Below are positions 1-64,000 of a stretch of DNA of 64,000 nt, piece by piece. The first letter of the stretch is position 1; every line of letters begins with the position of its first letter. A model generated the notes under the pieces. It was not told the DNA's origin, did not search any database, and was given only the letters and a program-made list of their open reading frames with translations. The DNA lies in assembly GCA_018263395.1 (NCBI GenBank), contig JAANXF010000014.1, forward strand, positions 1 through 64,000, in the 5' to 3' direction. The position numbers were made by a program, and so were the translations under genes. The DNA is from Methanonatronarchaeales archaeon (lineage in GTDB: Archaea; Halobacteriota; Methanonatronarchaeia; JAANXF01).

Positions 1-1
1 T

Positions 2-478
2 AAGGCCAAAGAGCTACAGCCCGCGGTCGATCTCGTTGCCGAACTCGCAGAGACAGGGGGCTCCCTGCCTTTCCCGCCGGAAGCCGCGACGTTTTTAAAC
101 GTGTCGCCGGAGGGGAAAAGAAGCGGTTTCCGGGCACCCGGGGGCAAGATCCGGGAAATGGAGAAAGCCGGTTTGGTCGCCCTCGACAGCTACAAAAACG
201 ACCCCGGGATCCGGTTGACGGAAGTAGGGAGCCGTATTAAAGACGCAATGATAAAGCTGCTGCTCAACGCCGAGGGCCCCTTCTATTTAAGGGATTTTGT
301 TTTCCGCGTCAGTTGCCGCGTCGCCGGTGAGGAGAGGTTTATCGAGGAAATGGACGAGGCCCTGGAGGAGCAGGGCCGGGCCTGGGAGGAGGCGGAAAAG
401 GCCATCGAGGAAGGGGACGAGGAAGCGGCGTGGGCCTGGCTCAACAGGGCGGAGTCCTTGAGTCACGTAGAGTTCTAG
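2..478 (+). CDS. C-terminal part of a hypothetical protein (possible winged-helix-like), open at the left window edge
   Basis: Frame 2 is open from base 2 through the 101..478 ORF. Sits next to the integrase, so probably element cargo. Confidence 0.5.
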   Translation, partial: KAKELQPAVDLVAELAETGGSLPFPPEAATFLNVSPEGKRSGFRAPGGKIREMEKAGLVALDSYKNDPGIRLTEVGSRIKDAMIKLLLNAEGPFYLRDFVFRVSCRVAGEERFIEEMDEALEEQGRAWEEAEKAIEEGDEEAAWAWLNRAESLSHVEF

Positions 479-1710
479 TCCTCCCGGGAGGCTTTCTTTA
501 GTTCCGCTACGTCGGCGCGTAGCTCCTTGATTTCTTGCAGAAGCGCGGCGTCCGCGTCGAGAAGCTCCTCGTCGCCCTTCTCCTCGGCCTCCTCCAGTTC
601 CTCGGCGGCCTCGGGGGTTCGGGCTAACCCGCAGCCTCCGCAAAACCGTTGGTCCTTCGTGTTCCGGGTTTCGCACCTCGGGCAGGCCCAGGGTTCAAGG
701 ACGCCGGGCTCCCTCTCCTCCGCCTCGGTAAGGCCGTGCATCGCGGCCACTTCGTCCCAGAGGTCCACGGCGTCGCTTAGATCGTAGTTCTTCAACTGCT
801 CGGAGTCCCGGGTCCATCCGAAAAACATTTTCGCGGCGGAGTCACTCATGCCCTCCCGTCTTTTCTTCGAGACGGCGGCGCGTCGCCAGGCGTGCGGCGT
901 CGTTGATTTCTCCACTCTGGCCCTGTCCTTCAGCTTCCGCGTAACGTGCCTAAGCCCGTTGTACGTCATTCTCTGCCCCTTCCTGTCGTAGTGCCGGGAG
1001 TAGAAGAGCGGGGCGTCGGGGTTATCGCTGTCCGGGTGCCGGTTTACGTGTTCCCGGAGGTAGGGCTCTGCCTCGATGAGGTACACCGTCCGGCCCCCTG
1101 TTTTACTGATTCCTCCCTCCGGAACCCGGACCTTTGCCCCCTGTCTTTCAAACGAGACGTGGCGAATGTCGAGGGAAAGCATTTCACTTGCCCTGAAGCC
1201 GCCGTCGTATAGGGCGGCGATTATGGCGGTGTCCTGGGCGTGGTCCGTAACCTCAAGCATAGCTTTAATTTCTTCGTCCCTCAGAGGCTCCTCGTCCCGC
1301 CTCCCGTTTCCGCCTTTTATCGAGGTGTCTATGTGTTTCACGGCGTCGGGGTATTCTCCGCCCACGGGGTCGCCGGCGGGGTGAACGTGTTTGTAGAAGT
1401 CCTTTATCCCGACTTTGACCCTTGAGGCCGTGGAGGCCGCATATTTTTCATTCACGACCTCCGCCACGTATTTTTGAAGGGTCCTTCTATCGAGGTCGAG
1501 GAGGGCGGCATCTGCCCAGAGGGAGAGGTCGGCAACTGCTCTTACTGAGTCGTTCAAGGTCTGCCATTTCACGGCGTCGGCGCGTTTGGCGTGTATGTAG
1601 GTCTGTAGGGCGTCCCGGTCCTGTTCCCTTTCGGGCCTGTCTCTCTGAGTCTCTACCCTGTTTTTGTAGTAGGCTTCCCGCTCCTCACGGTCTAGGCTGC
1701 TGGAGGTCAT
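475..1710 (-). CDS. Tyrosine recombinase/integrase with C-terminal zinc ribbon and coiled coil
   Basis: GGFRASEML (Arg I), HAWRR (HxxR) and late LKNYDLSD Tyr; C-terminal CPRCETRNTKDQRFCGGCG zinc ribbon. Confidence 0.85.
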   Translation of the reverse strand: MTSSSLDREEREAYYKNRVETQRDRPEREQDRDALQTYIHAKRADAVKWQTLNDSVRAVADLSLWADAALLDLDRRTLQKYVAEVVNEKYAASTASRVKVGIKDFYKHVHPAGDPVGGEYPDAVKHIDTSIKGGNGRRDEEPLRDEEIKAMLEVTDHAQDTAIIAALYDGGFRASEMLSLDIRHVSFERQGAKVRVPEGGISKTGGRTVYLIEAEPYLREHVNRHPDSDNPDAPLFYSRHYDRKGQRMTYNGLRHVTRKLKDRARVEKSTTPHAWRRAAVSKKRREGMSDSAAKMFFGWTRDSEQLKNYDLSDAVDLWDEVAAMHGLTEAEEREPGVLEPWACPRCETRNTKDQRFCGGCGLARTPEAAEELEEAEEKGDEELLDADAALLQEIKELRADVAELKKASRED

Positions 1711-1749
1711 GGTTTTACCTCACCCCTGTTACGTATATACTTTGTTGGG

Positions 1750-2522
1750 GTTACACCTTTTACTCCGTCTACGTGACCGACCCGGTGGACGACGAGATGG
1801 TGGGGAACCTCGCCGAATCCTTCGGGAGGAGGGCGGACGAGGAGGGGCTCTCAGAGTTCGAGAGGGTGAGCTTCGTCACGGCCTTCGTGCAGAGCCTGCC
1901 GTACACCCCGGACAACGTCACCACCGACTTCGACGAGTACCCCCGCTACCCGGTCGAGACCCTCGTAGACGACGGCGGGGACTGCGAGGACTCCTCCATA
2001 CTGCTCGCCTCGGTGATGGACGCCATGGGTTACGACGTGGTTCTCCTTGAGCTACCGGGCCACATGGCGGTGGGTGTCGCGGGGGACGAGACGGTGGGAG
2101 GAAGCTACGTGGAGGGCGGCGGGACTAGGTACTTCTACGTCGAAACCACCGGGGAGAACTGGGAAATCGGCGAGTTGCCCGCGGAGTTCGAGGAACTGCC
2201 GATAACGATTCGCGGCCTGGAGCCCGTGCCGGTGCTGGTGCACTCCTGGAGCGCCACGTCCAGAGGTACCCGTGTTGACGTGAACGTGACCGTGAATAAC
2301 GTGGGAACAGACGTCGCCGAGGACGTGAGGGTCAGGTGCTACTTCCAGACGGCGGAGGGGAGCTACGGTGAGCGAATCAGCGACGCTCTCACCCTGCAGC
2401 CCGGGTCCAGCGGCATGTACCGCTTCACGCTGTCCGCCCCGAGGGACGGAGAAACCAGGCTGTTCGTCGAGGTTCTCATGGAGGGCTCGAAGGTCGACGA
2501 GAGCCGCTCCGAACCGTTCTAG
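1750..2522 (+). pseudogene. Transglutaminase-like protein, apparently 5'-truncated at the integrase boundary
   Basis: YVTDPVDDEMV...VETLVDDGGDCEDSSILLASVMDAMGYDVVLL...GHMAVGV matches the transglutaminase-like Cys/His core. The reading frame has no plausible signal peptide or start and runs straight into the divergent integrase. Confidence 0.6.
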
Positions 2523-2560
2523 CGAAAACGATTTACAGGGAGAACTAAATCTATCCTACC

Positions 2561-3061
2561 ATGACGAGCGTAAGGTTGGGTGGAATCCTTGTCCTGTTGC
2601 TCACGGCCCTGGTCGCCGGTTGCTCCGGCGGACAGGGAACCTACATGGGAGGGGACGTAACGGGGGGGCCCGAGGCCACTGTGGAAGAGTACTGGGACGT
2701 GATCGACGACGGCGACTACGAGGATGCGAGGAAGCTGGTCGTGGGGGATCTGCTCTTCGACGACGGCCTCTACGGCAGGGGAGACGTCGACACTACGACC
2801 TACGCCGTATTCGGCGATGACGGCGAGAACGTCTCCGTGACGGGGGTGAACCTCGAGAGGGTGGTCAGGCTAAAGCCGGAGGACGAGCACATGCAGGAGC
2901 TCGGAGCAGAGGAGGGTTTCCTCGTGAGCTACTCGCTGAACGGTACACTCGAAAGGAAGGGTGCACGTGGTGAGCCATACGAGAGGGACCTGTCCGGCAA
3001 CTCAATGGCATCCCTGGTGGTGAGGAAGGACGGCGCCTGGAAGATAGTTCCCGACTTCTAG
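2561..3061 (+). CDS. Secreted lipoprotein, hypothetical
   Basis: N-terminal MTSVRLGGILVLLLTALVAGCSGG lipobox. Confidence 0.65.
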   Translation: MTSVRLGGILVLLLTALVAGCSGGQGTYMGGDVTGGPEATVEEYWDVIDDGDYEDARKLVVGDLLFDDGLYGRGDVDTTTYAVFGDDGENVSVTGVNLERVVRLKPEDEHMQELGAEEGFLVSYSLNGTLERKGARGEPYERDLSGNSMASLVVRKDGAWKIVPDF

Positions 3062-3723
3062 ATGAATCTCCTGTCGCTGGAAACCATGTACACCGTTCTG
3101 GCAGAGATGTTTACCGCGTGGTCCGCCATGCGCTCCAGGTCGCGTATCGCGAGGAGAACGGTCGACACGGTCGCTGCGACCTCCTGCCCCCTCTCCCCGA
3201 ACTCCGTCCTCATCAGGCGGTCTATCAGCAGGTTGTTCATCTCCTCGCAGCGGCGGTCCATCTCGTCGTCCCTCTGAATCACCGTCACCGCCCTGTCGAT
3301 GTCCCCGTCCCTGAACGCGTCTATGGCCTCGCGAAACATCTCCAGGGCGTAATCGCCGAGGGAGGCGACGTCGACCTCCTCGACGATTTTGGTAGAACCC
3401 CCTCGCAGGGTGTACTCCCCGAGGTTCACGGCGAGGTCGGCTATCCGCTCGAGGTCCGTGCTTATCTTGAAGACCGCGGTCACGTAGCGAAGGTCCCCCG
3501 CGACGGGCTGGTGCAGCGCCAGCAGGTCGGTGCACCGCCTCTCCACCTCTATGTAGAGGTCGTCCACCTCGTCGTCGCTCGTGATTATTCTGTGGGCCAG
3601 GTCCCCGTCCCTCGCCCGAACGGCCTCGACCCCCCACTCCACCCTCTCTATCGACGTCTCTGCCATCCCCTCGAAGGCTTCCTGCAGATTCTCGAATCCC
3701 TCATCGTAGCTCTTCCGGCCCAT
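3058..3723 (-). CDS. phoU: Phosphate transport regulator PhoU
   Basis: PhoU-type helical repeats (DLRYVTAVFKISTDLERIADLAVNL, DLERMADHAVNI); adjacent to pstB. Confidence 0.93.
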   Translation of the reverse strand: MGRKSYDEGFENLQEAFEGMAETSIERVEWGVEAVRARDGDLAHRIITSDDEVDDLYIEVERRCTDLLALHQPVAGDLRYVTAVFKISTDLERIADLAVNLGEYTLRGGSTKIVEEVDVASLGDYALEMFREAIDAFRDGDIDRAVTVIQRDDEMDRRCEEMNNLLIDRLMRTEFGERGQEVAATVSTVLLAIRDLERMADHAVNISARTVYMVSSDRRFI

Positions 3724-4502
3724 TACCCGAATTTCCCCGTTATGTAGTCCTCGACCCTTTTGCTATCCGGGTTCTCGAATATCTTTCCCGTGCTGTCGTA
3801 CTCCTCCAGTACGCCTCCCGTGAGGAATACCCCGGTCGTGTCGCTTATGCGGGCGGCCTGCTGCATGTTGTGCGTGACGATCACCACCGTGTACTCCTCC
3901 TTCAGGTCGTGAATCAGGTCCTCTATCTTGGACGTGGCGACGGGGTCCAGTGCCGACGCGGGCTCGTCCATGAGCAGCACCTCTGGCTCCACGGCGATGG
4001 CCCGCGCTATGCACAGCCTCTGCTGCTGTCCCCCGGAGAGGCTCAGCGCAGACTCGTCCAGACGGTCCGAGACCTCCTCCCACAGCGCGGCCCTCCTCAG
4101 GGAGTTCTCCACGACCTCCCTCAGCCCGGACCTGTCCCCTACGCCGTGCAGCCTCGGGCCGTAGGCGACGTTGTCGAACACCGTCTTCGGGAAGGGGTTT
4201 GGCTTCTGGAAAACCATGCCTATCGCTCGACGCAGCTTCACCGGGTCGACGTCGTCGTCGTAGACGTTCTTGCCCTCGAACAGGACCTCGCCCTTGACCC
4301 TTGCCCCCTCCACCAGGTCGTTCATACGGTTCAGGCAGCGCAGGAAGGTGGACTTGCCGCATCCGCTCGGACCTATTACCGCCGTAACCCTGTTCCTGTC
4401 GATGTCCATGTCCACGTCCCGTAGGGCTGCCTCGCCGTCGTAGTACACGCTGAGCCCCCTGGTTTTAAGCACGGTGGAGTTACCGGTCAACGCCCGAAGC
4501 AC
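3723..4502 (-). CDS. pstB: Phosphate ABC transporter ATP-binding protein
   Basis: Walker [33 protein letters not shown] typical of PstB. Confidence 0.95.
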
Positions 4503-4536
4503 CTCCTCCCGTCGACCGTCAGGTGCATCGCTCCGC

Positions 4537-5448
4537 TCATTGTCTCCTGCCCCTCCGATACCTGTTCCGGATTACCACTGCGCCGGCGTTCATGGACAGG
4601 AGGAGAACCAGGAGCACGACGATAGCGGCGGGCGTGACGCCGTGCTGAAAACCCTCCTGTGGGAGGTCCGACCACGCAAATATCTGCAGCGGGAGGGCGC
4701 CGGTCGGGCTTAGCAATCCCGTGGGCGGGGAGAATATGGACGTGGCGAACCCTATCATTATCAGCGGCGCCGTCTCCCCCATCGCCCTCGCCAGGGCCAG
4801 AATCGTCCCCGTCATGATTCCCGGAATCGCCTCCGGAAGCACCACGCCCCTGATGGTCTGCCACTTCGTCGCGCCGATGCCGTAGGACGCGTCCCTCATG
4901 GATCCGGGCACCGCCCGGATGGACTCCTGGGCAGAGACTATCACTATCGGCAAAATCAGCAGCGTCAGCGTCATGCCCCCCACGAGGACGGTTCCGTGCT
5001 CCAGTTCGAGGGTCGACACGAAGATGCCGAGCCCCAGGAGGCCGTACACGATGGATGGGACGCCCGCGAGGTTGGATATGTTGGTCTCTATCAGTGACGA
5101 AAAGACGCTTCTCGACGCGTATTCCTCCATGTAGATGGCCGTACCTACGCCTATGGGCAGGGAGAGCGCGGCTACCAGCGAGATGACCAGAACGGAGCCC
5201 ACGAGGGCGGGGTAGATCCCGGCCCTCTCCGGGAACCTGGAAGGGGGGCTGGTAAGGAACTGGAGGTCGAGCCAACCGGCGGCGTCCCAGAAGACGTAGA
5301 CGAGCAGGGTTGCGAGGGCGACTATCCCGAAGAGGGTGGCGGCCACGCACAGCGCCACGAAGACGTGCCCCTTCCACCTCCCGGAGGCGCCGTCCCTTCC
5401 GTACCACGCCTTCACTCGTAGACCTCCCTGTACCTGGCCTTGACCCAT
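4537..5448 (-). CDS. pstA: Phosphate ABC transporter permease PstA
   Basis: Permease signature and operon position. Confidence 0.92.
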
Positions 5449-6365
5449 TGGCTGAGCAGGTTCATCGCGAAGGTGATGACGAACAGTGTGAGCCCTATGG
5501 CGAAGAGGCTCCTGTACGCCACCGAGTTCCCCGTTACGTCGCTAACGCCTATCTCCACCATCGCAGCGGTCATGGTCTCCACGGGGTCGAGGAGGGCCTC
5601 CCCCGGCCTAAGCGGGTTGACCATGCGGGGAAACTTTCCTGCGGCGATGGTCACCGCCATGGTCTCCCCTATGGCGCGGGAGATGGCCAGGATGAAGGAG
5701 GCTATTATCCCGGACAGCGCCGCGGGGATCACCACCGTCGTGGAGACGTCGAGCTTCGTGGCCCCGAGTCCGTAACCTGCCTCCCTGAGGGACCTCGGCA
5801 CGGCGCTCATCGCGTCCTCGCTTATGCTGGAGACCATCGGTATGATCATTATGCCGACGACTACGGAGGCGCTTAACGCGTTGAACGTGCTGATTCCGGG
5901 GAAGAACCCGCTCAGGAACGGGGTTATGTACACGAGGGCGAAGTATCCGTACACGACCGTCGGTACGCCGGCGAGCACCTCGAGTGCCGGCTTGACGACC
6001 GAACGCACCCTCTCGTCCGCGTACTCGCTGAGGTAGACCGCCGTGGCCACGCCCACCGGCAGGGCGACTGCCGCGGCGCCGACCGTCACGGTCAGCGTGC
6101 CGCTGACGAGGGGCAGGACGCCGAACTCGTAGGGCCGTATCGTGGGGCTCCACCTAGTGCCCGTCAGGAACTCCAGAGCGGGGACCTCCCCGAAGAACTG
6201 CGCGGCGTCGACCAGTAGAGTCGCGACTATGGCGAGAGTGGTAACGATCGATAGCAGGGCGCAGGCGAGGAAGACCCCCTTCACCGACCTCCCCGTGAGG
6301 GAGCCGGACCGGCTGCCCGTCAAATCCGGCCCACGCGGCTGCTCGGAGTCCTTCATCCTGGGCAT
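5412..6365 (-). CDS. pstC: Phosphate ABC transporter permease PstC
   Basis: Permease signature ([27 protein letters not shown]) and operon position. Confidence 0.92.
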
Positions 6366-6493
6366 CCGTATTGAGTCCGCCCTCCAATAAATTGGCTGGG
6401 TGGACCCGTATCGGTCACCGGACGAGACGACCAGGGTTCGAATACCGGCCTGTTCCGGATATCCGCAGGCCCCCGCCGTCCACTCGCGTCCAG

Positions 6494-7462
6494 CTATCCG
6501 TCCCCCTCTACCGCGTTCTCGAGTTTCCGGAGGTTCTCCCGTTTCACGTCCGAGGTCACGGGCACGTAACCTATCTGGCCGATGAGGTCGGTGTCGGTCT
6601 GCTCGATGTAGAACTCCACGAACTCCCGCACCGCCTCCTCATCCAGGGAGTCCTCGTTGACGTATATGAAGAGGGGCCGGGAAAGCGGCCTGTACTCGCC
6701 GCTCTTTGCCGTCTCGATGCCGGGCTCCACGCCGTTCACCTTCAAGGCCTTTACTTTACCCTGGTTCTCCAGGTAGTAGGCCATGCCGAGGTACCCCATC
6801 GCGTACCTGTCCCGCGAGACGGCCTGCACGATGGTGTTGTCCTGTTCGGTGCCCTGGAAGTCGCCCCTCGACGCGCCCTCCTCCCCGACTATCTCCTCGG
6901 TGAAGTAGTCGAAGGTCCCCGAGGCGCTCGTTGGGCCGTACAGCTCGATCTCCTCGTCCGGCCACTCCGGCCTCACGTCGCTCCACCTCCGGGCCGGGTC
7001 CTCCGGCCTCCATATCTGTCTCAGCTCCTCCACGGTTACGTCGTCGACCCACTCGGCCTCGGGGTTGACCAGGACAGTTATGGCGTCCGTCGCCACCTGG
7101 AGCTCCAGGGGTTCGATGCCGTTGGCCCTGGCCGCCTCGAGCTCGCTCTCCTCGATCCGTCTGCTCGCGCCGTTTATGTCGGTCTTTCCCGGGACGAAGA
7201 AGTTCTCGAAGCCGCCGCCGGTCCCCGTGGACTGTACCGGTACCTGGACCCCTGGGTGCTCCTTGTTGAACTCCTCGGCAACCGCTACGGAGATGGGGTA
7301 GACCGTGCTGCTGCCCGCTATCCTGACCTCGCCGGTAAGCCCGTCCGACGCGTCCCCTCCGGGGCCCCCGACGCAACCAGCCGTAACGACAGCGACCGAC
7401 ATCGCCAGGACGGCCAGCACCTTCGGCGAACCGCTTCCGCTCGACACAATTCGTCCCGTCAT
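6494..7462 (-). CDS. pstS: Phosphate-binding protein PstS, lipoprotein
   Basis: [24 protein letters not shown]; lipobox VTAGCVGG. Confidence 0.93.
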
Positions 7463-7502
7463 CGCCCACGGGTTTGTCGAAAACCACGATAAGTATTGTC
7501 TA

Positions 7503-7521
7503 AGTAATATATATAGAGTAT
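7503..7521 (-). promoter_or_regulatory. Putative TATA element for pstS
   Basis: AT-rich tract (actctatatatattactta on minus strand) about 45 nt upstream of the pstS start in otherwise GC-rich DNA. Confidence 0.5.
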
Positions 7522-7685
7522 TTAGTCGGTCCCGTGCTCGGCGTCGTGCGCCACGTCGCGAAGAACCTCCCCCGGTGACGGCGGGGGTGGAGGGGTACGG
7601 AGCGGGGTACGTGGGCGGCGCAGCCCCTTCTCCACGAACAACGTCGCCTGAACGTGTAAACGCAAACCGGAAGGGCGAGTTCCGG

Positions 7686-8441
7686 CTACCGGTACCTCTT
7701 CTCCCTCAGGTAACGGTAGGTGTCCGTCCTCCTCATGTCGAACATCTCGGCCCTGCCAAACCTCGCCAGCACTGCCGGCACGACCTCGTTAAGGGCGCCG
7801 AGGAGGAATACCGCCGCCATCACCACCGTGGCCCAGGAGGGGGCCTCCGCGACGATGCCGACCAGCAGGACGGCGAGGGAGGCGAGGTTCGTGGCCACCG
7901 CTCCGGAGGCGTGCATCCTCGCCCTCCCCCGGGGTGAGGCCTTCAGGTAGGTTGCGTAGTTCGTCTTCACGGTGGGCTCGATTCTGGCCGGCCCGTTCAG
8001 AAAGTAGAATGAGAACCTGATGCCGTTCAGCCTGCCGACCACCTGGTGCGCGAGGGGGTGAACCGCCGCGGCCAGGGCGAACTGTGCCACTACGAACGTC
8101 GCGCCCCTGACGGCAGCCTGTGAAAACCCCGCGACGGGAGGCACGTCGGCCGGGACGAGGGCGAGGTACAGCAGAGCGAGGCCAGCCGAAGCCAGGGCCA
8201 GCTCCAGGACGTTTCCGAGGAGAAGCGGCAGCCTCAGCAGAGACGATTTTTTGAAGAGTGCCCCGTCGACCTCGCCCACGAGATTGGCCAGGTCGCCCCT
8301 CAGCTCGGGGTCCTCCTTTACCCTCTCCACTATCGACCAGAACTCGGAGGTATCGACGTCCTCCCCTGAGCCCAGCTCGTCGAGCATCTCTACTAGCCGG
8401 TCCTCAACCTCGTTCTCCTCGCTGAGGAGGCTGTGCTCCAT
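7686..8441 (-). CDS. Polytopic membrane protein, M50-metalloprotease-like fold with degenerate HPLAH motif
   Basis: Hydrophobic helices plus AAAVHPLAHQVVGRLNGIRFSFYFLNGPARIEP where site-2 proteases carry HExxH. Confidence 0.5.
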   Translation of the reverse strand: MEHSLLSEENEVEDRLVEMLDELGSGEDVDTSEFWSIVERVKEDPELRGDLANLVGEVDGALFKKSSLLRLPLLLGNVLELALASAGLALLYLALVPADVPPVAGFSQAAVRGATFVVAQFALAAAVHPLAHQVVGRLNGIRFSFYFLNGPARIEPTVKTNYATYLKASPRGRARMHASGAVATNLASLAVLLVGIVAEAPSWATVVMAAVFLLGALNEVVPAVLARFGRAEMFDMRRTDTYRYLREKRYR

Positions 8442-8466
8442 GTATCCTAAACCTCCCCCAGATTAC

Positions 8467-9369
8467 TTAGAAGTTTTGATACAGCTCCTCCACCGCGTCC
8501 ATCGTCGCGACCGCCTCGTGGAGCATCGGGGAGCCCCCGTGCCGACGTGCCGAAAGAAACTCGTCGACAACCCCACCGAACCACTCCCCGTGTACGGAGC
8601 CGTCGGAGAGCCCCCTCTCGAAAACGGCGTCCCCCTCGATTCTGTCGTCCAGCAACCGGTGACCGTCCGCCTCGACCCTCACGCACCTCTCGTCGGACGT
8701 CCAGTCCAGGGACACGGCCGCGCCCGCGTCTCCGAGCTCCAGCTCGAACTCGATCTGGAAGTCCACCCCGTCGCAGGTTTCCGCCTCGACGAGGTCGACG
8801 TCGGAGACGGTCTCACCAGCGAGGAACGCGGACGCGTAGATGGCGTGGTACCCGTGGTCCATCAGGATCCCCCCACCGGAGACCTCCCTGTTCACCCTCC
8901 ATCCAGGGAGCCAGGACTCCGTCCCCTCGCAGAACCCCGTCCTCCTGACTTCAAAACGCACCTCGGAGGCGTCCCCGGCCAACTCCTTCAGCCTCCGTAG
9001 GTGAGGGGCGTGCAGGTAGTTGTGTACCGGAAAGGCAGTGACCCCCATGCAGGCCCTCTCAACCCTGCCCTGCTCCCCGGGCATACAGACCGGTTTCTCG
9101 ATCAGTACGTCCACGCCCGCCCCGGCGGACCTCTCGACTGCCTCGAGTTTGAACGCGGGGGGAACCGCGACGTCCACGAAGCCCGGCTCAGCCTCTTCCA
9201 GCGCCTCCTCGAGGGAGCTGTGGGTCTCCAGGCCGGCGTCCCTGGCCGCCGCCAGCCTTTCGCTCGAGACGTCGACCACGCCGCCGACGTCCACGCCCCG
9301 CTCCCTGAGGGCCGGCAGGTGCCCCCTCTCGGCGACGTTTCCGAATCCGAATATGACGCAGCTAACCAT
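8467..9369 (-). CDS. Gfo/Idh/MocA family oxidoreductase
   Basis: N-terminal Rossmann FGFGNVAERGHLPAL; EKPV motif (DVLIEKPVCM). Confidence 0.85.
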   Translation of the reverse strand: MVSCVIFGFGNVAERGHLPALRERGVDVGGVVDVSSERLAAARDAGLETHSSLEEALEEAEPGFVDVAVPPAFKLEAVERSAGAGVDVLIEKPVCMPGEQGRVERACMGVTAFPVHNYLHAPHLRRLKELAGDASEVRFEVRRTGFCEGTESWLPGWRVNREVSGGGILMDHGYHAIYASAFLAGETVSDVDLVEAETCDGVDFQIEFELELGDAGAAVSLDWTSDERCVRVEADGHRLLDDRIEGDAVFERGLSDGSVHGEWFGGVVDEFLSARRHGGSPMLHEAVATMDAVEELYQNF

Positions 9370-10183
9370 CCGTGAACATCTCGCGCAGGCCGCTCTCCCT
9401 CAGGAACCCCGCGGCTTCGGCAGCCGCACTCGCCGGGTTCTCCGTGTGCTGATTCAGCTCGACGGACACCCATCCGTCGAACCCCGACTCCTCCAGGTAC
9501 TCCAGGGCGTCGCGCAGGTCCGCTTCGCCCCTGCCCGGCACCTGGTGGCGGTGGGGGTGGAGCCCGTATTCTCCGTCGTCGAGGTGTACATGTGCCAGGT
9601 GTCTCCCGAGTCCCTCCATGTACTCCCTGGTGGTGGCGTCCAGGGCCACGGCGTGGCTCAGGTCTGCGCAGGCGGCGAACCCGTCCGCCCCGAGCTCCTC
9701 TATCAGCTCCACCGTCTGCTCAGGTGTCCGCAGGTACTTCTCGGGCTCCGGCTCCAGGACGACCGTTACGTCCCTCCCCGACGCGTGCTCCCCGACCTCG
9801 CGCATCGATTCGAGGAGCCTCTCACCCATCTCCTCGGAGGGCCTCCTTCCGTGCAGGTACCCCGACGCCGTAACCACCCTGTCCACGTCGAAAAGGGGAG
9901 CCGCGTCGATTACGCGCTTGAACCTCTCGACGCTGGCCTCCCTGAGGTCGTCGTTCGGCGAGACGAAATCCAGGTGGGCCGACAGGGCGAAGACCTCCAT
10001 TCCAGAGGCGTCGGCTAGGCGTACCAGTTTCTCCGCCCTGGCCTCCCCGTCGCGTCCCGGCACGAAGAACTGGCCCTTGCACCAGAGCTCAATCCCTCTG
10101 TACCCCAGGTCACCCAGGGTCTCCACGGCGTACTCGAAGTCGAAGAGCTTGAAACCGTTGGTGAAGAAACCTGGTCCTTTCAT
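9362..10183 (-). CDS. Sugar phosphate isomerase/epimerase (xylose isomerase-like TIM barrel)
   Basis: DLGYRGIELW, HLAHVHLDD, GFDGWVSVELN; ATGA overlap with the next gene. Confidence 0.82.
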   Translation of the reverse strand: MKGPGFFTNGFKLFDFEYAVETLGDLGYRGIELWCKGQFFVPGRDGEARAEKLVRLADASGMEVFALSAHLDFVSPNDDLREASVERFKRVIDAAPLFDVDRVVTASGYLHGRRPSEEMGERLLESMREVGEHASGRDVTVVLEPEPEKYLRTPEQTVELIEELGADGFAACADLSHAVALDATTREYMEGLGRHLAHVHLDDGEYGLHPHRHQVPGRGEADLRDALEYLEESGFDGWVSVELNQHTENPASAAAEAAGFLRESGLREMFTDG

Positions 10184-10788
10184 GCCTTTGCCCTGACCAG
10201 GGCTGATACCCAGTAGAGCTCCCTCAGCGAGACGTCGCGGAACCCGGCGTCCTGAAGGAGACTTCGCCACCCCTCCTCGTCGTGGACGTAGAACCGGCCG
10301 CCCTCCACGACGTACCTCAGGAAGGTGACGAAGGGCTTGTCGAACCTGTGCGGCGACGAGTATATGTCGTAAATCGCGACCTCGGCGCCGCTCCTGCTCA
10401 CCCTCTTGGCCTCGTCCATCACGGCGTCGAAGCTCGGGAACTCGTGGCTGGCCAGGGAACAGAACACGGCGTCGAAGCCGTCGTCAGGGAAGGGAAGGTT
10501 GAAGGCGTCTCCTCTAACGAGGTTCACGTTCTCCGAGTCCCCGTTCTTTCCCTCGTTGACCGAGAGCATGCCGGTGGAGACGTCCAGGCCCACCACCTCG
10601 TCTGCCGCGATGTGGGCGGTGAGGTACCCGGTTCCGCAGCACAGGTCCAGTGCGCTTTCGACGTGCGGGACGCTGTCGACCACGGCGTCCCGGACCCTGT
10701 CGTGGGTACCCATCATCAGCAGCCGCGTGGCGGCGTCGTAACGCTTCGATATGGCGTCGAAGTGCCCCACTTTCGCCATTCCGACCAT
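10180..10788 (-). CDS. Class I SAM-dependent methyltransferase
   Basis: ALDLCCGTGYLTAHIAADEVVGLDVSTGML, FPDDGFDAVFCSLASHEF. Confidence 0.85.
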   Translation of the reverse strand: MVGMAKVGHFDAISKRYDAATRLLMMGTHDRVRDAVVDSVPHVESALDLCCGTGYLTAHIAADEVVGLDVSTGMLSVNEGKNGDSENVNLVRGDAFNLPFPDDGFDAVFCSLASHEFPSFDAVMDEAKRVSRSGAEVAIYDIYSSPHRFDKPFVTFLRYVVEGGRFYVHDEEGWRSLLQDAGFRDVSLRELYWVSALVRAKA

Positions 10789-10867
10789 AATGTCGCGGAC
10801 GAGTAATAACCCTTGCAGACGGCCTCCGAGTAAATGCTTATGGGCTGGGGAACTGAGGGATACAGCT

Positions 10868-11920
10868 ATGCCCATACGGGTGGCGCTGGCGGGAGTGGGG
10901 AACTGTGCATCCTCGTTGGTTCAGGGGGTGGAGTTCTACGGTGAATGTGGCGATGCCCCGGGCCTGATACACGCAGATTTCGGCGGTTACGGGATCGGCG
11001 ACATAGAATTCGTCGCCGCCTTCGACGTCGACGCCAGGAAGGTCGGGAGGGACCTCTCCGAGGCCGTATTCGAGGAGCCGAATTGCACGACGCGGTTCAG
11101 CGACGTCCCGGAGACGGGCGTCGAGGTGCGGCTGGCGCCCGTGATGGACGGGGTAGGCAGGTCCCTGTCCACCGAGGTCAGGGTAGGGGGAGACGAACCC
11201 GTCGACGTATCCCGGGTACTGCAGGAATCCGGCGCCGAGGTCTTGGTGAACTTTCTTCCCGTCGGATCGAGCGAGGCGACGGCGTTCTACGCCGGGGCCT
11301 CTCTGGAGGCGGGGGCAGCGTTCGTCAACTGCATCCCGGAGTTCATAGCCTCGGAACCGGCGTGGGCGTCCAGGTTCGAGGACGCGGGTCTACCGGTCCT
11401 GGGCGACGACGTGAAGAGCCAGTTCGGAGCCACGATGCTCCACCGCGCGGTAGTTCAGACGATGAGGGACCGCGGGGTCAGGGTCGAGAACACCTACCAG
11501 CTCAACGTCGGTGGAAACACGGACTTCAAGAACATGCTGGACGAGGAGAGGAACCGCACGAAGCGGGTCTCGAAGACGGAGGCCATAACCTCACTCCTGG
11601 ACGACGAAATCGGTGTCAGGATAGGGCCCTCCGATTACGTCGAGTTTCTGGACGACAACAAGCAGGCGTTCATGCAGGTCGAGGGCCGAAAGTTCGGCGA
11701 GACGCCGGTGAGCGTGGACATGAAGCTGAGCGTCGAGGACTCCCCCAACAGCGCGGGAGTGGTCGCCGAGGCGATAAGGGCCGCAAAGCTGGGCCTCGAC
11801 AGGGGGATTTCCGGCCCCATCGAGTCGGTATCGGCTTACCTCTTCAAACACCCCCCCGCCCGGATGGACGACGACGACGCGAGGAAGCTGGTGGAGAGCT
11901 TCATAAAGGGAGATTTATAA
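10868..11920 (+). CDS. Inositol-3-phosphate synthase family protein
   Basis: VALAGVGNCASSLVQGVEFY, NVGGNTDFKNMLD, GDDVKSQFGATMLH motifs of MIPS. Confidence 0.93.
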   Translation: MPIRVALAGVGNCASSLVQGVEFYGECGDAPGLIHADFGGYGIGDIEFVAAFDVDARKVGRDLSEAVFEEPNCTTRFSDVPETGVEVRLAPVMDGVGRSLSTEVRVGGDEPVDVSRVLQESGAEVLVNFLPVGSSEATAFYAGASLEAGAAFVNCIPEFIASEPAWASRFEDAGLPVLGDDVKSQFGATMLHRAVVQTMRDRGVRVENTYQLNVGGNTDFKNMLDEERNRTKRVSKTEAITSLLDDEIGVRIGPSDYVEFLDDNKQAFMQVEGRKFGETPVSVDMKLSVEDSPNSAGVVAEAIRAAKLGLDRGISGPIESVSAYLFKHPPARMDDDDARKLVESFIKGDL

Positions 11921-13234
11921 GTGGCGAAGCGCAGTAACATAGGAAACATGCGGGGAGATATAGACGAAACGCTTTTCTACACCTCCTCCACCCTGTTGCT
12001 GGCCGCGGGGGTCTCCCTCGCCGTAGTGAAGGACTCCCTCCTCGTACTTGCGCTCGGGTTCTCCCTGCCGCTGTTTCTGCTGGTGGTACACCTGGAGGTC
12101 ATTCCTGTTTTTGTGTTGCCCTTCGCGGCGATTTTCGAGGGATTCAGGCGTTCGAGCCGGCGGCTCGACGGACCCATCGAAGAACCCCCCGAAGCCGAGA
12201 GGTTCACGGCCGTCGTGCCGGTGAGGAACGACGAATCGGTCCTGGAGAGGTGCGTCGAATCGATCAGAGAGCACCGCCTCGCCGAGGTCCTGATAGTCTA
12301 CGAGTCCGACTGCGTGGATTCGACGGCCACCGTAGCTAGGGAGCTTTCCCGCCTGGACGGGGTGGAGGCGGTCGAGAACCCACCGGAGCACGCGGGCTCC
12401 AAAGCGGGCGCTCTGAACTTCGCACTGAAGAGGGTGGATACGGAAATCGTAGCGGTATTCGATGCCGACCACGAGGCCCTGCCGGGCGACGTCGAGGGGG
12501 CGCTACGGCGACTCGCGCAGGAGCCGGACCTGGCGTACCTGTCGGGGAGGACGGTAAAGAGGGATAGCGGCCTGCTGGGAAAAATCGGTTACGGGGAGAG
12601 CCTGCTTTTCCACCAGATCCCTTCATACGTAATGGACCGGATAATCGGAATCCACATGCTCACGACGACGAACTGCTTCTTCAGGCGGGGTGAGGTCGAG
12701 GCCTGCGGCGGTTTCGACACCTCGGTCCTGACGGAGGACATGGAGCTCAGCGTCAGGCTGTTCCTGAGTGGAAAGAGGACCCGGTTCGACCCCTCCATCG
12801 TGAGCGTGGAGGACTCGGCCAGAAACGCCAGGGACTGGTGGGGCCAGAAAAAACGATGGATACGGGGCTCCATAGAGGTTTCGCGTAAAAACGCGCACAG
12901 GCCGCTTCTCGATAAACCGGGTTTGCGTGGCCTCGCCCTCTCGCTTTTCCTCCTGACGATTCCCTTCGTCTATCCCATAACGGTGGTGCTCAGCGGATAC
13001 CTGCTGCTGACCCTGTTCACGGGCGGGACCTTCGCACTGTTCCCGCTGCTGTTTCCGGGAGTTCTGGTGGCCTACATGGCCAGGAGCGATTCCGGTGCAG
13101 GCCTCAGCGGTGGACCGTCCCCGGCCCACCTTCTGTCCCCCTTTTTCCTCATGCTCGCGTCCTTCGTAGGGATGAGGGCGATATGCGAGGAGGTCGCGGG
13201 AACCGAGGCCCAGTGGTACAGGGTGTCTCGCTAG
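11921..13234 (+). CDS. Membrane-associated GT2 family glycosyltransferase
   Basis: DADHEAL, TEDMELSVRL, QKKRWIRG; start could also be 11948. Confidence 0.85.
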   Translation: MAKRSNIGNMRGDIDETLFYTSSTLLLAAGVSLAVVKDSLLVLALGFSLPLFLLVVHLEVIPVFVLPFAAIFEGFRRSSRRLDGPIEEPPEAERFTAVVPVRNDESVLERCVESIREHRLAEVLIVYESDCVDSTATVARELSRLDGVEAVENPPEHAGSKAGALNFALKRVDTEIVAVFDADHEALPGDVEGALRRLAQEPDLAYLSGRTVKRDSGLLGKIGYGESLLFHQIPSYVMDRIIGIHMLTTTNCFFRRGEVEACGGFDTSVLTEDMELSVRLFLSGKRTRFDPSIVSVEDSARNARDWWGQKKRWIRGSIEVSRKNAHRPLLDKPGLRGLALSLFLLTIPFVYPITVVLSGYLLLTLFTGGTFALFPLLFPGVLVAYMARSDSGAGLSGGPSPAHLLSPFFLMLASFVGMRAICEEVAGTEAQWYRVSR

Positions 13235-14130
13235 CCCAGGAGGTACCCGGCACACATGAGCAGCACGGTAGCGCTGTAGGCACCCACCATCATCCGGTTG
13301 GCGTCCTCGAACCCCTCCTCCCCTATCCGTCTCCTCGCCACGAAGAAGGCGCCTGCGGGGAGCGGAGCGGCAACGACCGCCAGGGCTGCGGAGCGCGGGA
13401 AGACGCCGGTGACCGATGCGGCGGCCAAACCGGCGTAAAGCGCGAATACCAGTGCACCGAAAATATTTACGCCGGCCTCGCGCCCCACCCTCGCCACCAG
13501 GTTCATCTTGCCGGCCGCGAGGTCCTCTTCGCGGTCCGGTACCTCGTTCAGTACGATCATGCACAGCATGAGGCCCCCCGGTACGAGGCCTATCAGCAGG
13601 CTCTCCAGGGTCACCGAAGAGGTCTGAACGAAGTAGGAGCCTGCGGTTATGACCGGGCCGTAACCTACGAGCATCGCTACCTCACCCATCCCGCGGTACG
13701 CTAAACGGAAGGGAGGGGAACTGTAGGTAACCGAGATGGCGACCCCTATCAGCCCTATCACCAGGAGCTCCACCCCCTTCAACCAGGCCAGGTAGATCCC
13801 TATCGAGGCCGCGACACCGTACGCGACGGCCACCCCTCGAAGCGCCTCTTCCGGGGTGAGCAGACCGTCCACGAATACCCCGCTTCCACCGGAGTACGGG
13901 TTCTTACCGTCCGTCGAGGAGCGGTCCGTGCCCGCCCTGTAGTCCAGGGCGTCGTTGAGGACGGTCAACCCCACCTGTACGAGTCCGGCACCGAGGAACG
14001 CCAGACCGAACGCGCCCGGGTCAAACACCGATTCGGCCCGGTACGCCGCGACCGTACCCAGGACCACGGGAAGCACCCCCTGCGGCAGGAACTTGGGCCT
14101 CGCGGCCCTGAGCCATACGCCGGGCCTCAT
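13231..14130 (-). CDS. UbiA/MenA-type prenyltransferase
   Basis: NDALDYRAGTD and NEVPDREEDLAAGKMNL Asp-rich motifs. Confidence 0.85.
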   Translation of the reverse strand: MRPGVWLRAARPKFLPQGVLPVVLGTVAAYRAESVFDPGAFGLAFLGAGLVQVGLTVLNDALDYRAGTDRSSTDGKNPYSGGSGVFVDGLLTPEEALRGVAVAYGVAASIGIYLAWLKGVELLVIGLIGVAISVTYSSPPFRLAYRGMGEVAMLVGYGPVITAGSYFVQTSSVTLESLLIGLVPGGLMLCMIVLNEVPDREEDLAAGKMNLVARVGREAGVNIFGALVFALYAGLAAASVTGVFPRSAALAVVAAPLPAGAFFVARRRIGEEGFEDANRMMVGAYSATVLLMCAGYLLG

Positions 14131-14148
14131 CGACGGGTAACCTCGTGC

Positions 14149-14925
14149 CTAGTTCTCAAAACGCCACCCCTGGAGCCCAAGGATATCGTCGTCGGAAAGG
14201 TCCGAGAGGCTGTCGACCACGACGTCCGCGTCGCCCGGCCCGTCACCTACGCCGGTCATCACCAGTGCGGACCTCATTCCGGCATTTACGGCTCCCGCGA
14301 TGTCCGTGCCGGGACGGTCCCCGACCACGAGGCACTCTGAGGGCTCTGCCCCCACGGCCCGTGCAGCGTAGAGCATGAGCTCCCTGTTCGGTTTGCCCAC
14401 GACTGCCCCGGGCTCGAACCCCATCCCCCTCAGGGCACCGACCACGCAACCCGCCCCCGGATGCAGCCCGTCCTCCGTGGGGTACGTGGGGTCGTCGTTC
14501 GTAGCCACGAGCTCCGCCCCATCCAGGAGCTCCTGCAGACCGGAATCAAGGCCGTCGTACGTGAGGTGCCTGTTCATGCCGGCTACGACGTAGTCGGCAC
14601 CGCTATCGACGGGCGTGTGGCCCGCCGTGCGAAGCTCCCGCGCAAGGCCGCGCTCCCCCACGACGTGGACCCTGAACCTGCCCATCTCTGCGAGGTACCG
14701 GGCCGTCGCGTAGGCAGAGTTGACTATATCCGACGCCTCGACCTCCAGCCCCATCCCCCCGAGCTTCTCGGCGAATGAGGCCCTGGTCCTCGTAGAGTTA
14801 TTGGAGAGGAACAGGACGTCGAACGCGTTTCGCAGCTCCCGGGTGCGCTCGATGGAGCCCGGGATCGGAGTATCGCCCCTGAAAACCACGCCGTCCATGT
14901 CGAGGAGAATCGCCTCCACAGTCAT
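14149..14925 (-). CDS. HAD-IIA hydrolase (NagD-like)
   Basis: LLDMDGVVFRGDTPIPG, LSNNSTRTR, VVGDRPGTDIAGAVNAGM. Confidence 0.9.
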   Translation of the reverse strand: MTVEAILLDMDGVVFRGDTPIPGSIERTRELRNAFDVLFLSNNSTRTRASFAEKLGGMGLEVEASDIVNSAYATARYLAEMGRFRVHVVGERGLARELRTAGHTPVDSGADYVVAGMNRHLTYDGLDSGLQELLDGAELVATNDDPTYPTEDGLHPGAGCVVGALRGMGFEPGAVVGKPNRELMLYAARAVGAEPSECLVVGDRPGTDIAGAVNAGMRSALVMTGVGDGPGDADVVVDSLSDLSDDDILGLQGWRFEN

Positions 14926-15509
14926 CGAGACACGAACCCGTTTCCGCGCTCGAAGAACCTGAGCTCCCTGTCGCAGTCCACGCCCAGACCTATCCTGCGC
15001 GAGGTACCGTAATTCTCCACGGGCTCTCCCCTCTCTACCCTGAGCTCCCCCTCGAGCAGGTCCGTCCCGCAGTACCTCCTGGATACGTCGAGTGCCTCGG
15101 TGAGCCTTCCGGGGCCGCTGGCGAGCTTCGCCACGTCCTCCACGCCACGCCGTTGCCTCATCGTGTCCACGCCGCTAACGGGTTCGAGGGCCCTGACCAG
15201 AACTGCACCGGGGAGCCTCCTCCTGCGGGTGACGACGTTGAACATCTCGTGCACCCCGTAGCACAGGTAGACGTAGGCCCTGCCGGGCTCGCCGTACATG
15301 GCCCGGTTGCGCGGCGTGGGGCCGGTGGACGCGTGTGACCCCGGGTCCTCCCTGCCCCCGTACGCCTCGGCCTCGACTATTCTTCCCGACGCCTCGCCGT
15401 GCACGAGGAGGCATCCCAGCAGGTCCCTCGCGACCCGGCCCGGCTCCCGTTCGAAAAAAGCCCCGTTCATCGGTTTATGGACCTCCGGCTTCACGGATTC
15501 CGGACTCAT
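14922..15509 (-). CDS. 3-methyladenine DNA glycosylase (AAG/MPG family)
   Basis: VARDLLGCLLVH, EAYGG.EDPGSHA, RNRAMYGEPGRAYVYLCYGVHEMFNVV; start overlaps the upstream stop (ATGA). Confidence 0.93.
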   Translation of the reverse strand: MSPESVKPEVHKPMNGAFFEREPGRVARDLLGCLLVHGEASGRIVEAEAYGGREDPGSHASTGPTPRNRAMYGEPGRAYVYLCYGVHEMFNVVTRRRRLPGAVLVRALEPVSGVDTMRQRRGVEDVAKLASGPGRLTEALDVSRRYCGTDLLEGELRVERGEPVENYGTSRRIGLGVDCDRELRFFERGNGFVSR

Positions 15510-16732
15510 TCTCCGTGCAGACCCACCCTTCCCTCGAGGTTCATCAGCTCGTAGATTACGTCTCTCCCCCTCAACCTGTGCAGGTTTCCTCCTCCACAAC
15601 TCCCCTCCCCGAAGCTCTCCGAGTCGTCGGGGCGTACCTCCGGCCCGTGTACGAGGATGGGCACCGGGTCCCCCGAGTGTCTGCCTATACTGCAGGGAGT
15701 GGAGTGGTCCGCCGTGACCGCCACGTGTCCCCCGTGGGCAGCCCTCAGCTCGCCCACCATCGCGTCTACGGCCTCTATGACATCTACCTTGTCCCCGCAC
15801 CTGCCGTCGTGAGACGCGTTATCCGTGCCCTTCACGTGCACGAAGAGAAAGTCGGAATTAGCGGCCCCTGCCGCCTCCTCCGCCTCCGCCTCGACCTGCT
15901 CCACGTCCCCCATCGAGACCACGCTCTCGTCCAGCCCGACCGGCTTCAGCCCAGCGGAGAGGCACACCCCTCTGTACAGGGCCACCGGTGCGACGAAACT
16001 CCCCCTGACCCCGAACCGCTCGTAGAACCCCTCCAGGTCCGGAACGACCCCGGCGCCCCTGATGAGGAGCCGGTTAACGGGGGGCTTTCCCTCAGTGGAC
16101 CGCCTCTCGTTGATCTCGCTGCCCTCGAGTATTTCGTGAAACTTCTCCCCGAGGGCGTTCAGCACCTCGGCGGTGCGCCTCGCCTCCTCGCTGCCGTCCA
16201 GCGGCTCTACGACCGGGACCTCCGTTCCCTCAACGTGGGGGTCGGCGTCCCCGACAGCCCTGGAGAGACCCGTCCCCCTCAGCACCACTGCACACCTGTG
16301 CTGGGTCGTGTGCCTGACCCGTGCCTCCACGCCGGGAAAGCCGTCCGGCGAAACCCCGTCGAGCAGGGAGGCAAGCTCGTCGCCCTCCTCGACGTCTCGA
16401 CCCGCCCTCCTGTCCACCACGACGCCGTCCTCCACCGTCGCGAAGTTGCCCCTGAACGCGACGTCTCCCTCCTCGACCGTCAGGCCGGCGCCGAGCGCCT
16501 CGAAGCCGCCCCTCCCTGTGTAGTCGCAGTAAGGGTCGTACCCGAGGAGGGCGAGGTGGGCCGTGTCGCTCCCCGGGGGGACACCGGGACGAACGACGTC
16601 CACGAGGCCGGTCGCTCCCCCATCGGCAAGCCCGTCGAGGTGAGGGGTATTCGCGGCCTCCAGCGGCGTTTCTCCTCCCAGCGAGGCCACCGGCCTGTCG
16701 CCCATTCCGTCGACGACCACCAGGATTGCCAT
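15506..16732 (-). CDS. apgM: Archaeal 2,3-bisphosphoglycerate-independent phosphoglycerate mutase
   Basis: VVVDGMGDRP, GSDTAHLALLGYDPYCDYTGRGGFEALG, VTADHSTPC; start at ATG 16732. Confidence 0.92.
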   Translation of the reverse strand: MAILVVVDGMGDRPVASLGGETPLEAANTPHLDGLADGGATGLVDVVRPGVPPGSDTAHLALLGYDPYCDYTGRGGFEALGAGLTVEEGDVAFRGNFATVEDGVVVDRRAGRDVEEGDELASLLDGVSPDGFPGVEARVRHTTQHRCAVVLRGTGLSRAVGDADPHVEGTEVPVVEPLDGSEEARRTAEVLNALGEKFHEILEGSEINERRSTEGKPPVNRLLIRGAGVVPDLEGFYERFGVRGSFVAPVALYRGVCLSAGLKPVGLDESVVSMGDVEQVEAEAEEAAGAANSDFLFVHVKGTDNASHDGRCGDKVDVIEAVDAMVGELRAAHGGHVAVTADHSTPCSIGRHSGDPVPILVHGPEVRPDDSESFGEGSCGGGNLHRLRGRDVIYELMNLEGRVGLHGE

Positions 16733-16757
16733 CCCCTGTGGATTGCCTCCGTCCAAG

Positions 16758-17561
16758 TTAACGCTTTTCGCGGAGAATCCCGGGAACAGGGGGGAACTCC
16801 CTCTTGTGCCGGCTGGAATCGACCATTTCGAGAATCGATTCCACACCGTCGAGGGAGAGGCCGGTTCTCGAGGCGGTCTCCTCGGGGGATAACCCGGAGT
16901 CGAAGAGGAGGTGGAGAACCGGGTCCAGCTCGCCGTAGCCGAAGCCGATCTCGTCCCGGTCGACCTGCCCGGGGTACAGCTCCGCGGAGGGTTCCCTCTC
17001 CAGCACCTCCTCCGGAACGCCGACGTGTTCGCCGAGGGCGAAAACCTGTGTCTTGTAGAGGCCACCGATCGGTAGCAGGTCTGCGGAGCCGTCGCCGTAC
17101 TTCGTGAAGTAGCCGAGCAGCAGCTCGCTGCGGTTACCGGTTCCCAGCACCAGCAGGTCCCTCGAGTTGGCCACGAAGTAGGTAAGGGCCATCCTCACCC
17201 GTGGCGCCACGTTTATCCGGGCCCTGTCAGTGGGCTCCGCGAGTTCGCTGCCGGTCCTCACTAGCTCCCTCACCGGCGCCTCGATATCTGCGCTTCTCCA
17301 GTTAATCCCGAGCCTGCCTGCGAGGTTCTCCGCGCCCCGTGGCCCGGATTCGCCACCGGTTCCCGACCCGGGCAATCCGATGCCGAACACCCTGCCCCGG
17401 GCCAGTGCCTTCGAGGCGAGTACAGCCACCAGAGAGGAGTCGACTCCGCCGCTCATCGCTACTACGGCGCCCCTGGCCCCGGCCTCCTCTACGACCTCCC
17501 TGATGAAGTCCTCGATTCTCTCCGAAACGTCGGTGCAGAACTCCTCGCCTGTCCGTATCAC
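16758..17561 (-). CDS. nadE: NAD+ synthetase
   Basis: SGGVDSSLVAVLA PP-loop; GTGNRSELLLGYFTKYGDGSADLLPIGGLYKTQV. Confidence 0.95.
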   Translation of the reverse strand: MIRTGEEFCTDVSERIEDFIREVVEEAGARGAVVAMSGGVDSSLVAVLASKALARGRVFGIGLPGSGTGGESGPRGAENLAGRLGINWRSADIEAPVRELVRTGSELAEPTDRARINVAPRVRMALTYFVANSRDLLVLGTGNRSELLLGYFTKYGDGSADLLPIGGLYKTQVFALGEHVGVPEEVLEREPSAELYPGQVDRDEIGFGYGELDPVLHLLFDSGLSPEETASRTGLSLDGVESILEMVDSSRHKREFPPVPGILREKR

Positions 17562-18547
17562 GGCCTCACCCTGTCGAAGCCCACGAACTCTAGCCCCTCC
17601 CCCATCGACGCGAAAACCATCTTTTTCCGCACGGAGTGTGCCAGCCTGACGGAACCCGACAGCTCGGGGGGGTCGAAGACGTGGTCCGGTTCCAGTCCGT
17701 GTACGAGGTGCTCGGCGTGAGGGAAGTCGTCCAGGGATTCGAAGTAGCTGTAAGTCCTGAAGTGGCTGCCGAACTTGAAACCGGTTTTCGGGACGAGTCC
17801 GCTGCTACGGAGCTTTCCGTATAACCTGCTCTTATCGTCGAACTCCTCCTCCAGGGCGCGCGCCTGTTCCAGGAACTCCCTCCGGGGGACGTCAAGCTCC
17901 AGCCTGCCGCTTTCGAGGAGGTGGTGAGCCTCTACGAGGGAGAGCTGCACCAGGTCACCCAGCGGCTGGCCGTAGAACTCCTCCTCGTGCAGACGCTTCT
18001 CGTCCGTCACGACCCGGTCGCCGAGCATCGTGCCGTCGCACGAGAACTCCGCCTCGACGTGCTCCCCCGACATCCGGGGAGCCGAGAGGGCGTAGTGGGT
18101 CACGTCCCCCTCCTCGTCGACCACGCTGTACACCGCCCTCCTCCTGAGGGCTTCGGCCTCCCTGACGCCCCGCCTGGCCTCGGCCAGCCGAATCCCTTCT
18201 CTCTCAGAGACGGCGTGCACGAGGAGCTTTGCCGGAGCCTCTCCCGGCCCCTTCCCCCGTGGGTAGACCAGGAAGTCCGCCGCTGCTCCGCCGTGGCTCA
18301 GGTGGAATCCCCTGGACCTGAGGTCCCTGTACACCAGGTACTCGACCTCTAACTGATCCCTTCCCGAAGCCAGGATTTCCTCCAGCGTACCGTCGAGTTT
18401 GCCCTTCTCTACCAGGTAGGCCTCCTCCACCCCGCTCAGCCTGAGGCCGTCAGGGGTCTCTTCTCCGTAGAACGCCTCCCCGAGTTCCCTTACCGTGCCC
18501 GGGTCACTCACGACCCTTCCCATCGACACTAACCTCTGCCGAGGCAC
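17558..18547 (-). CDS. endA: tRNA-splicing endonuclease (tandem-repeat type)
   Basis: 329 aa with two repeats; catalytic C-terminal KTGFKFGSHFRTY, HAEHLVH, SVRLAHSVRKKMV. Confidence 0.92.
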   Translation of the reverse strand: MPRQRLVSMGRVVSDPGTVRELGEAFYGEETPDGLRLSGVEEAYLVEKGKLDGTLEEILASGRDQLEVEYLVYRDLRSRGFHLSHGGAAADFLVYPRGKGPGEAPAKLLVHAVSEREGIRLAEARRGVREAEALRRRAVYSVVDEEGDVTHYALSAPRMSGEHVEAEFSCDGTMLGDRVVTDEKRLHEEEFYGQPLGDLVQLSLVEAHHLLESGRLELDVPRREFLEQARALEEEFDDKSRLYGKLRSSGLVPKTGFKFGSHFRTYSYFESLDDFPHAEHLVHGLEPDHVFDPPELSGSVRLAHSVRKKMVFASMGEGLEFVGFDRVRP

Positions 18548-18606
18548 CCTTCTAATTAACGCGTCTGGCCGGCCGGTCCGGCTGTGCCTAACGGGCCGGG
18601 ACAGGG

Positions 18607-20280
18607 GTGGAGAGGGTACTTGAACCTCCCGGGAGCCGAAAAAGTTCTAAACCGTCTCTTAACCATAAGTTGGTCGTGTCCGGAGGAGCGACCGACAGAG
18701 GCATCGACCGAACCCAGGAGAGTCGCGGAGAAGGGGGCGTCCTCTCGCACCTGCTCGACGACAGGTACCTCCTCACGGCCGTGGCCATCCTGCTGTTCGC
18801 GGCCTCCCTTCGCCTCTACTCCCTGAACGAAAGGATGTTTCACTACGACGAGGGCCAGGTACTCTACTTCGTCCACCTGGCGGCGGAGAGAGGAGCGTGG
18901 AGCTACAGCCCCGCCCTTCACGGCCCGCTGATGTTCCACGCCGGTTCACTGATACTCAGCTACCTGGGCGACGCCGAGTTCCTTTTCAGGCTTCCCGCCG
19001 TCGCCTTCGGAATCGGCACCGTCTCCACGCCCTTCCTGCTGAGAGACGAGCTGGGCGACAGGGCCTCTGCCTTCGCGGCGGTACTGCTGGCCACCTCGCC
19101 GCTGTTCCTTTACTACACGCGCTTCTACAGGAGCGACCCGGCCCTTCTCTTCTTCTCCTCAGTGGCCCTCGTTTCGGCCGCGGCCTTCGTACGAACCAGG
19201 AGGAGCAGGTACATCGTGGCGCTGGGCATTGCGGCGGGGTTCGCAGCGACCACGAAGGAGAACTTTCCGCTGGAAATCGGCATGTCGTTTCTCTTCCTGA
19301 TGCTGTTCCTCTCGCTATCCGCCAGGGTGAACGGAACCGGTCCGGGGGAGCTCGCCCGGGCCTTCCTGAGGCGGGTGCCGTGGTTGCTGCTCGCGTCCCT
19401 CCTGGCGTACGTGATCTTCGTCGCACTCTACGCCCCCCGCCCCGTAGAGCCGTCGCGGCTCCCCGGGACCCCGCTCACCGTCCTCTCTACGGCGCTGGAG
19501 TACTGGTCGGGTCACTCCGGCGGCGACGTCCCCTTCCTCCCGTTCTACGCGGCGCTCCTCCTGGTCGCGGAGCCACTGATCCTCGTGGCCGGCCTGACCG
19601 GCGCCTACCTCGGGTTGAGGGATGGAAGCCGGTTTCACGGGTTTCTCGCCGCGTGGGTCGTAATCGACCTGGTGGCGTACTCGGTAGTTGCAGACGGAAG
19701 GATGCCGTGGCTCGGAATCTACGGCCTTTACCCCCTCGCCCTGCTGGCGGGCACCGGCCTGGACCGGCTGGTCAGGGTGTGGCGCGAGTCGGATCGGGCC
19801 ACAGGGAGGGCGCTGCTGCTGGCGGGGGTGCTGCTGCTCTCCGGACACGGCGTCCAGGCGGCGGGCTCCAACTACGTATGGTACGACGACGCGGCGGGTA
19901 TATTCGACCTGGACCCGTACCCGGGCTACGACGGCTCGATGATAGTTCAGTGGGGACAGCCCGACCGCGAAGTCAGAGAAATTCTCGAGACGCTCAGGTC
20001 GCAGGCCGAGGAGAGGCACGGATCCCTCTGGCGCGACCTCAGGATACAGGTGGTGTCCGGCGACAAACTTATGCACCCGATGCAGTGGTACCTCAGGGAG
20101 TACAGAGATGTGGAGTACGTCGACGAACCCCGAGGCGATCCTCCTGTAGTGATGGTTCCCGGCTATCCACGGGACGAGCTGGCCGTCGAACTGGAGGGGT
20201 ACCGGGTTATGGAGGGCAGAATCACGCCCGGGGACCCCCTCACGCTTTACTACCGTCCCGTCAGGGACACAACCGGGTAG
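18607..20280 (+). CDS. TIGR03663-like membrane glycosyltransferase
   Basis: FHYDEGQVLYFVHLAAERGAWSYSPALHGPLMFH; polytopic; paired with a DUF2298-type protein. Start uncertain. Confidence 0.82.
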   Translation: MERVLEPPGSRKSSKPSLNHKLVVSGGATDRGIDRTQESRGEGGVLSHLLDDRYLLTAVAILLFAASLRLYSLNERMFHYDEGQVLYFVHLAAERGAWSYSPALHGPLMFHAGSLILSYLGDAEFLFRLPAVAFGIGTVSTPFLLRDELGDRASAFAAVLLATSPLFLYYTRFYRSDPALLFFSSVALVSAAAFVRTRRSRYIVALGIAAGFAATTKENFPLEIGMSFLFLMLFLSLSARVNGTGPGELARAFLRRVPWLLLASLLAYVIFVALYAPRPVEPSRLPGTPLTVLSTALEYWSGHSGGDVPFLPFYAALLLVAEPLILVAGLTGAYLGLRDGSRFHGFLAAWVVIDLVAYSVVADGRMPWLGIYGLYPLALLAGTGLDRLVRVWRESDRATGRALLLAGVLLLSGHGVQAAGSNYVWYDDAAGIFDLDPYPGYDGSMIVQWGQPDREVREILETLRSQAEERHGSLWRDLRIQVVSGDKLMHPMQWYLREYRDVEYVDEPRGDPPVVMVPGYPRDELAVELEGYRVMEGRITPGDPLTLYYRPVRDTTG

Positions 20281-20282
20281 AG

Positions 20283-22307
20283 ATGATTGCGGAGGCGCTG
20301 TCGTGGTGGTTTCTATCGGTCGTGCTGGCTGCGACGGCTTACCCGTTGCTGGCGTCACTCAGGAGCGATTGTGCGTACGCCCTGTCGAGGGGCGTGGGTC
20401 TGCTGCTTCTCACCTACGTAACCTGGCTGCTGGGCCACGTTCGTGGCTTGGACCAGTCGACTGCCGCACTGGGACTCGTCGTCATCGCCATTCCGCCGGT
20501 CGCCGCGCTGCTCAGGGGATCAGGCCTGCCGGGGAGGAGGGAGGTCCTCGGGACGGAGGCGGTGTTCGCGGCCTTCTTCCTCTTCTTCCTCGTGACGAGG
20601 CTGTACTCTCCCGAAATCCTCTACACGGGCGGCGAGAAGTTCATGGACTACGGCTTCATGCGCAGCGTCGGTTCCGGCGCCGTTTTTCCGCCGGGCGACC
20701 CGTGGATGGCCGGTTCAGAGATGTTCTACTACTACATGGGGTACGTGGCGGCCGCCGACATCAAGCTGCTGACCGGGGTCCCGTGGGACGAATCGTTCAA
20801 CCTCCTGGTGCCGTTTTTCGCCGGCGTGGCTGCGACGTCCGCCTACGGCCTGAGCAGGGTCCTGGGTGCGAGGCTTCTGCCGCTCGTGGCGCTGGCGTCC
20901 GGGAACGCCGCGTCAGTGGTACTCGTCGCCGCTCCGCACCTTCCCCCGTCGCTCGCCTCCGGCCTGGCAAAGGCCGCAGGGACGGGTAACGTCCCTGCGG
21001 AGTTCTCGTACTTCTCTGCCTCACGCGTAATTCCCGGAACCATCAACGAGTTTCCCTTCTTCACCTTTCTGCACGCGGACCCGCACGCCCACATGTACTC
21101 CATACCTTTCCAGATGACCCACCTCGGCCTCCTCGCGGTGTACCTGGGGGGAAGAGATGCCGATGACCGTTTTCTGCTTCCGCTCCTGGCGCTGAGCCTC
21201 GGGGTTTTCTATCCCCTGAACACCTGGGAGTTTCCCACCTACGCCCTGCTCACCGCGGCCGTGCTCGTGATGCGTTCCGGACTGGTGCCGGGGTTGGCTC
21301 GTTCGGCGGCGACCGCTGCGGCCTCCGTGGTCCTGTTCCTGCCGTACCACCTGGCCATGGAGACGTCGCGGTCCGTGGCTCTAGCGGCTCACCGGACCCC
21401 GCTCGCCGCCTTCCTCGGGGTCAACGGAATCCTCCTCGCGATGGTGCTGCTGTACCTCCGCGACAGGATGGAGGGACGCGAATTCCTCGTAACTCTGGTC
21501 GCGGTCGTTCCGTCGGCGGCCGTCGGCTTCGGACTCCTCGGCCTCGCTCCGCTGCTGTTGGCCTCCGTCCTGGTCCTGCACCGGGACGGGGACCTTCCCT
21601 CTCTCCTCCTCGCCACCGGTTTCTTCGTCGCCCTCGGAGTCGAGGTGTTCAGGGTCGAGGGGGTGTACGGGGGAGAGCTGGAGAGGATGAACACAGTCTT
21701 CAAGCTGTACCTGCAGCTCTGGCTGCTCTGGTCCGTACCGGCCTCGGTCGCCCTCTCCCGCAGGCTCCGCGTTCCCCGTGGATCGCCCGGGAATCACTCC
21801 GTCTCCCCCGGGGGAGCTGTGGCCGTCGTCCTGGTGGCCGCGATGCTGGTGTTTCCCGTCTGGGGGACGCTGGACAGGACCGGGGGTTTCGAAGGTGAGC
21901 CGGAGCTCTCCGGAACCGATTACGTGGGGGAGTGGCGCCCCGGCGAGTACGAGGCACTGGCGTTCATGGACGGTCTGGAGAGGGGCGTGGTAATGGAGGC
22001 GTGGGGGCGTTCGTACCGCTGGAACTCGGTGGCCGCGAGCCTGACGAAGCACTCCGGGGTGCTCGGCTGGGCGAACCACGAGACAGGGTGGAGGGAGGAC
22101 GATTCGGCGGTTCAGGAGCGCGTGGACGACGTGGAGCAGTTCTACGCCACGGGGGACGTGGAGGTGCTGGAGAGGTACGGAGTGGACTACGTGTACGTAG
22201 GCCCGGTAGAGCGCGAGAGGTACCCCTGGATAAGCGGCGACCTCGAGGGGAAGCTGGGGAAGCTGTTCGACAACGGCGTCGTCAGAGTTTACCGGGCCCC
22301 CGGTTAG
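20283..22307 (+). CDS. DUF2298 (Chlor_Arch_YYY-type) membrane protein
   Basis: EKFMDYGFMRS, PWMAGSEMFYYYMGYVAAADIKLLTG, RMNTVFKLYLQLWLLWSV. Confidence 0.85.
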   Translation: MIAEALSWWFLSVVLAATAYPLLASLRSDCAYALSRGVGLLLLTYVTWLLGHVRGLDQSTAALGLVVIAIPPVAALLRGSGLPGRREVLGTEAVFAAFFLFFLVTRLYSPEILYTGGEKFMDYGFMRSVGSGAVFPPGDPWMAGSEMFYYYMGYVAAADIKLLTGVPWDESFNLLVPFFAGVAATSAYGLSRVLGARLLPLVALASGNAASVVLVAAPHLPPSLASGLAKAAGTGNVPAEFSYFSASRVIPGTINEFPFFTFLHADPHAHMYSIPFQMTHLGLLAVYLGGRDADDRFLLPLLALSLGVFYPLNTWEFPTYALLTAAVLVMRSGLVPGLARSAATAAASVVLFLPYHLAMETSRSVALAAHRTPLAAFLGVNGILLAMVLLYLRDRMEGREFLVTLVAVVPSAAVGFGLLGLAPLLLASVLVLHRDGDLPSLLLATGFFVALGVEVFRVEGVYGGELERMNTVFKLYLQLWLLWSVPASVALSRRLRVPRGSPGNHSVSPGGAVAVVLVAAMLVFPVWGTLDRTGGFEGEPELSGTDYVGEWRPGEYEALAFMDGLERGVVMEAWGRSYRWNSVAASLTKHSGVLGWANHETGWREDDSAVQERVDDVEQFYATGDVEVLERYGVDYVYVGPVERERYPWISGDLEGKLGKLFDNGVVRVYRAPG

Positions 22308-24084
22308 CGCCTCCGCGTCCGTCGGTGGAACCGGCCTCGCGCCCCGCATCGACCGCCCTCGTGAGCGAGACGTCGAGTGCCAGGATGGAGCCGAGGCCGC
22401 CGGCGACCGTGACGAGGTTCTTCAGGGCGTGGTCCACGATGGAAGCACCCAGTGCGACGGGTATCGAAACCGGCGTGAGGGCCACAACGATTACCGAGAA
22501 CGCCCCCTCGTAAAGCCCGATTCCTCCCGGGGACAGCGGCAGAACCTTGGCCAGGTTTCCTACGCTAACCGCTAAGAAGCACACCACGAGAAGCGTCCCC
22601 GGCGGAAGACCGACGCCCATGGCTGCCAGGACCATCGCCGCGGTAAGCACGTCGATGCTCCATATGAGCAGGCTGCTCCCCCCCACCCTCAGGAAGGACC
22701 TGCCGTCTACGGTGGCCACCTGGAGGTCGCCCACGAAGCTCTCAGCCTGGTCCGCGAACCGCACCGCGTAGGAGTCCTCGCTGAACCTGGAGACGACATT
22801 CCGCAACAGCGTCCTCTCCGAGCGTGCTGACGCGACGATCGCTCCTGCGGACAGCACCGCCACGGCACCCACCGTAGCCGCGACCCTCACCGCGACCCTC
22901 CCGCTGCGCTGCTCGGCCCCGATTACCTCGGAAAATACGGTGTCCAGCGTGCCCCCTCCCGAAGCGATCGCGTACAGCAGGACCGCTCCCGCCAGAAACG
23001 TTATCGTCAGAAGGTCGAAGACGCGTTCGACTGCGAGGGAGGCGAAGCCCGACGGGTAGGGAATCCCCCGCCGCGTCCTGACGATGTAGGCCCTGATGCC
23101 GTCGCCGGCCCGGGCCGGGAACACAAGGTTGCCCGTCTGGCTGACGAACACCGCCGCCGTCAGGAAGCCGAGACCCTCCCCGTAACCTATCCTGGAGAGT
23201 ATCTCCCTGTACCTCCATCCACGGACTGGCCAGGAGGCGAGGTACACCCCGGCGGCGGCAAGCAGCAGGCCCGGGTCCGCTGAACGTATCTCCGACGCGA
23301 CACCACCGAAGTCGATGTATCGCCCCATCAGGGCCAGGGCGGTGACGGTCAGGAGCAGGCCTGTAGCCACCGTCCTTCTGCGCGTAATTCGGGGACTCAC
23401 GCGGAGCTCCCAGGACAGCCTGAGCAGCTCAGTCCCCATCCCCACGACGTCCCTCCAGGGGTCCACCTTCGAGTCACCGACCTCCCTCCAGTTAACCGGG
23501 AACTCCTCCACCCTGAGCCCCTCCCTCTGGGCCCGGACCAGGATTTCCGTGTCCCAGAACCAGTGATCGTCCCCAACCTCCGGGAGGAGTTCCGTGAGTG
23601 CCTCGCGCCTGAATCCCTTGAACCCGCACTGGTGGTCCCTCAGCCCGGAGCCCGTGCCGAGCCTGACGAGCAGGTTGTATCCCTTTGAGAACAGTCTCCT
23701 TGCAGGTGTGCGGCTGGCACTGCTCTCCGGCAGGTACCGGCTCCCGGTCACCACGTCTGCCCCGTCCCCCAGCAGTTCGACCATTTCCTCGATCTGGCGG
23801 GGGTCGGTCGCGAGGTCCACGTCCATGTAGATTAGGTACCTCCCCCCGGCCTCCTCAAACGCCCTGCTCAACGCCTCCCCCCTTCCCAGCCTCTCGTCGT
23901 AGTGGAGGTGCTCCACGGTTCCGGATTCCAGAGACTCAGCTAGCTCCTGTGTGCCGTCCGTGGAGCCGTCCTCGGCTATGATTATCTCGTATTCCCCGAT
24001 GCCTGAGAGGGCCTCCTCGGCCTCCCGCACCGCCCTCTCCAGGTAGCCCACCTCGTCGTGAGCGGGGAGTACGAGGCTAATCAT
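22282..24084 (-). CDS. Fusion: N-terminal GT2 (dolichyl-phosphate glucosyltransferase-like) plus C-terminal UPF0104/LPG-synthase-like membrane domain
   Basis: N-terminus SLVLPAHDEVGYLERAV..IIAEDGSTDGTQEL; C-terminus multi-TM NLVFPARAGDGIRAYIVRTRRGIPYPSGFASLAVERVFDL. Confidence 0.85.
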   Translation of the reverse strand: MISLVLPAHDEVGYLERAVREAEEALSGIGEYEIIIAEDGSTDGTQELAESLESGTVEHLHYDERLGRGEALSRAFEEAGGRYLIYMDVDLATDPRQIEEMVELLGDGADVVTGSRYLPESSASRTPARRLFSKGYNLLVRLGTGSGLRDHQCGFKGFRREALTELLPEVGDDHWFWDTEILVRAQREGLRVEEFPVNWREVGDSKVDPWRDVVGMGTELLRLSWELRVSPRITRRRTVATGLLLTVTALALMGRYIDFGGVASEIRSADPGLLLAAAGVYLASWPVRGWRYREILSRIGYGEGLGFLTAAVFVSQTGNLVFPARAGDGIRAYIVRTRRGIPYPSGFASLAVERVFDLLTITFLAGAVLLYAIASGGGTLDTVFSEVIGAEQRSGRVAVRVAATVGAVAVLSAGAIVASARSERTLLRNVVSRFSEDSYAVRFADQAESFVGDLQVATVDGRSFLRVGGSSLLIWSIDVLTAAMVLAAMGVGLPPGTLLVVCFLAVSVGNLAKVLPLSPGGIGLYEGAFSVIVVALTPVSIPVALGASIVDHALKNLVTVAGGLGSILALDVSLTRAVDAGREAGSTDGRGGANRGPGKL

Positions 24085-25339
24085 TCAGGTCGCTCCTCAG
24101 GGCGCCGGCTGCCCGGAGGCCCGCCCTTATCGAGCCGTCCATACTCCTCTCGGGGTAGTTCTCCCTGCTGAACATCCCCGCGGCGTAGACGCCGTCCCCC
24201 AGCCTCGGTGGGACTATTTTCTCGAGGTACCCCGTCTCGTACACCGGGGCGGCGTCCATTCCCCGGGAAATCGTCCACCAGTTTACGTCGGGCGCCCCCG
24301 GAAACATCTCGTCCACCCCGGCGAGAAACCTGTGGGCCACCTCATCCACCGGGTCCACGAGGTTACCGTCCCCTTGCGATTGATTGTAGGACACGAGGTA
24401 GAACAGGTGTTCCCCGTAATCCTCCACCTGCACGAGGTTGGTGTGCTGTATAACGGCGCCGAACGGGTGGCTCCCGGTGAGGTTGAGCCAGTACGTGTCG
24501 TCCAGGAGAGGTTCGTCCGCCGCCGCGAGCATGCAGCAGACACCCTGGTACTTCACGTCGCTCTCGAACCCGGCGAGCACCCTCTCCATCGCGGGAGGTG
24601 CGCACGTCATCACAGCCGCGTCGAAGAGCCCGGTATCTCCGGCGACCTCGACCTCGACAGAGTCGCCCGTCCCCTCCACTGCCGCCACGGGACTCTCCGT
24701 GTGGATGGAGCCGCCCCGGGTCTCGACCTCTCGCCGCATTCCTTCGACGAGGCTCTGGAAACCTCCCCGCAGGTAGCCGAGCACCTCCCCTCGGTAGGTC
24801 CTGTGGGACCGTACGTAGGCCCTCCCCCTGACCCAGGCGGCGGAGACCCTGCCGGCGTTATCGCCGAACTTCGAGCGAAGCAGGGGCCTGAAGAAGCTGT
24901 CGTACACCGAATCCCCGAGCTCGTTTTTGATAAACCGGGGGGCCGGCACGTCGTCGTACCTCTCGTGCCCACCTCCTCTGCAGCTCCTGACGAAGAGGGC
25001 CAGCCTCGCCTTGTCGACGAGCGAGAGATGGGGGTACCTGAGTATCTCTATTGGGGTGTTCAGGGGATGGACCTCGCCGTTCACGTAGAACGAGGTGGTT
25101 CCTATCCGCCAGTCCAGGCGGTCGTCCAGACCGAGCCCCTCGATCAGACGGAGAAGGACCCCGTCGCCTCGGAAAAGGTGGTGGTAGAACCTCTCCACGT
25201 GGTATCCATCGCGTTCGACGCTGCCGAGTGCCCCTCCCAGCCTCGGCCTGGATTCGTACAGGTCCACGTCGAAATCGCACGACAGGTCCATGGCTGCAGA
25301 AAGGCCCGCGAGACCTCCTCCGACGACGGCCACCCGCAT
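24077..25339 (-). CDS. FAD-dependent amine-oxidase/UDP-galactopyranose-mutase-like oxidoreductase
   Basis: VAVVGGGLAGLSAAMDLSCDFDVDLYESRPRLGG FAD motif. Confidence 0.85.
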   Translation of the reverse strand: MRVAVVGGGLAGLSAAMDLSCDFDVDLYESRPRLGGALGSVERDGYHVERFYHHLFRGDGVLLRLIEGLGLDDRLDWRIGTTSFYVNGEVHPLNTPIEILRYPHLSLVDKARLALFVRSCRGGGHERYDDVPAPRFIKNELGDSVYDSFFRPLLRSKFGDNAGRVSAAWVRGRAYVRSHRTYRGEVLGYLRGGFQSLVEGMRREVETRGGSIHTESPVAAVEGTGDSVEVEVAGDTGLFDAAVMTCAPPAMERVLAGFESDVKYQGVCCMLAAADEPLLDDTYWLNLTGSHPFGAVIQHTNLVQVEDYGEHLFYLVSYNQSQGDGNLVDPVDEVAHRFLAGVDEMFPGAPDVNWWTISRGMDAAPVYETGYLEKIVPPRLGDGVYAAGMFSRENYPERSMDGSIRAGLRAAGALRSDLND

Positions 25340-25406
25340 CGACGATAGATGGTCGTGCTACTACAAGCCTTTAACTCCCTCGCTGGGTTAATGCGACCTC
25401 GAACCG

Positions 25407-26346
25407 ATGCATGTGGGCGTGGACCCTTTCGAGGGAGTGTCGCCCGGGAGGCTGATCGTCAATACGGCGGTAGTCGTCGCCGTTTTCTACCTAATGCTTT
25501 CGAGGGTGTCCCTGGGCGAGGTGGCCGGACTTTTACGAAGTTCCGACCCGGTTCTTTACGTCCTCGCTGCGGCCGTCTACTTCTCCTCCGTTCCGCTCAG
25601 GGGTGCACGCTGGAGGGTCCTGCTGCGGAACTGCGGATTCTCCGCGTCCGTCCGCTCCGCGACCGGGTTACTCTTCCTCGCGATGTTCGCCAACACTATT
25701 CTACCGGCCAAGATGGGGGACGTTTACAGGAGCTACCTGTCGAGGAGGAGGATAGGAACGCCGTTCCCGGTGGCGCTCGGAACGGTTTACGCCGAGAGGC
25801 TTTACGACGTAGCCTCCCTGCTGCTCATCTCCTCTGTATCCGCCCTTCTGGTGTTCGGGAGCTCTGTGCCCCGGGAGCTCCTGAATGCACTCGGCCTCGG
25901 GACACTCCTCCTCGCCGTGCTGCTCGTCACCGCCGTGACCGTCCTGAGGCGTGGAGGACCGGACAGGCTCGCCGCCCTAGTCGAGGACTTCCGGCGAGGA
26001 ATGAGGTTCTCAAGGGGCTCCGCCGTACCCGTGGTGGGGGTTGACCCTGTGCGTCTGGGGCGCAGAGTCAGCGCGCCTCTTCCTCGTCGCAGCGGCGCTC
26101 GGTACCCAGGTCTCCCCTTGGCTGGCAGTGCTCGCTGCCTCGGGTGGTGCCTTCGTGACCGGCCTCCCCATCACCCCGGCGGGCCTGGGGGTCGTGGAGG
26201 GAGCCCTCGCGGGAATCATGCTTCTGGCGGGGTTCGGCTGGTCCGAGGCGGTCTCGTTGGCCCTGCTGGACCGCTCCATCAGCTACTGGGGCCTCATGCT
26301 GACGGGCGGAGTTTTCTACGCCTCGGAGGGATACGTGCGTGGCTGA
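25407..26346 (+). pseudogene. UPF0104/LPG-synthase-like flippase domain protein, interrupted by a frameshift near 26020-26040
   Basis: FANTILPAKMGDVYRSYLSRRRIGTPFPVALGTVYAERLYD in frame 0; LPITPAGLGVVEGALAGIM continues in frame +1 from about 26029. Confidence 0.75.
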
Positions 26347-27028
26347 GGTCTCCGTCGTGATACCGGCCTACCGGGAGGGACGGCTGGGCAGTACGGTGAA
26401 GGAGCTGCTGGACGTTCTCGGCGAGCTGGACGTCGAGATACTGATCGTCACGGACCATCCGGGGGACGCGACGACGATGGAGGCCCGTGCCCTGTCGCGG
26501 GAACCTGTGAACCACATCGAGCTCCCGGAGTCCGTCGGCAAGGGAGGGGCCGTCCTCAGGGGTTTCAGAGAGGCAGAGGGCGACGTGCTGGGCTTCGTGG
26601 ACGCCGACGGGTCTGTGAGCCCGGAAGACATCCCTGGACTGGTGAAGGCGGCAGGCGAGACCGGGGGAGCAGTGGCCTCCAGAAACGTCGCCTCGGCGAA
26701 CGTCACGAGGGACCGCTCGCTCGCGCGAAGGGCCGCGAGCAGGGCCTTCAACGTGTTCGTACGCCTCCTGTTCGACGTCCCTTTCAGGGACACCCAGTGC
26801 GGCGCCAAGTTCTTCCGCGGGGAGCCCCTCAGGGAGGTCCTCCCGGAGATGAGGTGCACCGGGTTCGAGTTCGACGTGCAGCTCCTCTGGAGGCTGAGAA
26901 ACCGGGGTCTGGACGTTGAGGAGGTGCCGGTGACCTGGAAACATTCGGGTGAAAGCGTTTTCTCCCTCGCGGAGGGGCCGTCTATGCTGTTCAACCTAAC
27001 GTTATTGAGGCTTCGGGGAAAAACTTAA
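26339..27028 (+). CDS. GT2 glycosyltransferase (dolichyl-phosphate sugar synthase-like)
   Basis: VSVVIPAYREGRLGSTV, GFVDADGSVSPEDIP, RDTQCGAKFF. Confidence 0.88.
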   Translation: MAEVSVVIPAYREGRLGSTVKELLDVLGELDVEILIVTDHPGDATTMEARALSREPVNHIELPESVGKGGAVLRGFREAEGDVLGFVDADGSVSPEDIPGLVKAAGETGGAVASRNVASANVTRDRSLARRAASRAFNVFVRLLFDVPFRDTQCGAKFFRGEPLREVLPEMRCTGFEFDVQLLWRLRNRGLDVEEVPVTWKHSGESVFSLAEGPSMLFNLTLLRLRGKT

Positions 27029-27080
27029 CGGGGACGCGGGGAAGAACTTAATATCGCAGGGTGACAAACCCTCGACAGAC

Positions 27081-28889
27081 GTGGATTCGAAAGTGAAGCC
27101 CGGGTCTAAACCGGTTCGGATTCTGGTCTTTCTGACCCTGGTTCTCGGCGTTATCGCATCTCTCCCGTCCGCTAGCGGCGCATCCACGGTGTACTTCCCC
27201 TCCGGGTTCGAGTCGGACCACTCGTTCGACGGAATCGACCAGAACGTACAGTGGAAGACGGCTCAGAGCACCCGGTGGATGGACTGGGGAGACACCGAGA
27301 GTGCCGGAAACTCGATCGTCGGCGAGTACGAGGTGGAGGTCGCGGAGTTTCAGGTGGACCCGGTAAAGCGCGATGTTCAAGGGGTCCTCGTAAAGGTGTA
27401 CGACGCCGAAACGGGAGAGGAGGTGGCGACAGGCTTTTACAGAAACGAGACCCGCTACGTAATCTACAGGGACGACATCCGCGTCGGGATATTTGACCTG
27501 AGGGACGCCGAGGCCGGTGACGACGGCACGAAGTTTGAACGGGAGGAGGTAAGGGCACAGGCCAAGGTATCGATAGAGCTCAGGGCCACTCCCGACCCCG
27601 AAGTCACCTCCATCGAGTTCTCCGAGGAGGAGGACTTCGACAAAAAGGTGGACGAAATTTTCTCGGCCACCGAGTTCTGGACCCGGGTAAAGTTCAAGAA
27701 CAGCGGAAAGGCGAAGATGTTCGATACGCAGTTCAGCGTCGACGTACCGGATTACGAGGTCCTCGATGTGAGGGACTCCAGCGGCAGGTTGAGTGACTCG
27801 GAGTACACAGTAGAAGACGGAACGGTCGCCGTCGATTATGCCGGGGTAAAGGACTCGTGGGGAGATACCCCCCCGGGGACCCTGAACAAGAGCCAGACGT
27901 ATACGCTCAAGCTTAAACTGGAGGCACCGAGGGCTCTCCAGGAGAGGGACATCCCGGTTTCCGCCGACGTAGAGGGAGTGGACATCAAGGGGAGGAGTTA
28001 CGGCGACTCCTCGTCGAAGGATATGACCGTTTTCTCGGTCGTCCACGTGTACAAATCGATATCCCCGGACACGAACCCCGACACCGACCAGTTCGAAATG
28101 TACCTGGGCCAGGAGTTCACAGTCACCCTCAGGGTGAGGAACTTCGCCGACACCCCCGTCACCGTGAACACGCTGACGGACTCCGTTCCACCGACCTTTG
28201 CGCTGCTGGCCAACCAGTCGACAGAGTGGAGGGACCTCGAGGTGGCCCCGCAGTCGGTCAAGGTCCTCACGTACAGGGTCGTCCCGCAGAAAACGGGCTC
28301 CACGGAAATTCCCAAACCATCCGGGAACTTCACGTGGAAGACGCCGGGCGTAATCTCGTCGGCCAACGCCGAGAACAAGGTGGTGATAGGAAGCGGCACC
28401 ACCCACGGGCCCCTGATAACCGTAACGAAGAGGGTCACCCCGTCCGGGATTAACGTGGGCGACGTGGGCAACGTAACGATCGAGATAAAGAACGAGGGCG
28501 ACAGGTCGGCCTTCGTCAGGCTGCAGGACGAGGAGCCGGAGGGACTGCTCCTGCTTGACAGCCTGCCCACCGAATCCGGCGTACTCCAGGAAGGGGAGGT
28601 CATGGAGGCGGGCTACAGGTTCAAGGCCCCCTCCGAGGGGAACTACACCCTCCCGGCAGCGACCGTCGTCTACGAGGACGTAGTCGGGACGCGGTTCACC
28701 GTGAAATCCACCGAGCCCGGCGTAGTGGTCGGTGAGCCAGCGGAGGAGGAGCCCACCGGGTCCGGCGATGTGGATGGGGAGCCGTCAGGTGAGGAGGCCC
28801 CGACCCCCACGGAGACCCCCGTCGTTCCGGGCCCCGGTGCCGCGGCGATTTTATTAATTATCTGCGTCTCAGCGCTCACGAGGCGATGA
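27081..28889 (+). CDS. Secreted CARDB-like surface protein with PGF-CTERM-like C-terminal anchor
   Basis: Signal peptide; repeated beta domains; Pro/Glu/Thr-rich stalk and TPVVPGPGAAAILLIICVSALTRR tail. Confidence 0.75.
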   Translation: MDSKVKPGSKPVRILVFLTLVLGVIASLPSASGASTVYFPSGFESDHSFDGIDQNVQWKTAQSTRWMDWGDTESAGNSIVGEYEVEVAEFQVDPVKRDVQGVLVKVYDAETGEEVATGFYRNETRYVIYRDDIRVGIFDLRDAEAGDDGTKFEREEVRAQAKVSIELRATPDPEVTSIEFSEEEDFDKKVDEIFSATEFWTRVKFKNSGKAKMFDTQFSVDVPDYEVLDVRDSSGRLSDSEYTVEDGTVAVDYAGVKDSWGDTPPGTLNKSQTYTLKLKLEAPRALQERDIPVSADVEGVDIKGRSYGDSSSKDMTVFSVVHVYKSISPDTNPDTDQFEMYLGQEFTVTLRVRNFADTPVTVNTLTDSVPPTFALLANQSTEWRDLEVAPQSVKVLTYRVVPQKTGSTEIPKPSGNFTWKTPGVISSANAENKVVIGSGTTHGPLITVTKRVTPSGINVGDVGNVTIEIKNEGDRSAFVRLQDEEPEGLLLLDSLPTESGVLQEGEVMEAGYRFKAPSEGNYTLPAATVVYEDVVGTRFTVKSTEPGVVVGEPAEEEPTGSGDVDGEPSGEEAPTPTETPVVPGPGAAAILLIICVSALTRR

Positions 28890-29737
28890 GGGGGCGGGCC
28901 TCGGCTTGCGGCGCATCCACGGTCGTCAACGCCATCTCCACGTGGAAGGGCTCCGCCTTCGCGGTCGACCTCAGGACCGAGGCCGAGGTAGCCCTGGACG
29001 ATTCCGGCGAGGTCAGGGGAGAGGTGGTCGACCAGCCCGCCGGCCCCGACCTGATAGAGACGGCAGTTGGTGCGGTTCTTGAGGAGTTCGCCCCCGGCAG
29101 GGGGGCTAAGGTTTCCACCCGGTCACGGGTTCCCCCGAGGAGCGGTATGAAGAGCAGCTCCGCGGCCGCCAACGCCGCAGTCCTCGCGACCCTCTCCGCA
29201 CTGGGAAGGACCGAAGTTGAGCCCCTTACCGCCGTGCGTATAGGGGTGGAGGCCGCAGTAAAGTGCGGCGTCACCGTTACGGGGGCCTTCGACGACGCAG
29301 CCGCTTCATTCCTCGGAGGACTGGTGTTCACCGACAACGACGCGAGAAGCCTGCTGGAGAGGCGCGAGTTCGGGGGGGAGGTGCTTTTTTACGTCCCGGG
29401 GGATGAGGCCCCCAGTGCCGTGGCCGACGTCGACAGGGCGACCCTCCTCTCCGGCCTTGTCGAGGAGGCCTTCGCCATCGCGAGGAGGGGGGAGATATCC
29501 AAGGCGTTGACCCTGAACGGGGTGCTGCACTGTGCCTCTCTCGGCTTCGACCCCGGTCCCGCACTTCTCGCCCTGGAGGCGGGAGCCGACGCCGCCGGGC
29601 TATCCGGGACCGGCCCCAGCTTCACGGCGCTCCCGGGCGACAGGGCCGACGGCGTCCTGGAGGCGTGGTCCCATCTGCCCGGGCGGGTGGTGGAGACCCG
29701 GGCCGACGGCGAGGGAGCGAGGGTAGAGGAAGTTTAA
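28886..29737 (+). CDS. aroK: Archaeal GHMP-type shikimate kinase
   Basis: RVPPRSGMKSSSAAANAAVLATL, SGTGPSFTAL; next to chorismate mutase. Confidence 0.9.
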   Translation: MRGRASACGASTVVNAISTWKGSAFAVDLRTEAEVALDDSGEVRGEVVDQPAGPDLIETAVGAVLEEFAPGRGAKVSTRSRVPPRSGMKSSSAAANAAVLATLSALGRTEVEPLTAVRIGVEAAVKCGVTVTGAFDDAAASFLGGLVFTDNDARSLLERREFGGEVLFYVPGDEAPSAVADVDRATLLSGLVEEAFAIARRGEISKALTLNGVLHCASLGFDPGPALLALEAGADAAGLSGTGPSFTALPGDRADGVLEAWSHLPGRVVETRADGEGARVEEV

Positions 29738-29764
29738 AAATCGTAGGGGGAAAGATAGAGCCGA

Positions 29765-30049
29765 ATGGGTATAGATGAGCTCCGGGAGGAGGTCTCCGAA
29801 ATCGACCGCCAGGTCGTCGAGCTTCTGTACAGGCGTATGGACCTGGCGGTTCAGATAAACAGGGCAAAGGTGAGCGCGGGCAAACCGGTTCGCGACGAGG
29901 AGCGCGTGAACGAGGTCCTGGAGGACGTCACTGACCTCGCCACTGAACTCGGCCTCGACTCCCGGGCCGTTAAGGAGATTTTTGAGATGGTGATAGAACT
30001 ATGCGAGGAGAAGCAGTACGAACTGAGGGGCGAGCGCTCGGTCCTCTGA
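29765..30049 (+). CDS. aroQ: Chorismate mutase (AroQ class)
   Basis: LREEVSEIDRQVVELLYRRMDLAVQINRAK. Confidence 0.92.
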   Translation: MGIDELREEVSEIDRQVVELLYRRMDLAVQINRAKVSAGKPVRDEERVNEVLEDVTDLATELGLDSRAVKEIFEMVIELCEEKQYELRGERSVL

Positions 30050-30876
30050 GCGACGACGACCTCAGGGTCGTAGTCGAGGAGGTTCTGGATACCTACGGCC
30101 TCACCGACGAGGTTCACGTGGTCCTTTCCGGGGAGCTCGGGGAGGACGAACCGGAGCCGGACTCTCTCGTGATTCACCCCGAGCGTGCACCTCTCTCCCT
30201 TCGCAGGCGGGTTTTGGAGCCGGGGGCCGCGCTGTGGGACGTCGACGACGTCGTTCGCGAGGTGGGTCGCGCGGCCCTGGTCCAGCTGGGGGCCGAGTTC
30301 GAGCTAGAGTTCGGTACGGACGAGGAAACCGTCCTGTCGTCTCCGGTAAACGTGGACAGCGAGGAGGCCCTCGATATCGCCAGGCCGTACGTGAAGGACG
30401 CGGCGATTGCGCTTCTGGAGATGGTTCCACACGTGCTGTACGGATATTCCTGCAGGAGGGTGGTAGGTGACGGTGAAATTGAGGAGGAGTTCGACGAGAG
30501 TGGCACGGTGGCTCTGGACCTGGTGAGCGGCGAGCTATCTGGCACGGAGTTCGACGACGTCGTCGACCTGCCCGTGTCCCGGGCCGGGGAACTTGTTCAG
30601 CCGTCCGTCGAGCCCGCTGAGGCCGACGAGAGGGCGAGACGTCTCCTGTCAGAGGAGATGTCCCGGGAGGTCAGGCTTGAGACGGAGAAGAGGCAGACCC
30701 GGGTGTACGAGACCCGGCGGGTGAGTCCGCCGATAGACTCCGTGGAGCTGGACGAAGGCGACCTCGTATACCGCGGCATATGGACCGTCAAGGGAGGCCG
30801 CACCGACGTCGTGGTGGACTCCGCCACGGGTGAGATCCTGTCGCCCAACACCGGGGGAGGCGTAGAGCTCGTTTAG
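30001..30876 (+). CDS. Conserved hypothetical protein with PepSY-like C-terminus
   Basis: Long ORF with consistent codon pattern; YRGIWTVKGGRTDVVVDSATGEIL. True start probably downstream of the overlap. Confidence 0.55.
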   Translation: MRGEAVRTEGRALGPLSDDDLRVVVEEVLDTYGLTDEVHVVLSGELGEDEPEPDSLVIHPERAPLSLRRRVLEPGAALWDVDDVVREVGRAALVQLGAEFELEFGTDEETVLSSPVNVDSEEALDIARPYVKDAAIALLEMVPHVLYGYSCRRVVGDGEIEEEFDESGTVALDLVSGELSGTEFDDVVDLPVSRAGELVQPSVEPAEADERARRLLSEEMSREVRLETEKRQTRVYETRRVSPPIDSVELDEGDLVYRGIWTVKGGRTDVVVDSATGEILSPNTGGGVELV

Positions 30877-30956
30877 GCCCCTCCAGATCCCCGGGAACCC
30901 CGGCCGTGGAGTTCCGCGGGGAAACCTTGATGGAGATCGGGAGGAATCGAAAGCCA

Positions 30957-31123
30957 GGGCCAGTAGATCAGCGGTAGATCGCCGCCTTCGCAACGATCGT
31001 AACTCGCTCGATCCGTTGTGGCGTGCAGGACACGCCACCAGGAGAAATCACGGGTAACAAAAAAAAAACGTTACGATACCGCGGAACAGGCGGAGGCCTC
31101 GGGTTCAAATCCCGACTGGTCCA
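30957..31123 (+). tRNA. tRNA-Ala(CGC), with about 95-nt intron at the 37/38 position (approx. 30993-31087)
   Basis: Acceptor GGGCCAG/CTGGTCC including G3:U70, D-stem GATC/GATC, anticodon stem CCGCC/GGCGG with loop TTCGCA-A, T-arm TCGGGTTCAAATCCCGA; mature length 72 nt; intron junction can form a bulge-helix-bulge (TCGC/GCGG helix). Confidence 0.92.
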
Positions 31124-31606
31124 TGGAGAGTAATGGTTCAATATTTTCGGGCAAAACAGGGGTTTACTGGAACCACTGCCCTCTGCGACAGATGATTTTA
31201 ACCCAACACCTGTAAAGGTCGCTGAAAACCCGGAAACCGTAGGGAGCGAGAAAAAAGGTTCAGTCCAGGGCACGGCCTCGACGGGTCCGGAGAGTAGAGC
31301 AAGAAGCGCCAGGACAGACGTGACCGGGTTTCGCCCTTCTCTCGTCCCGTTTCACCGCTCCCGCTCGCTCTGGAAGAGGTTTCGCGGTGCGAGAGGTGGT
31401 TTACCTCGGGTGCGTCGTGTCTCTGTGGCCGGGTCCCGGAGGCGTCTGGACCCCGCTGGAGTGGGTCCCTGACCGGATTTTCAGGGTTCCTGCTTCACCG
31501 TCGTGCAGCCTGCTGGTGACTGGGCGGTCAGTCCGGCGAGGCGCTGTACCTCGTCGTACCCCCACCCATTCGATGAGCGGAATGTAACCAGGCGGGTAAC
31601 ACCGTT

Positions 31607-32716
31607 TTATCCAGAATTGGGGCCCAGCGTGGTCTGTCCACGCGTCTGCGAGTCCTGGAGCGCATGAGAGCCCTCCACCTTCTCGTGAGTTACTGTATAC
31701 GTGTTTTTATTCCGTTCGACCTTCTCGGCGGTGTAGAACTGCATCTGCTTCTCCTGCTTCGTCATCACCGGGAAGCTGTAATTGTCCGCGGTATATCCCG
31801 GACCTTCTCCGTCGTTTTGCCGGTCGCGGACGAATTCCTTATGCTGGTCCAACCGTTCGGTCACGACCTGACGGGTCATCTTGTCTACTCCGGTGACGCG
31901 GTCTTCGAAGACCTCCGTAAATTCTTCTTCAAGTTCGTAACCTACTGAATTGCGGCCCGCGACCATTGCTGCCAGGGACGTTGTTCCGGTTCCCCAGAAC
32001 GGGTCGAGTACTGTATCGCCATACATGGAGTACATATTGATAAGGCGATACGGGATTTCAAAGGGGAAGGCAGCGGATCTTTGACGGAGCTCGTTATTAT
32101 CTAAGGTTTGGAGAGCGCCCTTTACGTCCTTCCATACGTCGGAAAACCATTCGTTGCGTTCCTCCCAGAAGTAGGCAGAATTATATCGAGGCTCGTACTC
32201 TGGTTCGAACGTCCGTTGCTGTTCTCCTTTACGGAAGATTAAGAGGTATTCATGCTCCAGTGTAGCGTAGGCGTTCGGCGGAATCATTCCACTGCCCATG
32301 AACTTCGCCGCCGAGTTCGTCGGTTTACGCCACAGGATGTCTGGGAGCGGTTCAAATCCGAGGTTTTCGAACTCTTCTATAACGCGGGCGTGGTTCGGGT
32401 ACACCCGAAAGCTCCCGTCCACCCTTCGAGTAGCATCACCCGTGTTTATACAGGCGATTCCGCCGTCGGCTATGGCCCGATTTACTTCCCGCCAGGTCTT
32501 GGCCAGCTCTTCGTGCATTAGGTCAAAAGCGGAGCGACCGTTACCGTTGGTGAGGTGTCTGCCGATACTCGGATTTATTTCCTCAAACATCTCGTCCCAC
32601 ATCTCTATCATTGGATACGGGGGGGAGGTAACGATTAGTTCAACTGAGTCGTCTTCAACCCGGTCGAGCTCCCGCGAATCACCGATTACAACACGATGTT
32701 TAGTCTCCATACTCAT
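31607..32716 (-). CDS. Site-specific DNA methyltransferase (SPPY-type, beta/N4-cytosine-like), no restriction partner
   Basis: VTSPPYPMIEMW (motif IV) and DPFWGTGTTSLAAMVAGRNSVGYEL (motif I). Confidence 0.88.
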   Translation of the reverse strand: MSMETKHRVVIGDSRELDRVEDDSVELIVTSPPYPMIEMWDEMFEEINPSIGRHLTNGNGRSAFDLMHEELAKTWREVNRAIADGGIACINTGDATRRVDGSFRVYPNHARVIEEFENLGFEPLPDILWRKPTNSAAKFMGSGMIPPNAYATLEHEYLLIFRKGEQQRTFEPEYEPRYNSAYFWEERNEWFSDVWKDVKGALQTLDNNELRQRSAAFPFEIPYRLINMYSMYGDTVLDPFWGTGTTSLAAMVAGRNSVGYELEEEFTEVFEDRVTGVDKMTRQVVTERLDQHKEFVRDRQNDGEGPGYTADNYSFPVMTKQEKQMQFYTAEKVERNKNTYTVTHEKVEGSHALQDSQTRGQTTLGPNSG

Positions 32717-32911
32717 GCCTCAGCTCCAGACCCCCAGGTATTACGCATCGATGAAGAGTATTAACCCCACCTTTGATATATCTCGGTCTCTGTTGGTCAT
32801 CCAGTTCCGGGTCCAGCTCCCCACGTAAAGTCTCAGATGTTTTTTTGTCTCATACTCCTCGTAGTATACAGTTGCGGCTTCAATACTCTCCCGAATCGGA
32901 TTTTTATTACC

Positions 32912-32925
32912 GGTTCTGTTGCGTC
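32912..32925. repeat. Solitary IS6-like terminal inverted repeat (GGTTCTGTTGCGTC)
   Basis: 12/13 identity with the right end of the element at 36316-36983 (GGCTCTGTTGCGT). Confidence 0.4.
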
Positions 32926-33426
32926 AAAAATCTGCCTCAGCCTGAACCGGAGGGGCGCGACTCGGGATGGTTTGGTGAGGAGGTCGGCGTCTCTGAGGAC
33001 AGGAATAAAGACGCTTTAGATGAGCTTCAGTAGAGCTGCCCCGCTAGGCAAAGCCGGCGAGAGACACAGAAGGAACAGGTTAGGGTAGGTGTGGGCAGGA
33101 CGGACTGGTTCGTAGGGTGGGGTTCGATACACGGGAGTATCTTTGAGGGCGTGGTCTACACGTCAGCCGGTCCACGGGCGACGGCGGACGGGGAGCGATT
33201 CCGGATTTCGGGTTCTCCGGCCCTCTCCCGGAACTCTACAACCGCCTGCAGCAGCCGCGTATAACCGCGTACCGGCTCAGGGGCCTTGTACCGGAAAACC
33301 CCCCCCCACGCCCTTCCCCTCGTGCACCGTAGCACGCAGAGCCGAACCGCGCGTCGCGGGCCGCTTTCGGTGCGGAACTCCCCCTCAGGCCGGGTGCCCC
33401 CCCTAGGCGGAGGTATTTTTAGTTTT

Positions 33427-33860
33427 TCACAGCGTGGGCGGGGTACTCGCCTCGTCCGTGACAACGATGGTCCTGTAGCTTTTCACCCCGTCCGGTATCC
33501 TTCCGAGTACGTGGTTCTCGAACGTTTCCCCGCTTCCCTTGAAGTGCACTAGGACCTTTGAATCCGCCGTCTTAATGACGTACCGCGCCTCTGAGCCCAG
33601 CATCGTGCGGTAAACGTCGTCTGTCTGCGACGGCTCGGTTTTCAGGATCACCATCGCGTCAAGCGGAGCGCCGTCCAGCAGGGCCGACTCGTCGATTTGA
33701 ACCGTGAATCCCTCTATGACACCCATCCCCTCATCTCGTCGACGCGCCTCTTTACCGTGGGCGGGGTGACTCCGATACTCCCCGCAAGCTCGCGGTAGGA
33801 AATCCTTCCGTCCTCTATCAGGGCCTTCAGGATCTCCTTGTCTATTTCGTCGATAGCCAT
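33427..33860 (-). pseudogene. Lrp/AsnC-family regulator with a frameshift in a G-run
   Basis: MAIDEIDKEILKALIEDGRISYRELAGSIGVTPPTVKRRVDEMR in one frame, then MGVIEGFTVQIDESALLDG... in the next frame. Confidence 0.85.
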
Positions 33861-34008
33861 GGTAGCTCATAATTTCAACGAAATATAAGCATTATTCTTA
33901 TCAAAACTAAATTACCTTCGCCAAACGGTACTAATCTTTCGCGCTTATGCGGAGGTATCGCGTCGTTCCGAACCCGTTTAGGCGAAGGAAAGGTTTTCCT
34001 GCGGAGCG

Positions 34009-34662
34009 GTGATACGGTTGGTGATGGTTCGACTGCGAAGGGACCTGCTCGGAGGACTCGTGGTGGTGCTTCCCGTCCTCATCGTTCTGTACACCGTATT
34101 CTGGGCCTTCTCCATGCTCTCCCACTTGCCGCTGCCCTTTGCACCCACGGGGCACCCGGTTATCGATGCGGCGATAAGGGTGGCCGTAGCTCTCGCGGCG
34201 TTCGTTATCGCCCTCCTTCTTGCGGGAAGGGGCACCCGGACCCTAGTCGGCAGGAGGGCAGAGAGGTGGTTCGACAGGCAGATGAACCGCATCCCGGCCT
34301 TCAGGATCCTCTACAACGCCAGCAAGGTGGCCCTAGAGATGGCGGTCAGGGGCGCCGGGGAGTTTCAGGTACCGGTCAGGGTACACGTCTCCGAGAACAT
34401 TTCACTCGTAGGATTCAAAACGGGTTCCGATATCGTCGAGGGCAGGGAGACGGTCTTCGTTCCCACCGCGCCGAACATCACGAGCGGCGTGGTGCTTTAC
34501 GTGGAACCCGACGGGATCGATGAGGTCGAGGCGTCCACCGAGGACACGCTTACACACGTAATCTCCGCCGGGTTCATGGAGCCGGGAGAGGCGGAGAGCG
34601 AGGAGGTCGAAACCCTGATCGGCTACCTTCAGAGCGATGCTGAGGATGCTGGAGGGGATTGA
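34009..34662 (+). CDS. DUF502 family membrane protein
   Basis: Two N-terminal TM helices, IPAFRILYNASK, FVPTAPNITSGVVLYV. Confidence 0.85.
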   Translation: MIRLVMVRLRRDLLGGLVVVLPVLIVLYTVFWAFSMLSHLPLPFAPTGHPVIDAAIRVAVALAAFVIALLLAGRGTRTLVGRRAERWFDRQMNRIPAFRILYNASKVALEMAVRGAGEFQVPVRVHVSENISLVGFKTGSDIVEGRETVFVPTAPNITSGVVLYVEPDGIDEVEASTEDTLTHVISAGFMEPGEAESEEVETLIGYLQSDAEDAGGD

Positions 34663-34812
34663 GTAAAGGGTTAACCGCCGGACTCGCGTTTCACCACCGT
34701 TGACGGGGGGTGAGACGTGGGGTCCCTGTTCGGGATGCTCTCTCCTGAGATCAGGGAGAGGTGTGACGGGAAAATACGGTGTGGATAAGATACGGTGAGC
34801 CGGAGAACTCAC

Positions 34813-35120
34813 GGGGTTGATGGGTTGTGGGGACCGCCTCTGGGCTTGGGCGGGGTATGTTTTCCGCGGTCCTGCTCTTCGGCCCTTCGAGCTTTCGCCC
34901 GTTTCGTCCCCGCTCCTTTCGGGGCGGCGGTTACTTGGCCTTCCTCCGTCCCTGCCCGAGGGCGAGGGGCGGTATTGGACTGCTGCGGTTTTCCCTTTTA
35001 GTCGGTTCGCTTGCGCGTAGCCGACATCATGGGGCGCCTTCCCCTTGGCACGGCTTCACCCGCGCCTCGGTTATGTAGGCCCTTCGTCCACACCAACCTT
35101 TTAACCCGCGTTACGCGGGT
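34813..35120 (-). ncRNA. Candidate solitary HEARO/IsrB-type omega RNA element
   Basis: About 308 nt noncoding GC-rich stretch with many hairpins; minus-strand sequence CGGGTGAAGCCGTGCCAAGGGGAAGGCGCCCCATGATGTCGGCTACGCGCAAGCGAACCGACTAAAAGGGAAAACCGCAGCAGTCCAATACCGCC resembles HEARO RNAs as I remember them; GTGA lies immediately 3'. Confidence 0.55.
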
Positions 35121-35172
35121 ACGGTTAGAGTGAACCACCCAATTTCCCGGCGGTCTCCAAGCCTACCATGAG

Positions 35173-35195
35173 GCCTCAGACTTAAATATGTTTCC
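35173..35195 (-). promoter_or_regulatory. BRE/TATA-like promoter upstream of the candidate omega RNA
   Basis: Minus-strand GGGAAACATATTTAAGTC; a second similar box (GCAAATATATTTAAGT) lies around 35248-35266. Confidence 0.45.
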
Positions 35196-35518
35196 CTAAA
35201 CTCCGAAACCATTAGTAAAAATATATTCTGAGCCCATATTCCGATATTAACTTAAATATATTTGCCAAATGCTTGAAACAATTTATTTAGGCGAGTCGGG
35301 AGGTCGGTTGCCGGGATTCATAAATCCCAAGCGTACCATCGAAGGACTTTCCACCGAATTACGCGGCCCCTCGAACTCTTTCAGATCCCGCTGAAGGGAA
35401 ATGGGTCACGAGCGGCCCCGTGCTTACAATTCTTCTGCGTCGGGATGTTTCTGTATTTTTAAAGACACCTACAGACCGGCCCGATCCGGCCGGTGCAGCT
35501 GTTACCAGGGCCGTGGAG

Positions 35519-35605
35519 CGCTGGGGGAGGGATTTGAACCCCCGTGTGCTCGAGGCACACCGGCTCTCAAGGCCGGCGCGTTGGTCCGGGCTTCGCTACC
35601 CCAGC
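35519..35605 (-). tRNA. tRNA-Ser(UGA)
   Basis: Acceptor GCTGGGG/CCCCAGC, anticodon stem CCGGC/GCCGG with loop CTTGAGA, long variable arm TGTGCCTCGAGCACA, T-arm GGGGGTTCAAATCCCTC. Confidence 0.93.
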
Positions 35606-35642
35606 TGGAGGTATTTTGGTTCCACGAAGTGAAAAGCCTGAC

Positions 35643-36113
35643 GTGAGACTGGTCCTGGACTCGATGGTCTTCGTCGAGGGGGTGCGCGTGGACGGCGTGA
35701 CGGTTCCGTCGGTCGTGGACGAAATTCTGGAGGAGCGCACACGCCTGTTCTTCGACACGCACAGGCCGGAGGTACGTGCACCCGACGAGTTCTTCGTCGA
35801 TAAGGCGAGAGAGGCCGCCGACTCCACCGGGGACCTGCCGGTCCTGTCCGGGGCTGACCTGGAGGTCCTGGGGCTGGCCCTGGAGCTGAGAGATGAGGGC
35901 GAGGAGCCCGTAATCGTAACTGACGACTACGCCGTACAGAACGTGGCCTCGGTCCTCGGCGTCGAATTTCGACCGGTAGAGCAGCGCGGTATAGAGGAGG
36001 TCTTAGAGTGGCAGTGGTTCTGTCCCGGGTGCGGAAGGGTCTTCGGCGAAGTAGAGGAGATGGAGACTTGTCCGGTCTGTGGCTCGGACCTCAAGCGGCG
36101 AAGGTCTAACTGA
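35643..36113 (+). CDS. Nob1-like PIN-domain endonuclease with zinc ribbon
   Basis: GTG start; VLDSMVFVEG...VTDDYAVQNVASVLG; zinc ribbon CPGCGRVFGEVEEMETCPVCG. Confidence 0.85.
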   Translation: MRLVLDSMVFVEGVRVDGVTVPSVVDEILEERTRLFFDTHRPEVRAPDEFFVDKAREAADSTGDLPVLSGADLEVLGLALELRDEGEEPVIVTDDYAVQNVASVLGVEFRPVEQRGIEEVLEWQWFCPGCGRVFGEVEEMETCPVCGSDLKRRRSN

Positions 36114-36139
36114 ATATAGTGATTGTCATAACTCTCTTT

Positions 36140-36169
36140 ATATTTTATCTCAGCATATTTTATCTCAGC
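36140..36169. repeat. Perfect 15-bp tandem duplication ATATTTTATCTCAGC x2
   Basis: Read directly from the sequence. Confidence 0.9.
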
Positions 36170-36315
36170 GATTCTGCCCTATCCCCGAAGACGAGAGGTA
36201 AACCTGAATACTAAAGAAGTTTCGTCAACCACTATAAAGTCCCTTTTTACACACATCGGTCGTAACTCGGATGTCGGCAACGTCTCCCTCTCTCTATATC
36301 CACTGTAACTTATTC

Positions 36316-36983
36316 GGCTTTGTTGCAACCCTTTTTTAGTTTTAATACGGCATAATTTATGTTTTGAATCATGCGTTTTATTGTTGGTTTTCTGAACTGT
36401 TTGTACCGAGTTTTTGGTACTGTATGGGAAGAATATTTTCTTTTTAGGGCTGAGTTTGTGGTTTCGTTGGTTCGGAAAACTTTGGAACAGTTTTCCTACT
36501 AGAGGGTTTTGTAGAAATCTTCGTGTTTCTTTGATTGTACAGGTCGTTGTCTATTTCTTCGTTGAGTTCGATATTTATTTACTGGTTTTATTTCTTTTTC
36601 TCGGCAGAGTTTTTTTTTATGTCTGTGGAGTCGTAGTCTTTATTATATAAAACGGCATCTATCTTTTTTTTTGGTTTCTTTTTATTGGGCTGGGAGTTAT
36701 CTGTGTGTCGTGGGCGAAGGTCTCTTCGAGTTCTTCTTGGAAGCAGATTCCTTGGGAATCTGCGTGTTTTCGGGTTGTTGTTACGTAGATATCTATGGTT
36801 GTTGAGTTTTTGTCGACGGGCAGGGTTGTTTTCGGGTTTTTTTTAATTTTGGGTTTGGTTCTTTCGAAAATTGGGGATTTTTTGTATGCAGAAGACACTT
36901 TCGGTGTCTTCGGATTCCCCATCCTCAGAAACCTTTCTGAGTTTAAGCAGTTAAGTATGTTTTGGAAGGAACGCAACAGAGCC
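36316..36983. mobile_element. 668-bp AT-rich MITE-like element with IS6-like inverted repeats, no transposase
   Basis: Left end GGCTTTGTTGCAACC, right end (reverse complement) GGCTCTGTTGCGTTCC; flanked by ACTTATTC/ACTTATTT; sharp GC drop; only short ORFs inside. Confidence 0.7.
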
Positions 36984-37020
36984 ACTTATTTATGTTAGCT
37001 CTTCCACTTAGAGGGAGGCG

Positions 37021-37641
37021 ATGCCGGAAAAGATTAGTACGGGTATCGACCCCCTGGACGAGCTCTTGGACGGAGGTTTCCGCCGGGGATCCTCGGCGGT
37101 ATTTTACGGTCCCCCCGGGGACGGCAAGTCCTACGTAGTGTGGAGTACGGCGAGCTGTGCCGCCAGGTCCGGGCAGAGCGTTCTATACTTCGCCCTGCAC
37201 GGCCTGGAGAGTGATAAGGTCAAGTCCATGGAGAACATCGCCGGTATGGACTTCGATCTGGTGGACAAGCTGGAGTTCGGGACCAAGAGGAAGAAGCTCT
37301 CGGATTACATCGACGACGAGGATGTCGTAATAATCGATTCACTCACCGACCTCGACGACGGGTACGGAAACGACATTTTTTCCGACCAGTTTGGGGAGGT
37401 CCTCTTCGAGACCAAGGACAAAGGGATAGTTACCGTCATGTCGATGATGTACCACCCGACCCACAAGTTTCCGACCTTTTTGAGAAAGGTGGATTACCTC
37501 GTCGAGTTCTCGGAGATCGTCGAGGGGGACGAGGTGGATAGGAAGCTGTTCGTCCAGAAGACGCCTCGAAAAATGCACGAGCGGAGATACTCCTACAGAA
37601 TAGTGGACGACGAGTTTGTGATAGAGGGCGTCGCCGATTAG
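37021..37641 (+). CDS. KaiC/RadB-like RecA-superfamily ATPase
   Basis: STGIDPLDELLDGGF, GPPGDGKSYV Walker A, VVIIDSLTDL Walker B. Confidence 0.8.
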   Translation: MPEKISTGIDPLDELLDGGFRRGSSAVFYGPPGDGKSYVVWSTASCAARSGQSVLYFALHGLESDKVKSMENIAGMDFDLVDKLEFGTKRKKLSDYIDDEDVVIIDSLTDLDDGYGNDIFSDQFGEVLFETKDKGIVTVMSMMYHPTHKFPTFLRKVDYLVEFSEIVEGDEVDRKLFVQKTPRKMHERRYSYRIVDDEFVIEGVAD

Positions 37642-37675
37642 GTTATCGGTCCAGGGTTTCACCGTCCGCTAGGGG

Positions 37676-39343
37676 CTAGGCGTGGGCGTAGCAGAAGACC
37701 GGAGGTGAGACCTCGTCGAGGCGGCAGAAGCCGTAGCGTTCGAACTGGACTATATCTCCGACTTTCAGGTCCGCCGCGGCCGGCTCCAGGGCTCCCGAGT
37801 CGTCTCCGTCCGGCTTGAGGACGCGGGTCTCCGGCGAGTCGGCAGGCAGCCACTGGAGGATGGGCACGCCGTCCTTCAAGATGGATAGGTCGTTCCCGAC
37901 GTAATTCGCCCTCAGGGGGTCGGTCGACGTGACCTCCAGGTTGTAGAGGTCCTTGAGCCGGAGCCGGTCTCCGACCGACAGGTCGTCGGCGTCTCCGGAG
38001 GGCACGACGAGGACCGGGTCCTCGGACACTTCTATCTCCCGGGTACCCCTCTCAGGGTGGTCGGGGTGGAGGGGCGGAGTCGCCTCGAAGCCGGGTCCCT
38101 CCACCCTCAGTGTGGCGGGTCCGGGCACGAAGAAGTAGCGGTCCGACCCGTCGTCAACCAGCTTGCGGTTCGCGGCGTACAGGTTCTTCCAGGAGAACTC
38201 GGCGTCGTTTTCGGAGAGACCGTGGCTCAGCACGGTCTCCCGAACGGCCTTTGGCCTTATTCCCCGCCTCCCGATCGCGCGCAGGGTTCCGAGCTCGATG
38301 TCGTCCCAGCCCCCGTATTGGCCGTCGTCTATTCTCGTCCTTATCTCGGAGGTGCTCAGCACGACTCCCCCGACGTGGAGGTGCCCGTGGTGGACGTACT
38401 CCGGCGGCTCCCATCCGAGGTGCTCATAGATGAACAGCTGCCTCCTGGTGTTGGCGAGGTGGTCCTTTCCGCGTATTACGTGGGTCACGCCGAGCAGGTG
38501 GTCGTCCACCGCGACGGAGAGGTTCATCAGGGGGTACACCCTGGCGTCCACGCGAGGGTGTGGGGCCTCGCTGATGCGCATCGCCGGGAAGTCACGGAGG
38601 GCCGGGTCGGGGTGCTCGACGTCCGTCCTGACCCGCACTGCGGCCTCTCCCTCCCCATAGTCATCGAACATCCTCTCGAACCTCTCACGGTTTTTATCCA
38701 CGGGTAGGGGTCGGCAGGGGCACTCCTCTGCGGCGTTCCTCAGTTCGTGGAACTCCTCCTCCGGGCAGGTGCAGACATAGGCGCCCTCGACCTCCACGAG
38801 CTTCTCTGCATACTCGTGGTACACCTCTATCCTGTCGCTCTGAAAAACTGTCTTGTCGGGCTCTACGCCGAGCCAGGCAAGGTCCCCTTCGATCAGCTCG
38901 TAGGCCTTCGGGTCCACGCGGGAGGGGTCGGTGTCCTCGAATCGCAGGAACAGTTCGCCGCCGTACCTCTCGGCGTAGTGGTCGTTCAGGACCGCGGCGC
39001 GGGCGTGGCCGAGGTGGAGTGGACCGCTAGGGTTTGGTGCGAACCTCAGCACAGCGGAGGACGTGTCTCCGGGGAGGTCGGGCAGCTCCCTCTCCTCCCT
39101 TTCCCCCTCGAAGAACGAGGGGTCCATCTCGCGGAGGCGCCTGGCCCTATCGTCGGCTGATAGGGAGTTGACCCTCTTCACGGCCCCCGCGGAGATTCGT
39201 CGCGCACCCTCCACGTCGCTCCGGAGCTCCGGGTTCTCTCCGAGGAGGTACCCCATAACGGGTCCCTCTCTGGCCTCGCCGTGCTCAACGGCGTTCTGCA
39301 GGGCGTAGAGGAAGGCCTGTCTCTCGGGCTCCATCGCCTCCAT
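37676..39343 (-). CDS. gltX: Glutamyl-tRNA synthetase (archaeal type)
   Basis: FAPNPSGPLHLGHARAAVLNDHYAERYGG; LSTSEIRTRIDDGQYGGWDD. Confidence 0.95.
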   Translation of the reverse strand: MEAMEPERQAFLYALQNAVEHGEAREGPVMGYLLGENPELRSDVEGARRISAGAVKRVNSLSADDRARRLREMDPSFFEGEREERELPDLPGDTSSAVLRFAPNPSGPLHLGHARAAVLNDHYAERYGGELFLRFEDTDPSRVDPKAYELIEGDLAWLGVEPDKTVFQSDRIEVYHEYAEKLVEVEGAYVCTCPEEEFHELRNAAEECPCRPLPVDKNRERFERMFDDYGEGEAAVRVRTDVEHPDPALRDFPAMRISEAPHPRVDARVYPLMNLSVAVDDHLLGVTHVIRGKDHLANTRRQLFIYEHLGWEPPEYVHHGHLHVGGVVLSTSEIRTRIDDGQYGGWDDIELGTLRAIGRRGIRPKAVRETVLSHGLSENDAEFSWKNLYAANRKLVDDGSDRYFFVPGPATLRVEGPGFEATPPLHPDHPERGTREIEVSEDPVLVVPSGDADDLSVGDRLRLKDLYNLEVTSTDPLRANYVGNDLSILKDGVPILQWLPADSPETRVLKPDGDDSGALEPAAADLKVGDIVQFERYGFCRLDEVSPPVFCYAHA

Positions 39344-39345
39344 CC

Positions 39346-40296
39346 TCAGAAGTTTCGCCTCACCATGTACCCGGATACCTCGAGGAGCGAGCTTTTCGCC
39401 CGGGTTTCCGATAGGCTCTCGAGGGACTCCCTGGCGTCAGAGAGGAGTTCCTCCGCCCTTTCCTCGGCGTAGGCGACGTGTCCGTCCCTCCTCAGGGCGT
39501 CTGTCAGTTCCGGGACCGCATCCCTGTCCCCGGTTTTCGCCCTCTCGAACAGCTCTTCCACGTCGGCGTCTCCGTGTTCCAGTCCGTGCAGCACTATAAG
39601 TGTCAGTTTGCCCTCCGCCAGGTCGCTCCCCCGTGGCTTCCCCAGCTCCTCCTCGTCAGTGGTCAGGTCGAGTACGTCGTCCTTGATCTGGAACGCCAGG
39701 CCGGACTTTCTGCCGAATTCCTCGAGTGCCTCCACCTCGCCGTCTGTGCCTCCTCCGAGCATACCCCCTACCCCGCACGCGAGGGCGTGTAGCTCGGCCG
39801 TCTTCCTGTCTATCATGGCGAGGTACTCCTCCTCGTCTGAGGGCGTCGACATGTCCATCGCCTGTCCCTCCGTTATCCTGTTGCAGCCCACGGCCAGCCT
39901 TCCGAGGGCCCTGACTACCCTCCTCGAGTCAGAGGCGGAGTTGGCGAGGGTTTCGAATGCCTTTGAGAACAGGAGGTCCGAGGCGAGGATTGCGGTGTCC
40001 TCGTCCCAGCCTACGTGCACCGAGGACACGCCCCTCCTCAGGTGGTCGTTGTCGAATACGTCGTCCTGCACCAGTGAGAAGGTGTGAACGAGCTCCACAG
40101 ATGCCGCGGCCTTAAGCGCTCCCTTCGGGTCCCCCCCCACGGCCTCGGAGGCGAGCAGCGTCATGACGGGGCGGTGCCTCTTGCCTCCGGCCTTCACGAG
40201 GTGCGATGCCGCGTCGTAAAGCTCGGCGGGTTCGCCGTCCAGGGCCGACAGGAGCTCGGCGTCGATGTCCCCCCTTCTCTCGTGCAGGATTTTCAA
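39346..40296 (-). CDS. idsA: Polyprenyl (geranylgeranyl) diphosphate synthase
   Basis: GKRHRPVMTLLA, VQDDVFDND, FQIKDDVLDL. Confidence 0.92.
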   Translation of the reverse strand: MKILHERRGDIDAELLSALDGEPAELYDAASHLVKAGGKRHRPVMTLLASEAVGGDPKGALKAAASVELVHTFSLVQDDVFDNDHLRRGVSSVHVGWDEDTAILASDLLFSKAFETLANSASDSRRVVRALGRLAVGCNRITEGQAMDMSTPSDEEEYLAMIDRKTAELHALACGVGGMLGGGTDGEVEALEEFGRKSGLAFQIKDDVLDLTTDEEELGKPRGSDLAEGKLTLIVLHGLEHGDADVEELFERAKTGDRDAVPELTDALRRDGHVAYAEERAEELLSDARESLESLSETRAKSSLLEVSGYMVRRNF

Positions 40297-41630
40297 GAGA
40301 TTACCATCTCCTGTCCGTTGCGCATCAGGTGGACGTCCTCCCCCATACGGTAACCCATCGATTCGGTGAGGTCGACGAACCCGCTCATCATATCGAGGGG
40401 GGCGTGGGCAGGGAACAGGTGCTGCGGCTGGAGCATCTTTATCATGTCGTACAGGTCCTGTTTCCCGGCGTGTCCAGATACGTGTACGTCCTGAAACAGC
40501 CTCGCTCCCTTCATCCTGAGCTTTGTCTCCATGGAGTACCTGTTCGCTATAGTGAGCGGGTTGGGTATGCGGCGTGCCGAGAACACGACCTGGTCCTCCG
40601 GTTCGGCCTCGTACGGAAGCGTCTCGTTGGCTATCCGTGTCAGCGTCGCACCTGGTTCGCCCTGGTGGCCGGTGACTATCAGGAGGTAGTTTTCTTTCCC
40701 GTCCTTCATTACTTTCCGCATGATGTCCTCCCTCGCCTTAGGGTGGCCGTAGATTCCGATGTCCCCGGGCAGGTCGACGATTCCGAGCTTTTCCGCGGTG
40801 GTGATGTACTTGTCCATCGAGCGGCCGAAGAGCAGGGGTCTGCGGTCCATCGCCTCCGCGGCTTCCACGATGCTCTTTATCCTGGCTACGTGGCTGCTGA
40901 AGGTGGTGACCATTACGCCCACGTCCTCGTTCTCCGCCTCGTGGAGCGTCTGGTTCACCATCATTCGGGCCACCGATTCGCTGGGCGACATGCCCTCGGT
41001 CTCGACGTTTACGCACTCGATTACCGCGCATATTACACCCTCCCTGCCTATCTGGCGAAGCCTCTTGAAGTCCGGCGGGTCCTCCATCACCGGGTTCCTG
41101 TCGAACCGGAAGTCCAGCGCGTAAACGATCGCCCCCTCCGGCGTGTGTATTACCACAGTCGTCGTCTGCGGAATCGAGTGCTTCGTGTGTACGAATTCCA
41201 CCACCAGGTCGTCCGACACCTGGTACCTCTTGCCTGGCTCCACCGTCTGCAGCTCGTTCTCGACCTTGAACCGCTTCTCCCAGCTTATTTTGTCCTTGAT
41301 GAGTTCCATGGCGAAAGGCGTGGCCATGATGGGCGCGTCGTACCGGTGTGCCAGCTTAGGAACCGCCCCGATGTGGTCCAGGTGGCCGTGGCTGCAGACT
41401 ATCGCCTTGACCTCGCCGTCCAGGTCGCCCATAACGGTGTCGTCCGGTATGGCCCCCATCTCTATGAGGTCAAGGCTCTCCATCGTCTCTGTCCTCGTCT
41501 CGCCGTGGATCTGAACCCTGTCGAGGTTAAGACCCATGTCGAGTATTACCACTTCGTCCCCGGCACGAACCGCGGTCATGTTTTTCCCCACCTCTTCGTA
41601 TCCTCCTATCGCTTTGATTCCAATCTCCAT
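40293..41630 (-). CDS. rnj: Ribonuclease J
   Basis: CSHGHLDHIGAVPKLAHRY metallo-beta-lactamase motif and beta-CASP features. Confidence 0.92.
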   Translation of the reverse strand: MEIGIKAIGGYEEVGKNMTAVRAGDEVVILDMGLNLDRVQIHGETRTETMESLDLIEMGAIPDDTVMGDLDGEVKAIVCSHGHLDHIGAVPKLAHRYDAPIMATPFAMELIKDKISWEKRFKVENELQTVEPGKRYQVSDDLVVEFVHTKHSIPQTTTVVIHTPEGAIVYALDFRFDRNPVMEDPPDFKRLRQIGREGVICAVIECVNVETEGMSPSESVARMMVNQTLHEAENEDVGVMVTTFSSHVARIKSIVEAAEAMDRRPLLFGRSMDKYITTAEKLGIVDLPGDIGIYGHPKAREDIMRKVMKDGKENYLLIVTGHQGEPGATLTRIANETLPYEAEPEDQVVFSARRIPNPLTIANRYSMETKLRMKGARLFQDVHVSGHAGKQDLYDMIKMLQPQHLFPAHAPLDMMSGFVDLTESMGYRMGEDVHLMRNGQEMVIS

Positions 41631-41633
41631 AGA

Positions 41634-42713
41634 CTACCTCCTCGAGAGCATCTCGATTTCGAACCCCCTCTGTTCGAGGGCCCGTGCAGTTTTTCCCGTG
41701 ACTGTGAGTGGCGCAGACTTCAACTCGTCGACGTCTCCGCTTCCCGTAAGGAACATGGCGGCCCTGAGCCCCGATCCCCACCGCTGGAGCGTCCTCTCGA
41801 CGTCCTCTCCTCCCCTGCTGGCGGGCCCGAGGAAGGGAAGCGCCGCACCCGCGACGTCAGAACCGAGGGCGAGGGACTTGGCCGCGTCGAGGCCGCTTCT
41901 CACGCCTCCGCTGGCCATCACCTCTGCACCGGAGCCGGAGCACTCGACGATGGACTGAACCGTCGGGATTCCCCACTCCCTGAACACCTCCCCGAGGTGG
42001 GTCCCGGTCTCCTCGTCGCGGCCTCTGACACGGTGGAGCTCCACCGCGGACCAGCTGGTTCCGCCGAGGCCCGACACGTCGATGGCCTCCACCCCTGCCT
42101 CCACTAGGCGCCCCGCCGTCTCACGCGATATACCGGCACCCGTCTCCTTTACGAGGACCGGCACGGAGAGCCCCGAGCAGAGCTCCTCCAGGCCCTCAAG
42201 TAGCCCGGCGGCGGCCGTGTCGCCCTCCGGCTGAACCGCCTCCTGCGTGAAGTTGAGGTGTACCGCCAGTCCCCCTGCGCCTATCATATCGACCGCCCTC
42301 TCGGCTTCGTCGATGCCGTAGTCCTCGGCGAGCTGGGCGCCTCCCACGTTCGCTATCCTGAGCACGTCGGGCGCCTCCTCCCGGACGACCGAGTACGTGG
42401 AGACGAGGTCCGTCTCCTCCAGGCCGGCCCTCTGGCTACCGATGCCTAGGGCCACGCCGACGGATTGAGCCGCCCTGGCGAGGTTCCTGTTTATCGCCTC
42501 GGCCCTTTCGTGTCCTCCGGTCATGGCGGCGATTACGAGGGGCATGGACAGTTCGTGGTTCAGGAAGGACCAGCTCGGGTCCACGTCCGACATGTCGAGT
42601 TCGGGGAGTGCCTCGTGCACCAGCCTCACGTCCTCGAAACCGGTGGACGCCCGGGCCTCGACCTCGTCCCGGAGGCATATCTCGATGTGCTCGAGCTTCC
42701 GCTCGTCTATCAA
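41634..42713 (-). CDS. fni: Type II isopentenyl-diphosphate isomerase
   Basis: RKLEHIEICL, GIGSQRA, VLVKETGAGIS, GGTSW. Confidence 0.93.
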   Translation of the reverse strand: MIDERKLEHIEICLRDEVEARASTGFEDVRLVHEALPELDMSDVDPSWSFLNHELSMPLVIAAMTGGHERAEAINRNLARAAQSVGVALGIGSQRAGLEETDLVSTYSVVREEAPDVLRIANVGGAQLAEDYGIDEAERAVDMIGAGGLAVHLNFTQEAVQPEGDTAAAGLLEGLEELCSGLSVPVLVKETGAGISRETAGRLVEAGVEAIDVSGLGGTSWSAVELHRVRGRDEETGTHLGEVFREWGIPTVQSIVECSGSGAEVMASGGVRSGLDAAKSLALGSDVAGAALPFLGPASRGGEDVERTLQRWGSGLRAAMFLTGSGDVDELKSAPLTVTGKTARALEQRGFEIEMLSRR

Positions 42714-43441
42714 GGCGAGACCTCCGTCCCTATCCTCTCGCCCTTGAGAAACCTTTCTACGTTCCCGGGGACCGAGGCGTTGAAGACGAATCCGCTTAGG
42801 CCGAGACGCATCAGTGAGCGCACCTTGTTCTCCATTCCGCCGGTTGCATCAATCCCGCTCCCCCCGTAAAACTCTATCTCATCGATCGAGGACCCGTCCA
42901 CGAAGTCTATCACCTCTCCATCGGCGTTCAGTACCCCGTCCACGTCCGTTCCAAAACCCACGGATGACGCATCGAACCTCTCTGCGAGCTGCGCGAGCAC
43001 CTCATCGCCCGAGACGACGGTAACGTCCCCCTCCGATACGACGACGTCCCCATGCAGGACGGGCATTACGCCGCTCTCCAGCATGCGGTTCACTGCACCC
43101 AGAAACATCTCCTCGATTCGGCCCCCCTTGGCGAGGCAGCAGCTGAGGGGCCTGACGGGCAGAGCAGGGACCCTCTGCTCGACCAGGGCACCCACGAGCA
43201 GCTGGGTCAGTTCGGAGACCGCCCTGTGGGTAACTGACGCCCCCAGCAACCTGTCCTCGGGGCCCCCTGACAGGTATTCGTCCACGTGCGGGTGACCGAA
43301 GGAGCCGGCGCCGTGTACCAGTACTAGGTCCTCGGGCCCCGCCGCGAGCTCTCCCGCGACTCTCGCGGTGGCCCCACGCCTGAGCGCCTCCTTCCCCTCC
43401 TTGTCCGTAAGGACGCTTCCACCGATTTTCAGGACCCTCAC
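42710..43441 (-). CDS. Isopentenyl phosphate kinase
   Basis: VLKIGGSVLTDKEG, LVHGAGSFGHPHV, GIDATGGMENKV; GTG start. Confidence 0.93.
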   Translation of the reverse strand: MRVLKIGGSVLTDKEGKEALRRGATARVAGELAAGPEDLVLVHGAGSFGHPHVDEYLSGGPEDRLLGASVTHRAVSELTQLLVGALVEQRVPALPVRPLSCCLAKGGRIEEMFLGAVNRMLESGVMPVLHGDVVVSEGDVTVVSGDEVLAQLAERFDASSVGFGTDVDGVLNADGEVIDFVDGSSIDEIEFYGGSGIDATGGMENKVRSLMRLGLSGFVFNASVPGNVERFLKGERIGTEVSP

Positions 43442-44367
43442 CCCGAAACCACCCCCTGCCGGTCCAGCGAGAGGGGCAGGGCCTCCCCGCCCGCCTCCTC
43501 GATTGCCGACTCGATTGAGCGGCCGGAGCCGAGGGCAACTATGCATCCTCCTCCGCCCGCACCTGTAATTTTTGCACCGCTCGCCCCTCCGGTTCTGGCG
43601 GAGTGAACCATGGAGGAGAGACGCGGAGTCGAGACGCCGAGGGCCTCGAGGAGCCCGTGGTTGACGTCCATGAGCACTCCGACGCTCTCGGTGTCGCCTG
43701 ATTCCAGCGCCTCCAGGCCATCCCGGGACACCTCTCCAATCGTCTTTATTACGTGCCTGACGGAAGGAAATCTCTCACTCATATCCCCCACCATCTCGAC
43801 GAGTTCCCCCGTGGCACCGGTTTCACCCGTGTCGCCTGCGACGAGGTCGAGGGATCCCGTGTCGACCTGCTCGAACCTGTTCCTGCCGGTCTCCACGACG
43901 TTGACTCCGCCCATCGTGGAAACGTAGGTATCGGTGGGGCTGGCCGACCCCTGAACGTCCCTCTCCACGCCGTGTGCCAGGGAGGCGATTTCCTCCCGGG
44001 ACAGCTCGAGACCGGCGTGCCTCGAGGCTGCGTGAATAGTCGCCACCGTCACGGCGGCGCTGCTCCCGAGGCCGGAGCCCACCGGGATGTCGGAATCCGT
44101 CGTGACGTTCAACCCCCTGGCCCCGGCGCTTTTCGCGGCCCCGAACACGTACCTGAGGAAGGGGTCGACCCCTTCCAGGTCCCCGTCGTGGTCGATGGTC
44201 GCCGTCGAGTCGAGGTTACGGGCCTCGACGCGAATCCGGGAGTCGCCCCGCTCCTCCAACTGCACCCGTGCCCGTAGGTCCACGGCCGCGGCAACCGCGG
44301 GCTCCCCGTACACGACGGCGTGTTCGCCGAAGAGGTACACCTTCGCGGGGGCGGAGCTCTGAATCAT
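43438..44367 (-). CDS. mvk: Mevalonate kinase
   Basis: SAPAKVYLFGEHAVVYGEPA, PVGSGLGSSAAVTVA. Confidence 0.95.
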   Translation of the reverse strand: MIQSSAPAKVYLFGEHAVVYGEPAVAAAVDLRARVQLEERGDSRIRVEARNLDSTATIDHDGDLEGVDPFLRYVFGAAKSAGARGLNVTTDSDIPVGSGLGSSAAVTVATIHAASRHAGLELSREEIASLAHGVERDVQGSASPTDTYVSTMGGVNVVETGRNRFEQVDTGSLDLVAGDTGETGATGELVEMVGDMSERFPSVRHVIKTIGEVSRDGLEALESGDTESVGVLMDVNHGLLEALGVSTPRLSSMVHSARTGGASGAKITGAGGGGCIVALGSGRSIESAIEEAGGEALPLSLDRQGVVSG

Positions 44368-45122
44368 GTGAAGCTCACCGAACAGTACCCGACTACGCTG
44401 GAATCGTCGCCAGTAACCGCCTCGCTGGTCGAATAACCCAGTAAACTGGGCTCTAGTTCACTCCTCAGTGCGAGCTCGACCGCGACGGCCACGGGGCCGT
44501 AGCCGCAGAAGGAGCCCGTCGAGGCCTCCCCGTACAGCCCCGCCTCGTCGAGTTCCAGTATCCTCTCGATAAATCGTTCGTCGCGCTCCCGGGCCACGCT
44601 CAGGGGGGCGTGGTGCGTAAGGTCGCTGCTGACGAGTACGCCCACGCTGTCGAAGTGGGGCTCCAGTTCCTCGGCCACGACCCTGGCCGCCTCCGGCCCC
44701 TGGTCCCTCATGCATACCGGGACTATGGATAACCCGTCGTGGAGAACCTGCAGAATCGGAAGCAGCACCTCAAGGGAGTGCTCCCGGGAGTGCGACGACT
44801 CGTCGACCGGGATGTCGATATCCCTTACCAGCTTCCTGTTAACCGGCACCCTGCCCAGAGGCGTGGACCAGTCCTGATCCGAGAGAGCGATGGCCTTCCC
44901 CACGCCGGTGTGGTTGGGGCCGACGAGCACGTAGGTTTTGAACTCGTCGACTGCGCCGCAGGATTCCGCGGCCAGGGAGCCGCTGTAGGGATACCCTGCG
45001 TGGGGGGCTATGGCGGCTCTCGCATCTCCCCTGCCCCGCTCCTCGATTAGGCCGTTTACTGTTTTCAGCAGTTCGTCCGGGTCCCCGGGGTAGAAGGCGC
45101 CCGCCGCCGCAGTGCGCCTCAA
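44364..45122 (-). CDS. Memo family protein (AmmeMemoRadiSam system protein B)
   Basis: AAGAFYPGDPDELL, APHAGYPYSGSLAAE, LVGPNHTGVG. Confidence 0.92.
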   Translation of the reverse strand: MRRTAAAGAFYPGDPDELLKTVNGLIEERGRGDARAAIAPHAGYPYSGSLAAESCGAVDEFKTYVLVGPNHTGVGKAIALSDQDWSTPLGRVPVNRKLVRDIDIPVDESSHSREHSLEVLLPILQVLHDGLSIVPVCMRDQGPEAARVVAEELEPHFDSVGVLVSSDLTHHAPLSVARERDERFIERILELDEAGLYGEASTGSFCGYGPVAVAVELALRSELEPSLLGYSTSEAVTGDDSSVVGYCSVSFT

Positions 45123-45179
45123 TGCTTCTCCCTGCCCGACCGCGTCGCCGGCTCCTGTTCAGGGGTCATCTGCCTGTAC

Positions 45180-45788
45180 CTACAGTTCTTCCTCGAAGTC
45201 CTCCACTCCGAAGTTGAACTCGGCGTCCTCGGGGAGGCGACCCTGGTGCCTGGCCGTCTCTCTGGCCAGCGCCCAGTACACCGTGGCGAGTGCCCTGCGG
45301 CCCTTGTTGTTAACCGGGATGACGAGGTCCACCTCCGAAACCTCGTTGTTGCTGTCGCACAGCGCGATTACCGGTATACCCACCTGCGTGGCCTCCTCGA
45401 TGGCCTGCTGGTCACCCATGGGGTCCGTGGCCACCAGTACCTCGGGCTCGAGGTATCCGTCGAGCTCCGGGTTGGTCATCGTTCCGGGGACGAACCTCCC
45501 CACCCTGCTCTCCCCGCCGACTATACGGGCGAAGAGCTTGGCCGGCTCGTGGCCGTACTGCCTCGAACTCACGACGAGTACGTTCTCGGGGTCGTAGCGG
45601 GCCAGAATCTCGGCCGCCACCCTGATCCTCTCGTCCGTCCTGTTCAGGTCTATTATGTACAGGCCGTCGTTTCTGACCCTCTCGATGAAGGGTTCCATCC
45701 CCTTCGTCTTGTGCTGGGTCCCCAGCTGTACCGCCGCCGCCTGGTACTCCTCCAAAGGCAACAGGTGCTCCTCCGTACTCACAGACAT
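45180..45788 (-). CDS. rps2: 30S ribosomal protein S2
   Basis: YQAAAVQLGTQHKT...FVPGTMTNPELDGYLEPEVLVATDP. Confidence 0.96.
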   Translation of the reverse strand: MSVSTEEHLLPLEEYQAAAVQLGTQHKTKGMEPFIERVRNDGLYIIDLNRTDERIRVAAEILARYDPENVLVVSSRQYGHEPAKLFARIVGGESRVGRFVPGTMTNPELDGYLEPEVLVATDPMGDQQAIEEATQVGIPVIALCDSNNEVSEVDLVIPVNNKGRRALATVYWALARETARHQGRLPEDAEFNFGVEDFEEEL

Positions 45789-45803
45789 GTATATTTCCTC
45801 ACC

Positions 45804-46994
45804 TCAAATCATCTCCTCTATTCTGAGAAGTTCGTTCAGTTTTGAGACCCTCTCACCGCCCACGATGCCGCACTTTATGAACGGCGAACCGAGGGCGGTC
45901 GCGACGTGGGACAGGTACGCGTCGGAGGTCTCGCCCGACCGGTGGGAGACCACGATTCCGTAACCGTTGTCTTGAGCCGTTTCAACCGCCATCCAGGTTC
46001 CGGTAAGGGTCCCCACTTGGTTCGGCTTGATGAGTACCGCATCGGCGGCGTCGAGTTCGACTCCCAGCTCAATCCTTCCGGCGTTGGTTACGAACAGGTC
46101 GTCGCCGCAGACCGTGGCGTCGACGCGGGAGGAGAGCTCTGCAAAGCCCTCGAAGTCCTCCTCCTCCAGCGGGTCCTCCACGTAGATCAGGTCGAAGTCA
46201 TCGCAGAGGGACTCCACGTATTCCATCTGGGCCCCCTTGTCCCGCTTTCCGTCGCTGTAGACGTAATCGGAGCCGTCGTAGAGCTCTGACGCCGCGAAGT
46301 CCAGACCCATTCCGAGCCGGACGTCCAGCCGCGCCTCCACCTCGTCGCACACGTCGCGAATTACTTCGAGTATATCCGGTGCGTCGAGGGTGGATATCCA
46401 GGCACCCTCGTCGCCCCTGCCTCCGGCCAAGCCGCCCAGCTGTTCCAGCCTCCTGCCGGTCAGGCGGTGAACCTCCGCGTTTGCCAGCACAGCGCCCCGC
46501 GCCGAATCGGCCTCCTCCGCCGCCACGAGGAACTCCTGTATGTCTGTCCCGGCCCCGGCGTGGCTCCCTCCGCCCACCACGTTTCCGAGGGGGAACGGCA
46601 CCCTCTTGGCGTACAGTCCTCCCAGGTACTCGAAGAGCGGGAGACCTCTTTCCGATGCGGCGGCCTTTGCAGTTGCCAGCGATACCGCAACCGCACCGTT
46701 TCCGCCGACGTCTCCGAAGCCGTTTCCGCCGACGTCCTGCAGCGCCGTGTCGACGAGGTCCTGGTGGCCCGCGTTCACTCCGACGAGCTCCGATTCGACC
46801 TTTTCCCGAACGGCCTCCACGCTCTCCTCTGCCGAACCGTTTCTGAACGGCGTTACCTCGTTACTGCCCGTGGAAGCTCCGCTCGGAGCCGAAGCCCTTC
46901 CGAATCCCTCGCGGGTGTACACCTCCGCCTCGACGGTCCGGTCCCCCCTGCTGTCCAGAATCGTGCGGGCTTCGACCCGTTCTATTACGCCCAT
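45804..46994 (-). CDS. eno: Enolase
   Basis: ARTILDSRGDRTVEAEV, IKPNQVGTLTGT, VVSHRSGETSD. Confidence 0.96.
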   Translation of the reverse strand: MGVIERVEARTILDSRGDRTVEAEVYTREGFGRASAPSGASTGSNEVTPFRNGSAEESVEAVREKVESELVGVNAGHQDLVDTALQDVGGNGFGDVGGNGAVAVSLATAKAAASERGLPLFEYLGGLYAKRVPFPLGNVVGGGSHAGAGTDIQEFLVAAEEADSARGAVLANAEVHRLTGRRLEQLGGLAGGRGDEGAWISTLDAPDILEVIRDVCDEVEARLDVRLGMGLDFAASELYDGSDYVYSDGKRDKGAQMEYVESLCDDFDLIYVEDPLEEEDFEGFAELSSRVDATVCGDDLFVTNAGRIELGVELDAADAVLIKPNQVGTLTGTWMAVETAQDNGYGIVVSHRSGETSDAYLSHVATALGSPFIKCGIVGGERVSKLNELLRIEEMI

Positions 46995-47203
46995 CAGACC
47001 TTCGGGAACCGGGGTAACCCTCTTTTCTCGCTTCTCTTCACGGTGAGGGGCAGTTCGTCTGCCTCCAGCTCCCTCTTGGCGATGTCGATGGCCTCGTCAC
47101 GGGCGGAGGCCTCCACCATCAGGGGTGCGCCGAGCGACACCTGAAGCGCCCTGGCCCCTATCAGGCGGGCCTTTTCGTACCTCGTGTAATTTTCTTCGGT
47201 CAC
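46994..47203 (-). CDS. rpoK: RNA polymerase subunit K
   Basis: YTRYEKARLIGARALQVSLGAPLMVE. Confidence 0.95.
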   Translation of the reverse strand: MTEENYTRYEKARLIGARALQVSLGAPLMVEASARDEAIDIAKRELEADELPLTVKRSEKRGLPRFPKV

Positions 47204-47211
47204 GTTTCACC

Positions 47212-47403
47212 TCAGTATAACGGAATTACCTCGTCCAGAACGTCCGCGTGGGAGAGCAGGTGGCGGCGGCAGCAGTACCTCACCATATCGAGGTCGTCCA
47301 TAACCTCCCCCTCGTCCTCGCCGGCCTCCACCCTATCGCGGTATTCCTCCCACACGCTTCCAATCACATTTCCGCAGCTTACGCACCTTACCGGTATTAT
47401 CAT
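47212..47403 (-). CDS. rpoN: RNA polymerase subunit N
   Basis: MIIPVRCVSCGNVIGSVWEEY..YCCRRHLLSH. Confidence 0.96.
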   Translation of the reverse strand: MIIPVRCVSCGNVIGSVWEEYRDRVEAGEDEGEVMDDLDMVRYCCRRHLLSHADVLDEVIPLY

Positions 47404-47407
47404 CGTC

Positions 47408-47806
47408 TCACCTGTACGATTTCTGTCTGCGGGCCCTCGCTCCGGGTCCGCCGTACTTCTTTGGCTCCTTCTGTCTGACGTCGTTGATGAGGAGGGCCCT
47501 GTCGTGCTCCATGTACAGGTCGCGAAGGGACTGGTCCCCGGTGAACTTCCAGAGGCCCCTGGCTATGGCGGTTCTGACGGCGTCGGCCTGGCCGCTTCTA
47601 CCTCCTCCCTCGACGTTTACGTCTATGTCGACGGTCTCCGACACGTCCCCGGCTAGGTCGAGGGGTTCACGTATCCTGAGGCGTGCCCCTTCCGACCGGT
47701 AGGCACGCAGTGGAACCTTGTTCACCCTGACCCTGCCCTCGCCCTTCGTCACCGTGGACCTCGCCACCGCAGTCTTCCTCTTTCCGCTCTCGTTTATGAT
47801 CTTCAT
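47408..47806 (-). CDS. rps9: 30S ribosomal protein S9
   Basis: [21 protein letters not shown]. Confidence 0.96.
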
Positions 47807-47814
47807 ATATGCAC

Positions 47815-48228
47815 CTAGAAGTTCGAGCCGAGGTGGCTGCTCACCTCTCCGAGCTCCACGTGGACCCCGCTTCTCAGCGATGCGTCCTCGAACCTGTTCC
47901 TCTCCTCGCCCTCGAATTCCCTCGGGATTCCGACGTAGACCTTTACGCGGTCGAACGCCTCGCGTCCCGACGCCTTGCTCTGAGGAAGCATTCCGCGTAT
48001 CGTCCTCCTTAAAATCCTGTCCGGCCGCCTCGGGAAGTGTGGGCCGTTGTCCTTGTCGCCCCTGTCGTACTTCTCCTTGTACCTGTCCAGGATTTTCTTC
48101 CTCCTTCCCGTGATTACCGCCTTCTCGGCGTTGACCACCCTCACCCGTTCACCGCTCTGTGCCAGTTCTGCCACGCTGCTGGCGAGTCGTCCGAGTACCT
48201 GTCCTTCGCCGTCAATTATCATGGTCAC
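47815..48228 (-). CDS. rpl13: 50S ribosomal protein L13
   Basis: [33 protein letters not shown]. Confidence 0.95.
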
Positions 48229-48581
48229 TCCAGCAACCTTACGCCGCTACCGGCGGGGCTTTCCTCCACGAGTTCCTCGAGCTTGAGTGCCCTTCCACCC
48301 GCGTCCTCTATGCGCCTCACTGCTCCCTCGGAGAACGCGAAGGCCCCGACGGTCACCGGCTTGCTCAGCCTGCCCGCGCCGAGCACCTTCCCCGGCACGG
48401 CTACGGTTTCGTCCTCGGAGCAGGCCCTGTCTATTAGCGATACGTTGACCTCGGCACTTCTCCTCGTGGGACCGGTCAGTCTCCCGGCCAGGTCGCGCCA
48501 TACAGGGGCGTCGTTCTCCCTGGCCGCCTTGACAAGCCTGTCGGCAGTTCTGAGCAGCGTGACGTCGCTCTTCATCCCCAC
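48225..48581 (-). CDS. rpl18e: 50S ribosomal protein L18e
   Basis: Operon position and VPGKVLGAGRLSKPVTVGAFAFSEGA. Confidence 0.92.
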   Translation of the reverse strand: MGMKSDVTLLRTADRLVKAARENDAPVWRDLAGRLTGPTRRSAEVNVSLIDRACSEDETVAVPGKVLGAGRLSKPVTVGAFAFSEGAVRRIEDAGGRALKLEELVEESPAGSGVRLLE

Positions 48582-48740
48582 ACCTTCGCCGACTCGGAGA
48601 AAGCACCTCTGGCGCCGGCACCACGTATTCGGGGTCCTCAGCCTTAAACGTGACGACCTGCAGCCCGTGTTGGAGCGGACGACCGGGCCCCTCCTGTCGT
48701 ACAGGGGCCACGGGGCCTCCGAGCACCTCCTCGGGGCGGG

Positions 48741-49742
48741 TTAGCGGATTACGCCCAGCGCGTCGTCCGTGGTCCTCGTCGAATACTCCGAGTCCGCCAT
48801 CTCCAGTAACGCCCTCGCGGCGTCGATGTTCTCCGGCACCACGATGGACTCCTGGTGGACCCCCTGGAAGAAGCTGAGGCGGTCTCCCTCCACCGTTACG
48901 GAGTCCTTCCACAGGGCCAGCTCCCAGAGGTCGTACCTCGGCCTCAGCATGTCCCGCCCCAGCTCGCACAGCTCAGCGGTGGAACCGATTCCGCGGCCCC
49001 CGTCGACCTGCATCACCCTCGGCGCCGTCTCCCATACGTCCAAAACGTCGCTTCTGGAGGCCCTGGACTCGAGCTGCAGGCTGACGGCGTGGAGGTGCAT
49101 CAGGGTCGTCGGGACCTTGACGGCCATGGAGTGGACGTCCAGCCCGGGAATCACCTTTGCGACGTCGGGTCCGTGGTGGCTCGGTATCCCGAGCGACGGA
49201 ACTATCGCGTTTATGGGCCCTCTGTCGGTCTGCTTCGGGTCCCCCCCTCTTCGAACGAGTGTAACCGAGACGTCCCCCACGCCGAACGCTTCGACGAGGG
49301 GAAACAGTGACCTGCAGAGACCCGTGGTGTTGCAGGAAACGACCCTCGCCGCGTCGCGGCCGACGGCCTCGTCGAAGTTTACCGCGGCGTTGAACGAGAA
49401 GCCGGCGACGTCGTGGGGCTCGCCCCCCTGGTAAACTGCCGCGATTCCTGCGTCCTCGTAGAGGCCCCGGTTTCTCGCGCCGATTCCCGTCGGGGAGCAG
49501 TCGAACACGAGGTCCGACTCCACGAGGAGCTCTTCCACAGAGCCCTCCGCCATGTCGCCGAGCCCCTCCAGCCCGGCCTCGGTGGCGGCGTACAGGTCGT
49601 ACCCCCTCTCGACTGCGAGGTCGGCCTCGTAGTTTGGACGGGTCTTGGTTACGCCCGAAACCTCCATGTCGGGCTGGGCGTCCACGGCGTCTGCAAGCCG
49701 TTTCCCGATCGTGCCGAAGCCGTTTACCGCGATGCGCTTCAT
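48741..49742 (-). CDS. gap: Type II glyceraldehyde-3-phosphate dehydrogenase
   Basis: VNGFGTIGKRLADAV, VVSCNTTGLCRSLFPL. Confidence 0.93.
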   Translation of the reverse strand: MKRIAVNGFGTIGKRLADAVDAQPDMEVSGVTKTRPNYEADLAVERGYDLYAATEAGLEGLGDMAEGSVEELLVESDLVFDCSPTGIGARNRGLYEDAGIAAVYQGGEPHDVAGFSFNAAVNFDEAVGRDAARVVSCNTTGLCRSLFPLVEAFGVGDVSVTLVRRGGDPKQTDRGPINAIVPSLGIPSHHGPDVAKVIPGLDVHSMAVKVPTTLMHLHAVSLQLESRASRSDVLDVWETAPRVMQVDGGRGIGSTAELCELGRDMLRPRYDLWELALWKDSVTVEGDRLSFFQGVHQESIVVPENIDAARALLEMADSEYSTRTTDDALGVIR

Positions 49743-49781
49743 CGGGCCATATTCGTGTACTCGGGAGGAAAAGTTTCCGGG

Positions 49782-50195
49782 CTAAGCCTTTGTGCCCGGC
49801 CGCACCACGAGCACGGTCGAGCCCGCCTTTTCCATGACCTCTTCGGCGACGCTTCCCAGGAGTGCGCGCCGCCTCTCCGTCGTGCCGCGGTGCCCAACGA
49901 CTGCCATGTCGAAGTCCCTCTCCTCGGCGAAATCCACGATGGCCGTCGAGGCGTCGCCCTCCAGCAGCTCCGTACCTACAGAGAGGCCGTGGTCACCGGC
50001 AAGGTCACGCGCCTTCTCGAGAATCGCCTCACCCCTCTCGGCCGCGGTCTCCCAGCTCTCGTAGAACCCGCCCCACTCCAGCTCCGGCACCGCCACGTGG
50101 CAGACGGTGATGTCGTCGTCGGGAAATCTGTCGAGTGCGAACTCCAGTGCGTCCTCGCTGACGTGCGAACCGTCGACTGCGACAAGGATGTCCAT
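49782..50195 (-). CDS. Universal stress protein (UspA family)
   Basis: MDILVAVDGSHVSEDALEFA, VVGHRGTTERRRALLGSVAEEVMEKA. Confidence 0.92.
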   Translation of the reverse strand: MDILVAVDGSHVSEDALEFALDRFPDDDITVCHVAVPELEWGGFYESWETAAERGEAILEKARDLAGDHGLSVGTELLEGDASTAIVDFAEERDFDMAVVGHRGTTERRRALLGSVAEEVMEKAGSTVLVVRPGTKA

Positions 50196-50234
50196 AACCG
50201 GGAATGGGGCCCTCTTCTTAAAAGACTTCGCGGC

Positions 50235-50585
50235 CTAAACCAGCTCCACGGGGGGCCGGGCCGAGTTTATTATGACCTCCTCTTCGGACCTGAGGCCGCT
50301 ATCCTCGAGCGGGAGGACCGCCTCGCCGTTTCCGGACAGGGCGACGCCGTCGTCCAGGTCGCCCCCCACGGGAACGACCTCGTATACGGGCCGCCTGAAC
50401 AGGGGGTGAGGCGTGTCCTCGAAGGGCCGTATACGGACGCGCTCCCCTCCCCTCAGCTCGGTGTTCTGTACCAGGGCCTCCACGTTTATACCTACCTCTC
50501 CAGCTTCGAGGTCGGCAGTGTGGCCGCCTATCCTGGTCACGTACCAGTCTCTGGAGACCGTCATGGGGAACTGGTAGCTCCTCAC
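50235..50585 (-). CDS. Hypothetical protein
   Basis: Intact ORF in a gap between co-oriented genes. Confidence 0.5.
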   Translation of the reverse strand: MRSYQFPMTVSRDWYVTRIGGHTADLEAGEVGINVEALVQNTELRGGERVRIRPFEDTPHPLFRRPVYEVVPVGGDLDDGVALSGNGEAVLPLEDSGLRSEEEVIINSARPPVELV

Positions 50586-50735
50586 GGACCGCTATCCGAC
50601 TTCCAGCTATTTATAATTTTTTATAATGTTAAACCGACGGTTCGTCGGGTGATACGCAACGGATAAACGTGGTAAATGACGGCTTCCGCTACGCGCATCC
50701 CTACCTCTACCACCTAGAGGTTATCACGCCTTTGC

Positions 50736-51371
50736 TCAGGGGCCGGAAACCTCCTCCTCGCCCACGAGCAGGAGGTCTGCTTCCGGGGGGGCCTCGTATC
50801 TGCCAGGGGTGCCGTTTCCATCGTCGATGCCCATCCGCAGGATACGCTCGACCTCGGAAACCCGGACGCCCGTCATAAAGCAGCCGTCCTCGTCCAGCTC
50901 CACCATGAGGAGCCTCATGCCGTTTCTCTCCAGGTAGCGGTTCGCGTCGATTAGCTCCGGGAAGCAGGCCACCCCTACCGCGACGGAGTAGTCCATCTCG
51001 TCCACGATTTTTCTGACCATGGAGCCGCCCGGCACTATGAAGTGGTCGTACCCGAGGCCTTCCGCGATCCCGGTCACCTCGTCCAGGTCGCACCTCCCGC
51101 AGTTTCCGCACTCGTAACCCACCTCGACGCACCTCGCCTCGCACCCATCCGCGTCCATCATGCAGTGGGGAAGCAGGAGGACCCTGTCCGGCACCCGCGT
51201 CTCCTCGAACTTCTCCCGGGATAGCTCGTTCTTCACCTCGAGGTAGACCCGGTCCACGGAGTACTCCGAGAAACCCATCCTGGCGAGAATCGATTTTATG
51301 GACTCCCGGCCCTCGAACTCGTAGCCCCTCTCGACCATCCTCGCGACACGTCGAGCCAGCTCTCGAATCAT
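50736..51371 (-). CDS. DUF116 family protein
   Basis: RVLLLPHCMMDADGCEARC.EVGYECGNCGRCDL, FIVPGGSMVRKIV. Confidence 0.88.
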   Translation of the reverse strand: MIRELARRVARMVERGYEFEGRESIKSILARMGFSEYSVDRVYLEVKNELSREKFEETRVPDRVLLLPHCMMDADGCEARCVEVGYECGNCGRCDLDEVTGIAEGLGYDHFIVPGGSMVRKIVDEMDYSVAVGVACFPELIDANRYLERNGMRLLMVELDEDGCFMTGVRVSEVERILRMGIDDGNGTPGRYEAPPEADLLLVGEEEVSGP

Positions 51372-51434
51372 GGGGTGAACAGAGTTTGAGGCAGCAGGAC
51401 AAAAGCTTTTCACAGGGCGGAGGAATATCGCACC

Positions 51435-52031
51435 ATGCGAAAAATCGGGGACCTCGTCGAAAGGGCGAGGGAGCTGAAGGACAAGGGGATGCGGGTGGGC
51501 GAGATCTCGGAGGAGCTGAACGTCTCACGCCAGACGGCGGAGTGGCTCGTGTCCCACGCCGCCGAGGAGGAGTCGCCCACCTCGGTGGACCTCTTCGTCG
51601 ACTGGTCGAACATCGGGTCGAGCGGCCCCGCGCTCCTGAGCGTCTCCGCAGCGATTGCCGAACTCGTTGAGGGAGAACCGGACGCACTCGTCGGTATCGC
51701 CGTCAGTGGCCTCCCCATTGCGACGTCGGTGGCCACGCGGCTGGATGCCGGCATCTCAGTTTTCCATCCTGGCAAGAGGCACTGGGAACCCCGGTCCGAC
51801 GAGGAGGTAACGGGCGCCATCTCCAGCAACTTCCTGAACCCGAAGGGAATGAGGGTGGCCGTCATCGACGACATAGTCACTACGGGCTCCACCGCAAAAG
51901 AGACTGTATCCGCGCTCGAGGACAGGGGGTGCGAGGTAACGTGCGTGGCGGTCCTAGTGGACAAGAGCGGACTCGATACCGTGAACGGCATCCCGCTTAA
52001 GCCCCTTATACGGGTGGGTAGCGTCAGGTGA
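51435..52031 (+). CDS. GfcR-type regulator (HTH plus orotate phosphoribosyltransferase-like domain)
   Basis: N-terminal HTH (GEISEELNVSRQTAEWLV) plus VAVIDDIVTTGSTAKETV PRPP motif. Confidence 0.85.
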   Translation: MRKIGDLVERARELKDKGMRVGEISEELNVSRQTAEWLVSHAAEEESPTSVDLFVDWSNIGSSGPALLSVSAAIAELVEGEPDALVGIAVSGLPIATSVATRLDAGISVFHPGKRHWEPRSDEEVTGAISSNFLNPKGMRVAVIDDIVTTGSTAKETVSALEDRGCEVTCVAVLVDKSGLDTVNGIPLKPLIRVGSVR

Positions 52032-53175
52032 TTGAAAGGATTTTTTCCACAGTCTCGAGGAAAGTGTCCAGGTCGTCATCGTCGTTGTAGAGCGCGAAGC
52101 TGGCCCTGACAGTTCCCTCCTCCGCTGAGCCCTTGAGGGCCGGTATCGCACAGTGGTGACCGCTTCGTACGCAGACGGAGCCAATCCTGTCTAGCAATGA
52201 GGCCACGTCGTGAGGGTTCCACCCGTCGAGGGAGAACGAGACTACGCCCGTTGAGTTCTCAGGGCGGAAAACCTCGACTCCATCCAACCCGGAGAGACGT
52301 TCACCGGCCTCAATCCCGAGCCTCCTGGAGATTCTCCTCGCCCGCTTAACCCCGAGGTCTCGCAGGTAATCCAGGGAGGCTCCGAGTCCGATAACCCCGG
52401 GCAGGTTGGGGGTTCCGGACTCGAACCTCTGCGGCGCGGGCTCCAGGCCGTATCCTTCCGGCGTCACGGAGTGAACGCCTCCTCCGCCGAGGAGCAGGGG
52501 CTCCAGTTCCGCCGCGACCGCCTCCGTCATTGCGAGTCCCCCCGTGCCCTGCGGCCCGAGCAGGCCCTTGTGCCCGGAGAAGGCGAAGAGGTCCGCCCCG
52601 ATTTCGTCCACGTCCACGTCGAGGTGCCCGGCGGACTGGGCGCCGTCGATCAGGAACAGTGCACCGTGGTCGTGGGCGATTTCACCGATGTCTTCGACGG
52701 GCTGAACTGAGCCGTAAACGTTTGAGACCTGGGTAACGGTCACAAGTGCGGTATCGTCGTCCACGACCTCCTCGAAGTCCCCGGGCCGAAGAACCCCGCC
52801 GCGGTGCTCCACGAGACGCAGCTCGTCGGCGTGCCTCATCCACGGGACCAGGTTGGAGTGGTGCTCCAGCGTGGTGGTCACCACTGCTCCGTCGAGGGGT
52901 AGACCCCGGGCACAGGCGTTAAGGGCCTCGGTGCTGTTCTTCGTGAACACCAGGTGGTCCTCCACACCCAGGAAGCCGGATAGCTCTTCCCTGACGTTCT
53001 CGTACCGCCGGGTCACGTCCCGCGCGAGGCGATGGGAACCCCTGCCGTAGTTCCCCCCGCACTCCTCTGTAAACCGCTTCATGGCGTCCCCTGCAGAGAC
53101 GGGGGTAAGAGTGGTGGCCGCGCTGTCGAGGTACACCACCTCCTCGGTCAGAGGAAAGTCGTCAGACAGACCCAT
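52024..53175 (-). CDS. SufS/CsdA-type cysteine desulfurase
   Basis: YLDSAATTLTP, LEHHSNLVPW, FSGHKGLLGPQGTGGL, RSGHHCAIPAL; ATG at 53175. Confidence 0.92.
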   Translation of the reverse strand: MGLSDDFPLTEEVVYLDSAATTLTPVSAGDAMKRFTEECGGNYGRGSHRLARDVTRRYENVREELSGFLGVEDHLVFTKNSTEALNACARGLPLDGAVVTTTLEHHSNLVPWMRHADELRLVEHRGGVLRPGDFEEVVDDDTALVTVTQVSNVYGSVQPVEDIGEIAHDHGALFLIDGAQSAGHLDVDVDEIGADLFAFSGHKGLLGPQGTGGLAMTEAVAAELEPLLLGGGGVHSVTPEGYGLEPAPQRFESGTPNLPGVIGLGASLDYLRDLGVKRARRISRRLGIEAGERLSGLDGVEVFRPENSTGVVSFSLDGWNPHDVASLLDRIGSVCVRSGHHCAIPALKGSAEEGTVRASFALYNDDDDLDTFLETVEKILSIT

Positions 53176-53212
53176 CGCCACAGATATGGTTAGGAGCCAC
53201 AAAATATGTTCG

Positions 53213-53818
53213 ATGCGGTCCGGGGTCGTGCTGGCCGGGGGTGCAAGCACGCGGTTCAGCGATGGAGACAAGTCACTGGCCGCCCTCGCTGGCAGACCTC
53301 TGGTACAGCACGTCGTCGACTCTCTGGGAGCTGCGGTGGACGAGCTGGTCGTCGTGGGCAGAAGCGAAGACCAGGCGGAGAGACTGAACTTCCTCGACGC
53401 GGACATCGCCGTCGACGAGGTGAAGGGTTTCGGACCGGTAGCCGGTATCCAGGCCGGTTTCTCCTGGGCCTCGGGAGACGTCTGCTTCCTGGCCGCGTGT
53501 GACACGCCGCTCATAAGGAGCCGCCTCGTCGAGCTGCTGTTCGAAATGGCGGAGGGATTCAGGGGAGCGGTGCCCTCCAACTCCCACCTTGAGCCCCTGA
53601 CCGCCGTCTACCGGAGGAGGCCCACGGTGGAGGCGGCGGAGGCGGCGATTGAGCGGGGCGACAGCAAGATAATCGAGCTGTACGGAGATATCGGCCCCAT
53701 ACGCCTCGTCCCGAAGGAGGACCTCCGGGGAGCAGACCCGGACCTGAGCTCCTTCCTGAACGTGAACACCGTGGAGGACCTGGAGGCTGCGGGGAGGAGG
53801 CTGGAGGAGCTGATTTGA
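53213..53818 (+). CDS. mobA: Molybdenum cofactor guanylyltransferase
   Basis: VVLAGGASTRFSDGDKSLAALAGRPL, FGPVAGIQAGF, AACDTPLI. Confidence 0.92.
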   Translation: MRSGVVLAGGASTRFSDGDKSLAALAGRPLVQHVVDSLGAAVDELVVVGRSEDQAERLNFLDADIAVDEVKGFGPVAGIQAGFSWASGDVCFLAACDTPLIRSRLVELLFEMAEGFRGAVPSNSHLEPLTAVYRRRPTVEAAEAAIERGDSKIIELYGDIGPIRLVPKEDLRGADPDLSSFLNVNTVEDLEAAGRRLEELI

Positions 53819-54213
53819 CGCTCGAGGACCTTGTGGAGGAGGTTAGGGGCCACCCGGAGTTCACGGAGAGCGGAGCTATCGTCACCTTCACGGGCGTGGT
53901 GAGGAGCAGCACGGGTGACCGGGAGGTGGACCACCTGGAATTCGAGAGCTACGAGGAGGTCTCGGAGAGCGAGCTGCGGAGGCTGGAGGAGGAGCTTCGG
54001 AACCGGGACGGCGTCGTGGACGTCAGGATGCACCACAGGACCGGGCGAATCGACGTCGGGGAGGACATCGTTCACATAGTCGTCGCGTCGGGCCACAGGG
54101 ATAGAGGATTCGAGGTTTGCCGCGAGGCCATCGACCGTCTGAAGCGTGAGGTGTCCCTCTGGAAGAAGGAGGTCACGAAGGACGGCGAGCGCTGGATGCA
54201 CGACCACGCGTAG
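53815..54213 (+). CDS. moaE: Molybdopterin synthase catalytic subunit
   Basis: GAIVTFTGVVRSST, LEFESYEE, HRTGRIDVGEDIVHIVVASGHRDRGFE, WKKEV. Confidence 0.93.
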   Translation: MTLEDLVEEVRGHPEFTESGAIVTFTGVVRSSTGDREVDHLEFESYEEVSESELRRLEEELRNRDGVVDVRMHHRTGRIDVGEDIVHIVVASGHRDRGFEVCREAIDRLKREVSLWKKEVTKDGERWMHDHA

Positions 54214-54318
54214 TTACGTCGGGCCGGGGGAGCCCCCCTCGGGCCACTGCATCCGGGCCTGCAGCTAACCACGGCGGGTGTACAAAAGTTTAACTGTCCG
54301 TGGGGCCCTGGGTTACAC

Positions 54319-54666
54319 ATGGATATCGATAACTCCACGAGGCTCTACGGGGGCAGCATAGCGGTCATCTCGGGAGGCTACTCCGCGTACCTCTCCGCGG
54401 GAGTGGGCGGTGTGGCGTCTACATCTATGCTGCTCCTCGGAATCGTCGTCCTCGTCCACGGGCTCGCAGTCCTATCCGGGTACGGAGGGCCCGGGGGCCT
54501 CAGCGGGCCTCTCATGATGCTCTGGGGCGTGCTTATGCTCTCGATTCAGGCGGCGGCGCTCGCCATGCCCATGTCCGTCGCAATGACTCTCGCTCCAGGA
54601 ATGGTCACGATGGGGGTACTCATGCTGGTCAGCGGTTATATCATGACCGCCAGCACCGGCACGTAG
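54319..54666 (+). CDS. Small polytopic membrane protein
   Basis: Four hydrophobic segments in a 115-aa ORF. Confidence 0.6.
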   Translation: MDIDNSTRLYGGSIAVISGGYSAYLSAGVGGVASTSMLLLGIVVLVHGLAVLSGYGGPGGLSGPLMMLWGVLMLSIQAAALAMPMSVAMTLAPGMVTMGVLMLVSGYIMTASTGT

Positions 54667-54785
54667 CCAAAATTCGCACACCCGGTATCGGTCCTCTGCT
54701 CGGCATCGCCGGACGTGTACCCAGGGGTGGACGGCCTCACGACGCGGCGCAGGGGTCGATAGTCACGTGCGCCTCCGCGGTTCGG

Positions 54786-54986
54786 TTAACGCGTACCTCT
54801 GTAGAGGACGTAAGAAAAAAAGAAAACCACGTATCCGGCGGTTATCCCGAGGGTTAGAGGGGTCCTTCCTGAGGCGGCGATCAGGGCTACAACGGCAGGA
54901 CCGGCGAGCAGGAGCAGACCGAAAACAGGGTCTTCCGGACCAAATTCGAGGAACGTGCCGATTGGCGGGAATCGGCCCGGATTCAT
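54786..54986 (-). CDS. Small membrane protein, translationally coupled to trkH
   Basis: MNPGRFPPIGTFLEFGPEDPVFGLLLLAGPAVVALI...; ATGA overlap with the trkH stop. Confidence 0.6.
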   Translation of the reverse strand: MNPGRFPPIGTFLEFGPEDPVFGLLLLAGPAVVALIAASGRTPLTLGITAGYVVFFFSYVLYRGTR

Positions 54987-56533
54987 CGGTACATCCCCCC
55001 GCGAACGAGGATCGCCCGCAGAGTGACCAGGACGGGGACGATCTCCAGCCGGCCGATCCACATGTTGAACAGGAACATTGCCTTTCCGGGCCGGGGGAGA
55101 GAATCGGGGCCGGTTATGCCCGTCGAGAGCCCCACGTTGCCCTGGGCACTCGCCACCTCGAATATCACGTTCTGGAGTGTGTACCCGCCCGGGGGGAGCA
55201 CGAGCAGCAGCACGAATATCCCCGCACCCAGGAAAACGAACCAGAGGAACCCGATTATGGCCGCCTCCTCGAACTCTCGAGCCGCCGCCTCCTCACCGAG
55301 ACGACGGCCGTTAATTTTAACTCTGCGGACCGCAGTAGCGGGGTAAAAGACGTCGGAGACGCGGTGCTGTACCCCCTTCATAAGGGTGGCGACGCGGATG
55401 AGCTTTATTCCGCCCGCAGTAGATCCGGCAGCCGCGCCGATAACCATCCCCAGCACCATCGTGAGCTGGGCGTGTGCTGGCCACTGCCCCAGTGCGACGT
55501 TGGTCGCGTCGACTGCGGTCTGAAACCCCGTGCAGGTCGCCGCCGAGACGAACTGGAATACGCCGTACCGGAGGACCCCGGAAGCCGATTCGTAGGTTCC
55601 GCTCGAGTACAGGAACCCGCAGAGCACGAGGGCCCCCGTGCCAACGTGTACAATTACCCACCGCGTCTGGAGGTCTGTATAGAGGTTCTTAAGGTCGCCC
55701 CTGAGGATGAGGTAGTGGATGGGAAACGCTATGCTTCCGAGGAGCATGACCGGTATCAGTGCGAGCTCGATGGCTGCGCTGTCGTACGCCGCGATGGAGC
55801 CGTCAGTGACGGAAAAACCGCCCGTCGCAAGCCCCGTCATGCCGTGATTGATCGCGTCCCAGATCGGCATACCGACGGTCCACAGCAGCAGAATCGACAC
55901 GAAGGTGAACAGGATGAAAATCCACCAGATCGTCCTGACGGTCGAGACAATGCTCGGGTGTATCTTCTCGGACCGCGCCTCGCTCTCGTAGAGGGTCAGG
56001 GAGCCGCTTCCTGGACGCGCCAGGATGGCCGTCGTGAGTACGATTACGCCGACGCCCCCGACCCATTCGCTCAGCGTTCTCCACCACTGCAGCGTCCGGG
56101 GTAGCGCCTCCTCGTTGCCGGTCATCGTTAGCCCCGTTCCGGTGAATCCGCTCATGCTCTCAAACAGCGCATTGAGAGGGTCCGTGAACGCCGCGAGTGT
56201 CGCTGTCTGGGCGGGGGTGTGCATGGCGGCCGGGGATAGTTCGACCATCCACGCGACGAGTAGAAATGGGAGGGAACCGAAGGCGGCGATGCATAACCAG
56301 CCCGATGCGGCTATCATCATGCCGTGGAGCTTCCCGGGGTCTGAGGCGTCCCGAAACGCCGACGTCAGGATGCGGCCCAGGGCGAGAGGAATCGCCCCGG
56401 AAACGACCAGTGCGGGAACAGCGTAGTACTCCCCCCACGCGACGGGAACTATGAGTGATACAAACACCAGGCCCGCCAGCGCCTGGAGCATCCGACCCAG
56501 GTCCCGTCCGATCGTCTCTCCCGTGCCTTTCAC
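54983..56533 (-). CDS. trkH: Trk-type K+ uptake membrane subunit
   Basis: ALFESMSGFTGTGLTM, GATCTGFQT-like pore loops, GSTAGGIKLIRV. Confidence 0.9.
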   Translation of the reverse strand: MKGTGETIGRDLGRMLQALAGLVFVSLIVPVAWGEYYAVPALVVSGAIPLALGRILTSAFRDASDPGKLHGMMIAASGWLCIAAFGSLPFLLVAWMVELSPAAMHTPAQTATLAAFTDPLNALFESMSGFTGTGLTMTGNEEALPRTLQWWRTLSEWVGGVGVIVLTTAILARPGSGSLTLYESEARSEKIHPSIVSTVRTIWWIFILFTFVSILLLWTVGMPIWDAINHGMTGLATGGFSVTDGSIAAYDSAAIELALIPVMLLGSIAFPIHYLILRGDLKNLYTDLQTRWVIVHVGTGALVLCGFLYSSGTYESASGVLRYGVFQFVSAATCTGFQTAVDATNVALGQWPAHAQLTMVLGMVIGAAAGSTAGGIKLIRVATLMKGVQHRVSDVFYPATAVRRVKINGRRLGEEAAAREFEEAAIIGFLWFVFLGAGIFVLLLVLPPGGYTLQNVIFEVASAQGNVGLSTGITGPDSLPRPGKAMFLFNMWIGRLEIVPVLVTLRAILVRGGMYR

Positions 56534-56641
56534 GTGTACCTCCCTCCTCTCACTGTATCCTCCCCTTTCTACGTGAATCGGCGCTTCAGGTCGGTACGGC
56601 CCCTTCTGGGTAGACAGCGATGGCGGGGCTCTGCCTCATCG

Positions 56642-57328
56642 TCATTTCGGCCTGTCCTCGTGGTGGCCGAACACGTCGGTGAGCTGCGGATCTGCCCCGA
56701 ACCCCGAGTACACCGTCAGGAGGTCGCCGGCCTCGATTCTCGTGTCGCCCCGTGGGGTTAACGGCGCTTTACCCTCCTCGCGATCTACAGCTACGATCAG
56801 GACGTCTTCGGGAATCATTCCCTTCTCCGCCGCATCGGTAAGGGTCTTCCCCGCAATCGGGGCGTTCTCGTTAACGGAAATCTCGAACACCTCGGCCTCC
56901 TCGCCAATCCGCATGTAATCGACTATTGCGGGGCGTGCCACCGACCGGTACAGGTATTCGGCTATGAGTCGCTGGGGATTCTCCATCGCGTTTACGCCGA
57001 TGTGCCTGAACAGCCCGATGTGCTCCGGGTTGTGGACGACGGAGACGACCGTGGGAATACCTATCTCCTTGGAGAGCAGGCAGATCATGATGTTCGCCGC
57101 GTCCCGGTCCGTCGTCGATATGATCGCGTCGGCCTTTTCTGCACCCCCGTCAATGAGCGTCTCCTTCGTCGTCGCGTCCGCGTTAAGCACGAGGCAGTCG
57201 TACTCCCCTGCGACCCTGTCTGCCTTTTCTTTCTCACTCTCTATAACGACGACCTCGTTTCCCGACCTGGTGGCGATGTCGATGAGTGGCCAGCCTATGT
57301 CCCCGGCCCCGACTATTATGATGTACAT
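56642..57328 (-). CDS. trkA: K+ uptake regulatory NAD-binding subunit
   Basis: MYIIIVGAGDIGWPLIDIATRSGNEVVVIESEKEKAD plus C-terminal TrkA-C. Confidence 0.92.
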   Translation of the reverse strand: MYIIIVGAGDIGWPLIDIATRSGNEVVVIESEKEKADRVAGEYDCLVLNADATTKETLIDGGAEKADAIISTTDRDAANIMICLLSKEIGIPTVVSVVHNPEHIGLFRHIGVNAMENPQRLIAEYLYRSVARPAIVDYMRIGEEAEVFEISVNENAPIAGKTLTDAAEKGMIPEDVLIVAVDREEGKAPLTPRGDTRIEAGDLLTVYSGFGADPQLTDVFGHHEDRPK

Positions 57329-57685
57329 CTGATTCGGTCACCCTCCGTAACGTCCAAAGACTCCAGTGATCCGCCCAAATCATTTTAAGAGAGGACATAT
57401 CAACCTGTCCATGTCTCCCCTACCGGCGAGGGTCACGGCTTTCCCCCTGTTCCCGGCCTTTGAACCCGGGCCCCGTATCGAGGGGGGGGGCTCACCGCCC
57501 GGGGGCGGCTGTGCGGGGCGGGTACGTGTCCCTCCCCTCCCCGCGACCGTTGACACGCTCTTTCTTTATACGAGTACTCGGGGCCGGCCTCGGCTCCTCC
57601 GGGTGCCGGCTCAGGCGGAGTTCCTTTAAGCGTAATTTTCACGTCCGGCCAAGAACCATTAGCCCCGGAACAGAAGAGTACCCGG

Positions 57686-58609
57686 ATGGGTTACGGGGAG
57701 TACACGGAGGCTGCGGAGACCCTCTCTTCCATCGGTGAGCCCCTCTTCGCGTTTATCGCGGTCATGGCGCTCTCGGTGCTGGTGACTTCCATCCTCTCGC
57801 TTCGGCGCGAAGACGCTCGCCCCGTCGCGAGGAGGTTACAGCTCGTGACCCTACTGTCGCTCTTCGCGGCGTTCCTGCTCGTCATCAGGCTCCACCTGGC
57901 CATCAACACGCTCGAAATAGGGTTCTCCCACCAGGATTCGTTCAGGTTCGCGGTGGCCCCGTGGACTGAGTCAGAGAAACCCCTCTTCTGGGCACTCCTC
58001 CTCGGGGCGTTCACTTTCTCCCTGTGGCGCAGGGAGGACAGGGTCGCATCCCTGACCTCGACATTCTTCGCGGTGATGGTCCTCCTGATGGTTCTGATAG
58101 ACCCGCCGTTCCCGAAGCCCCTCCCCACGCTGCAGGCCGCAATCGAGGCCTGGTACGGCGGCGGGAACAGGTTCGCCCTCTACGGACAACTCAGGGGCCT
58201 GAGCGAATTCTACGGCTCCAGCTACATGTGGCTGCACCCACCGACGCTGTTCCTCGCCTACACGGCGCTGGTCGTGACGCTCGCCGGCAGCGTGATGATG
58301 CTCCTCGGCAGTGACGGCTGGAACCCTACCTACGCCTACTCCGCCGCGGGGTACATCGCACTCACCGGTGGCCTGCTGCTGGGGTACCCCTGGGCAGTGG
58401 ACGCCTGGGGCGACCAGGCGTGGTGGTGGGACCCAAAAATCGGTGGCTCCCTGATGATGTGGACCCTCTACACCGCCTACCTGCACCTCGGCCTCTACCA
58501 CAGGGAGTACAGGAGGTGGACCGGCGTGATGGGTGCAATCTGCTTCGCAGGTCTCCTCTTCACCTACCTGTTGACGTACCTCGTCGAGGGGGTTCACACC
58601 GTTGCTTGA
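57686..58609 (+). CDS. CcmF/CcsA-like cytochrome c assembly protein (heme-handling WWD domain)
   Basis: MWLHPPTLFLAYTALVV and WGDQAWWWDPKIGGSLMMW. Confidence 0.85.
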   Translation: MGYGEYTEAAETLSSIGEPLFAFIAVMALSVLVTSILSLRREDARPVARRLQLVTLLSLFAAFLLVIRLHLAINTLEIGFSHQDSFRFAVAPWTESEKPLFWALLLGAFTFSLWRREDRVASLTSTFFAVMVLLMVLIDPPFPKPLPTLQAAIEAWYGGGNRFALYGQLRGLSEFYGSSYMWLHPPTLFLAYTALVVTLAGSVMMLLGSDGWNPTYAYSAAGYIALTGGLLLGYPWAVDAWGDQAWWWDPKIGGSLMMWTLYTAYLHLGLYHREYRRWTGVMGAICFAGLLFTYLLTYLVEGVHTVA

Positions 58610-59213
58610 CAAGAAATCGCTGATAATCTACACCTCTCTCGTCCTGCTTGTGATAGGCGCCGTATCGATTTACGGGATCTACCTCTACCAGGAGAACCAG
58701 TCCAGGAGCGCGGACTGGACCTCGACACAGGAGTACCTGGAGTACGTGGACTACATGAACCTGGCCGCCACCCCCCCGGTAGCCGCCGTAATGGTCCTTC
58801 TGACGGTATGTATCCCCCGCAGGCTCCTGAACGTGAGAAACCTCGTCACGGTCGCAGGGGCGATAATCGTCCTCTCCGCAGCCGCAGCGGTGCCGCTGAA
58901 CCTCGTCGCGGGCCTCACGCTGCTGCTGTCCGCCACGGCCGGCGTACAGTCCATCTCCCTCGTGGAAACGCTCCGGGGCTCAGAGATGGATTACCGGAAG
59001 AAGGGACACGTCGCCCACGTCGGTTCGGCGCTCCTCCACCTGGGCGTAGTGCTCCTGCTACTGGACCTCACCTCCGTTCCGAAGCACCACGAAGCCCACC
59101 TGACGCTCTTCTGGGCCTCCACCGCGTTTTTCATGGCGGGGATGGTGCTCTCGTTCTTCCCGGCCGTCGGGAACGTTTTTTACCGGGAGAATCGAATAAA
59201 TCCGCAACCGTAA
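58602..59213 (+). CDS. Membrane protein, possible C-terminal half of a split CcmF
   Basis: Overlaps the CcmF-like gene by 8 nt; multi-TM; HVAHVGSALLHLGVVLLLLDL. Confidence 0.6.
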   Translation: MLDKKSLIIYTSLVLLVIGAVSIYGIYLYQENQSRSADWTSTQEYLEYVDYMNLAATPPVAAVMVLLTVCIPRRLLNVRNLVTVAGAIIVLSAAAAVPLNLVAGLTLLLSATAGVQSISLVETLRGSEMDYRKKGHVAHVGSALLHLGVVLLLLDLTSVPKHHEAHLTLFWASTAFFMAGMVLSFFPAVGNVFYRENRINPQP

Positions 59214-59215
59214 AC

Positions 59216-59908
59216 ATGAAGGCGTTTATCCTCGCTGGAGGGAGGGGCAGGAGGCTCAGGCCGCTCACGGACGAGGTACCGAAGCCGCTGGTCGAGGTGG
59301 ACGGTAAGCCGCTCCTGCACTACCAGCTGGAGCTCCTCGAGGGCTACGGCGTGGACGAGGCGGTGCTCCTCACCGGCTGGCTCTCCGACGTCGTGGAGGA
59401 CAGGATGGGGAGTCGCTTCAACTCGATCAGGCTGCGGTACAGCCGGGAGGACGGCGGGGACAGGCTGGGAACCGCCGGAGCCCTGAAGAACGCCTCCGGG
59501 TACGCCGACGAGAGATTCATCCTGCTGAACGGGGACGTCCTGACCGACGTTGACCTCTCTGAGATGTGGGCCCTGCACGACGCGGAGGGGGGACTGGTCA
59601 CCATCGCGACCGTGAACCTGCCCAGCCCCTACGGCGTACTGGACTGCGAGGACTCCCTCGTCAGGCGGTTCAGGGAGAAGCCGGAACTGCCGTACCGGAT
59701 AAACGCCGGAATCTACGTCCTCGAACCGGAGGTCGTCGAGCACGCCCCTGAGAGGGGAAGCCTGGAGCGCGACGTGTTACCCCCCCTCGTTGCGGAGGGC
59801 CGGGTATACAGCTTCCACGCCCGGGACGCCCTGTGGAAGGACGTCGGAACCCACAAGGACCTTGACAGGGCGGAGGACCTCGTAGATGGGCTGGAGGTCC
59901 CGGGGTAA
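59216..59908 (+). CDS. Sugar-phosphate nucleotidyltransferase
   Basis: MKAFILAGGRGRRLRPLTDEVPKPLVEVDGKPLL; FILLNGDVLTD. Confidence 0.92.
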   Translation: MKAFILAGGRGRRLRPLTDEVPKPLVEVDGKPLLHYQLELLEGYGVDEAVLLTGWLSDVVEDRMGSRFNSIRLRYSREDGGDRLGTAGALKNASGYADERFILLNGDVLTDVDLSEMWALHDAEGGLVTIATVNLPSPYGVLDCEDSLVRRFREKPELPYRINAGIYVLEPEVVEHAPERGSLERDVLPPLVAEGRVYSFHARDALWKDVGTHKDLDRAEDLVDGLEVPG

Positions 59909-60280
59909 CGACGACCGACGGGCGGGTCGTAAAGTGAACCCTGAAGGTGTCGAGTGATTTTCCTCCGGTAGATTGTCCGCCCCGGGCTCCAGAGATACGG
60001 GATTTCTCACCCGGTTTTGAAGCCAGAGGAGCTTTTCCTGGGAGAGCGCTGGTCTCCCGTCACTGACGATAACCACTGTAGCGCCGTGTCGAGGTGGCCC
60101 CTTCGGAACCAGTTTCGACGCACCTTTCAGGCCGACACGCGGTCCCCCGGGCAGGTGGCCAGGGTGACCCCGGCACGGGCGAGAGCGGCCCCGGGGGTGT
60201 AGAACGGGGCGCGTAACCACGTAAACGCTTTTTGAACCCCCGCTCACGGGGGAAAGACGTCGCCGACGCAGGGCCTCCCC

Positions 60281-60541
60281 CTAGGGACCCATGAAGTGGT
60301 GGTAGTACTCGTCCACCTCGTCGAACTCGCCCCTATCGACGGCCGCCTCCACGGCCATTGCGTGCCAGCACCGGTCTGCGGACGGGTTGGACGAGGATAC
60401 GTTGAAGAAGTAGTCCGGACAGGTGCAGAAGCTGCCCTCCACCACGTACTCCTCGTCCCCGATCACGACCCAGAGGTCGAGGTACCGCTTGACCCTCCCC
60501 TCCCTGGTTCCGCGGAGGGCCTGGATGGCCCTTTCGCCCAT
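60281..60541 (-). CDS. SWIM-type zinc finger protein
   Basis: CTCPDYFFNVSSSNPSADRCWHAMAVEAA (CxC...CxH). Confidence 0.8.
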   Translation of the reverse strand: MGERAIQALRGTREGRVKRYLDLWVVIGDEEYVVEGSFCTCPDYFFNVSSSNPSADRCWHAMAVEAAVDRGEFDEVDEYYHHFMGP

Positions 60542-60677
60542 GTGACTGAATCTACCCGAACGGTGTTAACGGTAATCTAACACTTTTCGACTCTTCAAAG
60601 GACTGAATCGTCGCCCGTCCCCCGGTCCGTATCTGTCGGGGCATCCCCCTGGCACCCGCCGGCGGCTGGTGGGGGTA

Positions 60678-62648
60678 CTACCGGGGACTGGGTTCCCCGC
60701 CCGGTCCCCCGGGCTCCCCTATCGAGAGGTTCGTGGACAGCCTTTCGGACGACGCCAGGTTCTTCAACCTCTTCAGGAGCGAGGTCTTCTTCTTGCCGAC
60801 GAGCGCGTGCCTCAGCACGTCCTTTACGTCCTCCACGGGCACGATCTCCACCTCGTCCCTGTACCTGTCCTCGATGAGTACATCGGAAAGGTTGTCCCTC
60901 GGGACGAGTACCCTCTTGATGCCGGAGTCGGCGGCCGCCTCGATTTTGGCCGTCGCACCGCCGATGGGCAAAACCTCACCGCGCACCGAGAGTGACCCGG
61001 TCATTGCGACCGCCTGATCGACGGGTATACCCTCCAGGGCGCTTATGACGGCGGTGGCGACGCTGATAGATGCCGAGTCGCCCTCGACGCCCTCGTACGT
61101 CCCGATGAACTGGATGTGCACATCGTGGTTCGAGATGTCCTGTCCGGTGTACTTCTTGATGAGTGCGGACACGTTCTGGACGGCCTCCTGCGCGATTTCT
61201 TTCAGCTTTCCGGTCGCGATCACCCGACCCTCCTCCTTCGAGTGGCTAGGGGTGACCTCCGCGACGATGGGAAGCACGATGCCGCTGTCCTCCCCCATAA
61301 CGGCGAGGCCGTTGACGCGGCCCACCTCCTCGCCCTCGTTCCTGAATATGCGGTAGTCCTTCTTTCGCTCTATCGAACGATCCGCGACCTGGCTCTCCAG
61401 GGACTTCGCCGTGGCCTTGGCCTCGATGACCTCCTTGGAAGAGACCGCGTTTCTGCCCTTCGCCCTTGCGACGTCCCCCGCCACCCGGACGAGTCCTCCC
61501 AGTTCCCTGATGCGCAGCGTAAGTTTGCCCTTCCTGCCGCTCTTCCTGCGGGCCTCCCTCACGATCTCGCGCACTCCGGAACGGTCGAAGTGCGGAATCT
61601 TGCCGTCGTTCGCCACCTCCTGCGCCACGACGCGAACCAGCTTCCTGCGGTTCTCCGCGGTGTCCTCCATGGTGTCCCGCATGTAAACCTCGTAGCCGTA
61701 GCCCCGTATCCTGGAGCGCAGCGCCGGATGCATCCCCTGCAGCGCGTCGAGGTTTCCGGCCGCCACCATCACGAAGTCGCACGGGACCGGCTCGGTATCA
61801 ACCATAGCGCCGCTGCTCCGCTCGCTCTGGCCCGTTATCGAGAACTCCCTCTCCTGCAGCGCTGTCAGGAGGGACTGCTGGCTCTCTATGCGGAGGGTGT
61901 TGATCTCGTCGACGAAGAGAACGCCGCCGTTGGCCCGGTGTATGGCGCCGGCCTCCACCCGCTCGTGGGCAGGCGTGCCGAGCCCCCCGCTCTGGAACGG
62001 GTCGTGCCTGACGTCCCCGAGCAGCGCACCGCTGTGTGACCCGGTGCCGTCAACGAACGGGGCTGAAAGGTCCCTGTCGCTGCCGACAAGCAGCTTGGGT
62101 ACAAGTGCGTCGTCCCCGGGATTCATGTACTTCATCACCAGGAAAACAACTGCGCCCGCGATGACGCTCCAGAATATCGTCGACGGATCCCTGGGGCTGC
62201 TCTGGAGGTACGAGATGACGCCGAACCCGACGATAGCGATGATTATCAGCATCACGAGGAAGGAGCGGGACTGCTGCCGCTTCTGGGCCTCCTGCTTGTG
62301 GTTGTCCACGATCTCCTGCCCGTTGCCCGCGGGAACGGTTCTTACCAGGGGCTTGTTCTCGTCCTGCGGGTTGCTGTAAACCAGGATGTCCTTCAGGTCC
62401 TCCGAAGGCAGGAGCTCCGCCATGGCCTTCGCCAGCATCGACTTTCCTGTGCCGGGGTCCCCCAGCATCATGACGTGGCGCCGCTGCTGAGCCGCCTTCT
62501 TTACGATGTCAACCGCGCGGTCCTGACCGACGACCTGGTCGATGAGTTTGTCGGGAATATCGATATCTTCCGTAGTCTCAAACTCGAGGCCGCCTAAGGA
62601 CTTCTCCTCGTCCATTGGCCCTTGGTCCCGGGGTCTACTCATTGCCAC
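60678..62648 (-). CDS. lonB: Archaeal membrane-anchored Lon protease
   Basis: GDPGTGKSMLAKAMAEL, internal TM segments, catalytic EGDSASISVATAVISAL. Confidence 0.95.
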   Translation of the reverse strand: MAMSRPRDQGPMDEEKSLGGLEFETTEDIDIPDKLIDQVVGQDRAVDIVKKAAQQRRHVMMLGDPGTGKSMLAKAMAELLPSEDLKDILVYSNPQDENKPLVRTVPAGNGQEIVDNHKQEAQKRQQSRSFLVMLIIIAIVGFGVISYLQSSPRDPSTIFWSVIAGAVVFLVMKYMNPGDDALVPKLLVGSDRDLSAPFVDGTGSHSGALLGDVRHDPFQSGGLGTPAHERVEAGAIHRANGGVLFVDEINTLRIESQQSLLTALQEREFSITGQSERSSGAMVDTEPVPCDFVMVAAGNLDALQGMHPALRSRIRGYGYEVYMRDTMEDTAENRRKLVRVVAQEVANDGKIPHFDRSGVREIVREARRKSGRKGKLTLRIRELGGLVRVAGDVARAKGRNAVSSKEVIEAKATAKSLESQVADRSIERKKDYRIFRNEGEEVGRVNGLAVMGEDSGIVLPIVAEVTPSHSKEEGRVIATGKLKEIAQEAVQNVSALIKKYTGQDISNHDVHIQFIGTYEGVEGDSASISVATAVISALEGIPVDQAVAMTGSLSVRGEVLPIGGATAKIEAAADSGIKRVLVPRDNLSDVLIEDRYRDEVEIVPVEDVKDVLRHALVGKKKTSLLKRLKNLASSERLSTNLSIGEPGGPGGEPSPR

Positions 62649-62708
62649 ATAAGCTTTCCGAAAACCCGAATGGCACGGGTGGTCGGTTTAAATAGTCAGT
62701 GATAAGTC

Positions 62709-63566
62709 GTGCCCGGAAAATTGAATGGCATGCGGATAGTCGCCGGACCCCGGTCGCAGCTTCTCTCCCACAGAATCGCCCGGGCCCTGGGAGTCGAGGT
62801 GGTCTGCGCAAGTGTGGAGCGCTTTCCGGACGGCGAACAGGACCTGAGGATTGCGGAATTTAGCGACGAGGAGGCGGCGGTGGTGCAGTCCACGAGGACG
62901 GACAGAGACCTGGTCACCCTTCTGCTGCTGCTCGACGCGGCGTCGAGGCAGGCCTCCGAGGTGACGGCGGTGGTCCCCTACCTCGGATACGCGAGGCAGG
63001 ACAGGGTGTTCCGTGCGGGTGAACCTCTAAGCCTCGCCGCAGTGGTCAGGGCTGCAAATGCTCAGGGTGGATCCGTGGTGACCGTGGACCCCCACTCAGA
63101 CCCTTCGCCCCACGGCGACGCGTCCTTCGTGAGCTCCGCGGGCGCCCTCGCAGAGATCGTGGAGCCCTGGAAACCCGACCTCGTGCTGGCACCGGACGAG
63201 GGGGCGATAGAGAGAGCTGCCGGGGTCGCGGAGAGGGTCGACGTGGAGCACGACCACCTTGTCAAGACGAGGCTGGCCGGTGACGAGGTATCCATTCAGC
63301 CGAGGGACCTCTCGGTCGAGGACGCCGATGTGGTCATAGTTGACGACGTAATCTCGACAGGAGACACGATGGCCAAGGCGGTCTCGATGCTGATTGAGGC
63401 GGGGGCGGGAAGCGTCTCGGCCGCGGCAACGCACGGAGTCCTCACGGGCAGCGCCATCTGCCGCCTCCTCTCCGCAGGTGTTGAACATCTCGCGGTCACC
63501 GATACTGTCGAGACGCCCCTCTCCCGGGGAAGCGTAGCCCCCGCCGTGGCTGACGTACTCCGATAG
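62709..63566 (+). CDS. prs: Ribose-phosphate pyrophosphokinase
   Basis: VVPYLGYARQDRVFRAGEPLS, VIVDDVISTGDTMAKAV. Confidence 0.94.
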   Translation: MPGKLNGMRIVAGPRSQLLSHRIARALGVEVVCASVERFPDGEQDLRIAEFSDEEAAVVQSTRTDRDLVTLLLLLDAASRQASEVTAVVPYLGYARQDRVFRAGEPLSLAAVVRAANAQGGSVVTVDPHSDPSPHGDASFVSSAGALAEIVEPWKPDLVLAPDEGAIERAAGVAERVDVEHDHLVKTRLAGDEVSIQPRDLSVEDADVVIVDDVISTGDTMAKAVSMLIEAGAGSVSAAATHGVLTGSAICRLLSAGVEHLAVTDTVETPLSRGSVAPAVADVLR

Positions 63567-63596
63567 ACCCATTTCCCCGGAGGCTGAGGTGTAACC

Positions 63597-64000
63597 GTGC
63601 GGGAGGAGTGCATCCGGTGCAAAATTGGGAAAAACCTCTGCGGCGACACCTGCCCCTACCTCGAACGGATACCCGCCCCGAAGGTTGAGGTGGACACGGA
63701 GCTGTTCGGTCCGTCCCCGCCGGCGGTCTTTGTCGGGAGACGGGGCTACCCCCGCGTGAACGTCGGGCCGATGGTGTCCCTGCCCGGGACGGAGGAGCCC
63801 GGAATGCTGGACTCCACCGAGTCCTGGTTTGGGCGCTCCATGGACGAAGTCATCGGAATGAGGGCGTCACTCGTGAGGGGCATCGTGGAGACCGACGTGA
63901 AGGGCCGAAACCCCTTTGTGGAGATAGGCCGGGAGGTAGCGATGGCGTCGAGGCCCGTTGACACGGAGATGCACTTCGACAGGAGGCCCAGTCCCGAAAT
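63597..64000 (+). CDS. Nre-family archaeal DNA repair protein, N-terminal part, truncated by the window end
   Basis: GTG start; REECIRCKIGKNLCGDTCPYL, PSPPAVFVGRRGYPRVNVGPM, YVESS-like DSTESWFGRSMDEVIGMR; open to the window end. Confidence 0.85.
   Translation, partial: MREECIRCKIGKNLCGDTCPYLERIPAPKVEVDTELFGPSPPAVFVGRRGYPRVNVGPMVSLPGTEEPGMLDSTESWFGRSMDEVIGMRASLVRGIVETDVKGRNPFVEIGREVAMASRPVDTEMHFDRRPSPE

Follow-up and report, generated by a model that had tools for sequence, protein, structure and literature searches.

Here we report that a 668-bp AT-rich block in a Methanonatronarchaeales genome is very probably a fossil, internally deleted IS5/ISH1-like insertion that has taken up units of a distinct mobile repeat, ~50 bp long and built of two hairpins. 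The block lies in a 64,000-nt stretch of one contig, referred to below as the window, and the first-pass annotation had described it as an IS6-like MITE whose perfect hairpins suggested RNA cargo or strong modulation of transcription. We found homology of the block to an insertion sequence (IS) of the same genome, two repeat units placed at sites within the transposase sequence, a dispersed repeat family to which these units belong, and copies in frame within protein genes. During or after its decay, the IS remnant would have gathered copies of this separate palindromic repeat. The remnant itself is ordinary; the hairpins, which belong to a small, newly recognised family of repeats with two hairpins each, are the interesting part.

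The decayed insertion sequence and its relatives

As first annotated, the 18-bp inverted ends of the block are imperfect, with 14/18 positions complementary, and they are flanked by an 8-bp duplication with one mismatch (7/8; the chance of at least a 7/8 match between the flanks is ~6e-4 for one AT-rich pair). The reported drop in composition was also confirmed, the GC content of the block being ~0.38 vs 0.63 in its surroundings. Its plus strand is T-rich because the coding strand is A-rich, as is likewise the case in an intact copy of the IS (A 0.34). The coordinates of all features are given in Table 1.

Table 1. Features of the 668-bp block and its flanks, in window positions
Feature	Position	Strand	Details
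Left target-site duplication ACTTATTC	36308-36315	.	7/8 identical to 36984-36991
Left terminal inverted repeat GGCTTTGTTGCAACCCTT	36316-36333	+	3' end of the IS, with the transposase strand as reference
Transposase fragment 4 (..NETTNSALKRKYSS..YKQFRKPTIKRMIQNINYAV)	36346-36615	-, third frame	profile 197-276, domain E 7e-9
Unit C, 53 bp	36472-36524	-	first hairpin decayed, second GGAAAACT..AGTTTTCC; between NQRN and TNETTNS (TNETTNSALKRKY)
Transposase fragment 3 (NKDYDSTDI..EEIDNDLYNQRN)	36519-36680	-, other frame	profile 176-236, domain E 5e-4
Transposase fragment 2 (HDTQITPSPIKRN)	36665-36715	-	profile 165-181, domain E 0.009; resumes fragment 1 after the insert
Unit D, 51 bp, CAC on both sides	36713-36763	-	GCAGATTCC-CAA-GGAATCTGC and an imperfect second hairpin; between TTTRKH and DTQI
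Transposase fragment 1 (ERTKPKIKK..DIYVTTTRKH)	36755-36865	-	profile 133-168, domain E ~2e-6; also found by tblastn
Unit A	36861-36911	-	first hairpin GAAGACACC-GAA-AGTGTCTTC, second decayed; at the N-terminal deletion junction
IS-end hairpin CTCAGAAA-CC-TTTCTGAG	36924-36941	.	own to the IS lineage; no R1 or R2 match
Right terminal inverted repeat GGCTCTGTTGCGTTCCTT	36966-36983	-	5' end of the IS; common to the C13 copy
Right target-site duplication ACTTATTT	36984-36991	.	read from the sequence
KaiC-type ATPase gene	37021-37641	+	Pfam PF06745; neighbour just downstream of the insertion, outside the element

The minus strand of the block encodes a broken IS5-family (ISH1-like) transposase, whose first ~130 residues are missing and which is interrupted by stops and spread over three frames. 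An hmmsearch of the block with a profile built from 27 transposase homologues gave four matching stretches in three minus-strand frames, which follow each other in the correct order over profile positions 133-276, and tblastn with the intact transposase P0001, encoded on another contig (C13), matched the same strand in two segments (E 1e-7). P0001 belongs to the IS5 family (NCBIfam NF033579, transpos_IS5_2, 172 bits at a cut-off of 140; DDE_Tnp_1 also matched), and its relatives are encoded in 117/295 genomes of the phylum. The IS6 assignment was rejected: none of the block's ORFs gave a Pfam match, no IS6 protein was found, and the transposase remnant is of IS5/ISH1 type, as is the intact IS that matches it. 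While it is correct that no IS6 transposase can be read, the block is not simply non-coding, as it holds these frameshifted pieces of an IS5-family transposase.

The intact IS on C13 is 970 bp long, has ends (GGCTATATTGCAACCC / GGCCTTATTGCGACCC) similar to those of the window element and is flanked by a perfect 8-bp target duplication (AAAAAAAC/AAAAAAAC); a duplication of 8 bp is a trait of the ISH1 group. The core of the terminal inverted repeat is GGCTNTGTTGC in the window element vs GGCTATATTGC / GGCCTTATTGC in the intact IS. The 40 bp around the left end of the block share 97% identity with the end of another IS remnant, on contig C18 (L003), and their core is also present in the intact IS. 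On C13 the intact IS5-type IS is nested (L002:1501-2784) within an element that is related to that of the window, is older and has decayed. This host element is 306 bp long without the nested IS; its right end matches 131-138 bp of the block at 82% identity, and the two decayed elements have in common unit A and an identical N-terminal deletion junction. Because of the transposase remnant, the intact IS in the same genome, and the end and deletion junction shared with the C13 copy, the block is best read as a fossil, internally deleted IS5/ISH1-type insertion with its transposase on the minus strand. It resembles members of this group in transposase homology, DDE domain, ~18-bp inverted ends and the 8-bp duplication present in the intact copy, whereas autonomous members have an intact transposase and the window copy is dead, having lost the N-terminus, fallen into three frames and received hairpin units.

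It is possible, though doubtful, that the element is a true MITE, that is, an internally deleted derivative that was transposed together with its hairpins by the transposase of the intact IS. The right end, deletion junction and unit A of the C13 copy favour such a history, but only two copies were found, their lengths (668 vs 306 bp) and interiors differ, units C and D are absent from the C13 copy, and a single deletion before an ordinary duplication could account for both. As regards the IS part, a MITE is compatible with a fossil insertion, and what stands of the original description is an element that has transposed and is now non-autonomous, as seen from its inverted repeats, 8-bp duplication and second deleted copy. 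Apart from one 55-bp match (E 3e-4), which falls in a decayed, related IS of the relative G002, no copies of the 668 bp were found in 40 relatives. Searches of genome contigs gave no relative with the IS transposase, and 33 distant loci but no near relative with GltX (best identity 45%); no empty site was seen because no near relative was found.

Two further features of the window were observed outside the block. A tRNA at 30957-31123 (+), matched by an Rfam model over 167 bp and missed by ARAGORN, probably has an intron, and an N4/N6 DNA methylase gene at 31607-32716 (-), perhaps acquired, lies in a stretch of lower GC content (0.51-0.57).

Hairpin units and the dispersed repeat

Four perfect stems of at least 8 bp (8-9 bp) are present in the block, at 36474-36496, 36743-36763, 36891-36911 and 36924-36941. 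The mean in 300 dinucleotide shuffles of the block was 0.06, with 0/300 reaching four, and in the rest of the window such hairpins occur at background level. The fifth hairpin initially listed (36403-36420, GTACC..GGTAC) has a stem of 5 bp and is unremarkable. Three of the block hairpins belong to a dispersed double-hairpin repeat, which recurs in unrelated settings at eight other loci and is represented here by units C, D and A. Descent of the hairpins as part of the IS was rejected, as the intact IS has none: stems of at least 7 bp are absent from it and number 4 and 2-3 in the two decayed remnants. Most of the hairpins are not the IS's own. Units D and C would be insertions, as judged against homologous proteins, because they lie exactly between transposase codons and neither is in the intact relative; unit C shifts the transposase frame. 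The duplications at the insertion sites, CAC and AC, are so short that they do not prove transposition; both precise window sites, like the copy in L003, come after ACAC.

The repeat is ~50 bp long and consists of a hairpin GAAGA..TCTTC or GCAGA..TCTGC (8-9 bp, short loop), a 5-nt spacer and a hairpin of 9-10 bp, often with GA(A). Its copies were collected with two covariance models, R1, built from six seeds and searched over all 22 contigs, and R2, built from 11 rows; ~42% of the genome was read as stretches and the remainder was searched with the models. Rows were padded with N in the loops before alignment because the variable arms are not alignable by MAFFT alone, and hairpin pairs in L086, which lie in or near tRNA-like sequence, were excluded from the family. 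Unit D, a seed of the models, was matched at E values of 1e-8 and 3e-6, unit C, not a seed of R1, at 0.003 (R1) and 3e-6 (R2), and unit A at 0.17 (R1) and 9e-4 (R2). Besides unit C, R1 recovered unseeded copies at C3, C10 and C16, and it gave no copies in 295 kb of two genomes of the same class. R2 found 12 places at nine loci in this genome at E up to 0.01 and, over 294 other genomes of the phylum, more than one match only in G008. In leave-one-out scoring, all 5000 randomised double hairpins of a row's own composition were outscored by 11/11 rows (z 4.6-6.1), and the units therefore share ancestry, not only shape, with the caveat that palindromy or similarity was what made the first seeds recognisable.

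The family is small. Neighbouring pairs of perfect hairpins number 9 in 495 kb of the genome vs 0-2 in second-order Markov controls. For single hairpins there is no clear excess over the genome as a whole (97 vs 74-86 at 8 bp), and a reading of the block hairpins in those terms was rejected. One of the copies, GCAGATTTCGTATTAAATCTGC-TTATA-AGAAAACCTCATCGAGGTTTTCT, lies in the L003 remnant, which is that of another IS5-type transposase (NF033579 match), and a similarity search with this stretch led to one further site.

Copies are found on either strand and in unrelated settings. Those in the arginyl-tRNA synthetase gene argS and in trpC are in frame, in extended N-termini upstream of the part that aligns to solved homologues. 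In ArgS (C18:50313-50402), three hairpins fall within the first ~37 codons of an ORF with a start that overlaps the stop before it, and the alignment to solved ArgS starts at residue 43, past the hairpin-coded segment. In TrpC (C10), the array codes roughly for residues 31-64; solved IGPS proteins align from TrpC residue 70 at their residue 37, which leaves ~33 extra residues. A weaker copy is located in the N-terminal extension of a nucleotidyltransferase-like ORF on C9. On C7 (L068:1330-1846, minus strand), a putative PIN-type gene, assigned by reading the sequence, follows an antitoxin ORF and is apparently broken by two hairpin arrays, and the copies on C3 and C16 adjoin tRNA-like sequence near contig ends.

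We also noted a third type of hairpin, approximately CACCGCTTCnnnGAAGCGGTG followed by (C)TTGAAC, at L126:1470-1500, L081:9296-9316, L082:14462-14495 and L003:1281-1329. It often stands just before a double hairpin or apart from one, and a complete element may comprise three hairpins. A different cluster, with some six to eight distinct hairpins packed into 200 bp, was seen between small toxin-antitoxin-like genes on C17 (L094:1880-2085).

Arm pairing and the origin of the palindromes

Covariance between copies had been suggested as a check on the hairpins, and the repeat units do covary, although not in the manner of an RNA. In alignment A6, 15/19 pairs bear two-sided changes, and 41 two-sided cells that keep pairing stand against 1 one-sided standard change. 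Over the 11 rows the arm pairs comprise 179 Watson-Crick pairs, 1 G-U pair and 19 mismatches, counts that lean towards pairing in that the seeds were chosen partly for being perfect palindromes; the five non-seed rows, themselves found with the structure model, give 74, 1 and 14, respectively. In an RNA under selection, many G-U pairs are expected among the departures from pairing. Here the departures look like plain mismatches and G-U pairs are almost absent, which favours a DNA palindrome over RNA, and the arm pattern points to a DNA-level palindrome, not RNA cargo.

It is accordingly highly improbable that the hairpins are a structured RNA of the IS lineage, whether cargo or cis-regulator. 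The two-sided changes would suit an RNA, as would the IS-end hairpin, whose pairing is kept between the two IS copies by a two-sided change (its C13 counterpart is CCCAGAAA..TTTCTGGG). Against it stand, besides the scarcity of G-U pairs, the occurrence of copies on either strand and in unrelated settings, also within the coding frames of ArgS and TrpC, and an intact IS without hairpins. The proposal of RNA cargo or transcriptional modulation is also unsupported in view of the nature of the hairpins, three of which are a dispersed repeat, with two inserted in the transposase frame. Known RNA families were rejected as well: at gathering score, the Rfam matches in the window are tRNAs only.

Alternatively, each hairpin could have arisen locally by template switching, in which the polymerase copies a stretch back on itself, so that the hairpins would be mutation scars rather than mobile copies. 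Perfect arms amid decayed surroundings, stem sequences that vary among copies and the tolerance of decayed DNA for scars agree with this origin, which we nevertheless consider improbable. Unlinked units share a skeleton beyond palindromicity, including the spacer and outer bases, the layout of two hairpins with a 5-nt spacer recurs, and the homologous transposase is without both arms. As the sole origin, template switching is mostly refuted by the shared skeleton; it could act later, keeping the arms complementary.

Under the favoured explanation, a separate mobile repeat collected by a decaying IS, the units may be DNA palindromes that spread by inserting at short target sites, and they would be tolerated where the frame stays unbroken. 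Rather than by RNA function, their arms may be kept complementary by a DNA-level process, either hairpin-templated copying or a requirement of mobility; hairpin extrusion might be required for mobility, or one arm might be recopied from the other. No mobilising enzyme was found, and a Y1 transposase was rejected as the mover, its domain (PF01797) not being found in this 78%-complete genome.

Relation to known elements and significance

Rickettsia palindromic elements (RPE) are short palindromes dispersed over a small genome and lying in frame within unrelated protein genes (PMC10969869). The archaeal repeat is alike as a dispersed palindrome in frame within protein genes, but RPE are ~150 bp long with a conserved peptide, whereas the archaeal repeat is ~50 bp long, has two hairpins and is read in different frames. 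It is not a member of the RPE because it has no conserved peptide and a third of their length. Mitochondrial double-hairpin and other repetitive hairpin-forming elements show complementary substitutions and insert into genes and spacers (PMC2800124, PMC4478555). The archaeal repeat resembles them in its tandem hairpins with complementarily varying arms; they reside in organelle genomes and it does not, and a sequence relation is not expected. The GC42 clusters of yeast mitochondria have a tiny target repeat, AG (PMC4478555), to which CAC and AC at the archaeal insertion sites are similar, although by themselves no proof. REP/BIME and IS200/IS605-derived palindromes are likewise short palindromes in tandem pairs, but REP lie outside genes and depend on transposases of the Y1/RAYT class, and no Y1 transposase was found in the 78%-complete archaeal genome. 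A limited literature search, in itself weak evidence, found no archaeal counterpart of the double-hairpin repeat.

In G008, perfect stems of at least 9 bp number 36 vs 6-12 in 400 kb, a clear excess, and form tandem pairs of another sequence; this excess lends independent support to the view that double-hairpin repeats are a kind and not a curiosity. Tandem hairpins are numerous along this genome (~1.07 Mb, one contig; L171, L175, L177, L182-L201), for example GAAAATATTCCnnnGGAATATTTTC-TTAA-GAAGATATCCnnnGGATATCTTC, and TCRCAGTTCnnnGAACTGYGA was seen adjoining GTTGWATTTCCnnnGGAAATWCAAC.

Only tentatively do we propose a broader reading, namely a new archaeal mobile palindrome of ~50 bp with two hairpins, which would move without a known transposase, rewrite its arms to stay complementary and enter essential genes (ArgS, TrpC) in frame, where it would supply new N-terminal peptides, with an independent variety of the same layout in G008. 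Palindromes that code for protein have been considered peculiar to Rickettsia, and double-hairpin elements peculiar to mitochondria. In such a family in a small archaeal genome, copies in dead transposons would stand in a neutral setting, and those in frame in the aminoacyl-tRNA synthetase and tryptophan genes (ArgS, TrpC) in a selected one. The two settings would allow comparison of the ways in which such palindromes are mobilised, arm complementarity is kept up and new protein segments arise.
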